Source of the DNA: Gordius sp. MW1
Lineage: Eukaryota; Nematomorpha; Gordioida; Gordea; Gordiidae
Direction: 5' to 3'
Length of the DNA stretch: 64,000 nt
Assembly: GCA_964036665.1 (NCBI GenBank)
Contig: OZ038526.1
Coordinates: 17,670,001-17,734,000 of the forward strand
Position 1 is the first letter of the stretch. Every line of letters starts with the position of its first letter. A program made the translations under genes and the position numbers. The notes under the pieces were generated by a model. That model did not search any database. It worked only from the letters and a program-made list of their open reading frames with translations, and had not been told where the DNA came from. Below are positions 1 through 64,000 of this stretch, in pieces.

Positions 1-850
1 TAACTATGCTGCAAAATTAATCCTGGGTCACATTCGATTTTTTAATTTGGTTTTCTAATAATTTTTTTTAGGTTATAATTATAAAGTATCTGGAATCAAT
101 GGTAGTGGATAATGGATTGCTGTATAAACTTTAAACCATTTTCAAAGTTGTCTATTTGAAAAATCTACATCTAAAAATGAAATAACTATTATGGTCTACA
201 ATTAAATAATTTTGCTATTTAGATTATGAATTCTAAAATATATTATAGAAATATTTGTTCCAACGGTGTTCTTTATGACTAATTGCTCAAAAAAATCATG
301 CCTTATCTTGCATGACTTTGTATTTTCTTCATAATATAAAAAAGTTAAAATAATTTTGATTTATTTGATTAAGAGTTCAAAGGTCAAAAAACTATCGTTA
401 AGCCATCTCCATTTTGACATAAACAAATGAATTGCATATATTATTTATACAAGTAATTAGAATATTTGGGCCGGTGTAGAATATAAAAATGTTAATTAAT
501 GAACAAGATCCGCATCATTTAGAAAATCGTTAAATTTCCATTTTCAGTGCAAAAATGAGCCATTAAAAACGGTCCCATCCCATGGAAAAACATTTACCAC
601 AAAGGAGTCTGCCATTCGAAACAAAAAAGCCAATGCATTAATTTTATTAAAATTATTTATATTTTTGATTCTATGCACAAATTTGAAATATTGAAAATTG
701 ACTCCGAAAACAACGCTTTAAAGCTTCTCGCAAGGTTTACAATTTAAATTATTAAAATTATTTTTGTTTTTTGCTACGGCCCCAAGTCAATGTGTACAAA
801 GTGGAGGGTTGGTGTTGGATTGAAAACCGGTTGTAAAAACCCCTTTAAAA
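1..850. other. AT-rich stretch without recognisable gene
   Basis: No reading frame here resembles a protein I know. The sequence is AT-rich and has no clear terminal repeats. A short word, gggccggtgtag near position 471, recurs beside the inverted hAT pair near 50,361 and may mark an end of an unidentified repeat. Confidence 0.5.
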
Positions 851-865
851 TCAAGATAGTTTCAG

Positions 866-2070
866 TAAAGTTTTCCAAAAGAAAGTTAAGGCGTCCTCTA
901 CAAACGACGTACACTGCATCTCCCGTCCTTGCAATGTGAAAAACACACTAGGGTTACAGCATGATTCACATTGAAGGCGGTTAAGGAATTTGGTTTTGTA
1001 TAGAAAGCGAGTAGCACTTTGAAGAAAAGAGGCCGAGGTGGCACAAATGCTAAAAAGAAGAAACACACATTGCCTGCCTACAAGATGGGAGATGGAATGG
1101 AACTAATGCTCGGGAGTTAGTAAAGGAAAACAAATTAATTTACAATAAGTCACCCAATCTAAACGAGGTTTGTTTCGATCTAAGCGAATCGTCCAAGGAC
1201 AAGTTGGTGGAAGTCAAGAGTTATTCAGACAGGTGGGTATAGATTTCAGATCAAAGAGGCCCCTTAGTTGTTATGTGCGCCTATGCTCCTAAATTTGGTA
1301 TATATGGAATTAGACAAGGACATATTATGATTTATTGGAAAAGAGGAAAGAAAAGGCAATTTTTAGGCGAGCTTAACGCCCACGTAGGAAATGATCTCGG
1401 ATATTGATGAAAATATGGAGGCTATGGGCATAGGCGGAATAATAAAGAAGGGGGAAACTTGTCCAAGTATCCCATGCCGTATGCATTGCATACGACATGT
1501 CAATCGCTAACACGTATTTTAAAAAACGCGAACATAAAATTGTGGCCTATAGAAGGTGAAAGCAATTTAACGTCGAAAAATGTATGAAAGATTCAAGATT
1601 ACGAAGCAATACAGTGGGAATGAATCTCCAGACAACATCGTTCACTTGTAATGGATCTTTAAAGAAAGGCATTTCCGGAAAGAAGAAACGTTTATGAACT
1701 TTGAATTAGATACTAAATACTAAAGAATATGTCAACGAAATAAAAATACCATAAGAAACCTTCCACACTCTAGGGTCCCAGGAAGTTAGAACAAAGCTTA
1801 GATGACAATTGGGAGACGCTAACCGTGTACATTAAGGGAACGGCAATTCAGTTTAGGATAGATCAAAACAGGCAAAGTTTTGAATGGGGAACTATAGTGG
1901 CGGGATCAATTCGTTAGTGGTAACGAAAGAAAGGGTTTTGGCATCAATGATCTAAAAAGTCGGAGGTTTATCAAGAGTATAAAGAGGCAAAGTGAGCCGC
2001 GAAGAGGGCCGTTGCGATAGCGAAGAATGCTGCTTACTCTAAGAATACAAACAACCTAGATCATAGAGGG
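866..2070 (+). pseudogene. Decayed RTE-like LINE copy (5' part, endonuclease)
   Basis: This is a non-LTR retrotransposon remnant. Its first 150 bases resemble the 5' region of the better preserved copy starting near 3,410. Broken frames downstream contain an apurinic/apyrimidinic endonuclease signature: CAYAP near 1,278 and GELNAHVG near 1,368, matching SAYAP and GADLNGHVG in the other copy. Multiple stops and frameshifts rule out function. No reverse transcriptase can be read with confidence before the match fades around 2,070. The family assignment rests on motif recall. Confidence 0.6.
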
Positions 2071-2282
2071 GACGACAAGCTTATGTACAAATTGACTGTA
2101 TGGTCTTATTTAAATGTATTATCTTTATTAAATGTATACTCTTTATTCGTATAATGAAGTTACTTACGTATAAATATAATTCCGGAATATTAAAAAAGGT
2201 ACAACGATAAGTTAAAATATAAGTGTATGAATGTGAGAGAGTGTAAGCGGATACGTGTGTGGGAACAATAATAATAATAAAC

Positions 2283-2304
2283 AACGAGAGAGAGAGAGAG
2301 AGCG
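2283..2304. repeat. (GA)n microsatellite
   Basis: A run of about eleven GA dinucleotides with one interruption. The CT-rich reading frames on the opposite strand are by-products of this repeat and the surrounding low-complexity sequence. Confidence 0.8.
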
Positions 2305-2510
2305 AGACAACGACCGCGTAAGATACAAAGGGGTGGGGAGAAAGGAGGTACAGGACATTGACCAAGATAAAGGTTAAGATATTCAAAAGCGAAAAGGGTC
2401 AAACGTTATTCCTGAGGTGATGAAATGATAAAAAGAATATTTTATGTTATAGATATTTCAAAGACAAAGATTTCCTTCTCCAAATTGAGCCAAACAACAA
2501 TATGGTCGAA

Positions 2511-2695
2511 CATGGGCGTAGCTTGTTTTAAATTAGGAGGGGGGCGAAACGTTTAAAGGTTCTATTAAGGAGGGGCAAAACATATATATTTTTTTTAATT
2601 TTTAAGGGTTTTTGCATTAATTTTTTTTTCGTCATCTATGGGGGTGGCCACCCCCCCCCCCCTTTGCCCACTTCCCCCCCCTGGCTTCGTCCATG
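2511..2695. mobile_element. MITE of the CATGGGCGTAGCC family, copy 1
   Basis: The element starts catgggcgtagc and ends with the inverted form, ctggcttcgtccatg. Inside are G-runs and C-runs facing each other. It is flanked by near-identical 8-bp direct repeats, tggtcgaa (2503-2510) and tggttgaa (2696-2703). An 8-bp target duplication points to the hAT superfamily. At least five more copies lie in this window. Confidence 0.75.
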
Positions 2696-2790
2696 TGGTT
2701 GAACTCTTTTAGGAGGATGAAGTTAAAACACAAAGGATGAAGATGCAAAAAGGAAAAGTTAATGGTCCTGATTAAATTTCTATTGGTCAG

Positions 2791-3117
2791 ATGCCGAGAA
2801 GATGGAGTTATTGCCATTTCTCTAACAAGATTGATATAAGAGCTAGCCTAATCAATGGGAAACAAACACGATTATACCTTTTTTCAAAAGGAGACCCTCA
2901 GGAGTGTGGAAATAACAGAGTTATTAAGCTAACATGTCACTCTTCAAAACTCATGGAAAGGAACTTAGTGACAAGGTTGAAAAATGAGGTAGATGTATGG
3001 GTTAACCAATTCGGATTTGTGGCCTACAAATTTACAATCACCGAGCCAGAAATATCTGTAGTGGTGGTTGAGCTTGTGTACTCTCGTGATCCAAGAAGCT
3101 ATACCTTTGGTAGCTAA
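2791..3117 (+). pseudogene. LINE reverse transcriptase fragment
   Basis: A 108-residue open frame that is not a complete gene. Residues 30-75 match the part of RTE-type reverse transcriptases just before the catalytic palm: KGDPQECGNNRVIKL, then TCHSSKLMERN and NQFGFVA (family form: KGDxxxCxNYRGIKLxxHxxKxxE, then NQFGFxPGRST). The GRST stretch that should follow is replaced by unrelated sequence. It differs from the LINE copies on either side, so it probably comes from another family. Confidence 0.6.
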
Positions 3118-3776
3118 ACACAAATTTTTATGTTTGTTACTGGTGGGGTCACCCTATTGGCAAGGTTCTTGGTGAAGGGTCAGACTAAAATTCCTGGGCT
3201 CTTTGAGGGAATCCTAATGAAAGGGAAGTGCTAGATTAAGCATCAATACGAGTGGTCTAAAGAAAAGTTTAATTCACTAAAATGACGGCATCATAAAGAA
3301 TAATAGGTAGTCAAGCGCGCAAATCTAACATAGTTCCGTCAAGCTTGGAAGGCCGAAATATCAATCCTCCCTCATTCCATATAAACCAAAATATATACTA
3401 CAACAAAGAAGCAGCATGAAAACCAAGCTAGGGCGTCCCCCTTAAGCGACGCGCGCATGCTTCGCCTGTAATGTGTGAAATAAACGAAGGCTACCGCTTT
3501 CTCAACAAACGGAAGCGGTTAAAGACATTAGTTTGCGTAGGATAAAGTTTGGGTCATAAAATATTGGTATGACTAGCAAGCAGAGAATTGGCAGACGTTC
3601 TAAGGAGGAGAACTCGATAACGCTTGTATACAAGAGACCAAATGGAAGGGCCAAAAAGCAAAATACATAGGTGACGGATACAAATTATATTTTTACGGTA
3701 TAGAAACTCATCGGAATGGCGTCGGCATAGCTATCGGAAGAATTTCAGCAAACTGTCGTCGACGTTAAAAGAATCA

Positions 3777-4196
3777 ATGACAATGGAGATACAGCTTTGT
3801 TATAAATCTACTACGATAAACGTTATATCAGCATACGCCCCTCAAAGTGGATGCTCTGAGGCGGAAAAAGAGTGTTTTTGGAAGGAGTTTGAAGATTTTC
3901 TATCCCAATTTGGTAAAGTGGGACTAATAATTATCGGAGCGGACCTCAATGGACACGTGGGCAAATCAAGAGAAGGATTTGAAAGAAATCACGGTGGTCG
4001 GGGTTACGGCCTTAGAAATAAAGGAGGTACGAAAATTCTAGAAATTGCTCATGCTTTTGACCTAGCAATAGGAAATACCTTCTTCAAAAAGAGACCAGGA
4101 ACTGATTATAGCGTAAAAGAGCGGCAGCCGTACCACTCAGATAGATTTCTTTCTAGTCAACAGAGCGCACTTAAAATATGTTCAATGTTAAGGTAA
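3777..4196 (+). pseudogene. LINE endonuclease domain segment
   Basis: This 139-residue open segment holds the middle of the endonuclease: VISAYAPQSG, then IIGADLNGHVG, where the Asp and Asn of the DLN motif are catalytic in this family. The C-terminal SDH-type motif should follow near the end but reads as YHSDRFLSSQQ, possibly decayed. The upstream third of the domain is in another frame, so this is a piece of a broken ORF. Confidence 0.7.
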
Positions 4197-5196
4197 TACC
4201 GAGTGAAATATTGGCCTGTCAACACAAGCTGTTGGTGATGGACTTTATATTAAAGGGCAAAAGATACAAAGAGTATAGGCTACTATACAATGGAGGAAAC
4301 TAAAGGATAATATTCAACATTTTCAGGAACAAGTAATTAAACATGCTGAATTTAAGGAAATACTTCATGTGAGAAACAATAGAATGGTATAGCTGCCACA
4401 ATGCGAAAAGCAGGACGACAAATACTAGGTGAAAGCAAGCCCACTAAAGGAATTCTCACGGAGTGGTGGTGGAATGAAGAAGTGCAAAAAGGTATCAAGG
4501 AAAAGAAGAGATAGTACAAAGTTTGGTATAAAAACAAGGATAAATGATAAGCAAGCTTACCAAGTAGCTAAATCGGTTAAAAAATTCGTAGCAAAAGCAA
4601 AAAGCAAGGTGTACGACGATATAAATGTAAAACTAAACTCAAAGGAAAGAGAAAGATTGATCTACAAAATCGCAAAGTCAAGGGCCCGAAATTCTAAAGA
4701 TTACTTAGAATGCCGGCTAATCAAGGGTCAAAAGGGAGAAATACAAACACACGACAGCCATATACTACAAAGATGGTACGACTATTATAGCGATTTATCA
4801 ATTAAAAAGGGGCCTGTAGGTGAAGACATTAAACAGGAAAATACAATAGGAGAATTAAACACAGCGGACTGGATCACGAACGGAAGTCAAAGTTGCTATG
4901 GGTAAACTAAAGTCGGGAACTTGGACCAGACAATATACCAATAGAAGGTTTTAAAGCGTTAGGCAATACTGGTGCACAATTCCTCGCCAACCTTTTCAAC
5001 AATATCTTGAAAACGGGTAGAATGCCTAACGAGTGGAGGGATAGCTACATGATCCCGATATACAAGATGTAAGCATTCAGGATTGCAACAACTACAGAGG
5101 GATAAGCTTATTAGTCACACTTTCAAGGTGTGGGAAAAAGTGATCGAAAAACGGCTTCGGAGTTTGGTTTAAATTCGAGATAACCAATTCGGATTC

Positions 5197-5655
5197 ATGC
5201 CGGAGAGGTCTACAGCAGACGCTCTAAACAGTGTTAGAAGATTAATGGAACGGTTTAAAGAAAGGGAAGAGGATTTGCACATGTGTTTCAGCGATCTAGA
5301 AAAAGCGTTCGATAAAGTTCCTCGTACTTTAGTGTGGAAATGCCTTAAAGAAAACAATGTGACAGAATTATACGTCAGAGCAATAAAAGATATGTACAAG
5401 GAACACAGAACGTACGTTAGAACAACGGTGGGGACTACAAAGGGCTTTGCCATTCACACTGGAGTCCATCAAGGTTCAGCTCTTAGCGCCTTCCTATTTA
5501 TAATGATAATGGATATTTTTACCAAGGATTTGGGCGAGGAAGCTCCTTGGGCAATGATCTTTGCAGACAATATAATCCTCTGTGCCAAAAGTGAACAAGA
5601 ATTAGCTTTTACTGTAAATAGATGGGTAAATGCAATAGAAGAAAGTGGTCTATAA
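5197..5655 (+). pseudogene. LINE reverse transcriptase core, mutated active site
   Basis: This segment carries the reverse transcriptase palm: FMPERSTADA at the start, CFSDLEKAFDKVPR (catalytic Asp in the DLEKAFD motif), GVHQGSALS, then FADN where the family has FADD. The second Asp of the active-site pair is thus Asn. The adjacent tandem copy at about 5,666-5,843 still reads FADD. It stops in the duplicated region. Confidence 0.8.
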
Positions 5656-5843
5656 ATCGAAAGAAATCAGCTCTTAGTCCCTTCCTATTTATAATGATAA
5701 TGGATTTACCAAGGATTTGGGCGAGGAAGCTCCTTGGGCAATGATCTTTGCAGACGATATAAACCTCTGTGCCAAAAGTGAACAAGAATTGGCTAATACT
5801 GTAAATAGATGGGTAAATGTAATAGAAGAAAGTCTTTAAATCG
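5466..5843 (+). repeat. Tandem duplication inside the LINE reverse transcriptase
   Basis: About 180 bases starting tcagctcttagc are repeated directly: first copy about 5,477-5,665, second about 5,668-5,851. The copies differ at scattered sites, and the second lacks a few bases after atggat. The second copy keeps the FADD motif that the first has lost. Confidence 0.8.
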
Positions 5844-5896
5844 AAAGACAGAATATCGGACGAAAACCAGCTAAGTGCATCCCTTACTTTAGGCGA

Positions 5897-6444
5897 TTGG
5901 TTACAAGCGTGGATTCCTTCAAATATTTAGGATCAACACTTCAATCGGATGGTGGAATGGATAAAGAAATTCAAGCAAGGATAAATTCCGGATGGCTCAA
6001 GTGGAGGGACTTGACAGGCCTTCTGTGTGACAAAAACATGCCGAGAAGACTAAAAGGCGCACTGTATAAATCCATCATACAGCCAACAGTCCTGTATACC
6101 TCGGAATCATGAGCTATACTTAGAGGGTTGGCATTACTAAGAAATTTAATTGGGTGAGAAGAGCAGCGTCTTGCGGCCATGGAGATGAGAATGCTAAGGT
6201 GCTAGGAGTAAGCAAAAAGGAACATAGGCAAAATGAAGAAATAAGAAGAATTTTGGGTATTATATCTATTACGATAAAGCTCCTAACAAATAGACTAAGA
6301 TGGTATGGCTATGTCGAAAGAAGGGACGATAGTTACGTTGGAAAGAGAATCGAGATGATAAATTTCGCAGGAAAACGAAGGAGAGGAAGACCTAAGCTTA
6401 CCTGGATCCATAAAATACGGCACAATATGAAATCCACAAGATAA
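5897..6444 (+). pseudogene. LINE reverse transcriptase C-terminal part
   Basis: Two open segments in different frames make up the end of the polyprotein. The first holds SFKYLGSTLQSDGGMDKEI and INSGWLKWR, the thumb region seen in RTE-like elements. The second holds RLRWYGYVERRDD and GKRRRGRPKLTW, the conserved basic tail. The frame changes near 6,115. Confidence 0.8.
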
Positions 6445-6839
6445 AGAAAGATCTATGTAAACATAGAAACAAATGGAAACGAACTGAAAGGACTGACCAC
6501 CAGCCTAGGTGACAAACAGTCATAGAAAGAAGAAGAAGACTAACAATAGACTTGCGAACAGCTAATAATTAGTAAATAACGGTGTAGGCCCAAGGCATAT
6601 ATTATCAAATTAGACGTTATTCCATTTACTGAATAATTAAATAATAAACTTAGATATGGATGGTTAATCCTTTAATGTTCTCATTAATCTTTCTATCATA
6701 AATTTTCAATTTACCACTGCACAAGTGAGCATATTAAAAAATCCTTACAAAATGGCGGCTGCTCAATAAGTTATGCATAAAACAGCTGTTCGTCAGTTTA
6801 TGGTTCTATTAATCTATATCCACAATCTTTCGATCTTCG

Positions 6840-7348
6840 CTCTAATACAGATCGAAATAGAAGAAACCTGCATATGCTCTTTCACTTGGAGAAGGTTTAT
6901 GATAAAGTATGGTGGTACCTGAGAAAACAAAGCATAAAATGTTTATAAAGCCTCAAATTGGTGCGTTAGAACTACAGTTGAGGACTCTAAACATTTTTGA
7001 GTTAAAATTAGATTTATCAAAGATCTGCTCTAAATTTCTTTTATTCAAGGTAATTAAAAGCACGATGACGAGAGACCTTCAAACGTCATTTTCATTTATT
7101 CGGAGAGACGAAGGAGAAAGTATTTAAAGAAGCCGATAAGTCAAAGCTCTTAACTGGATATTATACAGGTCAACAATCAAAAGAGTATACATGAAGATGA
7201 ACGGAGCCACCCCCTCGCTGAGTGACCATCTAATATCCAAAAGAATACAGGTATGCTATATTTCGGTTGGATGCTACATCAAGAGGGAGGCTTCGCAAGG
7301 GAAGTGATTGCACGAATTCATAAACATGCTTAAATGACGAAATATCCG
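6840..7348 (+). pseudogene. Short LINE reverse transcriptase remnant
   Basis: Around 6,880-6,930 one frame reads LEKVYDKVWWYLRKQSIK, resembling the catalytic DLEKAYDKVPR motif of LINE reverse transcriptases with the first Asp changed. The rest is too decayed to follow. The hAT element at 7,357 appears to have inserted into this remnant, since weakly LINE-like sequence continues at 10,156-10,440. Confidence 0.4.
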
Positions 7349-7694
7349 GATACAGTTAGTGATGCGGAAAAACCGAGAAAAATCTCGGTCTCGTCTCGGT
7401 CTCGTCTCGTCTCGAAAAACAGAGACGAGACGAGACGAGAATTTGAAAAATTGAGTCGAGATCGAGACGAGAATTTTTATCTCAAGACGAGACGAGACGA
7501 GATTTTATCAGCGAGATCTCGGCTTTAATTTTTATTTTTAACTATTGAGATTTAATTTAGTTAATTAAGAATTTTATTTTATGAGATTTACATTTAGGAT
7601 CTTAATTGCAAGTTAATATGATTTTGAAACTTTTGTTAACTTCGCGCAAATTTCTAATTTATAATATAATCTTATGCAATAGACAACATAGTAT

Positions 7695-8433
7695 TAGAGG
7701 TGTGCACGGATCAATCCGATCCGACATCCGATCCGATCCGTCAACTCGGATTCGGACGGATCGGATCAACATTTTAATTTTGGAAGTCGGATCGGATCGG
7801 ATCAACATTTTATTTTAGTCGGATAGGATCGGATTTTCAAATTTAAAATAAACAATAATAATTAAATTAATAATTTTTAGTATACCTTTTCATAATTATC
7901 TTTGCATTCTTTTTTTAATTTACCATTTTTGATGGGCAATACCACCTCTCACCTTATATTTTCCTAGCGTTTTTCCCTAGCTAGACTTTCTTGTTTGGCG
8001 AGAAAGGAGCTAGTGTCAATGATAAACTAGCATCTCCCGTTTCCTTTTTAGCACACGCATTTCTTTCTATCTCAACTCAACTCAACTTCGAAAATTATCA
8101 ATCACAATCTCCCCTTTCCTTAAAGCAGACGCGTAGCTCCTTTCCCCGAACAGAAAATTTAGATTTTTTATTATTTTTATATGATGATATGGAATTAGTC
8201 AAATAAAATTTTTTATTTACTTCAGGTCTATTAAAATTGCTATAACTTATTTTTATGTATTTTAAATTTAATCATCAATAAAAAGTTCTGTTCGTAAAAT
8301 TTTAATTTAAAAATTTCGGATCGGATCGGATCGGATTTAGATTTTAAAAAACTCGGATCGGATCGGATGGATATAAAATTTTTCAAAAACCCCTCGGATC
8401 GGATCAGAAAAATTTGATCCGTGCACACCTCTA
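7695..8433. mobile_element. Nested non-autonomous hAT with CGGAT subterminal repeats
   Basis: Perfect 18-bp inverted ends, tagaggtgtgcacggatc and its complement, are flanked by an exact 8-bp duplication, catagtat (7687-7694 and 8434-8441). Dense ggatcggatcgg words fill about 100 bases at each end. The inside has no transposase, so it needs help in trans. It sits within the older element 7,357-10,147. Confidence 0.9.
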
Positions 8434-8829
8434 CATAGTATTAGTGGCCCTTAGGGTATATGAACATTTAATTATGTATTTATTACTTAATTGTATAGCA
8501 TTTTTATATAATATAAAAAATTGTAGACCTATAATGAGTTTATGCTCAACAAGTTCATCCCAAGGATGAATCAAATAAAATGGGGAAGTGTAAATTGTGC
8601 TTTAAAGCAGTAAGACCGTTAGCAATACTCCAGGTCTTCAACGACTTCTTAAACGTTACCATCATAAGGATTATTATAACCTTTACCCTACTCAAGTTAA
8701 TACGGAATTAAACTTCCCAAAAACCTTTTTTCAGCCAATCTAGATGCTTTAGAAAATCTAAGCATTTAACAGCTATTATATATCAAACATATTCTTTAAA
8801 AATAACTAAATAATTGTATGTATTATATA

Positions 8830-9185
8830 ATTAGTTGATCAAAAAATATAGTTATCCTACTTTAGCAGCAATGGCTAGAGATTTTCTGAGCACTCCGGCG
8901 ACCGCGGTGTCTGCCGAAAGATTGCTTACGATGGCGTCTCTGACTATTCGAAAACATCCTAATAGATTAACTCATAAACATGAGCGTAGCCAGGGGGGCA
9001 GGGAGAGGCGGCTGCCCCCCCCCTCTAAATCCAAAAGTTTGTTAAAATTTATTAAAATTATGGCTTAAATTTCAAAAATGATCATTTTGCCTCTCCCTAA
9101 ATCATTATTGCCCCCCCCTCTAATCCCAATGGTGGCTACGCCCATGCTCATGGATCTGTCAGGAGCTTGCTATGCCTAAACTCAT
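8830..9185 (+). pseudogene. hAT transposase C-terminal (dimerisation) fragment, split by a MITE
   Basis: The frame reads SYPTLAAMARDFLSTPATAV then SAERLLTMASLTIRKHPNRL, a clear match to the hAT dimerisation domain (family form: FPxLAxxARDxLxxPxTSVxSERxFSxAGxxIxxxRNRL). The frame is interrupted at 8,979 by a 168-bp MITE. Just after it, at about 9,146-9,190, the frame resumes with SVRSLLCLNSW, the usual end of the domain. The rest of the transposase, including the catalytic core, is lost. Confidence 0.8.
8979..9146. mobile_element. MITE of the CATGGGCGTAGCC family, copy 2
   Basis: It starts catgagcgtagccagg and ends ggctacgcccatg. The flanks are ctcataaa on the left and ctcatgga on the right, a partly decayed 8-bp duplication. 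It interrupts the hAT transposase fragment in frame-readable fashion, so it inserted later. Confidence 0.8.
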
Positions 9186-9272
9186 GGTACACCTCAACAA
9201 TTTTCAACCCATTACATTCATAACATTTTATGTCAAAATGTAGGCTTGGCAGCTTTATCAATAAATAAAAAT

Positions 9273-9441
9273 AGTGGCCCGTCAACTTGCCGAAAACCAT
9301 CTCGCCGAATTTAATGTCCCCCGGTTAAAAAAGGTCCCCCATTTTGTGATTGGTTGAATGGGGGACGATTTTAAATTAGGGGACCTTTTTTAATTAAGGG
9401 ACATTAAATTCGGCGAGATGCTTTTCGGCGAGTTGGGCACC
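9273..9441. mobile_element. Palindromic MITE, inserted in the hAT element
   Basis: The two halves are inverted copies: left contains ctcgccgaatttaatgtccc, right contains gggacattaaattcggcgag. The flanking direct repeat is aataaaaat (9264-9272 and 9442-9450). The whole element can fold into a long hairpin. No coding content. Confidence 0.75.
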
Positions 9442-10801
9442 AATAAAAATTATGAACATAAGCTTTTTAGTACGTAATTATTTTATGCGAAAATTAATAA
9501 TAAATGGATTAAGTTAATACTTTGTTATGTATAATCCGATGTCACACTATAATAAAATTGTTTAAATTTTATAGTTAACAACTTTAAATTATATATGTGC
9601 AATTAACGTAAGATATCAAAACTTTTATGTTCATCCAACAATAATGCTTATTTTATTGTATTTGCAATGTTCAGATAATTACTTGTTACAAATAAGGATA
9701 ATATTTTTAAAAGTTTACTCTCGCATTTTTGTCATTATTTTAACGTTATTATATAATTTCAATAAATTCAATGTTAAAATATGATGATATTATTTAACTT
9801 TATCCTTTTAATAACCTTCCAGGATATAAAAGTTATTAATTAGCCACTTTATACCTTCGAGTTAAGTAGTATATAACATTTATATTAAAAGGCTTCCTAC
9901 CTTAAGTTACTCGACTAGCTTGTATTTTGTGGTTTGAGAAAAAATTGGTTCCATTTTGACCAATTTGTATCTTATAAAATAATTTATAAGTCCAGAAAAA
10001 AATATAAATGGTATAATTATTTTTAAAAGTCGAGAGATCGAGATTTTTCTAGACCGAGACGAGACGAGATCGAGATTCTAATAATCGCTCCCGAGACGAG
10101 ACGAGATTTTGCTTTCGAGACCGAGACGAGACGAGATCGCAACACTAGATACAGTGGAGCTTGGAATATACTAAGCTTGACCAAATGACGAAAGAATGCC
10201 TCGGAGCCAAATGTCGGACTTGATGAGCAAAGGTGGTATGATCATTACTACGAAAAGTATTGGACATGGACGTACAGGGGAAGAGATGAATATGGACCAC
10301 GTGATGTGGAAAGGGCAATTAGACAAAGTTATAAAAATATTAAGATAAATCAGGACATGGTCTATATTCCATCAAGATTAGAGAAACTTAAAGAAGCATA
10401 CCCCACGACAGTGGGACATAATCTATATTAAAGAATAAGAAGGAAAGTTTTATTTTTGAATACTTTGAGAAATATTAAAAACCTATTGATTATCTGTACT
10501 TAAATAATCTTACGATATGTAATTACGAGAGCTAATATCCTACTGCATTTAAATAATTTTCTAAGCTTATATATAATTCTCCCGTTTTTCCTTTAATTAC
10601 TATAAGAATTTGGGAATTATTACTTTTGATGATAATACTTATAAACAAAGTATCAAGACAATTCAAAAAATTGGACGCATTAAAAGTGCAAAAGAAGTTG
10701 AATTGAGAATGTCCCAGCATAAAAAATTAGTCTATGTTTTTAAAATAATTTTAAAAATAACTAGTATAAAGTCCAAATTATGCATATATTTTGGTATCAT
10801 T

Positions 10802-10990
10802 TGTAGCGACATAAACATTGAAAATGTAGCAAGTCGACGAAACACATATGTTTTTATCTTCCCCCAATTTCATCGGTTCATAGTATTAACATTTCGAATC
10901 ATTTTTACATCGGTTCATATTATTAACATTTCGAATCATTTTTATTTTGGGTTATAAATAAAGCTAAAGTAGAGAACATATTTCTCTACA
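10802..10990 (+). repeat. Left LTR of the Gypsy element
   Basis: It begins tgtagcgacataaac and ends catatttctctaca, sharing both ends with the right LTR. Its middle differs: a short stretch (catcggttcata...atcattttta) is present twice in tandem, where the right LTR has different sequence. Confidence 0.9.
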
Positions 10991-11040
10991 AATGGTGACC
11001 CCGTGTTTTCGGGGGAGCTGATTTTTTTTCTCCCTCCCCC

Positions 11041-11135
11041 TTAAAAATTCATATTCTCCTAAATTAAAAATTCATATTCTCCTAAATTAAAAATTCATAT
11101 TCTCCTAAATAATAAATTCATATTCTCCTAAATAA
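11041..11135. repeat. Short tandem repeat before gag
   Basis: About four copies of a 23-25-bp unit containing attcatattctcctaaat occupy the untranslated leader between the primer-binding site and gag. Confidence 0.85.
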
Positions 11136-11143
11136 AATACCAC

Positions 11144-11974
11144 ATGGATACACAATCGTCTGACAATTCAACTCTCTACAATGAGACAGCATCCAACACT
11201 CCCACCACTGCAAACACATCACCAGTATACATCAAGCTACCTACATTTCACCTCAGAAACATCCAAATCTGGATAGCTCAGGTCGACGCAATATTTTCCA
11301 CTAGGAAAATCACATCACAAAGAGTCAAGTATGCTTACCTTTTAGAATCTCTCCCGGTTGAGATAGCCGAAGAAGTGGCCGACCTTATACTTAACATCCC
11401 AGATGAAAACCCTTATGAGGTGTTAAAGCAAGCCTTAATCAAAAGAATGGGTGAGAGTGAAGCAAAAAGAATAGACAAGCTGTTCAAGGACATATATTTG
11501 GGAGACAAAACACCGTCCCAATTGCTTAGGCATTTGAAGAGCCTTGTCGGGGAACATCAAATGAGTGATAAAATTCTAAAAACCCTTTGGACACAAAAAC
11601 TTCCAAGGGAGGTAACAGGTATCTTAACATGCGTAGGAGAAGAAAAGTCTCTAGCACAGTTGGCTGAGGTGGCAGACAAAATCTACGAGACATATACGCC
11701 CAACAGCGTAGCTTCCATAGCAAGCCCTCAAATGAGCCAAACAAACGAAGTCCAGGAACTGGTAAAAATGGTCGCACAGTTGGAATTGAAAGTAAACCAG
11801 CTGGTCAATCAGCCACCACAAAGTAAAAAGGTTTGGAGATCCTCAAGCAGATCACGGTCAACATCAAGACACCGTCGGGAAGAAATTTGTTGGTATCACC
11901 ACAAGTTCAAGGGTAACGCTCAAAAATGCACACAACCATGTGCATTTACCTCAAACTCCCAGTCAAAAAACTAA
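11144..11974 (+). CDS. gag: Gag polyprotein of the Gypsy element
   Basis: A complete 276-residue frame starting at the first ATG after the leader. It encodes the structural protein that packages the retrotransposon RNA into cytoplasmic particles. The N-terminal 30 residues are Ser/Thr-rich. The central part (LPTFHLRNIQIWIAQVDAIF) is typical of this group, where the core reads LPxFxxxxPxxWFxQxEAxF. The C-terminus has a basic Ser/Arg stretch, then CWYHHKF...CTQPC, a C-H-C-C cluster resembling the nucleic-acid-binding motif of CsRn1-clade Gags. Its end overlaps the protease frame by about 50 bases in another frame, so pol is probably made by frameshifting. Confidence 0.85.
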   Translation: MDTQSSDNSTLYNETASNTPTTANTSPVYIKLPTFHLRNIQIWIAQVDAIFSTRKITSQRVKYAYLLESLPVEIAEEVADLILNIPDENPYEVLKQALIKRMGESEAKRIDKLFKDIYLGDKTPSQLLRHLKSLVGEHQMSDKILKTLWTQKLPREVTGILTCVGEEKSLAQLAEVADKIYETYTPNSVASIASPQMSQTNEVQELVKMVAQLELKVNQLVNQPPQSKKVWRSSSRSRSTSRHRREEICWYHHKFKGNAQKCTQPCAFTSNSQSKN

Positions 11975-14560
11975 CTGACCTTTCCATTCAGGCGACTTCC
12001 GGAAACGGTCATAAACCAAGTCGCCTATTCTACATCATTGATCGTACGTCAGGACATAAGTTTTTGATTGACACAGGAGCTGACGTGTCCATCATTCCAA
12101 GACCCGTCAATTCACCTAAGGTACCAAATGGTCCAGTATTGCAGGCGGCCAATAATAGCAATATCTCTACCTATGGACAAAAGATGTTGTCCCTCAATCT
12201 AGGTCTGAGACGCCCAATACAGTGGTTATTTCTGATCGCCGAGGTACACACCCCTATCATTGGAGCCGACCTCTTGCACCAATACAACATCATCGTAGAT
12301 GTCAAAAACCAGCGATTAATTGATGGTCTGACTCACGTAACTTCAAAAGGAATTTCCACCCATCATCAAACGTTAGGAATCCGCATAGCTCTCTCGAGTC
12401 AGGTCTCTAAGTTGGAATCTGTGATCAACAACTTTTCATCACTCCTAACTCCTTAAAATTTCACCCAACAAATTTCAACCAACGACATCTTTCACCACAT
12501 AGCAACAAAAGGGCCGGCACAATACCCACGTCCAAGGCGACTTACTGCTGAAAAACTTAATGTTGTTAAGAAAGAATTTCAATATATGTTGGAAGGGAAT
12601 CATAAGGAAATCTAAAAGCAACTGGGCGGCACCAATACATTTGGCTGCTAAAAAATCAGGTGACTGGCGTCCGTGTGGAGATTATAGAGCCTTGAACAAA
12701 GTCACCGTACCAGACAGGTACCCAATTCCTCACATTCACGACTTCACAGCTAACCTTCACGGAAAAGCAATTTTTTCTAAGCTGGATTTAGTTAGAGCCT
12801 ACCATCACATTCCGGTAGCGCCGGACGACATCTGTAAAACAGCCGTGACGACACCATTCGGTCTTTACGAATTCACGAGGATGCCGTTTGGTCTAAAAAA
12901 TGCAGCTCAAACGTTCCAAAGATTCATAGACGAAGTTTTGCGAGGACTGAATTACGCCTACGCGTACATAGACGATGTACTTATAGCAAGCGGCTCAGAA
13001 GAGGAACACGAGGTACATCTAAAGACCGTCTTGCAACGACTCCAAAAGTACGACCTCAGGATCAACCCTGCAAAATGTCAATTTGGAGTGCGAGAATTAG
13101 AGTTCCTGGGTCACAAAGTTTCGGCCGCAGGTATTATTCCGTTACCAGAGAAGATTGAGGCTATTAAAAACTTTGCAACGTCAGTTTCATGTAAACAACT
13201 CCGAAGATTCTTAGGCATGATCAACTTCTATCGAAGATTTCTGCCCAATATTGCTAAAACCCTAAATCCGTTGACAGACATATTAAAGAATCCGCAAAAA
13301 TCTATAGCGTTCAACAAACTGCAGGAAGAAGCCTTCGACACAGCAAAATCCGCTCTAATCAATTTTACCAAGCTAAATTTTTTGAATACCAGTCCAGAAA
13401 CCCAAATTACACTAACAACAGACGCCTCTAATTCAGCAGTCGGTGCGGTATTACAACAAACAATGGCCGGAGAGACTACACCAATAGCGTTTTTCTCTAC
13501 TAAACTTCAGCCAACACAATCACGATACAGTACATTTGGTCGTGAGCTTCTCGCCATTTACCTAGCAATCAAGCATTTTCGACACATCCTGGAAGGCCGA
13601 ATATTTACCGTGTACACCGACCACAAACCACTCACATACGCCTTTGACGCTAAGCCTGATAAGTACTCTCCGAGAGAGATACGACAGCTCGACATAATCT
13701 CACAATATACCACTGACATTCGCTTCATTAAAGGCGAAGGAAACACAGTAGCAGATGCTCTATCTCGGATAGGAGTAGACGCGGTAAATCTTCCAAAAAT
13801 GCCAGAATTAGACGACATTAGCAAGCACCAGAAAAACGACAAGTCTTTGGAAGGTTTAGAAGATACTACTTCACTAAAACTACAAGTATTACCCATCCCA
13901 GGGTCAGATAACAAAATCCTTTGCGATTTGTCGACTACTAAACCTCGACCGGTCATACTTGACGCACTGAGGAGAACAGTTTTTGACCATTTTCACTCGT
14001 TATCACACCCAGGAGTTCGATCCACCCTAATGCTCATCACTAGTCGCGTAGTCTGGCCATCTATCAACAAGGACGTCACTAACTGGGCAAGAACATGCCT
14101 AAGATGTCAACGTTGTAAAGTACACCGACACACCATTACGAAACCAGGTACTTTTAAACAACCCGATGCCAGATTCGCTCATGTCCACTTGGATGTAGTG
14201 GGACCACTACCACCCTCCAACGGGTTCACTCACATGCTAATGGCAGTTGACCGTTTCTCGAGATGGCCCATGGCCATACCACTTAAAGAAACATCCGCCG
14301 AAGTTATCGCGGACAAATTTATCAAGAACTGGGTGGCAAATTATGGGGTTCCGAGTACAGTTACCACAGATAGGGGATCCCAGTTTCAGTCACAGCTTTT
14401 TAGAGAGTTCGCGAATATTTTAGGATGCGAACACATTAAAACTACAGCTTACCTCCCGTCCGCGAACGGGGTAGTCGAACGTTTCCACCGGCAGTTAAAG
14501 GCTTCGTTAAAAGCCTCAGGAAACACAAAATGGAGTGAATTCTGCCCTTTGTCCTATTAG
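11926..14560 (+). pseudogene. pol: Pol polyprotein of the Gypsy element, interrupted
   Basis: In order: an aspartic protease with LIDTGADVSIIPR (catalytic DTGA) and IIGADLL; reverse transcriptase with [14 protein letters not shown] and YIDDVLIAS (catalytic Asp pair); RNase H with [14 protein letters not shown] and the VYTDHKPL motif; a chromodomain-free integrase with the HHCC finger (HSLSHPG...CLRCQRC) and core Asp, Asp, Glu in [15 protein letters not shown] and NGVVERFHR. The frame breaks at a TAA at 12,454, shifts near 12,594, and shifts again near 14,550. The order protease-RT-RNaseH-integrase is that of Gypsy. Key catalytic residues remain, so damage is recent or slight. Confidence 0.9.
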
Positions 14561-15096
14561 GTATCCGCACAACCATCAAGGAAGACATTGGTCGCACACC
14601 GGCGGAAGTGCTATACGGGACTAACTTATGTCTCCCAGGAGATTATTTCTCACAAGAAACAACGCAACAATCAGCAGAACAAGTACATCAATTCGTCGAA
14701 AAGTTGAAAGAAGCGATGATGGCGTCGCCGTACCCCGTGCCACACCACCATGGCGAAACAAAAGAACAGGTAAATCGGTACCTCTGGGAAACACCGCAAG
14801 TGTTTGTCAGAAATGATACAGTACGCAAACCACTCACCCCACCCTACGATGGGCCCTTCAAAGTCTTACTTCGTAGACCAAAGTACTTTATAATCGAGAA
14901 AAATGGAAAAAAGGACTCCATATCAATCGACCGATTGAAGCCCGCTTATGTAGAAAGCAAGAAACCGGTACATAATCAAGAAACCTCCCTCAAGAAACCT
15001 ATTTTACAAGAACCAGAGCAGGAACAACAACCAGTCAAAACCACTCGCAGTGGCAGACATGTCCATTGGCCCAAAAGACTTTGCCAATACAAGTGA
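14545..15096 (+). pseudogene. Gypsy integrase C-terminal part, other frame
   Basis: After the shift near 14,550 the integrase continues: [20 protein letters not shown], then YGTNLCLPGDYF and PYDGPFKVLLRRPKYF, the GPY/F-like module that follows the catalytic core. The frame ends at 15,096, 71 bases before the right LTR. Confidence 0.85.
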
Positions 15097-15167
15097 TACA
15101 CAGGCGAGATGGTGTCCACCTAATCGATCGTTTAGTGTTACTCCAAACAATCTAGGGGGAGAATATC

Positions 15168-15375
15168 TGTAGCGACATAAACATTGAAAATGTAGTAAGT
15201 CGACGAAACACATATGTTTTTATCTTCCTCCAATTTCATCGGTTCATATTATTAACGTTCGCTCGCGTTTCGCTTATATGTTTGTTTGATTCCCTGTTGT
15301 TATAATAAATTCATTTCGAATAATTTTTATTTTGGGTTATAAATAAAGCTAAAGTAGAGAACATATTTCTCTACA
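15168..15375 (+). repeat. Right LTR of the Gypsy element
   Basis: It shares about 70 bases at the left and 65 at the right with the left LTR. In between it has an unrelated segment (acgttcgctcgcgtttcgc... to ...ataataaattc) instead of the left LTR's duplicated stretch. It includes an AATAAA-like signal. Confidence 0.9.
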
Positions 15376-15378
15376 CAT

Positions 15379-15605
15379 TTCAAAATGTCACAGTCCGAAA
15401 TGCCACTAAGCCACTGAATCTCACGATCGTGAGATTCGCAATTACTCATTGCGCAAGCGCATAATTTCAATTGGGTAGTGTTTTAGGTCAGCGTTTTAGG
15501 TTAGGGTTTGGGTTAGGTTTAGATGCACATTAAATTCCGTCCCCATTTGAGATTTAATTTTTCGTGATATTCAGTGTGGCATTTCGGACTGTGACATTTT
15601 GAACC
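15379..15605. mobile_element. MITE with long inverted ends
   Basis: The ends are near-perfect inverted repeats of about 26 bp: caaaatgtcacagtccgaaa... on the left and ...tttcggactgtgacatttt on the right. Inside are a 16-bp palindrome (tctcacgatcgtgaga) and short ttaggtt-like repeats. The Gypsy element landed exactly at its left margin. No clear target duplication is visible. Confidence 0.7.
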
Positions 15606-16007
15606 CAATTCATATATTTTAGCTATTTAACAGCTGATTAATAAATTTAATAAATGCTTGTAGCTATATGTAAGATATATAAAATGTTTTAACGAAGTAA
15701 CAAAGCAATGTTAATTATAAATTACTAAAAGCACTTTTTTTTAAATTAACTTCAGAGGATGCTAGTCTTAAGCTTATGAAGGATGCATATATCAAAGAGT
15801 TTGCATAATCAAAGTGGGGCCTCGTTTGTCAGCTTACAATCATCAAATACTAAAAGTCACGAAAATTTGTTAAATTCTTATAGTAGTAGGTAAATATTAG
15901 GTTATTTTCATATTTAGTATTTTTTTCTGATTGTTTTATAAACCTTAAGTTTAAAATAATTAAAATTTAGGATATTTTAAGCATAAAAACTTTTTATTCA
16001 TATATAG

Positions 16008-19000
16008 CAATTCAGGATCATTAGACAAACAAGGACACAAATTATCATATGATACATATAGGTATGACCCTGCTTCCATTATTCCTTTGACAATCAGTGT
16101 AGTTGGGCTAACTGGTTCTACATTTGAACAAGAGCAAGAAAATGATCTTTGGGTAATTTTGGAATTTAATGTGTTTAGAGTATATGACCTCATGTAAACA
16201 TATATTTAGGTTTAAGAAGATTTTGATCTTTGTATAAACATTTTTTATAGACCTTAAATATATCATTTTTAAAAAACTTTTAAACAATTAATAACATTAA
16301 ATCTTTGTATATGTGATATTGCCCAAGTTATGATAGGTAACTTTGCATTTTGCTTTAATGATTTCTTTTTTACAGTGTAAATGCCTCACAAAGTTTATCA
16401 TTAATATCTATATTCATTAAAATTTGGCAGAAACATTCAAGAACGTCATCTATACCAAATGTCTCTAACCAAAATGATGCAATGGGGGGCTCGGGTAAAT
16501 CATGTTTATGCAGCCGATATATGAGACCAGCACCAGATGATTATAAAGAAACAGATCATACATCAGTATTAACTGGCCATGATTTTGGTGGAAGGGTCAT
16601 AAATAATGATCATTTCTTATTTTGGGGTCAAGTTTTTATACCACTTTTCCCTAATCAGTCTCATCTGCAAAATGTTATTACCAACTCTGAAAACAGGTGA
16701 TTTTTGAATTAACTTTTTTAAATTATACTTCTAGTAAATGAAATTATCAAGTTTTTATTTATTTTATAATCTTGTTTCAACTTTGGAATTGTCCACTCTA
16801 TAAATTTGCATTTAAAATCATTTTTATTCAATTATTAATACCAATATGAATGATAAATTGGTCCCAAATAATAATAAATCCTTAAATATTAAGCAGATCC
16901 AATTTTTTATGCTATATTGTTGGTTTTTTTAGCCCAAATCATTCACTGGAATCTCATTCTGATCAAGAACCTATTAGTTTAGCCACAAACCAAAATTACA
17001 CCACCAAAAACGTTAGCAATAATCAATCGGCAGCAGCAGTTTTGATGAGGATCGTGGAACAAACAGAATTTATAGATGACACTACATGGAGACCATTTCG
17101 TTCTGGGAAAAAATCCCATGACGAAACCTATGTTAAAAGATGTTGTGCACTAAAGCTTTCCTCTGAAGAAAAGCTAGCATACATTTGCAAGGATCAACTA
17201 GGTATTTTTCTTATTACATTAGTGTAGCATAATTCATAGCAAATTTTAGAAATTTTTTAAAAATTAATCAATTTGGGATGCTTTAGTTTAACATATGAGC
17301 CAACATTTTTCATGTTCTCTGGGTCTTTGAAACAGATAAATAATTTGCAATTTATCATTCTCATGACTTTTTCTTGGGAATATAAGTCAAGATTTGGGAA
17401 TTATTTTAAAAGGTGTAGGTTTATTAACATGTACATTGCCAGGGGATGGCAGGGAGGGCAGATGTTTCCCTAAATTTAAAAGAATTTCTATTTTGAAAGA
17501 AAATATGTAATGAAAATTATAGTGATCATTTTGTCCCTTTGTAAATCATTGCCAAACTCTTACTCAATTTTTAAATTTGGCTACGTCTAGGTAAAAATGT
17601 CTTCTTGCCCCCGTGCCTTTGAATCTGTTAATGGGTAATGTTTTTTGACAGTGTAGTTTATCCTCTCTAACCGTAAGCAACCATTTACATTGTACTTTTC
17701 GCCTACTAAATCATACTTCTTATTAATTAAAATTAACCAAAAATTTAGCGTGGTGTTATTAATTAACTTGGCTCGTGTTTTAATATGTTTAAGTTATAAG
17801 TAAGTTGCATGTAATATAGTCAATTATATTATTGATCACAGGTAATTATAATTACTGGCTTCGAATAAAACTACGGTTTGTAGAAATTTGATTTGTGAAA
17901 TGCATTTTTAACCTAACTAACGCATGATAATTAACCTATCCCCTGCACCGTTATAAAATTATGCACTCTTTTTATTTAGATCTCGTCCCAGTTTTTTATT
18001 ATAGTTTTTAATCTAAGCACTTCCCTCTTTCATCTTTTTTTACTTAGCCGTCCTGTAAAAGGCATACTTTAATCATTTAAGTTACAATGACAATGTGTTT
18101 GACGATTATTTCATTACGAGTAAGAAAAATATTTTGATATTACCATGGGCGTAGCCAGCTGGGGGGCAATAATGATTTAGGAAGGGGCAAAATAATCATT
18201 TTTTGAAGTTTTAGCCATGATTTAATAAATTTCAACATGTTTTTTGATTTAGAGGGGGCAGCCCCCCCCTGGCTACGCCCATGACTCTTATCTTGCATCA
18301 TTTCTAAAGGCAAGACAGCTACTCCCCTACTAAATGTAATTTAATATTTGAAAAAATAACGATTAAAATTTCAAAAAATCTTCATTTTGCCCCTCCCCTT
18401 TCTAATACAAATCCTAGCTACACCCATGTCCGACGATCTATAACTTTGTTCAATTTTAGACAATTTAATTTACTAGGGGAGACCGGGGCTATCGTAGCCA
18501 TAAAAAATCAAGCAGGCCTGGACAAAGATTTTCAACCGATTTTCATATAATTTTTTCAAAATAATGTTCTTGTCCACAATGTTTATTATAGGAAAAAATA
18601 TTATGGCAATACAGATAATAGATTTTTTATAGAGAGGTTTCAAAAAAAGACAACTCGTATAACTTTGAAAAATGACTGGGGTTAAGGTGCCCTCTATAAT
18701 TTAAAGTTGAAATAGTACAAATAACTTAAGAGCATGTGCTTAAATAGCTAAAATATTAAAAGTTTGTCTTTTGTGGCATATCAAGTTCCATATAATAATT
18801 TATAATTGCTAAAATAGTAAAAGTTTATCTTTCATAACATTATAGTTTCATACAATAATTTATAATTGCTATAATATTATAAGTTTGTTTTCTAAAGCTA
18901 TAAAGTTTCATATAATAATTTATAATATTGCTATTTATAATATTGTTAGATATTAAAAGTTTGTCTTTTATAGCTTATAAAATTTCATATGATATGATAA

Positions 19001-21674
19001 TTTAATATTGTTAAATATTAAAAGTTTGTGTTTTATAGCTTAGAAAGCTTCCTAAACAAATTTATAAGGTAAATCTTAATGTGTTTTTGTAGAGATTGTT
19101 ATGTTAAAATCATTGATTTAAAAGCTTTATTAATATAAAAGTATTACATAAACTTGACAATCATGAAATGGAATTAAAGTTTAAATGTATTGCATATAAA
19201 TAAAATATCACGTTGGTTCTGGAGTCCTTAATGAAATAAGGTCTTATAATAAAAGATCAGAACCAATCAGCACCTGCTGATTCATATTCTACCCATAAAT
19301 TAGGCATTGATAAATAAAATTATACTGCCATTTGATAAGCCAAATACCTAACCTTAACAAATTTGACCATATATTGAAAAAATATTTGTTTAATGGTCAG
19401 ACCTAAATTTGGCACCCTCAATTAAATATGATGTTTTTCTCCTCCTGCTACTTATTAAATATCATTCTTGTTTTACATTCCTTAACAAATGATTCTCCTT
19501 TTTTAAATTTATTGTGATAACTTTTTATGGTAGAATAGCTAAAGTGTGTTTGTAAGGCTAAATCTTTTAGGCTAACCTTCTCTGTCTTAGATTTAATTAT
19601 TTCTTTCTTCATTTCATTATCTTGTACAAAATTTCTTTTACGTTTGTAAGCTCGCACCATTTTTAATGTATGAATGAATTAGAGATATTTATAGCCCCGC
19701 TCTAAATACCTCATAAAAAAAATATTTTTGCGAATTGTTTTGAGATAGTAATCTTAAAAAAATAGTTAATTTTATTTGAGAAGATAAGGATAGCCCCCAG
19801 CACGTATAGCCCCGATCTCCCCTAAGGATACCTCAATTTTCGTGCCTGAAACGGTTGCAAATATAGGCAATTTTGATCAAATTCTTACACAACTCCAGCT
19901 TTTAGGGAAAATTAAAATTAGATCGAAACTAAATTAAAGAACTCAAAATACATTGAGACTGGTATATATAATGGATTAACATCGGTGATAGGTGACATTT
20001 AGCCTCGATTAAAAAGTGAGCTTATAATCGCCTTAAAAAGCGCACGTTTTTACTTTGAGCAAGGACAACCCTGCATTTTACTTAACTACTCCCTCGGTAC
20101 CTTTTAATACGAACATAAAAATGTGACAATCTGCTTTTGTCAACATACTATATCATCAGAATCAATTAAATGTTCATTAACTTTCGATTAAAGTTTTGCA
20201 AGTCTTTTGATGGGGCTGGGCATGGACATTTTCAATTTAAAATATTGGGCTTATATATCATTTGGCTCGGTTAGGTGCATGATGGTATCCATTGATTGTA
20301 CGTAGTAACTCAAAAATTAACAGCCACCATTATTATTCTCAGTGTCAAATTTTTTTTTATAGTTCACATGAAATATAGTAAAATGTAAATTTATGCCTAC
20401 AAAATAATTAAAGGGCATCAGATTTTTTTATTATCATTAATTATTTTATCAAAAATCTCTGCAGGATTGACACTTAATTAAAACTTAATAAAAACCTGAC
20501 ATGAAAATATAACAAAAAATCATCTATAAAAATGACGCCTTCGACCTAGGGCTCGAACACGAATACGAACAACTTCAATTTCCGGCCGGAAAAGTGGAGG
20601 TCGACGGATACGTTATATGTTACGACCCTAGCCTAACCCTGCGTTCGGACCACTCGCCCCTCCTGACTACACAAACCGGCCTGGTTCGGGCCGTTTTGAG
20701 CGCCGCTAAAAAGGCGAGAAAACCTGCTGTAATTGCGCTCACCAAAGTGGACCTCTTTTTCCCTCCTCCTCTTGCCTCGGGTTTGCAAAGGCCCGACGAG
20801 GCCCCCGATTCTCGAAAGTTCCTGGACGGGTTGATTAAAGTAAGGGCATGAGCTTGGGCCAATAAACATTTACTCCTTTTTTACCCCTCTACCCATAATT
20901 TGCTAAAATTTAGAGTCAATTGGATTTTTTGGTGAAATATCAATGCTTTTAACGCGACAATTTAAACGAATCTATAATCGTTTTTGTTTCTTAAATTATT
21001 GGTTAGATCGTTGCAGCTGAAAATGCATTTTTTCAAAATATTGTATGGAATGATATAACGACTCAGTTTGATGTTTCAAATAAACTTGGGAACGTTTAAG
21101 ACCTCAATGATAAGATATATTGTTGAAACAAAGATTATAAATAATAAAAAGTTTGTTCGATTTATTTTATTAACCAAACCAGTATGTATATCGTATATGA
21201 AATCTGTTCGACTCGATGTTGTATAATAAGACGTTATAAATATTAAAAGTTGATGCATTTTTGTGCCCGAAAATCCACTAGTCACCGTGCCCATTTTAAA
21301 CTTAAAAATACCCTCCAAAATTTAAGGAAATCAAGGAGACTTGCTTAACTGAATGCAGTTGTGCCTCCGCCGTACCCATCGTAGAAGTTTCTGCCCGGCT
21401 TGACGTTAACGTGTCTACCGTGTTCTCCACCCTTGGTGGCCTTATCCTCAAAGCCCGAGGCATCGCCCCGCCCTCGGTGGGCGGATCAGAAGCTGTCTTG
21501 ACCCCTCGCGTCAAATCTTATCACCATCATCACCCCCGCTCCGCCCTACCATCTCGCTTGTGGAATCCTTCTGAGGTCCCGGGAGGTAAGGGCGCCGGTC
21601 TCGCCCCTTCTGCTACCTCCAAACCCCCTCACGCCGGGGGCACACCCCTCAGCCCCTACTCTTCGGCTTACAAG
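16008..21674 (+). CDS. RhoGAPp190: p190 RhoGAP exons 1-5: N-terminal GTPase domain
   Basis: Exon 1 gives [10 protein letters not shown], the first strand and start of the GTP-binding loop (family NISVVGLSG). Exon 2 gives [21 protein letters not shown] and [16 protein letters not shown]. Exon 3 gives VEQTEFIDD and CKDQLG. Exon 4 gives GYVICYDPS and ALTKVDLF (TKxD guanine-binding motif). Exon 5 gives [11 protein letters not shown] (the SA motif), then a Ser/Pro/Gly-rich tail not typical of the family. About 30 extra residues separate GLTG from GGSGKS, and an Ala stands where the first Gly of GxxxxGKS should be. Intron 3 is 3.3 kb and full of transposons. The junction between exons 4 and 5 has two possible solutions. 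Confidence 0.9.
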
Positions 21675-24600
21675 GTAGCTTTATTTTTGCAAATGGCTCC
21701 AAAGTATTATTATCGCCTTGAGACTGACTAAGGCAATTTTTTTACAATATTTAGTTTGTTTCAAGATTTATAAATGTTCTTTCCATTAATCATTGAAATT
21801 CATATCAGCCTAGGGTCAATATTATTTGTGGGGATAAATATACATCATGGTTCATTCATTTTTAGATAATATTAGGTGACAACCAAAATCTATACTCAAA
21901 CTTATAAAAATTTAAAACCATGTTATTAAATTCATGATCCAGTTAGCGAGAGCCTGTTATAAATCATTTCAATCGTTGTAGTCGCTTTCTCATTTCCTGA
22001 CTCTAATTTAAAAGGCGTTTCTGAAGACCTACCTTCCCGCCAGGGTAGCGACCTTTGAAGCCGCGCGAGCTTCGGACCTCGCCCGTCGAGATCACGTGAT
22101 CCGCGGATTTCGCGCCCACCTATCCCATACCCTCACCGACTCCCGAGTGTTTTCGGGACCTCAGGGATGGAGAACTTTCCTCACCTTGGCAGTACCTTCG
22201 TCCTCGTCCGATTCGGGCGGTACCGAACTTGACCCCCTAGAAACCGCTCTCACCACCCTGAGTACCGGGGAGTGTCAAGCCCTGTTTCGGGCCCACATTA
22301 CTGAAATGAAGCGCGAGGCCTTGCACGAGGCTGTCCTCTTTTATTTGGCCATCCTGGACCGACACATCCTGAAGCGCGCTTTTCCCATCATTGAAGCCCT
22401 GAACTACGATAGGTGAGTTGTTGGCCGAGCAGGGGCATTGAAAGAATGAAATGGCTAATTTTTTTTATATGAAGATCGAGGTAAAAAATGTAAAAGTAAA
22501 AGGGCCATCCCATGTCGAATCGTCAAAAAAAAGACGATTTTCGACCGTCCATCTCAGATATGGATAATTTTTGGTGAGGATGTAGGCCTCATATATTAGA
22601 GTAATTTCGGAAAATTTTAGCCATTTTGGGCCAATACTTTTTAAGTTATGGATGTTTAAAGGGCCAAAATCACGCTCGGGACCGTTTTAGATTATACTAT
22701 TTTTGTCATATTTTTGAAAGTAATGGCGCTATTCAATCAAATTTTGAAAATTCTCTATCGAAATAATTTAACAAAAAACCCCAAACTTTTGCGGTTAATT
22801 TTTTGTGGTAAAATTAGTTAAAAATCATAAAAACCTATTTGTCGATTATATGAAATCACCAATTTTACAGTTTGCATTCCTTTATGACCCATTATCATAT
22901 TTCAATTATAAAAAGTTTGGGAGGGCTACGAGATGGTTAAAAATTCAATAAATTACATTTCCACAAAAATGGCGGTATAATCAATTATCACAAGAAATGT
23001 GAAATTATTAAAATACATGGTAAATAAATAATATTGGAATAAGAATAAACTTAAATTTTGAACTTTTATTTGCGCGATGAACCGAGTTTGAAAATTAATT
23101 TAATTTTAATTAACCTAAAAAATGGTCACAACTAGCAAGCAATAATTTTTTAAATACCTTTCATCCCGCAAATTTTTTATAAATTTAGGATGGATCATCA
23201 ATACAAAAATAATAATATTTGAGCAATTTTGCCATCATGTTAGTATTTATTTTTTTCCAACCTCACATTTATTTTAGCCTACCCCTATATCATTTAAGTT
23301 AAAATTCAAGATCTAATTTTCAAACTCGGATAATTGCCCATTGCGCAGAGAAAAAGATCAAATTTAATATTATTTATTTACCATGTATTTTAATAAATAT
23401 CACATTTGATGAAAAACAACCATCATAATATGTTCTTGTGATAATTAATTATACCGCCATCTATAAATATTTTTGGTGAAAATGTAATTTTTTGAATTCT
23501 TGACCACCTCGTAGCCTGTCCCAAACATTTTATGATTGAAATATGATAATGGGTCATAAAGGAGTGCACATTGTGTAATTGGTGATTTCATATAATCGAC
23601 AAAATTTTTATGATTTTTCACTAATTTGACCACAAAAAATTAACCGCAAAAGTTTGGTTTTTTGTTAAATTATTTCGATAGAGACTTTTCTATGGAAAAA
23701 ATGCACCAAAATTTGATTAAATAGCGCCATTACTTTCAAAAATATGACAAAAATAGTAAAATCTATAAAACGGTCTCGGGCGTGATTTTGGCCCAAAATG
23801 GCTAAAATTTTCCGAAATTACTCTAATGCATGAGGCCTTCATCCTCACCAAAAATTATCCTTATCTGAGATTTGGTCGAAAACGTTTTGATTTGTCATGG
23901 AATGGCCCAAAACGTCTTTAAACACACCAGGTGCATTGTGACATGGGCGTAGCCAGGGAGGGGCGGCTGCCCCCTCTAAATCTAAAATTTGTTGAAATTT
24001 ATTAAAATTATGGCTAAAATTTCAAAAAATAACCATTTTTCTCTCCCTAAATTATTATTGCCCCCCTCTAATTCCAATGCTGGCTACGCCCATGCAAATT
24101 GGGTGTCGTAATAACGTTTTAAAATATAATATAGCTGAAGCAAACATTTCTTACCTCAAGCATAAACGAGTTCACCTAACGGCAAAAAAGTTATCATAGA
24201 AGCGTTGAATTCTGTGATAAGATATGTATCGGATTAGAAAATATTATCACGAGCAACATTTATGATGAACGGATAAGTTTTAGAGCTATATATGTGGCTA
24301 ACATTTTTTAATATCAATTTAAGGTTTACAGCCATTTCTGCTGTTATATAAAGGTTATGATATTATTTATAATTTAATTTTGCAGTCGTTCGCCTCTACA
24401 GCTTTATTATTTACTTAAATGATAATAACGATCGCCTTCTTTCTGGTTAGCCTAATTACATTGTATATTTATGACTAGAGACCTGCAAAATCGATTTTTT
24501 TAAGGCCCGGCCCGAGCCCGGATTTAAAAATTAAAAAAAAAAATCATAGCATCTTTAAAAAAAGGCCCGGGCCCGGCCCATAATATTGGTAATTGCAGAA

Positions 24601-27600
24601 ACTTAATCAAACTTAATTTTGGTAAAAATTTTTATTAAATGATAAAACGCACATAATAAAATTATAAATCGATAATAAAACTATTTTGATGCAAAAAAAC
24701 ATAGGCATTAAAAATTTCCGTGTTTAAATTGTTCTTCGCTCTTTATACATGTGGCCCGCTGACGAAAAACACTCACTCGAAGCAAAAGCAGGTGTCGAAA
24801 AATTTTTAGAAACAAGAGGGTTAAGCGCTGGAAATGACCAGTTTGTTCTTTCCGCCAATCCGATAATTTTTTCTCGTTCTTTAACTTTGTGTTGGTGTCA
24901 ACTTCATTTTCCTCTACATCTTTCTTCATAAGATGTTTCATGCCATATCCATTCCACAAAAATGGGCTATTGAGGATAAAAGATCTTTTTTGATTTTTGC
25001 AGGGCTTGTAAGTTTTGTTGAAAGTGGCTTGCATAGGTAATTGTCCATTTTTCTTTTTCTGGGCTTCTTTACAGCGTTTATGCCTTTAGAGATGAGTGTT
25101 CCATATTAAGCATTATCAAAACTAACATAAATAATTACCCTAATGAGCAGGAATTATAAGATAACACATTATTGCAAATCTTACAAAAACAAAATCTATT
25201 TTCTTATAATCTTTTTTCTTATAATCTTTTCCATACTTCACTCTTTTCTCATAAAATTCCTTCTGAATATTTTCAGCTATTAGCAGTAGATTTTATTTGT
25301 TCCATACTTAATTGGAGTGTTTAACAGATTTAATAACTTGTAATTAATTCTTTGAAATCTTATAGATTGTTTTTAATAGAATAAAAGACTACTTAGGCTC
25401 AACTAAATTATAGGCAATTTTAAAGCCTCATTTTCCGGACCTCGGGCCGCCCGTGCATGTCTCTATATAAGACATTCGAAAATGAATTTTAATAAGTTTG
25501 TTTCTTTGTATAATTTACCTAAATGCACAGCTAAATAATGGAAACTTTCAGTAATTTTTCGTCACAAAATCATATATAAATGTAAGAATTCTTCTCGATA
25601 ATACTATATGTACCCAAAAGCTTATTTTTGATAACAAGATTTGTATTCAAAATTTCTGTGCAAAATAACGTGCTCAGGTGTTGGGATAACTTTAAGGAGC
25701 TTTTGAGGAGCAAATCGGAATACAGTGACTCTTTTACCGGGCCCGAGGATGACGAGAATTTTATAATTGACGTGTGGGAAAGGGACCGGGTCATTATGAA
25801 TGCCACCGACGCATCAGCCCCTCACCTAGCCATCAAGGAATCTATCCTAATACCATGGGCCGTCTTGAATTACCCCGAAGCCAAACTTTGCTTTACCAAC
25901 CACATACAGCATCTCGTAGCTGAAGATACGAGAAATAGGTTTGTAATTTGTTTTTGGGAAAGATATCAATTTAATCTTGGTTTTTTACGCGTAACAAATG
26001 CCTGTGCTTTATAACATAACGTAATGTTGTATTAATTAAGCATAGAGTTGGCTCTATAATTCTCTTTGACAGGGCTTTAGTTTAGGTGTTCAATACTATA
26101 TGATGATAGTTTAAGTCATCTTTTGTTAGATTTAAGGGTTCATAATTTATTTGCTATACGATGTTTGATGTCTAAGCAGCATTTATCTATTGGTTTCTCG
26201 GTACACCTTTGAAAGGCACTAATAGGTGCAATCTACCCAATCAATATAAACGTAAAATTTTACTTTATTTCTCCCATATATAACCATATCAAAAGCAAGC
26301 ATAAAGTTACACTGAATATGTTTAACCTAATCACTTACGAGACATCGAATATCGTAGTGGGGATGAGCCAAAGCATTGAGAAGTTGAGCTTTGAACGTGA
26401 TATATGCAATTATTCTTTAAGTACCATTAATTTTGTTCAACATTACCACGATCTAAATTCTAACGCGGGGATAGAGTCTTATAAATTTAGAACAGTATAT
26501 CGATTCAACGGCCCTAAACAGTTAAAATAAAAACTCATATTATTACTGACTTTAAATCAGCTTGAAACTGCCCATTCACTTTCAAACCACTTTGCAAGTG
26601 ATAAATTTAAATTGCTATGGAGCCATCCTCACATTAAACTATTTGCATCACTAACCATAATTTACAAAATACGGATCATGTATTAAATTGAGAAATTTAA
26701 CAATTTTTATATCTCTTATTCACAAAGGTTGAAACGCGAATTTGGACTGCTCATAGCCCAACTACCCCACATTGGACCGGGTAAGTCGTTCGAAGATGCT
26801 ATTATATACTTTCGTGGTCAGCCCTGCTTCGACCGCCTTTCCATCCTGGACCGGAGGGAAGTGTTTGAAGCTCACCAAGCCCGCGCCCTCGCCCAGGCCC
26901 GAGCCCAATTCTCGGAATTGCTTCTGGAATATTCGGAAACTTTCCAGCGATTCTTAGCCTCACCACCTTTCTCTACTGTGGCCACCTTTAGTCAAGCCGA
27001 TTTCAGGGACATACACGAGGCCCTGAAACACGAATCGAGGTTTCGAATTTTGTTGTTAAAATTGATTAAATTTTCATAGGAATACCTTTAGCATCCCTGA
27101 TTTTTATATCGAATTTGTGAAAATTTTGTTGGCCTAACATTTTTGCTAGTCCATAAATGTGTTTAATATTTAGTATGGATATATTAATGACTAAAATAAG
27201 ATTTGCCATTTTGTTAAAATATTATAAATGCTAGCCAATGCTGGAGTTTGGAATCTATATTATGTACAATGTGCCAAGATTTATTTAGTTGAGTTTATTT
27301 AAATAATATTTTATAAAGGGTTGGTTTGCTTTGTTTTAATTCCGGCTAGGCTCGGGCCTCGGGTCGGGCTACCCCATAGGCCCGACTTAAGCCTGAGGCC
27401 TGATTATTTTATTAAATTTTACCGTGTCGGGCTTCAGGCGGCTCCTGCAGCGTTCTAATTATAGGCAAGTGAAATAATATTTTTTAATCGATAATAAAAT
27501 GGCATGATTTCAAAATTTACCAGCCATTTTATTTTAGATTTAAAACTGTTCTATCAAATATTTGTCCATAGTCATGCTCTTTTTCAATGATCTCACTTTT

Positions 27601-30600
27601 TGAGAGAGATTTATGTTTTTAAATGTTTTTTATTCAATTTTTTTTCTATGTTCAATGATTTCTGTTTCAACATCTGCAATAGTTTTAACTAATGAACTGT
27701 GACTTTAAATAAACCTACCTTGGAAATATTGTTTATACTTTTGTTATTTTGTAATATGCCTTGTTTTTAATCTTTAATCACAATAAACTCTGTATCTTTG
27801 ACGCTTTAGGTATAAAGCTTTGGAGCGAATGGACCAGGAGAGGACCGTTCTGTTGTTACAACACTTGGGTTTTTTGCAATGCCCTTTTAAAGAGCACTGT
27901 CCATATTTACCAGCTTGCATTGATGCTATGACGCCCAAGATTTTAACCCGCAATTTAGACGGGTAAAACTTAAACATATACTTGGTTTTCCCCCGATCTT
28001 GATGATGGTCTATAAAGATGTGCCTATTTTTTCATATAAACCCTCTCTTGATCTAAATGAAATTATTAGCCATTGACGCAAGTTCATATAAAAACAAAGC
28101 ATTTTATACGCGAATTAAATGGTTTAAAAGTTTTATGTATTATTTATAACCAAGCAACTAATTTGTTCGCGGATATATGTTTATTCCGTACATTTATTGA
28201 CCAAGCTTTCCCCGCAAATTATTTAAAAAAAAAGGTTTTAAAATTTGCAATCTTTCTTTTTTAAAGAATCGAAGACGTTGCTAGAATTCTTTTACCTAAA
28301 GAAACTTGTCACAATTCAGAAACTCCAGTCCTCGATTTGTTGATCATAGGTGTCGGCGACCTAATAAAAGCCTTCCGAACCCACGTTAAGGTATGCTACA
28401 TGCCATCCTTCAATGTGGAAACTTCATTTTCAATCTTTTTTTTCAAGTTGTTGTATTTTTGTATTTTAGATTATTATTTATTTTGAAACTAAACCCCTTT
28501 TTAATCTTTAAGATTTAGTTGTAAAATAATTTTTAAATAGAATATATTTCATGCGAAATATTCCAAAGGAAATTGTTTATCTATATTAAGGTTTTGATAT
28601 GTAATGGAGTTTTAAAAAAAATTCATGCATTCTATGTAAAAGTTTTTTGCTCTCTGTGATATGAATAGACCTGAATAATATGTCACCAATTTCCATTGCA
28701 TATTGGTAGATTTTATTTGAACCTTGTGGCATAAGGCCGAATTCAAATGTTAGCATAAAATTATCCTCAACGCGTTTAGCCAAATTTAAATGTCATGTTA
28801 GTAGTTTTATTACCGTATCATAAAATTATCCTCAACGCGTTTAGCCAAATTTTAATGTTAGAAGTTTTATTACCTTACTATAAAATTATCCTTCCCGCGT
28901 TTATTAATAGATGTTAGAATCATGATGATTTCGCTATTTGTTAGCTATTGTTATTTGCGCCGCTTATCATTATTGTACCAGTGTGCTTATCATTATTGTA
29001 CCAGTCCGCTTATCATTATTGTACCAGTGCGCTTAGCATTGTAGTACGAAAAATAAAACTGATTGATATTCGCGGTAGTTCTAGAAAATAAGTAGATTTA
29101 GCTCGAAATTAAATTAATATATTCCTTTTTATTATATACTAATATAATATTGGTGATAGCGGTGGGATTCGAACCCATTGGCTAAACGCGTTGAGGATAT
29201 TTTATGCTAACATTTGAATTTGGCCTTATGCCACAAACCTTAGCTTTAGTATACCTCCTCAATCACAAGCCCCTTTAATCTATGGATAAGCGTCCACAAC
29301 CTTGCTATTCAAGTGTATTTAGTTATGTCTCTAACAAAATTTACAATTTACTCTAAAGTCTCAACATGTTTATTGATATAATATAATGTTTTATTTGCGC
29401 AGAGTTTGTATCCTCACGATGTTTATATCGCTGATGGGGGAACGAAGTATTATTTGAAACTCCATACCATCGAATCCATTTACAACAAGCGTTCCAGTTA
29501 CATGGCCGAGCGTAATAAGGTTGCTCTTCGCAGTCCTTTTGATGGTATTTGATTAAACCTTTATGTTTTAAAATAGTATAAGATTGAAACATGAAAGAGA
29601 GAAAGATAAATATTTTATGGGTTTCAATAATTTGTTTCACGTTTATTAGAACCGTATCTGCGGTTTAATCTTATTGATTTTTTTATCATATTTGTTTTAA
29701 TTTCAGTTAAAACTTATTTATTCGAAATAAAGAATCTATAAGGCACTTTATCTCATGGCTATTTTTTTATTTATTAATTTAAGATTAAATAATGTAGTAA
29801 GTGTTAAAAATTTTAAATTGATCAAACTTGCTGGTTCAGGCTGAAACAAATTTTTGCTTGTATAAATGAAATGTAATTTTTTTATAATATTGTCACGTCC
29901 TCATTTATATCCTTAGTACCCATCTCCATCTTTAAAATGCAATAAATTAAATTATAATATCTAAAATAATATTTATTATTGTTATGTATTTTGGATTCTG
30001 ATGCATTTTTGTATGTAATTTGCCCGTAATTACTTAATGGTTTTAAATCGTTTAAATTTTTCTAACGCATTATTAATATGTACCATTTAAATGCAAAATT
30101 CATTAGGGTAAGACGCAAAAAGGCTTATTGCGTGCTGCCTTTATTTTGATAAAATTCATTTCTTAATGCCAAAATCGGTTTAGAAAAAAACTTTTCTGTT
30201 TTGAATAGAATCAAAACCTTAGCTTACAAAAAAATTGAATGTGAGTGATATAACATACAGTAGGTATTTGACCACCATAATATCACTAATTAGATCCCGA
30301 TCTATACATTAGGTATCATCGGTTTGTTTTCCTCCAAAAACGAATCTCCAGCAACCAACAACCGATCGGTCGAAGAGAAGAGTTTTGCCCACCTCTTAGC
30401 CGACATGCACGAAGCCAACAACATCTGGTCTTCGTTCGGCAAACTCCGATCTTGCCAGGCCCCTTCCCTCATTCTAGCGAATGTGTGCGCAAACCAATCC
30501 GATCCCCAAGATTATATCGTAAACGCCGTGGAAAAGTAATGGTGGTTTTCGTTTATGGGCATAGTACTATACCCTAATGAAAATTGTAGCATAAAATCTT

Positions 30601-33600
30601 TAAAATTGGAGTTCTTATTAGAATTAATTGAGGAATTTGAGCGTTTGATTTAACTGTTTTCTTTTATAATGTTGTTTATCAGAATTAATTGAGGAATTTC
30701 AGCGTTTGATTTACTTGTTTTATTTTATAATTTGGTTTAAATTTGACTTTAACCTATGAACTTCGGGAATCTTAATATTATTTTACCGCCAATATAATTT
30801 TTTGACTTATGGCAAGTAAATTTTATGAAAATATATCAAATGTTCGGCACGCTATAAGCATTCGTTTCGATGCTTTCCCTAAGCTTTATATGTCATATCA
30901 AAATTTTAAGCTTTAAATAAGTTTGACCTTCTACCACGGATTTTCAATTGATTAAATGCTTTTTAAATAATAAATATTCAAACTATGCCAAACTATTCAG
31001 AACGTCTACCCCTAACTTATTTAAAATTCACGCCAGTTTTCTTGGATTGAAGGAAATATTTATTTATATTTTAGCTGTGCTCTGCCGTTTATAATATCTC
31101 GTTTAAAATTTGCCTTATATACATTTTACACTTGCACAATGTTAGATTAATAATAATTGATAAACTTAGGTATCAAGGTCGGTTCATAACCTTATTAACT
31201 TCGCTTGCCGATGATGCTCCACTTAAAGACGATTGTTATCCCATAGAACAAGGGATAGCGAGATTGCTATCAGAAGTTGTGACGGATCTTTCGTTGAAAA
31301 GGGGCTTTCTAAAAAACTTCATTTCTCAAGCCCCTTTCTTATACATCGCCAACGGTTCAACTAGTAATAATAATAGTAAAAATCATCTCGAATTCGAATC
31401 CCGGTCTAGCTTTCCCGGTGGTGATAGTCGATTTCAGATTGGCCAAAGTAATCTCACAGCTTCCCTGACTGCATCATCGCTCTTCAGCACCTCGGAGAGT
31501 TTGCCAGAAATATCGTAAGATTCTAATTTGTCGTGACGATTTTCAACCTATTTAACATTATAAATATTTGGATTATATTTTATTTTAACCCATTTACGTG
31601 GTCTATCAATAATATCTTAGACACGGGATAATTAATTTATCTAACATTCTTTTTGTTTGCACCATGGTGCTAATGAATGGCGCTTGAAATATAAAGGCAG
31701 TTTTTTTAATTTGAAACCAATTTTATTGGGCCAAGTTCTTAATTTTTAATGTACCCTTAGATAATTACGAAAGTTTTTTTTATAAAAAATAGGGTAATTC
31801 AAGGTTTTATAAAAATATCTCATATATTTCCAGCATGACAAATTGAGCCATTGTTTCTTAATTAGTCCTAATCAATCCTCGAAAGAGGGAAGACTTGAGC
31901 TGAGTTGAACATAATATTCATATATGCTTAATAAGGTATGAGTTTAAGCGAATTTAGAGGTTACCTAATAGAGCAGTAACATACTTTACTAACTAAGGCA
32001 TCGATTACTTTATTATTATTTTTTCGGCATTAAAAAGCGATGTTTAATGAATAAGTGCAATTATCTAATAAAAAGGGTGTTGGTTTGCATGCAATGTGGC
32101 GACGAGTACAACATCGAAAACGTTTTGGGTCCCTTGCTCAAGCATCGCTTAACCTTCCTCTGTCAATCGTTAAGGAGCAATAAATTGCGTGAAACAGCCT
32201 TTCTCATCCCCTCCTTTCTGCTACAACAATTTACTGGGTGGAGCATAGGGGAAGAAAGCTTCATAGCTCGCGTCTATGTATCATCATACCATACCGCAAC
32301 CGCCATTCACAGTACCGACCATCAGGGGTAAAATGCTTCTTCGACATTACATTAGAATCACCTCTGGTCATTATATCCTAGAGTCTTGCTAAATGTAATT
32401 TTTCTAAACCTTTGAAAACAAATTAGAATTGACTGACCTGATTATAGTTTTATAAATCTCTTGTAAACTCAAGTTATAAAACTTTGAGAAATCTAATAAT
32501 CACACTTCACCAAAAAATACCTCATGATTTTACTAAAGTACACTAAAAATCGCCTTAAAAACACCCCTTTATGCTTTTAATTTAAAATTAAAAAAATAAT
32601 TACCGAGCCAGTCTAACATATAGATGAAATTTGATATTAAACTTAAGTTGGCAGATCAGAACATGCATTATTTTCCTTCTCATTAACTAAATTAATTGAA
32701 ATTTAACCCATTTCCAGCTATATACTAAGTTTCTAAACTTTCCAACCCGGCCGTCTATAAGCTATAAACGATCTAATTTGAGAAACATATTGGTCGAGCG
32801 GGTCAATAATATCTATTATTACATGCTAAGCTCTTGCCTTAGATGATAATTGCTCTCCTTCAATTGGAACTTTAAAGTTTTATAAGATTTCGTTGATAAA
32901 TTTTTTTAAAGCCTAAAGATTTTATCCATTAGCTCTCGGTTAAATGTTTGATCTGCATTAGCTCCGGCGAGAAGGGAGATTCAGAAAACGAGCCAAATCA
33001 TGATCCAACACCCTACAATGGGTACATTCTCACGTATTCCGTTAAAAGGAAGGCTTCTTTTGCGGTTCTGAAGTAAACACACACCATTAGTTAGGATTCA
33101 GATTCAAATGGCGCCAATATATCTTTATCAAATATCCGATTCAATTTCATGTGTCGAACTCGGTTGTAATTATTAATGCTTTTTTTTGATAGTTAAAAAC
33201 GTTTTTTTGTTTATTTCAACTCTTGAAATTAATCGCTGTTATGTTAGCCGTCTGATTTGTAAATCTGCTGCTGTGAATTCGAAGTTAAGGCACGGCTATG
33301 TTATAACCCGTACAACAATTTTTGCTGCGCAGCAAAATCCGATATTAAGACAAGCCCTTAGAAATTTGATAAATTTTAACAAATTTGTCATCAGTACTGA
33401 CAATTATTATTCCAATATAGAATTATTTTAACGCGCATAGATATACCCTTTACAAAATCTAATTGTTTTGGTTATTAGGGTTATAGAATATGAAAATATT
33501 TATTTAAATTTAAGAACACCGTATATTATTTGCCTGATAAGAACATGATTTTTTACCACTCATAAAATTAAATTGAAAAGCTTATTATTAATATAATTGC

Positions 33601-36600
33601 TAAAAGCAATCAAGTAAAATTAGGCCCGTCTTCTATCATTTAGAACATTTCTCGAAAATGTCGTCCCCAAGGAGAAACCCTCACTAGTATTAGGTGTAAC
33701 CGAGCACTGTTTCAAGTCACCCTCCGCTAGTGTGCCCGGCGATGAAAATGAGGTGGTGACGGCCATTGAAAATGCCCAACAAGCGTTATCCGAAATACAA
33801 TCGTGGATTGATCAAAGGACAAGAAATATCCTTCATATGACAACTGCAACCCAAATTCCATTTCACGCTAACAGTAAATAAACAAACTTGTTAATTCCTT
33901 TGTCTAAAATTAATTGTCTTATTAAAAAAAAATTTACTATTCAATTCTATAAATACTGGGGAAAAATTTAGTTTGGAATTTAATATTTTCCCTATTAATA
34001 ATAATGCACATGCACAAATTATGATGGGAAGATAACTTGTTGTAATTGATTATTTAGTGGATGTTGTTTTCTCTTTTTAAAAAGCACCCGCCTTTACCGA
34101 AATCCTCCGACTCACTTACGAATGTAAGAAACGTGAATTGATAGAAACATTAAACGACGAAATTAACAACAATTACGGGCTAGATTCCTCATATGAAGAT
34201 GAGTATACCTTTCCCGTGGTAAAAGAGGAAGACAATTTCGATAAAGATCTCGAAAGTCATTTATCTCTCCAATTGAATTCGTGAGTTGTGATAATAAATT
34301 TATTTTTAATGAACCTATTTTTAAAAAATGTGCAATAAAAAATTATTTATTGTTATTATCTCGCATATTTTCCCATTTACACATTCTTTAGTTATAACAT
34401 TTTATTGGCATATTATCGATTTTATTTATATAACGATGTTTACCATGTTTTTTTGCCTTTTTAATAATTAATATTATTTGAAAAAAAAAGATTTTATTTT
34501 TTATAATTTTATATAGTCTTCAAAACAATCGTCATCACGCTAAAAATACGACCGAATTTACTATCGGCGATTATATGATGAACGAACAGCATCTCGTTAA
34601 ACCGAGCCACATCAAAAAGAATCGCATGAGCCACCTATTTTTAACGGATCCAAGTTAATTTTGCACCTTACTATCGTTTTTTGCTAGCATCTATTGATAT
34701 TTCCACTAAAACTTGTTGATAAATTATTTATTGATCTCTTTATAGTTCCAAAAAGTTATCAGAAACCGTGTGCCGACACAAAGCAAAACGAGGTAAATAT
34801 TTTAACAATTTTACTTGAATGCCTCCTATTTTGAATTGTAAGTCTTAGCTGTTTAAACATAGCTGCTGCAAATTAAATATAAGAAATGTGTTTTAGTGTA
34901 AAATAGTAACTAAACACTTGAAACCTGTGAATTATTAGTTTTCCTACTAAAAGACCAATCTTATCCCCCACAATCTTGTGTGATAAATTGTAATCGTCTT
35001 TTAAACAAATCATGTGTTGTTCAAGTTAAACTCCCATTGCCCCGGTAAACTGGACATGAATCGATTCGCTAATTTTAACGAAGAAAAATCCGGTCGTCAA
35101 TTTCGCGGTCACCCTAGTGAAGAGTCGTCCAGGCCTTCCCACACCATCCCTCACGACCTTAACATGCTATGTTCAACACTAAAGAGTGGTCTCGTTTTGG
35201 GGGCGCCCCTCACATCTCCCGAAAACACATCTGACCTTTGTACACCTTGTGACGATTCTACTAAAGTAAGCTCTTTTTTAGAAAAATATATATTTTGGAA
35301 GTAACAATATGTAAGGAATTATTTTTTCCATAACTTAAAACGTAATTATGTTTCATTTTACCTATACTGCCACCTTTATATCTTCGAAAGTGGTTTATAA
35401 TTTGTTCTCACTTATTTTGTGTAAATACAAAATTTGGGATGCTTTACCCAATCTGACCTTTGTTAAATAAATTTATCTTAAGTTGTTAGTCTGGTTTTGG
35501 GGAATGGTGGTTATTAATTGCTATGCAATTTATGGGCTCGTTTTTTGGTGTCCGTCCGTTGTCCGTTACCCTCCCTATCTATTTGCATTGGGTATATTAG
35601 GTTATCGCTTTTTTAAATTAATGCATGAGAAAGAGGTGCCCCACCCCTCATCTCTATCTCCCTCGCTATGTTATTTTTTAAATTACTCGGTGTGTTATAT
35701 ATAAGATTTGTTAAATTATCTATTATATAATAAACATAAATAAATAAAAGTTGTTTACTTTTAATTGCTATGCAATTTAACTAGTTATATAATAAACATA
35801 AATAAAAGTTGTTTACTTTTAATTGCTATGCAATTTAACTAGTTTTTTAGTTAGAATCCCGGAGTTTTTTTTGACTCTTATGATTGTTCTTATTACTATC
35901 ATTGATAATAAGAATTTTTGGCCGTCCGCTGGCTCCTGACCGATGGAAAAAATGACCATTGGCCAAAATGTGAATCGAAATTGTTTTTTTTTACTATTAT
36001 GATTGTTCCTGTTCCTACCATTGCTATTATGACTTTTTGGCCTTCCGCTGGCTGCTGACCAATGGAATAAAATGACCATTGGCCAAAATGGATTCGAAAA
36101 CTTTTTTTTCGTTTTTTTTGACTATTATGAATTTATATCCACTTTTACCGTGTGCTGGCTGCTGACCAATGGAAAAAATGACCATTGGTCAAAGTGAGCA
36201 TCAAATTTTTTTTCCCCGTTTTTTTGGCTATCATTGACTTATAGAGTATCTGTTGTTACTGACCAATAGAGAAAAAATGACCATTGGTCAAATTTTTGAT
36301 TTTTTTAATTAAAAATTGTTCATATTCAACAAAAAATTTCTCCCAACAATTCTGCAAATTCTTAACATTGTGTTGTTTTATAATATAATGTTTGTTAGAC
36401 CCATAATCACTAAAGGCCATAAAAACTAATGTAATACGCAACTAGATGCAAACACTAAATCTAACCCTTGCCTATATTACATTTTGCCTTTATTACATTT
36501 TGCCTATAATGGAAAATTTGTATAAATAATTAATTAATCATAAGGCATTTAATACCCCCCTATAGGCATTCTCGCCCCTTCCCATTTTTCTCGCCCATAA

Positions 36601-39600
36601 ATTGCATATAGCAAATATGATACATTTATACGAAGTACAGATGAGTCGTCCCCCCTTCCCTTCCCCTCTTCCCTTCCCTTCTCCCCCTTCCCACGAGGGC
36701 CGAAGGCCCTCGTATCTTAAATATGTTTTATTTAAAACTAGCTGTGCCCGGCCAAGCGTTGCTTTGGCTCAAGCCTTAAGTGGTTATGTATTTCATATAA
36801 TCAGCTTTCTTTTACAATGGGAAAACTAATATTAATTTTTACCATAATTTACAAAATTGATGTCGAAAGAAAGGCGAAATAAAGATATAAAAATTTGATT
36901 AATATTTGACCTATGTATATATATTTTTTAAAAGAACGCACCTCAATCTGCATTGTGCAATCCCACGGGTGCCTATTACAGACCCAGCCTCCTAAAACCA
37001 CGTAACACTTTCTTTCTACATATAATTACAAAGTTTATGGTTATAAATAAATTTTTAATAATTTTTCATTTATCTTGTTCGAGAAAATTTAAAGCTTATA
37101 TAAAGGCTAATTTTAGAATCATTATACATTCTAATTTTAATGAGTTTATACCTTTAACTTCAAGCCATACATGTTTAATTCAAAATTTAGACATAAATTA
37201 AATTTAACTATAGGACGACACATTGTGCCTCCTTCCAATTTACCTGACATAGTTAACACGGCTAATTCCTCTACCAATTGCGAGTACCCTCACCTGTTGT
37301 CGCCCTCTTCAATTTTGGGCGATAAATCGTTCGCTTCTAAGATTGAACGCTTGGAACAAGGTAAAATAGTTTAAACACATTTTTTGAGTTTCGTATGCGA
37401 AAACACAATCTTGCAATAACTTAGGCGAATAATATAATTAAAAACGTTAAGTTAATTAAATTAACTTTTTGGCTAGTTAATCACAGAATTCTATAAAATA
37501 TCAGCACATATATTTCCTTTGGGTAGGGTAAAATCTTTTCTTTTCAATAGCAAAACTGAACTCGCATCAAGCATATCGCGTTAAAGTTCCCCCCGCTAAC
37601 GAATCAACCGATCAAGTGCCAGTTCCCCACGTTGCTAGGCCGAAGAAGAAGGGACGCCCTAAAAAGCCGAAAGAAGTCAGTTTTGTATTTTATAGGAAAA
37701 ATCACAAGTTTTTGGTGCCTCTTATAAACTATTTTTTATTTTATTTAGCGAACGCAGGCCTCGATAAATTTACCCATGAATTTGGTTCTTCAGTCTGAAC
37801 AAAATATTGGAGGGCCTAATCAAGTTGATCAGAATGGTGTTCGTGCGGCGAAAGATGTTAAGAGTAGGTGGAAGGCATCGATCCTTAAAGTGAAAAGCGA
37901 AAATCAACACGTAGAACCTAAAGAAGATCATGGCATCCCCTTGGCTCTGCTCAAATGTTTAGATTACATTGAGGACGAAGGTAAACTGAAATTATTTTCG
38001 AGATTAGACATTTGCTGTAATTTCTATACGTTCCGAATTTGGTTTTATTATCAGGGAATATTATAATGTAGCTTTAAAAGTTGCAACAAGACTAAAACTT
38101 TATGTAGTAACAAATGACTTAACCAAAACAATAAATTACGAGCTTTCTCTGAAGAGATCTAGGGAATGGTGTTAAGTTAGAGTTTCTATTCTTAATTTGA
38201 ATGTATTGAGGATGAATATATTTGCTTAATATTACTTAGTATTTTGATTAAAACTATTTTTAAACGAAGTTCTGCGTGCTCTAAATTATAAATGATCGGC
38301 TAATTTTATAAATTTGAGGGTAAAGGGCCTAAAACAATTTAAAACAAATTATTTATTTAAATTCAATATTTTATATTTTGTTTAAAGGATTGGATTGTGA
38401 AGGCATTTATCGCGTCCCTGGTAGCAGATGTCACGTTGATCAATTGTTGAAAAAACTTCAAGAAGGTAACAAACATGAGCTTTTTAATATTAATTGTCAA
38501 AATACTGTATCATTTAGAGGATTTATATAATTTGTATAAATTTTTAATTTAAATGGTTTGTTTATGCGATGAACCTATCCTCCTCTATATCAAATTTTAT
38601 ACCTAAATATCATGGCATACTGACAAATATAGCTCAAGATGTTTTGAACTTTGGTTCAATCAAAATAGTTTGGGTTTGAATATTTTTCTGTTTGAAAGAA
38701 ATTAATAAAATTTTTCGTTTCTTGCTCAATACGATGAATGTCTTTTGCTGTAATTTATAGATAAATTAATTCGATACGACACAATTAACTTTTCAGATCC
38801 TCAAAAACCCATATCCGAGCATAACATTCCCCTAAATGCCGTGGCTACTACGGTAAAAACATTCTTCTCCGATTCATCCGTACCCATAATTCCACCCAAC
38901 ATCTACAACGATATGCTAAAAATTGGGGGTACTAATGTTTAAAAAAAATTAAATTTATAAAAAAAATGAATCTAAATTTGTTTTTATTTGTTGAAGCCAT
39001 GAGCGAAAAGGAGCTCAAAATAGCGAAATGGAAATCGATATTGGCAAATCACCGCAACGATGCCCATTTTAATTACGATCTTCTAAACTACTTCATTCGA
39101 CACCTTAGCAAGTAATGATTGTTCAAACATTAACCATTTAATAATTTAAATTGGTTGTAATCACGGTTAAAAAATTCTCAGTCGATTGATATGTGATTTT
39201 AAATAAATACTACACAATTTTAATTGCTATGCAAATTAGAGGCTCACTATCTGTAAAAAACTTGTACTGTCCGCTTTTAGTTTATATCGAGAATTAGGAT
39301 TCTTGAAAATAATTTTTTGCTCCTGAATAAAGACTAGCTAATGACCGCTGGTTGGCTTTAATCTTTTCGACCCCGCCCAACCCCAAATTTCGTTTTTACT
39401 GATAACCTTAAAAAATAATTTTTCCAACTTGTCTAACTTGTTGCTTTATAACGGAAAATGCGAAACTGGCTAAATTTTTGCCTAAAAATTAATGCTGACC
39501 GTTGCTTGTCTCAATGTAATTGTATATTATATTTGTAATTTTATATATTATAAGAATTTTATAACTTATTTGTCTTTATGCAGAATTTCTCGTAGTTCCA

Positions 39601-39785
39601 AACAAAATTGCATGGATAGCCGAAATTTGGCTATATGCTGGTGGCCTACGCTGATTCGGCCCGATTTCACGGATTTCGAAACAATGGCCGCGTCTTCCAA
39701 ACCACTCGAAGAAGCCCTCTACGTCTTGATCGAGAATTACGACTTTATTTTCGAATCGACTCAGCCCATCCCTGTTGCAAATTGA
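16008..39785 (+). CDS. RhoGAPp190: p190 RhoGAP (Rho GTPase-activating protein, ARHGAP5/ARHGAP35 family)
   Basis: A cytoplasmic regulator that stimulates GTP hydrolysis by Rho and so controls actin and cell adhesion. I threaded 27 coding exons with GT-AG borders and matching phases: 16008-16152, 16431-16696, 16933-17201, 20550-20839, 21339-21674, 22015-22412, 25678-25938, 26728-27039, 27810-27962, 28267-28390, 29403-29544, 30313-30535, 31170-31514, 32076-32327, 32962-33072, 33644-33873, 34085-34280, 34517-34653, 34746-34792, 35026-35265, 37165-37360, 37551-37675, 37749-37980, 38388-38465, 38797-38928, 38997-39111, 39584-39785 (TGA). That is about 1,851 residues; human p190 has about 1,500. Domain order matches the family. 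The start codon lies in an upstream exon I could not find. The starts of exons 5 and 21 are the least certain. An AATAAA lies at about 40,145. Confidence 0.93.
16690..16710 (+). other. Splice donor of p190 exon 2
   Basis: The frame runs Asn-Arg then hits TGA, but cutting before gtgatt at 16,697 leaves phase 2. This joins in frame to the acceptor at 16,932, giving Ser-Pro-Asn-His. It decides that the stop at 16,698 is intronic. Confidence 0.8.
17440..17640. repeat. Degenerate CATGGGCGTAGCC-type MITE in p190 intron 3
   Basis: It contains gccaggggatggcagggagg near the left and tttggctacgtc near the right, matching the layout of the intact copies but with many changes. No target duplication is visible. 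Confidence 0.45.
18144..18283. mobile_element. MITE of the CATGGGCGTAGCC family, copy 3 (p190 intron 3)
   Basis: It starts catgggcgtagccag and ends ctggctacgcccatg, a 15-bp perfect inverted repeat. The flanks do not form a clear 8-bp repeat. A partial copy follows at about 18,310-18,428. Confidence 0.8.
18745..19060. repeat. About 64-bp tandem repeat inside the pogo-like element
   Basis: Four to five degenerate copies of a unit with attaaaagtttgtctttta and gtttcatataataattta. The copies vary in length and are very AT-rich. Confidence 0.75.
19448..19660 (-). pseudogene. Psq/HTH-type DNA-binding fragment of a pogo-like transposase
   Basis: A 70-residue frame, [10 protein letters not shown] at the start, then [20 protein letters not shown], which reads like the psq helix-turn-helix (VRxYKRK...SxRxAAxxFxVPxxTL) at the start of Tigger/pogo transposases. 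The remaining transposase is gone. It lies near the right end of the TIR-bounded element and points inward. Confidence 0.55.
22015..27962 (+). CDS. RhoGAPp190: p190 RhoGAP exons 6-9: FF-repeat region
   Basis: In the family, four FF repeats here bind the transcription factor TFII-I and other partners. Exon 6 begins with [18 protein letters not shown] and ends [17 protein letters not shown]. Exon 7 starts [15 protein letters not shown]. Exon 8 reads [20 protein letters not shown] then [17 protein letters not shown]. Exon 9 has [20 protein letters not shown], close to the family GFLHCP...CPxxxxCxDA. Phases join 2-2-2 across these exons. Conservation is clear in exons 6, 8 and 9, weaker in exon 7. 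Introns of 3.3 kb and 0.8 kb carry repeats. Confidence 0.9.
22499..23920. repeat. Foldback element with arms of about 550 bp in p190 intron 6
   Basis: The sequence from about 22,499 to 23,030 is repeated in inverted form at about 23,390-23,920. Matching segments include gtaatttcggaaaattttag on the left and ctaaaattttccgaaattac on the right, and atggcggtataatcaattat against ataattaattataccgccat. A unique centre of roughly 350 bases separates the arms. No coding content is visible. Confidence 0.85.
23942..24094. mobile_element. MITE of the CATGGGCGTAGCC family, copy 4 (p190 intron 6)
   Basis: It starts catgggcgtagccaggg and ends tggctacgcccatg, and is nearly the same as copy 2 in its body. No clear target duplication. 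Confidence 0.8.
24476..25465 (-). mobile_element. hAT remnant with GGCCCGGG-rich ends (p190 intron 6)
   Basis: Inverted ends tagagacctgc and gcatgtctcta, flanked by tttatgac and tataagac (six of eight matching). The left end holds aaggcccggcccgagcccgg and ggcccgggcccggccc; the right end holds cggacctcgggccgcccg. On the - strand, broken frames near 24,720-24,800 resemble the hAT signature around ERVFSxAGxxxxxRR, including [13 protein letters not shown]. Confidence 0.6.
27340..27460. repeat. CGGGC-rich repeat fragment in p190 intron 8
   Basis: Clustered ctcgggcctcgggtcgggct, cccgacttaagcc and gtcgggcttcaggc words resemble the ends of the hAT elements at 24,476 and 41,720, but I find no matching partner. 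Confidence 0.45.
28267..33072 (+). CDS. RhoGAPp190: p190 RhoGAP exons 10-15: pseudoGTPase domains pG1 and pG2
   Basis: In the family, two GTPase-like folds that no longer bind nucleotide sit between the FF repeats and the linker. Exon 10 holds [16 protein letters not shown], the first strand of pG1 without a phosphate-binding loop. Exons 11-13 complete pG1 ([49 protein letters not shown]). Exon 14 opens pG2 with [20 protein letters not shown], close to the family motif with CGDPF. Exon 15 ends with [17 protein letters not shown], almost identical to the family GYIL-YSAKRKAS. Phases match at every junction. Several Ser/Asn-rich inserts sit in exon 13. Confidence 0.92.
28724..29237. mobile_element. 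MITE with about 60-bp inverted ends and tRNA-like motif (p190 intron 10)
   Basis: The left end contains ggcataaggccgaattcaaa and atcctcaacgcgtttagcc; the right end has the same words inverted. Inside are a partly repeated left end (about 28,788-28,910) and three copies of a 25-bp unit, cttatcattattgtaccag (28,970-29,040). At 29,153-29,190 the - strand reads gggttcgaatcccacc, a perfect tRNA T-arm/B-box, followed by gctatcacca. Confidence 0.75.
30617..30738. repeat. Two-copy tandem repeat in p190 intron 12
   Basis: A unit of about 65 bases with gaattaattgaggaattt is present twice with a few differences. Confidence 0.75.
33644..37980 (+). CDS. RhoGAPp190: p190 RhoGAP exons 16-23: linker, basic stretch and start of GAP
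   Basis: The linker is poorly conserved across the family. Exon 16 has [19 protein letters not shown]. Exon 17 is acidic ([19 protein letters not shown]). Exon 19 is only 47 bases. Exon 20 is Ser/Pro-rich. Exon 22 carries [13 protein letters not shown], a polybasic stretch in the place where family members have a lipid-binding basic region next to the GAP domain. Exon 23 has basic residues, then [17 protein letters not shown], the first helices of RhoGAP (family form: VPLFVEKCVEFIE). Exon 21 needs an acceptor at 37,163-37,164 to keep phase; the stronger-looking tag at 37,211-37,213 would break the frame. Confidence 0.85.
35500..36715 (+). mobile_element. Helentron-like non-autonomous element in p190 intron 20
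   Basis: The element starts near aattgctatgcaatttatgg, followed by a gtccgtccg simple repeat, an internal minisatellite, then a C-rich segment. It ends in a perfect hairpin, acgagggcc-gaa-ggccctcgt (36,693-36,713). The same order recurs at 43,570-45,540. Such a layout (terminal short inverted repeat, central tandem repeat, 3' stem-loop, no target duplication) is that of Helentron/DINE-1 elements. I could not identify a Rep/helicase, and the exact ends are inferred. Confidence 0.5.
35862..36300. repeat. Minisatellite of about 110 bp in p190 intron 20, copy 1
   Basis: Four units, each with ctgaccratgga then aaaatgaccattgg. The inverted pair ccaatgg/ccattgg within each unit can fold as a hairpin. 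The spacing between units is 118, 109 and 95 bases. The same minisatellite appears at 44,300-45,110. Confidence 0.85.
38388..39785 (+). CDS. RhoGAPp190: p190 RhoGAP exons 24-27: RhoGAP catalytic domain
   Basis: This domain makes the protein a GTPase-activating protein for Rho. Exon 24 has [20 protein letters not shown]; the Arg in IYRVPG is the catalytic finger. Exon 25 has [20 protein letters not shown] then [11 protein letters not shown], the helix with the conserved Lys and the Pro-rich loop. Exon 26 gives [15 protein letters not shown]. Exon 27 gives [15 protein letters not shown], with the conserved Asn, matching human SENLSICFWPTLMRPDF. All key residues are present, so the domain is probably active. 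The C-terminal tail after QPIPVAN is short compared with vertebrates. Confidence 0.95.
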
Positions 39786-41700
39786 ATACTATCCACTTTT
39801 TACTTATATTCAGGCCTTAGTTCTGAGTTGTAATTTATCACAAACGTTTTTCCTCTTTCAAGGAAGTTGTTGCCGGTTATATTGTTCTAACAAATATTTC
39901 ATGAAATTTTCTGTTAACTTACGCCTTCCATAAGACAGTGTTATATTATATTTTTATTGAATCCGCTGATATTTAAAGCCTATTAATACGCATTTACGTC
40001 AATCAATTCTGATATGCCACGTGGCTGTTTGAATTTAGTTAGCCAAACTTTTTAAGCCTTTGTACATCATTTTAATACTCGCTTATTTGTAACATTTATA
40101 TTATAAAGCTGATATTGCCAACCTTATGTGAAAATTGAAGGAATAATAAAAAGTTCGAATATTTTAGGGCCGGTCACATGGCTTGAAGTGTGGGGTAAGG
40201 TAGGCTATTATAAAACCAGGGATTTTATTGCATTGTTTTGACAAGTATGATTAAATGAATATTTCAAAATTGATTTAAAATCAGTACTTTTTTGCCGTAG
40301 TTTTCTCTGGTTCCGACTCCTATGAAAAAATGGCGTTGGCTTGTTTTTACTAAATATTCTGCATTTTTGCTAAAATAATCTTTTAAATCCTTTTTGTACT
40401 GGTCGAGGAAGTTTTAACTCTCTTTTTATTACTTGTATTGTATATAATCAAATTTACACCCCACTCCCGCAGGTTTATGTGTTGATAAACACGCGTATGT
40501 AGTATGTAATCTAATGTACTCCGTTTTCCAGACATAGTGTGACGAATTTGGATAAGGAAATATAGAGGTAAAACAGAAAAATCAAATAATGAACCTATAG
40601 ATGAAACTTTAATCTGCAGGAATAAATTAATATATTTAAAGCATAAATTAAAAATGCCGTGGCCATATAGCCTCAAAAATAGTTAAACTGGGCATTTTTA
40701 GCACTTTCAACCTAGTTTATCTAGAAAACTGGAAATTTTGGAAAAAACTAAAAACAAATTATTATTATTCAGCGCAAAATTCTCTACCAGAATTATTGGT
40801 CTGATTGCGGGATGGAATCATAAAGTCAATATTTGTAGACCTGTATTATTAATTAAATTACAATATATTAAATAACTGCTTAGGGGGTAGGATTTTGTTT
40901 ATCTAGCTACGCCACTGCAAAACAATTACCAAACCTTTAAAACTGTCTCCTTAAATTACATATGATATACACATACCATGGAGCTATTTTATCGCTCTTT
41001 CTATCTGAGCGAGGCAGATTTTAGGCAAGAACTTTTTCTCCAGCTTTATAAAAAAGATAGAATTGTCTTTTTTAAGTTTTACAAGATATAAGTACAAAAC
41101 TACTTTTTCTCCAGCTTTATAATAAAGATAGAATTGTCCTTCTTTAAGTTTTACAAGATATAAGTACAAAACTTATATTGACGAGAATATTAATAATTTT
41201 AATAAAAAACTAGGAATATTGATTGTACAATATTTAAATAATTTTTGTTTAATAGTATCAGTCATTTATCAAAATTTTCTGACCCCACCCCCTTCCATTT
41301 AGGCAATCCTGCCTTCGCCACTGATAAGCTGACATTATTTTAAGAACTAAAATATCTTCTCAAAACACATGTGTGGCATCAAAAATACAATTAGAAAGTT
41401 AATCTTGCTGATAATAATAATCAATTTAATTTCATAAATCTTCAAAATATCTCCTCGCATAATGACTTATTTCACAATTATCTGTTTAACATATAATTTT
41501 GATAATAAAGAACAGGGGTTTATCAGTAATTGGAACATGTGCGTTAACGTTAACTCGACATTCTATTTCCCATTCTATTTTACGTTCGACTTTCCACGTT
41601 TTTAAATTTGTAAGTTAGTGCAAATAATTGTATTTTTAGTCATAAACTATATAAGGAAGAACATCAATTAAATAAGACAATAAACAACCAACACATTCTC
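39786..41700. other. Intergenic, 3' of p190 RhoGAP
   Basis: The p190 3' untranslated region probably ends near an AATAAA at about 40,145. I see no further gene. At about 41,027-41,172 a 75-bp unit (ctttttctccagctttata) is present twice in tandem. A scrap of CCCCACCCCC...GCCACTG near 41,281-41,325 may be an old MITE. Confidence 0.5.
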
Positions 41701-41714
41701 TCTATGAGCACTCT

Positions 41715-41825
41715 CGACCAGATTGCCCGGCCCGTGGGCCGGGTATGGGAAACTGTCCTGATTTTTTATTTTCGGGCGGGCACGAAGATAGGATTCGGGC
41801 AATTCGGGCTTAATGGAATTTTTAA
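41715..41825. repeat. CGGGC-rich cluster (possible hAT end, left)
   Basis: Contains gcccggcccgtgggccgggt, ttcgggcgggcac and ttcgggcaattcgggct. A similar cluster lies at 47,085-47,158. Together they look like the two ends of one hAT element, 5.4 kb apart, filled by later insertions; I find no target duplication. Confidence 0.45.
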
Positions 41826-42439
41826 ATAGTGTATTATTTTGTTACTTTTAATTTGATTATGAAAATGCCAAATAAGTTAAGAAACTTAATTTCACCATCC
41901 GTCCCCAAGTTATTTTTATAATTTTTTCCGAACCTTCCCTATTTTAAGTCCCTAGCTAGGTTCATGGAAAGGATTGAAATATTTAAATTTATATAGCCCT
42001 TTCATTGTTAGTAATTTACATGTGCCGTCATAGTACAAAATCGTCACGCCCAAATTTATACAATACATTTGTTAAATTTCATTCTAATATCATTTAAATT
42101 TTTTCACAAATCTTATTTGGTTTAAGAAAGCTTCTCCAATTGCCTTTATTATTCCCTTATCACTCGTCGCTATCGTTAAGCTACTACTTATTTTTATAAT
42201 AATAAATTTCTGTACCTTTCTTTTTTTTGCTTTAATTAAAAAAAATTTCCATAAATTGCATTTAAATTCTATTGATAAATTATTGTTTTTTTTTATCAAA
42301 GAAGTACATTTCAACAGAGCACAGATTGACTAAGTGGACTAATTTTATTCATTAAAAAGTTTATTTATAGGGTAGGGCATAAACGGGTTAACTTAAAAAG
42401 GAGTATAATTTTGCTTAGAGTAAGATTATTTATAAAAGA

Positions 42440-43435
42440 ATGTTATTTAAATGCTCAGTAAAATATGCTCAGTAAGAAATTCAAAAATGCTCAGTAAATA
42501 ATCTTAATATTTCTCAGTTTAAAATCTAAAATGCTCAGTATTTTCAAAAAAATGCTCAGTAATTTTATTAAATAATACTCAATCTTAATCTATTTAGCAC
42601 TAATATTTTGTAAAAATAGAGTTAAATGGAGTGTGTGGAAATTGAAATAGTTTATTTTGGCTAAATTAAATAGATTGGAGACCTGATTGTTAAATTTTTA
42701 AAGGTTAGAACGTTAGAAGGTATCTTAGTGTTTAGAATTTTTTCCCTAGTCCTCCTTTCTCTCCCTTCAAATAAATAAATGGCAAATTAAAAAGGCTATG
42801 AAAAGTAATGACCTATAATTCCCATTCTAAAATGCTCTGCCTTTCCCTTCTTAAATTTTACATGTTTATAATGTATTTTTTTTGCAAATTTTGTTGAGAT
42901 TTATCAATGTTAAACTTTATAAAGGGAAATATAAAATTTTCATTTGAATATAATCACAAATATTTACAAATACAGATAAATAATAATAATTAACAATTTA
43001 AAATGAAAAATAGACAAGTTTTGTTGGAGACAACTTTTATTTCAAAAACCTAAAATTTGTTATATAATCAATGTTAAACAATCTAAACTTACCATTACTG
43101 AGCAATAAAGGCTGATTTAGCCTTTGAAGGTCTGCCTCGTTTTTTTTAGCCCTATAAGCACACTTTTGACTTCTTTAGGTGGTTGGCAAAATTTAAGTTT
43201 AATTGCCAAAAACTAATTCTTAGTTACTTTGCATAAATAAAAAAATTACTGAGCAAGATTTGAATAAAAAACTGAACAAATGAATTTTATACTGAACAAA
43301 TAATTAAATTACTGAACATTAAATTATTTACTGAGCATTTAATTATTCTACTGAGCATTTGAATATTCTACTGAGCATTTGAATATTCTATTGAGCAAAA
43401 AAGGAATTAATTACTGAGCACAATAATTTGTTCTC
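42440..43435. repeat. ACTGAGCA array block, left
   Basis: At the left (42,470-42,570) the word tgctcagta recurs every 20-30 bases. At the right (43,245-43,430) its inverted form tactgagca recurs at similar spacing. Between lie about 650 unique bases. A related, rearranged block is at 45,605-46,665. Confidence 0.75.
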
Positions 43436-43439
43436 TTTT

Positions 43440-43520
43440 TAAAATAAAATCCTAGAGCGAGATTCGAACCCGACATATTTAAGTTAGAGTCTATAGTGTC
43501 TCCCATGGAGTCAAAGTGCA
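43440..43520 (-). other. tRNA-like T-arm remnant
   Basis: On the - strand, gtcgggttcgaatctcgctc reads as a tRNA T-arm with B-box, followed by tagga. The upstream anticodon arm and D-arm cannot be folded reliably, so this is more likely a SINE head or a dead tRNA than a working gene. Confidence 0.3.
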
Positions 43521-43607
43521 AGCCTGAAAAATGGTTTATTTTTGTTTACATGTTAATTAAGATAAATTTTATTAATTGCTATGCAATTTATGGGCTCGTT
43601 TTTGGTT

Positions 43608-43675
43608 GTCCGTCCGTCGTCCGTCCATCCGTCCGTCGTCCGTCCGTCGTCCGTCCGTCCGTCGTCCGTCCACCA
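43608..43675. repeat. (GTCC)n/(CGTCCGTC)n simple repeat
   Basis: Seventeen or so gtccgtc-type units in tandem, giving a run of Arg-Pro-Ser codons that is not a gene. Confidence 0.9.
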
Positions 43676-44299
43676 AGTTATTGGCGCCAGCCTTTTTTAA
43701 ATTAAATTAATATATTGTTCTTGTTAATACCATTGATAATATGACTTTTTGACCATCCGCAGGCTACTAACCATTGAAAAAAATTACCATTGGCCAAATA
43801 AATCGAAATTTTTTGTTAGTTTTTGAATAGGTTAACATTGATAATTACCATATGCCCTCCACTACAAGGGCCTATGCCTCTACTGATATGGGTCCCTGTT
43901 AATTAAATTAATATTTTGTTCTTGTTAATACCATTGATAATATGACTTTTTGACCGTCCGCAGGCTACTGACCATTGAAAAAAATCACCATTGGCCAAAT
44001 AAATCGAAATTTTTTGTTCGTTTTCGAATAGGTTAACATTGATAATTACCCTATGCCCTCCACTACAAGGGCCTATGCCTCTACTGATATGGGTCCCTGT
44101 GCCCCTACAAAAGTTTTAATTGCTATGCAATTTATGGGCTCACTTTCCATTTTCCGAATGTCTTGTCACGCGCCGAATGTCTTGCACCGAATGTCTTGTC
44201 ACGCTTTTTTTAACAGTATAGATATTGCTATTATTAATTTAACTAGTTTTGAGGTTCAAATCCCGGTTAATTTAACCAGATTTTGGGTTCGAAACCCGG

Positions 44300-45110
44300 G
44301 TTTTTTTTGACTATTATGATTGTTCCTGTTACTACCAATGCTATTATAACTTTTTAGCCGTCCGCTGGCTACTGACCGATGGAAAAAATGACCATTGGCC
44401 AAAATGGGAATCGGAATTATTTTTTTCGTATTTTTTGACTCTTATGATTGTTCTTGTTACTATCATTGATAATAAGACTTTTTGGCCGTCCGCTGGCTGC
44501 TGACCAATGAAAAAAATGACCATTGGCCAAAATGTGAATCCGAGTTTATTTTTTCGTTTTTTTGACTATTATGATTGTTCCTGTTACTACCATTGCTATT
44601 ATGACTTTTTGGCCGACCGCTGGCTCCTAACCGATGGAAATAATGACCATTGGCAAAAATGTGAATCGAAATTATTTTTTCCGTTTTTTTTGACTATTAT
44701 GATTGTTCCTGTTCCTACCATTGCTATTATGACTTTTTGGCCGTCCGCTGGCTGCTGACCAATGGAATAAAATGACCATTGGCCAAAATGTGATTCGAAA
44801 ATTTTTTTTTCGTTTTTTTTTGACTATTATGAATTTATATCCACTTTTACCGTGTCCTGGCTGCTGACCAATGGAAAAAAATGACCATTGGCCAAAATGT
44901 GATTCGAAAATTTTTTTTCCTGTTTTTTTTACTCTTATGAATTTATATCCATTTTTACCGTGTGCTGGCTGCTGACCAATGGAAAAAAATGACCATTGGC
45001 CAAAGTGAGCATCAAATTTTTTTTTCCGTTTTTTTGACTATCATTGACTTATAGAGTATCTGTTACTGACCAATGGAGAAAAAATGACCATTCGCCAAAT
45101 TTTTGATTTT
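44300..45110. repeat. Minisatellite, copy 2
   Basis: Seven units anchored by ctgaccratgg at about 44,372, 44,500, 44,627, 44,755, 44,864, 44,972 and 45,064. The period shortens from 128 to 108 to 92 bases. Each unit contains a potential hairpin formed by ccaatgg and ccattgg. Confidence 0.9.
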
Positions 45111-45604
45111 TTTAATTAAAAATTGTTCAAATTCAGCAAAAATTTCTCCCAACAATTCTGCAAATTCTTAACATTGTGATGTTTTATAATATAATGTTTG
45201 TTAGACCCATAATCACTAAAGGCCGTAAAAACTAATGTAATACGCAACTAGATGCAAACACTAAATCTAACCCTAACCCTTGCCTATATTACATTTTGCC
45301 TATAATACATTTTGCCTATAAATGGAAAATTTGTGTAAATAATTAATTAATCATTAGGCATTTAATACCCCCCTATAGGCATTCTCGCCCCTTCCCACCT
45401 TTCTCGCCCATAAATTTCATAGCAAATATGATACATTTATACGAAGTAAAGATGAGTCGTCCCCCCTTCCCTTCCCCCCTTCTCTTCTCCCCTCCCCTTC
45501 TCCCCTCCCCCTTCCCACGAGGGCCGAAGGCCCGAGTTTTTTATAAACTACCTCCTCCAAGTGCAATTGACTATCGCTTTGTAAACAATATATTTGCAAA
45601 CATG

Positions 45605-46665
45605 TCATTAGGTTGACAATTAAACTTAAATTTTGCCAACCACCTAAAGAAGTCAAAAGTGTGCTTATAGGGCTAAAAAAACGAAGCAGACCCTCAAAGG
45701 CTAAATCAGCCTTTATTGTTCAGTAATGGTAAGTTTAGATTGTTTAACATTGATTATATAACAAATTTTAGGTTTTTGAAATAAAAGTTGTCTCCAACAA
45801 AATTTGTCTATTTTTCTTTTTAAATTGTTAATTATTATTATTTATCTGTATTTGTAAATATTTGTAATTATATTCAAATAAAAATTTTTTATTTCCCTTT
45901 ATAAAGTTTAACATTGATAAATCTCAACGAAATTTGCAAAAAAAATACATTATAAACATGTAAAATTTAAGAAGGGAAAGGCAGAGCATTTTAGAATGGG
46001 AATTATAGGTCATTACATTTCATAGCTTTTTTAATTTGCCATTTATTTATTTGAAGGGAGAGAAAGGAAAACTAGGGAAAAAATTCAAAACACTAAGATA
46101 CCTTCTAACGTTCTAACCTTTAAAAATTTAACAATCAGGTCTCCAATCTATTTAATTTAGCCAAAATAAACTATTTCAATTTCCACACACTCAATTTAAC
46201 TCTTTTTTTACAAAATATTAGTGCTAAATAGATTAAGATTGAGTATTATTTAATAAAATTACTGAGCATTTTTTTGAAAATTCTGAGCATTTTGGATTTA
46301 TAACTGAGCAATATTAAGATTATTTACTGAGCATTTTGGAATTTTTTACTGAGCATATTAATAAAATACTGAGCATATTTTACTGAGCATTTTTAATTTT
46401 TTACTGAGCATTTAAATAACATCCTTTTAAAAACTAATTCTTAATACTTTGCATAATTAAAAAAATCACTGAGCAAGATTCAAATAAAAAACTGAACAAA
46501 TGAATTTTATACTGAACAAATAGTTAAATTATTGAACATTAAATTATTTACTGAGCATTTAATTATTCTACTGAGCATTTGTTTATTCAACTGAGCATTT
46601 GAATATTCTACTGAGCAAAAAAGGAATTAATTACTGAGCACAATAATTTGTTCTCTTTATAAAAT
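45605..46665. repeat. ACTGAGCA array block, right (rearranged)
   Basis: The segment 45,612-46,420 is the reverse complement of about 42,440-43,205, while 46,430-46,650 matches 43,215-43,432 in direct orientation. So two thirds of the unit are inverted relative to the last third when compared with the left block. Words actgagcattt recur at 20-30-base intervals. Confidence 0.75.
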
Positions 46666-46669
46666 ATGT

Positions 46670-47330
46670 TTACTTAAAACTTAATTAAAACATTGCTACA
46701 TAAATATTTTGATGGACATCGGCTGCATTCTAGTAATATTTTTCTATTATATGATTTTTAAACGTTTTAAAATGTTTATCCCTAAATGCATCAGCAATTA
46801 ATCTATTAAAATATTGTGAACTAGAGCGGTTTTGCCAGTGCTTAAAATATTTCAAAGAAACTCTGGCCAAATTTTCTAGAAAGCTCAAATACTAACTTTT
46901 TTCTGACCTATTAGGAATAAAATTAAAGATTAAAAGTTTCATTTGAAAAAATCATTCGACTAATATAGGATTAGATTTTTTTTGTGATAATAAAATATTG
47001 CTATATTTGTTTTAACCAATATGTCATTAATTTAATGCTTATTTTTTAATAGTGGAATTTGATATCGCATAATTTCGGGCCAAGGGGTAAATTTAATATT
47101 TTGGGCCGGGCAGTTCGGGCAGCCCTAATGTTTCGGGCGGACCCGGGCTGACAATTAGAAGGGTTCAGGGGGGGGGCAATGAAGTCAAAAAAATGAATTT
47201 TGAATCGACATATCTAAAAAACTTGACGTATAGGAAAAAAACGAAAAACATATTTGTGTTCACCACAAAAAACTCTATCAGAATATGTTGACCGTTTCCC
47301 GGTTGATTTTTTTTGTTGACCCGTGTATTA
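46670..47330. other. No recognisable gene; repeat margin
   Basis: AT-rich sequence with the second CGGGC-rich cluster at 47,085-47,158 (ggccgggcagttcgggcagc). No supported reading frame. Confidence 0.5.
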
Positions 47331-47339
47331 ACGTTTAAA

Positions 47340-48610
47340 TCACCCCCGTGTGAAATTTTCGAATCCATATGTGTACGTTCGAATCGAATATATACGCTGC
47401 TAAGATTCGAAAATCGGAATCAATCCTTAAAAAAATCGAAATTTTTTTAAGTTTAATTTAAATAGACTAGACTCAAACACTTATCTGCTTTTTTCTTACC
47501 GCATTTTAGTTATTTATCATGCTACAATTTTAAAAAGTTTAATTTAAAATTTTTCAGACTTACATAAGTTATGGGGAACGTGGATCACAATTTGGCTATA
47601 TGTAAAGAATTTGACCCACCAATTAATTACATAAAGGCAAAACTTGACATAGTTGTCAGGTGGAACAGCACCTAAAAAGGCTATTTTAGTAAGGCAGGCA
47701 TTGGATTTAGCCTAATAAGTATCCAACATTGAATCGGAACAAATTGAAAAGGTTAAATTGATACTTTTTCCCTTTTACAGTGCAACTAATTTAATATCCG
47801 GGGGGGGCAAATCCCACAATGAACTTGGTATTACCAGTATATTATGAACCAGGCATAGATAATCAAGCTGTCAAAATGGCTAAACAGAAAATAGAAGTTA
47901 TATGGCATTCAATAAAAGGATAGTCTTAATAGCGAGTGTCGTCGATTTAAGGCTTAAAATTTAAATGTTCATCACTAGTACATGGCATATCCTAAAGAGA
48001 AATTAAAGATGACTTGGAAACTTCTATAGGAAGTCAGCCCGATTTTGAATCAACTAGCGAGGTATCAACACTGGATCGTCAATTAAGAGTGGCAAGGTCA
48101 AGAGTCTTGGAGACATTTTTGACAAACCACGTGTGGCCTTTAATGTTGAGCCTTTGCAATGGTGGAAATCAAATCAACGTCGTTTTCCAGCCATCCAAAA
48201 AATGGCAAAAAATCTTCTCTCTATACCTAAATCCTTTACCCCGTGCGAAAGATTGTTTTCAACCGGGACCAATTTATTGAACAAACACAAGCAATCGTTT
48301 AAGGAAGAAAGTGTTAGGAAGATAATTTGCCTTAAAAGTTGGCTAAAAACCGCCTTTAATATTATTTTCAATGTGTGTATTTTTGTTAAATATCTTTCAT
48401 ATAAATTTTTCAAATGTATATGCAAATTAAAAATCATAGTAGGCTTTTTAATGTGTTTTTAAATAAAAACTTAATATCTATTCGAATCGATTTCGAATCC
48501 TTAAATTTTTTTCCAATCGAATTTGAATCTTCATTTTAATATTCGACGAATCTCGAATTCGATTTTTTTTAAATCAAATTCGAATCGAATAACATATTCG
48601 AAATCCAGAG
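47340..48610 (+). mobile_element. hAT remnant with TTCGAAT subterminal repeats
   Basis: Both ends are rich in ttcgaatcgaat-type words (47,358-47,420 and 48,478-48,605). Between them lies the C-terminal part of a hAT transposase in two frames. The exact ends and target duplication cannot be set. Same architecture as the elements at 7,357 and 7,695, with a different repeat word. Confidence 0.7.
48010..48355 (+). pseudogene. hAT transposase C-terminal domain (ZBED-like), frameshifted
   Basis: The dimerisation domain is plain: PLQWWKSNQRRFPAIQKMAK then PCERLFSTGTNLLNKHK and KIICLKSWL, matching the family WW-x-N...FP-x-L...SERLFS...I-x-L-x-x-WL. The upstream frame, with DFESTSEVSTLDRQL, is out of phase, so at least one frameshift lies near 48,130. 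No upstream catalytic domain is readable. Confidence 0.8.
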
Positions 48611-48953
48611 GCGTAGTTTAAATAGGGAAAACACTTGACTTATATTAGTACTTACTCCTCAATTTTAGAAATGGAATATTTTAGGTATATAAGCAGAATT
48701 AATTCCTTTTTATTTTTTAACACGCACAAGGATTAGAAACCTTTAACCTATAATTGAATTACCTAGGGTATTTAAATATTTCTATCTATTATTCTATCAA
48801 TGATAGGATAGTATAATTCAATTTTGAAATTAATTAAAAATTTGGATTTTAATAAAAAAAATTTATATTAAATTATGGAATTATGTCGACTCAGCAGTTT
48901 TATAAAATTCGCATCCTTTATTGTCTTATACAGCTTCTTTATTTGTAATATTA

Positions 48954-49098
48954 TATGGGCGTAACCAGGTTTTGGATTAGGGGGGGGGGGCGAAAATTGA
49001 TTAAGTTCAATTAGAGGGGGGGGGGGAGGCAAAACATAATTTTTTTAATTTTTAAAGGTTTTTGCATTGAAAATTTTTTTGTCATTTCTACGCCCATG
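48954..49098. mobile_element. MITE of the CATGGGCGTAGCC family, copy 5
   Basis: Ends tatgggcgtaaccagg and ctacgcccatg. It is flanked by an exact 8-bp duplication, taatatta (48946-48953 and 49099-49106). Confidence 0.85.
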
Positions 49099-49567
49099 TA
49101 ATATTATAATTAAAAGTCTCTGATAAAGTTTAAAAAAAATTGCTTAAGGGGTCAAAGATTTTCCCTGGGGGGGGCCATGGGGCCAGGTTTTTGCTCTTCC
49201 ACGCCCCCCCCCCCTAGCTGCGCCAATAGACTTGAGGGTGGCGGTAAATATTGTGACATATGTTTTAGAGCTTAAAAATTTAAACCATTTTTAAATTTAT
49301 CCCCCTAAAGCAACATAAAGATATTGCGCAAACAGTACGGCTAACTAAATTGGTCGCACTAATAATTTTAATTTCTATGCAATTTTTGTTTTAGATTAAT
49401 TTTGATATTGCTGTCTCATGAATGATCTTTTTACCTAACAAAAACTTTTATTTTACCTTTTATTAGAGAATAGTGCAATAGAATTATGGTTACTAAATTT
49501 TAACAATATACTATCCTACATATGCAATGAGTGTTTACTAATTATATGTTCATGTTTTATAATAAAA

Positions 49568-49732
49568 CATGGGCGTAGCCAAGTTTTGGATAGGGGGGGG
49601 GGGCAAAACGTTTAAAAGTTCAATTAGAGGGGGGCAAAACATTAATTTTTTTAATTTTTCAACGTTTTTACATTGGAAATTTTGTTTTCCGTAATTTAGG
49701 GGGCCGTCCCCTCCCCCCTGGCTACGCCCATG
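49568..49732. mobile_element. MITE of the CATGGGCGTAGCC family, copy 6
   Basis: Ends catgggcgtagcca and tggctacgcccatg, with an exact 8-bp duplication, taataaaa (49560-49567 and 49733-49740). This and copy 5 define the family's ends and duplication length best. Confidence 0.9.
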
Positions 49733-50397
49733 TAATAAAATGTTCAAACAAGTTTTATTCACTTCGGGTCAAAATATATAAACTAATCCTAACCTTTGAG
49801 TTTAAATAAGACAGTATATATAGGCAAAGATATGTTAATTTTAATATCTATCCATAATTTTACATTGCTAATTAATTTATAATCTAGATTATTTAACGTT
49901 GAATTGATAGATATTTAAAAATATAGCCGGTTCAAATAGTTCCTAAAATAACTAATATTTGTGGTCCAATATATTAAAAATATGATTATTAAATCCTTAA
50001 ATTCGGATTTTTGCAAAATGTAATATAGGCAAGGGTTAGGGTTAGATTTAGTGTTCGCATCTAGTTGCCTAATACATGAGTATTTATGTCCATTATATAT
50101 TATGGGTCCAAATCGTTTTATTTATACACAACCCTCCATCCCTCTCCCTTTTCTCTCCCCCGCTCACTCTATGCAACCCTCAAATCACTAGATCTCACTC
50201 GTCTGGTCTGTCTGGCTATGTCTCTCTTTAGAATAAACATGGCCTCCGTTTTAAGAAATAAAAAATAATTAATATGGCAGTTTATTTATAATGAAGTAAA
50301 TTGAATATATTTGCATTAAAGAATTCGTTAACCTCTCAAAAACATCCCAATATAAACATCGGGCCGGTGTAGGGTTGTCAGATTCAAGTATTGTCAG

Positions 50398-53300
50398 CAG
50401 GGTTTCTTTCAGGGGGGAGCCCGGGGGGTATTACCCCCCGGGCAATTTCAAATGCCCCCCCGGGGAGTTTTGACTGAAGAAAGCATGATTCATGAACTCA
50501 AGTTCCATCATGAAGTAATAAATTATATTAATAAGCTAAAATTGAAATTCAATAAATTATTTTAATTTGTCAATAAAAAAAATATAAAATTGGCGAAATT
50601 AAATTTTTTTTACAAATCAGGTGGTAATCATTCATAAACATAAATAAATTTTGAATTGCATGTTTGGAAATCATAAAAGAACTCTTTTACACTACTTTAG
50701 TAAAAAGGAAAAGCCTAATAAAAAAGATGGTAAATATGATTTAATTTGGAATAATTTTAATTATGCAACAGGTGAAGATATGAATAATTGTTCTGTAGAA
50801 AAAACTCTGGTTTGTTCCATTCAATGTTATAATGAAAAGGATGGTATTTATATTTATATTGGTCATTTTAAATGTATATTAATATTAACTAATGATAATT
50901 TGCTTGCAAGTTGCAAGCATATAAAAAAGATCTTTTTTGCTTAATAAATTTATGTATTATGAAAAGGTGAGGATAATTCTGTGGAGAAACTGGTTTATTC
51001 CATAGATTGTCAAAATGAAAAAGATGGTATTTACATTTATACACACAAAATAATGTTTATAACTAATGATAATAGCTTCCAGCAGTGAAATTAACAATAA
51101 CATGAACTCTGAAAGAGGCAAGAAAGATTAGATTTTAAGTATTATATATATTTTCATGTTTTAGGTCAAGATGAAAATTGTAATTCTGCTGGAGTGGGGA
51201 AAACTGTCTCTTCTTTTTCTTATGATAAAAATGCTGGTAATTAAAATTATGCAAGTTGTTTTTTTTTTATTAATTTATATTGATAAAGATGAATGTATTG
51301 GCAGCTCTACTAATTGCTCAGTCTCTGAAAGTGAAAAGCATGGGAAAAATTTAAAACTTAAACCATCATATAAATTTATGATTTCATGGACATCTAAATA
51401 CAAATGGCTAATTTTTGATGAAGCCTTAGGTGGGGCTTTATGCTCTGTTCTATTTACAACAAAAACGATTTATTTATTCAACAAAAAACAAAGGGTGTGT
51501 TCATTAATGTCCCGTTTACAAATTACAGAAAAGCGACAGGAGAAAGAGGAAAGCTTTTAAAACATGAACGATCTGAATACCATAGAAAGGCAATGGCCTT
51601 TGAAAATATGCGCCATAAACACCAGCCGGTTCATGCTATCCTTAATCATCAATCTGATGCTGAAATTGCGGAAAAGCAAGCTTTCAAAATATTGATGAAA
51701 AGTCTATACTTCCTAATCAAGGAAGATGTTTCCTATACAACGAAATATGAAACCATTATAAAAAATTTGATGGCCCCCTGCATTTCAGACTTAGCAAAAT
51801 GGTTAAATAAACGAAGTGAACGTTCTACATATTGTAGTAAAGATACCGCCAACGAGTTATTGCAATCAATGGGCGAGGTTCTTGATAAAATAATAATTGC
51901 AGAACTTAAAGGCAAAGATTTTTCTTGGCAGATGAATCAACCAATATTGCCAACCAATCCGAACTTTCGATATGTGTTAGGTATGTCTCTGAGGGTGCGA
52001 TTATAGAAAAGTTTTTGTGTATAGTCCCCCTTTTAAACACTTGTTCGGATACAATTTTTAATTGTATTGAAAACCAAATTAATAAAAGGGGCCTCTCTCT
52101 ATATAACATTGTTGCTTGTGGATTTGATGGGGCTGCAAACTTTTCAGGCTGTATTTCTGGAGTACACAAACTGATTTCTAAAAAAATTGGGAGAGATGTC
52201 CTTTAAATTCATTGCAGAGCCCATGTCTTATCTCTTGCAGTTACAAGTGCAAGAAATAAATTTCCTTATGTCAAAAGATTTTTTTTTATCGTGAATGACA
52301 TATATAAACTCTTCCATCAGTCACCTAAAAGAGAAAATATTTTTCATGAAATCCAACAGATCTTGGAAGAACCTATTCTCAAGATTCCCCAGCCTACCGA
52401 TATACGTTAGCTCAGTCATCACAATACTCTAAACGCCATTAAAAGAGCTTATGGGTCTATAATGATGACCTGTGAACATCTCCATAAAGATGGGGCAGAT
52501 TTAGCCTCCTTAGCAGGAGGCATACTCCTTGAAATGCGGAAATCCAGCTTCTTATTGACGTTTTGTTTGTTAGTTGATATATTGGGTTCCGTATCTCAAT
52601 TAAGCAAATGTCTACAAAAAGCTGACCTACCAGTGGAATCTCTTCCGTCATTAATAACGTCGGTAACGTCTCATTTAGAATCCATTTATGACAATATAGT
52701 AGGACTTGAAAATAATGATTTTTTTATAAATTATTATGCCTTAATGACAAAAGTATCACTGAAATGTGACATTTGTGAAAATAAAGCCTGCAAAGAATCT
52801 CTGGGAAAGTTTACTAAGACTGTTATATCTGAAATTAATAATAGGTTCAATAAATCTACAGTTGAGCTTATTTCAGGATGCCCATTTTTCCAGAGTTTTG
52901 AAAGGCTCCAACAGATCCGAGAATCTGACGTAAAAATGATGTGTCGTCATTTTCACGACGTTGACGAAGAATATCTTTATGCCGACATAAAATCATTCAA
53001 ATTTCTTGCAGCTACTTTGAATGGACCAGAATCAGAAACACCTTTAAAATTTATTCAAAAATGCAATTTGGGGTATGAAGAGTTGAAACGGTTCGGTGCC
53101 AAACTAATGACAATACCTTTGTCAACGGCGACTGTTGAAAGGTCCTTTAGTGCAATGAACCGAATTATGGTTGCATTAAGAAACAGGCTAGGGGAGATAT
53201 CTTTAGACCACTGTATGAGAATATCTATAGAAGGGGCTGACCTTCCTACTGAAGAATATCTAGATATGGCGATGAAGGAGTATGCCTTTAAAAAACAAAG

Positions 53301-53530
53301 AAGAATTCGGTTACTTTCTTAAAAGAACACTTGCCCGTTAAAATATTACATGTAGAACATGTATTTATTTAATGATTATGCGTGTATGTATATATTTATA
53401 TATCACTTATATCACCAATAAAAATCAGTAAATATTATACAAAATGGTTTAGAAATTAAAAAAAAATTTTACCCCCCCCCCCGGAAATTGAAAATACACC
53501 CCAGGAGCATTTTTTCTGAAAGAAACCCTG
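50398..53530 (+). mobile_element. hAT transposon, inverted pair copy 1
   Basis: A 3,133-bp element with inverted ends cagggtttctttca and tgaaagaaaccctg, followed by G/C runs. It encodes a hAT transposase with a zinc-finger N-terminus. Copy 2 at 53,590-56,726 is nearly identical and inverted. Its right flank is attactta, which matches the reverse complement of copy 2's right flank, not its own left flank. Confidence 0.9.
50651..53322 (+). pseudogene. hAT transposase (ZMYM/DUF4371-like) in copy 1, broken
   Basis: Pieces in order: a first frame of 97 residues (MFGNHKRTLLHYF, 50,651-50,944), which may be a separate exon; a TTF-type zinc-finger region (51,171-51,560); a catalytic region with ESTNIANQSEL and GFDGAANFSG (51,925-52,206); and an intact 286-residue C-terminal part (52,462-53,322) ending in the dimerisation domain (IPLSTATVERSFSAMNRI, LDHCMRISIEG). 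Defects relative to copy 2: a frameshift in the zinc finger near 51,450, a deletion near 51,928, TAA at 52,204-52,206, TAG at 52,408-52,410. Confidence 0.85.
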
Positions 53531-53589
53531 ATTACTTAGCGATGTGAGATCACACTAAATGGCAGCACACGCAAGAAGGCCGGTGTCAG
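53531..53589. other. 59-bp spacer between the inverted hAT copies
   Basis: Begins attacttagcg and ends ggccggtgtcag. Its left 8 bases equal the reverse complement of the 8 bases right of copy 2. Its right end resembles the sequence left of copy 1 (gggccggtgt...gtcag). Confidence 0.8.
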
Positions 53590-56500
53590 CAGGGTTTCTT
53601 TCAGAAAAAATGCTCCGGGGGTGTATTTTCAATTTCCGGGGGGGGGGGGGGGTAAAATTTTTTTTAATTTCTAAACCATTTTGTATAATATTTACTGATT
53701 TTTATTGGTGACATATAAATAGATACATACACGCATAATCATTAAATAAATACATGTTCTACATGTAATATTTTAACGGGCAAGTGTTCTTTTAAGAAAG
53801 TAACCGAATTCTTCTTTGTTTTTTAAAGGCATACTCCTTCCTCGCCATATCTAGATATTCTTCAGTAGGAAGGTCAGCCCCTTCTATAGAAATTCTCATA
53901 CAGTGGTCTAAAGATATCTCCCCTAGCCTGTTTCTTAATGCAACCATAATTCGGTTCATTGCACTAAAGGACCTTTCAACAGTCGCCGTTGACAAAGGTA
54001 TTGTCATTAGTTTGGCACCGAACCGTTTCAACTCTTCATACCCCAAATTGCATTTTTGAATAAATTTTAAAGGTGTTTCTGATTCTGGTCCATTCAAAGT
54101 AGCTGCAAGAAATTTGAATGATTTTATGTCGGCATAAAGATATTCTTCGTCAACGTCGTGAAAATGACGACACATCATTTTTACGTCAGATTCTCGGATC
54201 TGTTGGAGCCTTTCAAAACTCTGGAAAAATGAGCATCCTGAAATAAGCTCAACTGCAGATTTATTGAACCTATTATTAATTTCAGATATAACAGTCTTAG
54301 TAAACTTTCCCAGATTCTTTGCAGGCTTTATTTTCACTAATGTCACATTTCAGTGATACTTTTGTCATTAAGGCATAATAATTTATAAAAAAATCATTAT
54401 TTTCAAGTCCTACTATATTGTCATAAATGGATTCTAAATGAGACGTTACCGACGTTATTAATGACGGAAGGGATTCCACTGGTAGGTCAGCTTTTTGTAG
54501 ACATTTGCTTAATTGAGATACGGAACCCAATATATCAACTAACAAACAAAGCGTCAATAAGAAGCTGGATTTCCGCATTTCAAGGAGTATGCCTCCTGCT
54601 AAGGAGGCTAAATCTGCCCCATCTTTATGGAGATGTTCACAGGTCATCATTATAGACCCATAAGCTCTTTTAATGGCGTTTAGAGTATTGTAATGACTGA
54701 GCCAACGTATATCGGTAGGCTGGGGAATCTTGAGAATAGGTTCTTCCAAGATCTGTTGGATTTCATGAAAAATATTTTATCTTTTAGGTGACTGATGGAA
54801 GAGTTTATATATGTCATTCACGATAAAAAAAAATCTTTTGACATAAGGAAATTTATTTCTTGCACTTGTAACTGCAAGAGATAAGACATGGGCTCTGCAA
54901 TGAATGTAAAGGACATCTCTCCCAATTTTTTTAGAAATCAGTTTGTGTACTCCAGAAATACAGCCTGAAAAGTTTGCGGCCCCATCAAATCCACAAGCAA
55001 CAATGTTATATAGAGAGAGGCCCCTTTTATTAATTTGGTTTTCAATACAATTAAAAATTGTATCCGAACAAGTGTTTAAAAGGGGGACTATACACAAAAA
55101 CTTTTCTATAATCGCACCCTCAGAGACATACCTAACACATATCGAAAGTTCGGATTGGTTGGCAATATTGGTTGATTCATCTGCCATTAAAGAAAAATCT
55201 TTGCCTTTAAGTTCTGCAATTATTATTTTATCAAGAACCTCGCCCATTGATTGCAATAACTCGTTGGCGGTATCTTTACTACAATATGTAGAACGTTCAC
55301 TTCGTTTATTTAACCATTTTGCTAAGTCTGAAATGCAGGGGGCCATCAAATTTTTTATAATGGTTTAATATTTCGTTGTATAGAAAACATCTTCCTTGAT
55401 TAGGAAGTATAGACTTTTCATCAATATTTTGAAAGCTTGCTTATTTTCCGCAATTTCAGCATCAGATTGATGATTAAGGATAGCATGAACCGGCTGGTGT
55501 TTATGGCGCATATTTTCAAAGGCCATTGCCTTTCTATGGTATTCAGATCGTTCATGTTTTAAAAGCTTTCCTCTTTCTCCTGTTGCTTTTCTGTAATTTG
55601 TAAACGGGACATTAATGAACACACCCTTTGTTTTTTGTTGAATAAATAAATCGTTTTTGTTGTAAATAGAACAGACAGAGCATAAAGCCCCACCTAAGGC
55701 TTCATCAAAAATTAGCCATTTGTATTTAGATGTCCATGAAATCATAAATTTATATGATGGTTTAAGTTTTAAATTTTTCCCATGCTTTTCACTTTCAGAG
55801 ACTGAGCAATTTAGAGCTGCCAATACATTCATCTTTATCAATATAAATTAATAAAATAAAAACAACTTGCATAATTTTAATTACCAGCATTTTTATCATA
55901 AGAAAAAGAAGAGACAGTTTTCCCCACTCCAGCAGAATTACAATTTTCATCTTGACCTAAAACATGAAAATATATATAATACTTAAAATCTAATCTTTCT
56001 TGCCTCTTTCAGAGTTCATGTTATTGTTAATTTCACTGCTGGAAGCTATTATCATTAGTTATAAACATTATTTTGTGTGTATAAATGTAAATACCATCTT
56101 TTTCATTTTGACAATCTATGGAATAAACCAGTTTCTCCACAGAATTATCCTCACCTTTTCATAATACATAAATTTATTAAGCAAAAAAGATCTTTTTTAT
56201 ATGCTTGCAACTTGCAAGCAAATTATCATTAGTTAATATTAATATACATTTAAAATGACCAATATAAATATAAATACCATCCTTTTCATTATAACATTGA
56301 ATGGAACAAACCAGAGTTTTTTCTACAGAACAATTATTCACATCTTCACCTGTTGCATAATTAAAATTATTCCAAATTAAATCATATTTACCATCTTTTT
56401 TATTAGGCTTTTCCTTTTTACTAAAGTAGTGTAAAAGAGTTCTTTTATGATTTCCAAACATGCAATTCAAAATTTATTTATGTTTATGAATGATTACCAC

Positions 56501-56726
56501 CTGATTTGTAAAAAAAATTTAATTTCGCCAATTTTATATTTTTTTTATTGACAAATTAAAATAATTTATTGAATTTCAATTTTAGCTTATTAATATAATT
56601 TATTACTTCATGATGGAACTTGAGTTCATGAATCATGCTTTCTTCAATCAAAACTCCCTGGGGGGGCATTTGAAATTGCCCGGGGGGGTAATACCCCCCC
56701 TGGGCTCCCCCCTGAAAGAAACCCTG
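53590..56726 (-). mobile_element. hAT transposon, inverted pair copy 2
   Basis: A 3,137-bp element, the same family and almost the same sequence as copy 1, in opposite orientation. Ends cagggtttctttca and gaaagaaaccctg; right flank taagtaat. The G/C runs near the ends differ in length between the copies. Confidence 0.9.
53792..56470 (-). pseudogene. hAT transposase in copy 2, broken elsewhere
   Basis: On the - strand: first frame 56,470-56,177; zinc-finger and linker frame 55,841-55,365, including LCSVCSIYNK and LKHERSEYHRKAM; catalytic frame 55,349-54,777 with LMADESTNIAN, GFDGAANFSG and IHCRAHVLSLAV; then 54,749-54,297 (RWLSHYNTLNAIKRAYGS) and 54,346-53,792 (dimerisation domain). Defects differ from copy 1: GAA to TAA near 55,366, GAA to TAA near 54,778, and a small deletion near 54,310. 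Where copy 1 is broken copy 2 is often intact, and vice versa. Confidence 0.85.
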
Positions 56727-56924
56727 TAAGTAATGGTAACTCATTTATTTCCTTTCATTGTTAATATTTTGCATTTACTTCCTGTTTGATCTTGTAATCG
56801 TAACCATTACTCCAATTTGGACTATCTAATTCTACGACTACTACAACATTTAAAGTTAGTTAATAATATAGAATTATCTTGGTAAAAAAGTTTTTTAATT
56901 GTAAATATATTATTTATATTTAGT

Positions 56925-57470
56925 ATGTCTAACAAATGTATCAATGATCCTAATTCCTTCTGCTACACTTGTGGCAAATACTTTACTAAAAATAAGAAAA
57001 GAAGGAAAATCACAGATTCTATTAGCGATATATACGAAAAATATTTTAAATGCCAAATCACTGGTCAGGATAAACCGTTTGCCCCTCACGTCATGTGTCC
57101 TTCATCTTATTGAGAGATTGGGATAAGCAAAAAATAAAATCCTTAAAATTCACTAAGCCCTTAGTATGGACCAAAGTAAAACCACACGACAGATTGCCAT
57201 TTTTGTATAACTAACATCTACGACCATACAAAAATGAGCAGAACAACCATCTACCCAGATCTTCCTTCCGCAACAAAACCAAATCCTAAAACACAAATTT
57301 TAACAACATATCCATCTCTTGAAAAACCTAAACCTTTACGACAACCTATTTTATTTAGCCAAAATTAGATAATTTTATAAAAGATCTTGGTTTGCCAAAA
57401 AATAAGGCCGAGCTTTGTGCTTCCAGATTTAGTAAGAAAAACCTCCTGGAACCTGGGGTTTAAAACTTTG
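56925..57470 (+). pseudogene. Decayed transposon-associated zinc-finger gene
   Basis: The start reads NDPNSFCYTCGKYFTKNKKR, ITDSISDIYEKYF and DKPFAPHVMC, matching a protein seen in many arthropod genomes near transposons (family form: FCYVCGxF...WAPHxVCxxC). After a stop at 57,113, broken frames continue with YPDLPSATKPNP and then FIKDLGLPKNKAELCASR and KKNLLEPG; the family continues with a GTTFSWYR motif, which is missing here. Stops and shifts show it is dead. The family's function is unknown to me. Confidence 0.6.
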
Positions 57471-57915
57471 TTTTAAATTTTTTGAACTTGTACTAAAACA
57501 TTTAAATCGTATTTAATATGAATTTTATTAATTGTTCCATAAATTGACCAAAGAGATGAGTAAATAAAGCATTTGTATCTATGCATCTAAAAGCGCCTAA
57601 TTGTTGGGGTCGAAAAAAGGTTGCTATTGACGTAAAGTTTAATAAATACTTTTCATGGACTTAATGAGTAAAATGTGCACTTATAAGATGGAAGGTTTCA
57701 CAATTCATTTATAATTAGTAGTAAGACAATTTGATCTTAGGCTGATTATGAAATAATGATATTTTGAGATGGAGGAAAATTAAAGGTTTTAAATTTTTAC
57801 ACTAATTGATTTTAAAATATAGGAATCAATAAAACAAAAATTGCATAGCAATTAATAACTTAAATGTTTGATGTTGATATCACGTTAGAAAATTAAAACA
57901 CAGAATATAGATAGG

Positions 57916-57924
57916 GATTTATTA
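57916..57924 (-). terminator. Polyadenylation signal of the MULE-derived gene
   Basis: AATAAA on the - strand (tttatt on the + strand at 57,918-57,923), about 53 nt beyond the stop codon. Confidence 0.5.
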
Positions 57925-57975
57925 ATATAAAATCTTTATAAACATATTTACAAGTAATTTATATTAAATTAATTT

Positions 57976-59600
57976 TTATTTAAATAATTTAGAAAAGAAT
58001 GATTTAGTTTTAATATATAAGGAAACTATATCTAAAAATTCAACTGTAGATAGAATATTACTCTTGTATAATGTAATGCAATTTTCAATTTTTTCTTCAA
58101 TTTCATCATGCTTTTTCACTTTTCTTGTAGGGTTAAGTCCAGCCATAATTTGTAAATGATATATCTCTAAATGACTTTGCCTCGTCTTTAACATAGTTAT
58201 AAACTCAAATATATCAGGGTGAGCTGATGTGAACATTTTCCGCAGGCCAATATTAAAACCCTCTAAGTGACGATTTATGTATGGACCAGGAATTCCATAT
58301 CTAGACCATATTTGGATAGGAAATCTTGCTTCAGCTCCTAGCTGCATAAATAAATTGAGATACATCAATCTATTATAAATAAATTTAGCTTACCCAAGTT
58401 TGATTCATATAATGAATTAAGGCATGTAAATTCTGGTCACTTATGCTCTCAATAAATATATAAGTTGAGCTCACAACCTGTGGCACATCTTCAGGATTAG
58501 CTAATGGTAATGCTAACATCCTGCGTATTAAAGTCTTTATTAAAGGAATTTCATCATATTTTTTAGCGAGGCCCAAATTTCTCACATTACCCCAAACTGC
58601 TTGAGTGTAATGATCAAAATATCCTAAAAATAATTAATTTACATTTATATTAAAGTAACCTTTGATTATGACCCCTGGATAAAGTAAGTTAATTGCTTCA
58701 ATTATGGATGGATCATACTCAACTTCAATCTGATTAAAACATGGATCTACTTTATATTTATCACAAGCATTATTAATCATCTGAAACATAGTTATGTAGG
58801 TAGATCTGTCTTTATCAGGTAATAGCATATACAAAACAGCAAGCATGGTTTTATCCAGTAAAACATGACAACTATACATTTGTCCATACGAAGAAGGGCA
58901 CACACATAAGGTTGCACACATATATATAGTGGTGGCATTACCAAACACCTTTAAAAATTTTTCAGTCCCAAATAAAAGGATCCCATTATCATTGCCTATA
59001 AGTTGATATTATTATATATAGTTTTCAACTTTACCAAGTAAAAATGGATGACCATCCATAGTTTTAGTATATTCTTCAGATAGTACAATGCTTGATAACT
59101 GTGCTATACGATTACCATGATCATCTTCTGGTCCAGTAATGATTGATACTATTGGAGATTGGGTTAAAGAGAAAAATGATTCACATTCTTGATTTTCAAT
59201 TACATTATCTACTTATTATTTGAAAAAATCAAATTTCATAATTACTATCTCCATTAGAATAGGCCATTTGATTTTGATACATAACATTTTCTACTATACA
59301 ATTTAAATAGTTATAAATTAAATTACCTTGATTCGAATAAAGCCCCTGGTTAATTTGCAAACTTTCTGTTTCTATAAATAATGTTAAATTAATAAGATTT
59401 AAAATAACCTGATACATAGGATGTCGAGCAATCTGGATCTTCTTTGGGAAACACCTCTTCCCGGTCGACAATCCCTACGCCCCTACAAATTTTTTTAGAT
59501 GAAATAGTATCAGAATCGTGTCCTGAACCTAATTAAATAAATTTAATAAAGTCAAGGTATTACTATTTTTAAATTAAAAAGCGGTATTACTCCTGCTCAT
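57976..59600 (-). CDS. MULE-transposase-derived protein, seven exons with tiny introns
   Basis: Exons (- strand): 59600-59591, 59528-59409, 59371-59246, 59211-59035, 58995-58660, 58623-58394, 58341-57976; 454 residues. All six introns are GT-AG and 62, 37, 34, 39, 36 and 52 nt long; every junction keeps the frame. Exon 5 holds the MULE core, ILLFGTEKFLKV, YGQMYSCHVLLD and AVLYMLLPDKDRSTY; exon 6 has YFDHYTQAVWGNVRNLGL and LIRRMLALPLA; exon 7 has RFPIQIWSRYG, INRHLEGFN and HPDIFEFITMLK. The usual DGTF reads CATL, the DFE motif EYD, and GCYFH reads GYFDH, so the catalytic residues seem lost. The fold signature and splicing remain. No FLYWCH finger is seen. The ATG in the 10-base first exon is a choice; an AATAAA lies 53 nt after the stop. 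It may be a domesticated transposase. Confidence 0.8.
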
Positions 59601-61100
59601 CGTAGAATTGCGTCCATACAGTTGGTAACAATTTGAGTAAATGAACCAATATGGCCACTAAAATTTAGTTTAAAAAAATTAAATTTTGAATGTATATAGT
59701 TAGTTTAACAAAAATATAGGCAATATAATGAATAAATTTAAATTTAACTTATTAAAGATAAATCAGTACAGAATCCATTTTAATAAGATATATGAAAAAA
59801 TAAATATTTAAAAAATACTATTAAAGTGTATACAAGGGGCTACTTTTCAGCTAAATCCCAAAATGGGCCGTATTAAGGTGTAATATTTGGTACTTTATTT
59901 AAAAATTATTTTTAGCATACATTAAGCTAAGTAAATTGTCTGTCCGCAAAACCTCAGTAGTAATTAATTCATCTTATAAAAAATTTTTTGTCGTATATCA
60001 ATATATAAAAGAATATAAATTTGTTATTATGAGAAAAAATTAACTGATTAAAAGCTTTTTATTATTATATATAATCTGAAGTTTTAGTTATAAATTTCAA
60101 ATGTTTTTAAATGTGTGAATAGCTAGATTTTATGTCATAGGCTATTACTATTAGGATTGTGGGATATTTTATATTCCTCATATTACCTCCGGCTCAATTA
60201 TATTTTAAATTAATTTACTCTCGTTTGATTACATCATATTTTATATTTATAATTGTACATTTAACAATCTCCCATGGTTTCAAGATGTGGGCATTAAAAT
60301 ATTCACGATTTGTTACTTATATCGCTTCGCGATGTCATGCCGTTGCAGATTATTATTTTACGAATATTTTGATTTTAAGATTGTAGGCTAGGGCATTTCG
60401 TTATTTTTTTTGGAAAATTTATACGCGCATAAATAAATGAGGGAAAAGGCCTTCGCCGTTTAAAACATTATAACTATATCATATATATATATACAGAACC
60501 GATTAATTATACTGAATTTGAATCTGCAACATAGTCGTTATAATATAAGTAATTTGTGTTACCATTACTGATCGATATAGTAATGCCCCCAGTTTATTCG
60601 AAATTTATGATAATTTGAAATTGAAAAATAAAATATATAAAAAAACAAGGACATTATTTTTGCCTACCATATAAATTATAGGTGATATTGGTGGGATACG
60701 GGTCAGTCTTATGAGAAGACTGGTGGCAAGGAATAATTTTATAATCAAGGGTCAACAAATCGAATTACTATTAATATGATAACGGCTTTCTTTTATAATC
60801 AAATTTATCATATTCGATGCTGATACATATAATCATAATTAAGCATACAAAATGAATTGCATAATCCCACCAACTTGATTTATAAATCAGAGATAGCTAA
60901 TATCAAAACAAATTTACTATTTGGGCATACGCTAGGGCAATATCTTGGTCTACTCAAAGATATAAACGAATCTATCTAGGACATGCACAAAAAGGTTATA
61001 CGTAAGAGGAAGATTGTGAGCTTTTTGAGAGCCAATTACTGGCAGTCCCTCTCAAAATCACTAATGTAACTTATAAAACTTATGTAGCATAAATAGGAGA
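59601..61100. other. AT-rich, no supported gene
   Basis: Upstream of the MULE-derived gene and so where its promoter should lie, but I see no convincing element. A short (TA)n run is at 60,480-60,492. The word ggtgatattggtggga near 60,680 resembles the tRNA-like MITE end at 29,153. Confidence 0.4.
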
Positions 61101-61111
61101 TTGTTAATCAC

Positions 61112-61300
61112 TCAATCGACGTCTGATTTATTGGACAAATGTTTGTAAAATTGATTAGTAATTCTGGCCATATTGGCTACATTCCTGCTAAGAAGAATTG
61201 CTAACCTATACGTCTTCAACATTCGGATCATTGATGAGTGAAGGCCCTTCCTTGCAGCGTTACCTGCAATTTGAATGGTCATAATATCTGATCGCATCAA
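61112..61300 (-). pseudogene. Possible histone H2A-like remnant
   Basis: The frame contains IQIAGNAARKGLHSSMIRML then TYRLAIL, resembling the H2A segment with LELAGNAAR...RHLQLAI. Residues downstream align loosely with the H2A docking region. The N-terminal half of H2A is absent, and the acidic patch is not recognisable. It may be chance, since the core identity is short. Confidence 0.3.
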
Positions 61301-61414
61301 AAAAGCTTAAAAATGACTTCTCACTATGGTCGCGAATACTAATTGTCGTATAGACGGATGTCGTATATATAGATTCTCCCCTGGCGTATCCGTAATACTC
61401 GTATATATGGATTC

Positions 61415-61570
61415 TCCCCCCCCCCCCCTTGTCACCCTATGCAAAAGTTACGAATTTCCCCCAACCCCCCGCGCCTCTATACAAAAAGGTTGTAATACCG
61501 CGTTTCTCATAAATACTTATTTGACCCTCCCCCCTTCTTTCTTTATACATTAATTGCAAGTTCGTTGATT
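61415..61570. repeat. C-rich low-complexity stretch
   Basis: Runs of C near 61,418-61,430 and several ccccc groups to 61,535, with no inverted partner. It could be a decayed C-rich MITE. Confidence 0.4.
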
Positions 61571-61746
61571 GTTTTATTACCTAGCACTAGCGGCCAATTT
61601 GCCACATACCCCTTTAATAAAACTATCTTTAAACGTAGCACATCTGCTCGCAAATAAAAAGTGAGACAGATATATATTTTTAAATATTCTATCCCCCGCA
61701 CCCCGAATTTATACTAAATAATATAGAATGTGAATTAATATACATA

Positions 61747-62963
61747 CAGTCGAAATTGTATAAGTGAGAATCGGATAAATGGTAATATTTATAAATGATA
61801 AATAGCCGCGATTTTTTGAACACATTGCTCAAAATTTACGCTAAATCTATTTATAAGTGAGAATTGGTTAAGTGCTAAAAATCGGATAAGTGGTAAGATT
61901 CTTCAAATTTTTTAATGAATTTTTAATACAAATTTAGGTTTATAAGTGAGAATGAAAAAAACATCATATTAGACTGAAAACATGTTACCAAATATTCTAA
62001 AGTAATATGTTCCAGATCACATTTATAATTCTGATGAAACAGGTTTGTTTTATAAAGCTGGAAGCAAAAGCACTTATGCTTAATACTGAAAAAGTTATGG
62101 GTTCAAAAAAGCAGGCTTCAATGTTAATCTACTCTGCAAAATGATAGCAGGATTGATGGTGCAGGTTGTTTGAATGTGTTTACAGAAGATTCTAGCAGCT
62201 CAGATTCTTTAGTTAGCACCTCATTTTCTACAATCAATGATTCGCTTACGTATGATGATGATTGTTTTAGCTGTTTTGGTGATTATACTGATGCCGATAT
62301 TATAGAGGAAATAGGTAATTTTAATTTATAATTATTTAAGAACATTTGGAAAGTCAAAATGATCCTGCCTTTGATTAGTATAATGAAATTGAATTAGTCG
62401 AAGAAATACCCACCAAAGAAGACGCACAGATGGGATTTCACTGCAAAAATAATCATATGAATTCTTTATAGAAAACAAACTCTTTAAATGTGAAAGTCAT
62501 CAGAAGCTTATCACACAATTTTTTACCAAAAATTGTACTAATTTTCAAATTGCATTAAACTCTAGTGTATACCTATTATAATTTCAATAAAACTTTATTC
62601 AGTAATAAACATTCATTATTTTTATAAATAAATCATTTTTGTTTCTTTGCCTGTCAAATTTAATTATAACTTTCAATGTGTATATGCAATGGATATAAGT
62701 GTCAGCTGATCCTGTTTAACACCATAAAGTGCGTAAAATAAGTTTGCTCAAAATCTTTAATTATTTAAAATAACCTATATATATGTATTTTATATTGAAA
62801 AACGTAATTTTTGGAACCTACTTGATAATAATATTACGAGCTGAAATTTTTTTTATAAATTAAATGAATAATTAAATTAATCGTTTAAGTGCTAAAAATC
62901 GCTTAAGTGAGAATTTTTTTATAATTTAAGGCCCAGCGATTCTCACTTAAGCGATTTTGACTG
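61747..62963 (+). mobile_element. Tigger/pogo-like DNA transposon, decayed
   Basis: Inverted ends of about 28 bp: cagtcgaaattgtataagtg and, at the right, cacttaagcgattttgactg. TA flanks on both sides. Inside, a frame near 62,020-62,090 reads NSDETGLFYKAGSKS, the first catalytic motif of Tigger/CENP-B-like transposases (NxDETGLFWK). Near 62,290 an acidic tail-like frame ends in DADIIEEIGNF. The rest is unreadable. Confidence 0.8.
62020..62340 (+). pseudogene. Tigger-type DDE transposase remnant
   Basis: A short segment with SDETGLFYKAG keeps the first catalytic Asp of the DDE triad; downstream frames are interrupted by stops at 62,083 and beyond. Only perhaps a quarter of the usual protein can be followed. 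Confidence 0.65.
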
Positions 62964-63077
62964 TATATAGTTCCCAATAAAGATACACAGAAAATTTCCG
63001 CAAAACCGATTCTCACTTAAGCGATTTTGACTGTATATAGTTCCCAATAAAGATACACAGAAAATTTCCGCAAAACC
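62938..63077. repeat. 70-bp tandem duplication at the right end of the Tigger element
   Basis: The unit starts gattctcacttaagcgattt and ends ttccgcaaaacc. It comprises the last 26 bases of the element plus 44 bases of flank. The two copies (62,938-63,007 and 63,008-63,077) look identical. Confidence 0.9.
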
Positions 63078-63149
63078 TTAAAATTGGTGTCAGAAGTGGG
63101 ATTTAATTCGGACACGTATAGTAATATCACGGCTAATATGGAACTTAAT

Positions 63150-63999
63150 TTACATCTTCCTATGAGGTACAAACCCACATCAAAATAAATTTCGTGACGA
63201 TGTTATAAATTCCACCGTGCTCGACTGCAATTCTAATCAAGAAGGTCGAAATGCATATCACATTGAACATAATAATTGGTTTTCTTCTCCCTATCCTTAT
63301 AGCCCACATGCCAGCTGCTTTGGTCAATCCCATGAGAGCGTAATTAACACAAACTACCTGGTAGGATGTGTACGCTAAACGTTAAGGCCATGTGGAATTG
63401 GAACAGGAAAAAACTGCAAAGTGCAGCCACAAGTGTCCTGTTTAATAGCACAGGGTGTCTAAATAAGTCTAACATCGGAAGTTTCTGCTTAAGCTTGGAC
63501 TTTTAACGCCTCTCGAACCTTGATTCAACATTTCAGATTTCCTGCCATTTAAACGATCCACCAAGGTGGAATTTTGTTTTAATAAGAGCGGTAAATTGTT
63601 ATGAGGTTCGTTGAATGATTTCAATTTTTGTGAGATCAAGGCATCCTTAAATGCTTCGTCGCCTGAAAATTTATTTTCTTTAGCGGCTTCTAGTATAAGT
63701 TTGGTAGTTTCCACGATTTTACCCGTCTCCATTTGCCAGTATAAGGATTCGTCCAAAAATGGTATCGCTATTTATAGGTGGCCATCAAGGCGCCCGCTAG
63801 TTGTAATTTTCGCCATTTCACCAACACATAAGCCAATATAGACAGAGTGACGTAGCCCAAATTAAACAAAATTGTCCCGAAAACTGTAGCCAAATAACGT
63901 TTGCTCCTAGGCAATAACTCCGCCATCATAACCATGTAAATGATCATATTACCAGAGTGACAAACTCCTTGAAAATATCTAAAGGTCACGAAAACAAAA
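63150..63999 (-). pseudogene. SLC22-like organic ion transporter, frameshifted, cut by window edge
   Basis: SLC22 proteins move organic cations, anions or carnitine across the plasma membrane with 12 membrane helices. On the - strand this holds the middle of one: RYFQGVCHSGNMIIYMVMMA and LQLAGALMA (helices 4-6), PFLDESLYWQMETGKIVE (family FLDESPRWLxxxGKxxE), the cytoplasmic loop, LDLFRHPVLLNRTLVAALC (family DLFRTPxLRxxT), and GRRKPIIMFNV (family GRRP). The frame changes near 63,770, near 63,490 and near 63,350, with no obvious intron borders there. So this is either a pseudogene or hit by assembly indels. It begins beyond the right edge. Confidence 0.75.
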
Positions 64000-64000
64000 T

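What the first reader, a model, noticed from the sequence alone, without database searches (positions are those of the whole stretch)
57976..59600. Intact MULE-derived gene that seems to have lost its catalytic residues
All seven exons join in frame through six GT-AG introns of only 34-62 nt, giving 454 residues without a stop. Transposon remnants around it are wrecked, so this frame appears to be kept by selection. Yet, from memory of the family motifs, the first Asp (DGTF) reads CATL, the second motif (DFE) reads EYD, and the Cys of GCYFH is Tyr. Loss of catalysis with preserved folding motifs is what one expects of a domesticated transposase. Direct evidence is the open reading and phases; the catalytic inference depends on alignment.
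Basis: partly seen in the sequence, partly recalled or inferred. Interest (0 to 1): 0.78.

Follow-up and report, generated by a model that had tools for sequence, protein, structure and literature searches.

The report
Dead jumping-gene protein kept by hairworm
A horsehair worm carries one lone, still-readable copy of an ancient jumping-gene enzyme that has lost residues needed to cut DNA, while relatives with those residues remain elsewhere in its genome; this suggests, but does not prove, that the worm has put the protein to a use of its own.

Summary
On the minus strand, 59600-57976, seven exons join in frame into 453 aa. The genome is a horsehair worm's: mitochondrial COX1 is 97% identical to Gordius. 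Residues 124-451 align to FLYWCH-MULE transposases (hhalign E 1.2e-47), although Pfam alone finds nothing. In 50 of 91 in-genome relatives read, D1 is kept in 41 of 41 copies that cover it and D2 in 42 of 44 (many copies are near-identical). The gene is single-copy, shows no FLYWCH finger, shares one mini-intron position with its relatives, lacks another and has private ones. Neutral evolution over the whole branch is rejected. Best reading: a domesticated, catalytically dead MULE core acting by binding. Not shown: transcription, orthologues, exons 1-3, function, or selection after catalysis was lost. In passing: some relatives lie in near-perfect palindromes.

The parts
57976..59600 (-). MULE-derived gene, whole model, 7 exons, 453 aa
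   Evidence: single DNA copy in the genome
59591..59600 (-). exon 1 (10 nt, proposed ATG); conjectural
   Evidence: open reading only
59409..59528 (-). exon 2; conjectural, no homologue found
   Evidence: only itself found
59246..59371 (-). exon 3; conjectural, no homologue found
   Evidence: only itself found
59035..59208 (-). exon 4; homology to the MULE family from residue 124
58996..59034 (-). intron 4, 39 nt, phase 1, at a column where none of 25 relatives has an intron
58660..58995 (-). exon 5: first catalytic position Cys170 (58916-58918) and second Glu236 (58718-58720); the relatives' phase-0 intron is absent here
58624..58659 (-). intron 5, 36 nt, phase 1, same column and phase as in 23 of 25 relatives
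58394..58623 (-). exon 6: Tyr257 in place of the CxxH Cys, His260 kept (58610-58612)
58342..58393 (-). intron 6, 52 nt, phase 0, at a column where none of 25 relatives has an intron
57976..58341 (-). exon 7: Trp344 (58306-58308) and catalytic Glu359 (58261-58263) kept; stop

Best explanation
A single-copy host gene of a gordiid hairworm, descended from an ancient FLYWCH-MULE transposase. No mobile ends and no FLYWCH DNA-binding finger are found, two of three catalytic residues are gone, and it is kept as a non-cutting RNase-H-like core. Shown: ancestry, catalytic losses, single copy, open frame, purifying selection on its branch as a whole. Inferred: that selection continued after catalysis was lost, and that the protein works by binding (to itself, to transposases or to chromatin partners) through the retained core and C-terminal region rather than by cutting. 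The fold name is recalled family knowledge; no structure was predicted.
For: Homology: hhalign probability 100, E 1.2e-47 over 328 columns; phase-1 mini-intron shared with 23 of 25 relatives. Catalysis: C170/E236/E359 against D/D/E; no Asp or Glu between residues 156 and 190 that could stand in for the first Asp. Exceptional among relatives read (50 of 91): D1 kept in 41 of 41 covered copies, D2 in 42 of 44, Cys in 49 of 50; the two D2 losses are in copies with stops; of 25 stop-free models of 400 aa or more, 24 have the full triad and one lacks coverage of D1 (several of these copies are identical, so they are not independent). Single DNA copy, in about 3.9 kb with almost no other genomic match, about 57460-61335 (in one search only 40 of 286 candidates were scored). 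FLYWCH: N-terminal halves of five relatives score 32-42 upstream, reached by 13 to 49 of 60 shuffles, against 234-350 in positive controls. Selection: omega = 1 on this branch lnL -6990.71 against -6978.52 with one common omega of 0.082 and -6977.58 with it free. Neutral tails of 0.05, 0.10 and 0.20 substitutions per nt cost 0.5, 1.2 and 2.9 lnL units. Simulated neutral decay leaves the 332-codon core without a stop in 11.5% of runs at 0.05 and 1.7% at 0.10 substitutions per nt, whereas 11 of 27 family-invariant residues have changed.
Against: No transcript, orthologue or protein evidence. The branch includes time as an active transposon, so selection after catalytic loss is not separated from selection before it; with omega free the branch length sits at its bound, so the branch is saturated. 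Loss of invariant residues as such is not special: of 67 columns invariant in eight in-genome relatives the window gene lost 27, but triad-bearing P0001 lost 23 and P0002 lost 37. Its end branch (1.77) is equalled by P0003 and exceeded by P0002. The N-terminal 85 residues are unsupported. Private introns could be ancestral and lost elsewhere. Codon-usage scores were no better than random open frames. A short neutral period is not excluded.
Confidence: 0.65

Rival explanations
1. A young pseudogene: an old single-copy MULE lineage stayed under selection as an active transposon until recently, then lost catalysis and is now decaying by chance without a stop yet.
For: A short neutral tail is not excluded: 0.05 substitutions per nt costs 0.5 lnL and leaves 11.5% of simulated cores free of stops, 0.4% when frame-breaking indels at an assumed 0.1 per substitution are added. 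No transcript evidence.
Against: At that depth about 11% of codons are changed, yet both catalytic Asp codons are changed, the first (to TGT) by at least two nucleotides, and the Cys too. No stop-free long relative read shows a lost D1 or D2 (25 models, D1 not covered in one). A lineage with no sister copy and no ends found is unexpected for an active transposon.
Confidence: 0.2
2. A dead transposase kept because it hinders the intact MULEs of the same genome: it enters transposase multimers or blocks ends without cutting (a trans-dominant inhibitor, as with truncated P-element products; that analogy is recalled).
For: Relatives with intact frames and triads coexist in the genome, including one pair with arms 100% identical and both transposase frames open; the core and C-terminal region are kept.
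Against: Only about 27-36% identity to relatives, and no FLYWCH finger found to reach the ends; no direct evidence.
Confidence: 0.2
3. A still-mobile or mobilisable transposon copy with an unusual active site (C/E/E), or using a shifted acidic residue (D238).
For: E236 and D238 are acidic near the second position.
Against: Nothing acidic near the first position; D214A and D283A abolish Muta1 activity; single copy, no ends found.
Confidence: 0.03
4. A wrong gene model: the frame is a chance chaining of open stretches.
For: AT-rich sequence with many possible splice sites; exons 1-3 lack support.
Against: Residues 124-451 align end to end with E 1.2e-47 across introns 4-6, one of which sits at the family's intron position. 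So this can hold for exons 1-3 only.
Confidence: 0.03

Closest known systems
Phantom / Muta FLYWCH-MULE transposases (Muta1 of Aedes aegypti, PMC5225508, passages and section 11)
   Same: Homologous core; D2-to-His spacing 24 residues as in Muta1; His, Trp and catalytic Glu kept
   Different: D1 is Cys, D2 is Glu, no FLYWCH finger and no TIR found, single copy
FAR1/FHY3 proteins of plants, MULE-derived transcription factors (PMC13306707, start of abstract in listings only)
   Same: Host proteins descended from MULE transposases
   Different: Those are a family of transcription factors; here no DNA-binding finger is found and no function is known
TE-derived transcription factors in animals, FHY3-like and FLYWCH genes (PMC10027918, passages)
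   Same: Animal genes proposed to derive from Mutator transposases
   Different: Those families are named by DNA-binding domains; this gene lacks the finger and keeps the dead core. The word Nematomorpha does not occur in that text
Ghost MULEs of invertebrates (PMC6446971, passages)
   Same: DDE domains without detected TIRs, for which the authors consider domestication
   Different: Their DDE domains are described as intact
Tm1 Mutator/Foldback elements of root-knot nematodes (PMC3169594, passages)
   Same: Phantom-like transposase with foldback-like inverted ends, comparable with the palindromic hairworm relatives
   Different: No such ends were found at the window gene

Membership tests
MULE transposase (as homologous domain) | Sequence homology over the DDE core | tested here: met
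   hhalign E 1.2e-47; best in-genome relative E 6.1e-43
MULE transposase (as homologous domain) | Direct match to Pfam PF10551 | tested here: not met
   0 families up to E 1; the other 5 of 6 members of alignment A1 match
MULE transposase (as enzyme) | DDE triad | tested here: not met
   C170, E236, E359
MULE transposase (as enzyme) | Conserved CxxH and Trp between D2 and E | tested here: inconclusive
   Cys is Tyr257; His260 and Trp344 kept
Phantom (FLYWCH-MULE) transposon | N-terminal FLYWCH finger | tested here: not met
   59035-63000: five relatives' N-terminal 150 residues score 32-42, reached by 13-49 of 60 shuffles; positive controls 234-350. In the first trial with 8 shuffles each, L034's 42 exceeded its own 8. 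No Pfam match
Phantom (FLYWCH-MULE) transposon | Terminal inverted repeats and 8-10 bp target duplication | tested here: inconclusive
   99 inverted pairs in 55900-62500, the 25 longest seen are AT-rich and 70-95% complementary, no shuffled control; target duplication not scanned
Domesticated transposase gene | Single copy without mobile ends | tested here: met
   One DNA match; one relative family's end does not align nearby above shuffles; absence of ends as such is not proved
Domesticated transposase gene | Purifying selection | tested here: inconclusive
   omega = 1 rejected for the whole branch, but the part after catalytic loss is not separable
Domesticated transposase gene | Orthologues at the same place in related species | not testable with these tools
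   No second hairworm nuclear genome available; protein database gave 3 distant hits, twice the same
Domesticated transposase gene | Transcription and splicing | not testable with these tools
   No RNA reads available

The most novel reading that the evidence does not exclude
A dead MULE core, stripped of its DNA-binding finger, that the hairworm retains as a trans-acting brake on the intact MULEs in its own genome, some of them palindromic.
Probability: 0.18. Interest if true: 0.68.

Novelty: new member of a known kind. Interest (0 to 1): 0.45.

Why it matters
Domesticated transposases are well known, and MULE-derived genes in animals have been proposed through families named by their DNA-binding domains (PMC10027918, passages). 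A case in which no finger is found and two catalytic residues are gone, but the core is kept, would ask what a MULE core can do without cutting. The same genome holds intact relatives, so a candidate inhibitor and its possible targets could be tested together. Four library searches with hairworm or Nematomorpha terms showed no title on a MULE-derived gene in hairworms; they listed 6 of 6, 15 of 19, 10 of 32 and 10 of 24 papers, and most subscription papers are not in that library, so this is weak evidence of novelty.

Tried and rejected
Codon-usage scoring did not separate exons from random open frames and is not used as support. Inverted repeats around the gene are AT-rich and weak among the 25 of 99 shown. 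A match at 59850-59866 to the end of one relative family (2 mismatches of 17; 0.17 expected at up to 3) points away from the gene; a shorter pattern gave 2 matches with 0.87 expected, and a 162-nt end stretch does not align above shuffles: not taken as this gene's end. A first omega = 1 fit stuck at a bound (lnL -7141) was replaced by multi-start fits; the free omega of the branch (0.023) is not used because the branch length is at its bound. The joint neutral probability (maximum 0.0015, noisy) is not used as a p-value, since some invariant residues can change under function. Rows dropped: L001-L008, found with PF10551, score only 41-70 against this family and were left out of the triad count; 6 of 29 rows left out of the tree and the window protein trimmed by 121 residues; L054 and L058 left out of the ten-row invariant count; 41 of 91 relatives were never read.

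Full report
WHERE. The window is C8:17670001-17734000 of a 211.8 Mb, 12-contig genome. Contig C12 holds a mitochondrial COX1 whose translation is 97% identical to Gordius sp. VVA-2019 and 92% to Gordionus alpestris: a horsehair worm, phylum Nematomorpha.

OBSERVATION. The gene lies on the minus strand, 59600-57976. Seven exons and six GT-AG introns (62, 37, 37, 39, 36, 52 nt) give 453 aa and a stop; G+C is 16% in introns, 32% in exons, and 40/33/24% at codon positions 1/2/3. The product has no Pfam match up to E 1. A search of 5.8 billion proteins gave three distant hits at 24-25% identity, two with MULE and FLYWCH domains and one with MULE alone, from the mite Galendromus; a profile search returned the same three.

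WHAT IT IS. In its own genome the gene has one DNA copy but 93 protein matches, two of them itself; the best-scoring relative is 34% identical. Spliced alignment of relatives gives, for the complete ones, FLYWCH-MULE proteins of about 450-460 aa with two mini-introns (Pfam PF10551 and PF04500 in 5 of 6 members of A1, the sixth being the window protein). Against a profile of six transposases, residues 124-451 align at 30% identity with E 1.2e-47. On an alignment with 25 in-genome relatives, the phase-1 intron at column 337 is shared by the window gene and 23 of 25 (not L046, L032). The phase-0 intron at column 242 is in 20 of 25; of the other five, L063, L046, L052 and L059 are models that start beyond it and L061 has an in-frame insertion there; the window gene covers the column and lacks it. 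Its introns at columns 192 and 420 occur in none of the 25. The tree places the gene outside the 19 in-genome relatives used, on an end branch of 1.77; the branch joining those 19 has support 88/83 and is drawn open, and the program warns of long branches meeting, so the placement is uncertain.

CATALYTIC STATE. In mosquito Muta1, alanine at D214, D283, E419, H307 or W401 abolished transposition (PMC5225508, section 11 read). The residues aligned here are C170, E236, E359, H260 and W344. Among 50 relatives read (of 91), D1 is kept in 41 of 41 that cover it, D2 in 42 of 44, Cys in 49 of 50, His in 49 of 50, Trp in 49 of 49, Glu in 50 of 50. Many of these copies are near-identical, so they are not independent. 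The Cys and His exceptions are one locus, L032, whose model shows no second intron, so the reading there is probably unspliced intron. No FLYWCH region was found in 59035-63000: scores of 32-42 for five relatives' N-terminal halves were reached by 13 to 49 of 60 shuffles, while the same test on other relatives gave 234-350.

SELECTION. Of 27 columns invariant in ten transposases, the window gene differs at 11; leave-one-out losses were 0-3 for nine rows and 17 of 44 for the diverged P0002. Of 67 columns invariant in eight in-genome relatives it lost 27, P0001 lost 23 and P0002 37. So the number of losses fits its divergence; the loss of catalytic residues is what stands out. Neutral simulation from the present 332-codon core leaves it stop-free in 11.5% of runs at 0.05 and 1.7% at 0.10 substitutions per nt. 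On 296 codons and eight sequences, a wholly neutral branch (lnL -6990.71) is worse than a common omega of 0.082 (-6978.52), and each neutral tail tried lowered the likelihood. This rejects neutrality over the whole branch. It does not exclude a short neutral end, nor selection confined to the time before catalysis was lost.

SURROUNDINGS. Upstream, listed matches to 59530-61700 other than itself begin at query position 1807 (about 61336), though only 40 of 286 candidates were scored. Downstream, 56730-57975 has diverged copies over about 56918-57460 and short matches at 56730-56784 and 57812-57859. No convincing terminal repeats were found.

MECHANISM. Most likely a domesticated, non-cutting MULE core that acts by binding. 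Loss of both Asp is expected to abolish strand cleavage, by analogy with the Muta1 mutants. With no finger found, sequence-specific binding through FLYWCH is not expected. Whether it serves chromatin, another protein, or restraint of intact relatives is open.

RELATIVES AS CONTRAST. Of 17 neighbouring pairs of relatives closer than 25 kb, 14 are divergent, 1 convergent and 2 in the same direction. Five divergent pairs were compared: one on C1 (L034/L035) has arms of 2263 nt with 100% identity, each holding a whole open transposase model, around about 1.4 kb; three (L016/L031, L018/L023, L024/L030) are 98.9-99.9% identical over 3.9-4.0 kb with the ends not reached, and 5 of their 6 transposase models carry one or two stops; one (L019/L039) shares no such similarity. 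The convergent pair L036/L037 is 99.4% identical over 3.4 kb. In arthropod MULEs the longest terminal repeat reported is 1193 bp (PMC13359780, passages).

Noticed in passing
G000 C1:26599156-26605055 (L034, L035); also L016/L031, L018/L023, L024/L030: MULE relatives lie as divergent pairs in near-perfect palindromes, each arm holding a transposase gene reading outward: 4 of 5 divergent pairs compared; 14 of 17 close pairs are divergent. Both frames are open in the first pair only.
   Followed up: partly
window 50398-53530 and 53590-56726: An inverted duplication with arms of about 3.1 kb, 98% identical, holding open stretches that look like a hAT transposase by eye; family not tested.
   Followed up: partly
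G000 C8:2829490, C5:673008, C8:432389, C1:25292753, C3:93245, C4:356383, C4:378482, C4:1459297, C4:1486135: Nuclear copies of mitochondrial COX1, with two copies on each strand of C4.
   Followed up: no
window 59850-59866: 17 nt like the outer end of a palindromic MULE family (2 mismatches), pointing away from the gene; perhaps chance or another remnant.
   Followed up: yes
relatives, alignment columns 242 and 337: Transposon genes carry two conserved introns, mostly 33-56 nt, short for an animal as far as I recall.
   Followed up: partly
window 20513-22416: Open frames that by eye resemble a conserved host signalling protein with a GTPase-like stretch; identity not tested.
   Followed up: no
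window 11132-15096: Open frames that by eye resemble a Gypsy-like retroelement; not tested.
   Followed up: no
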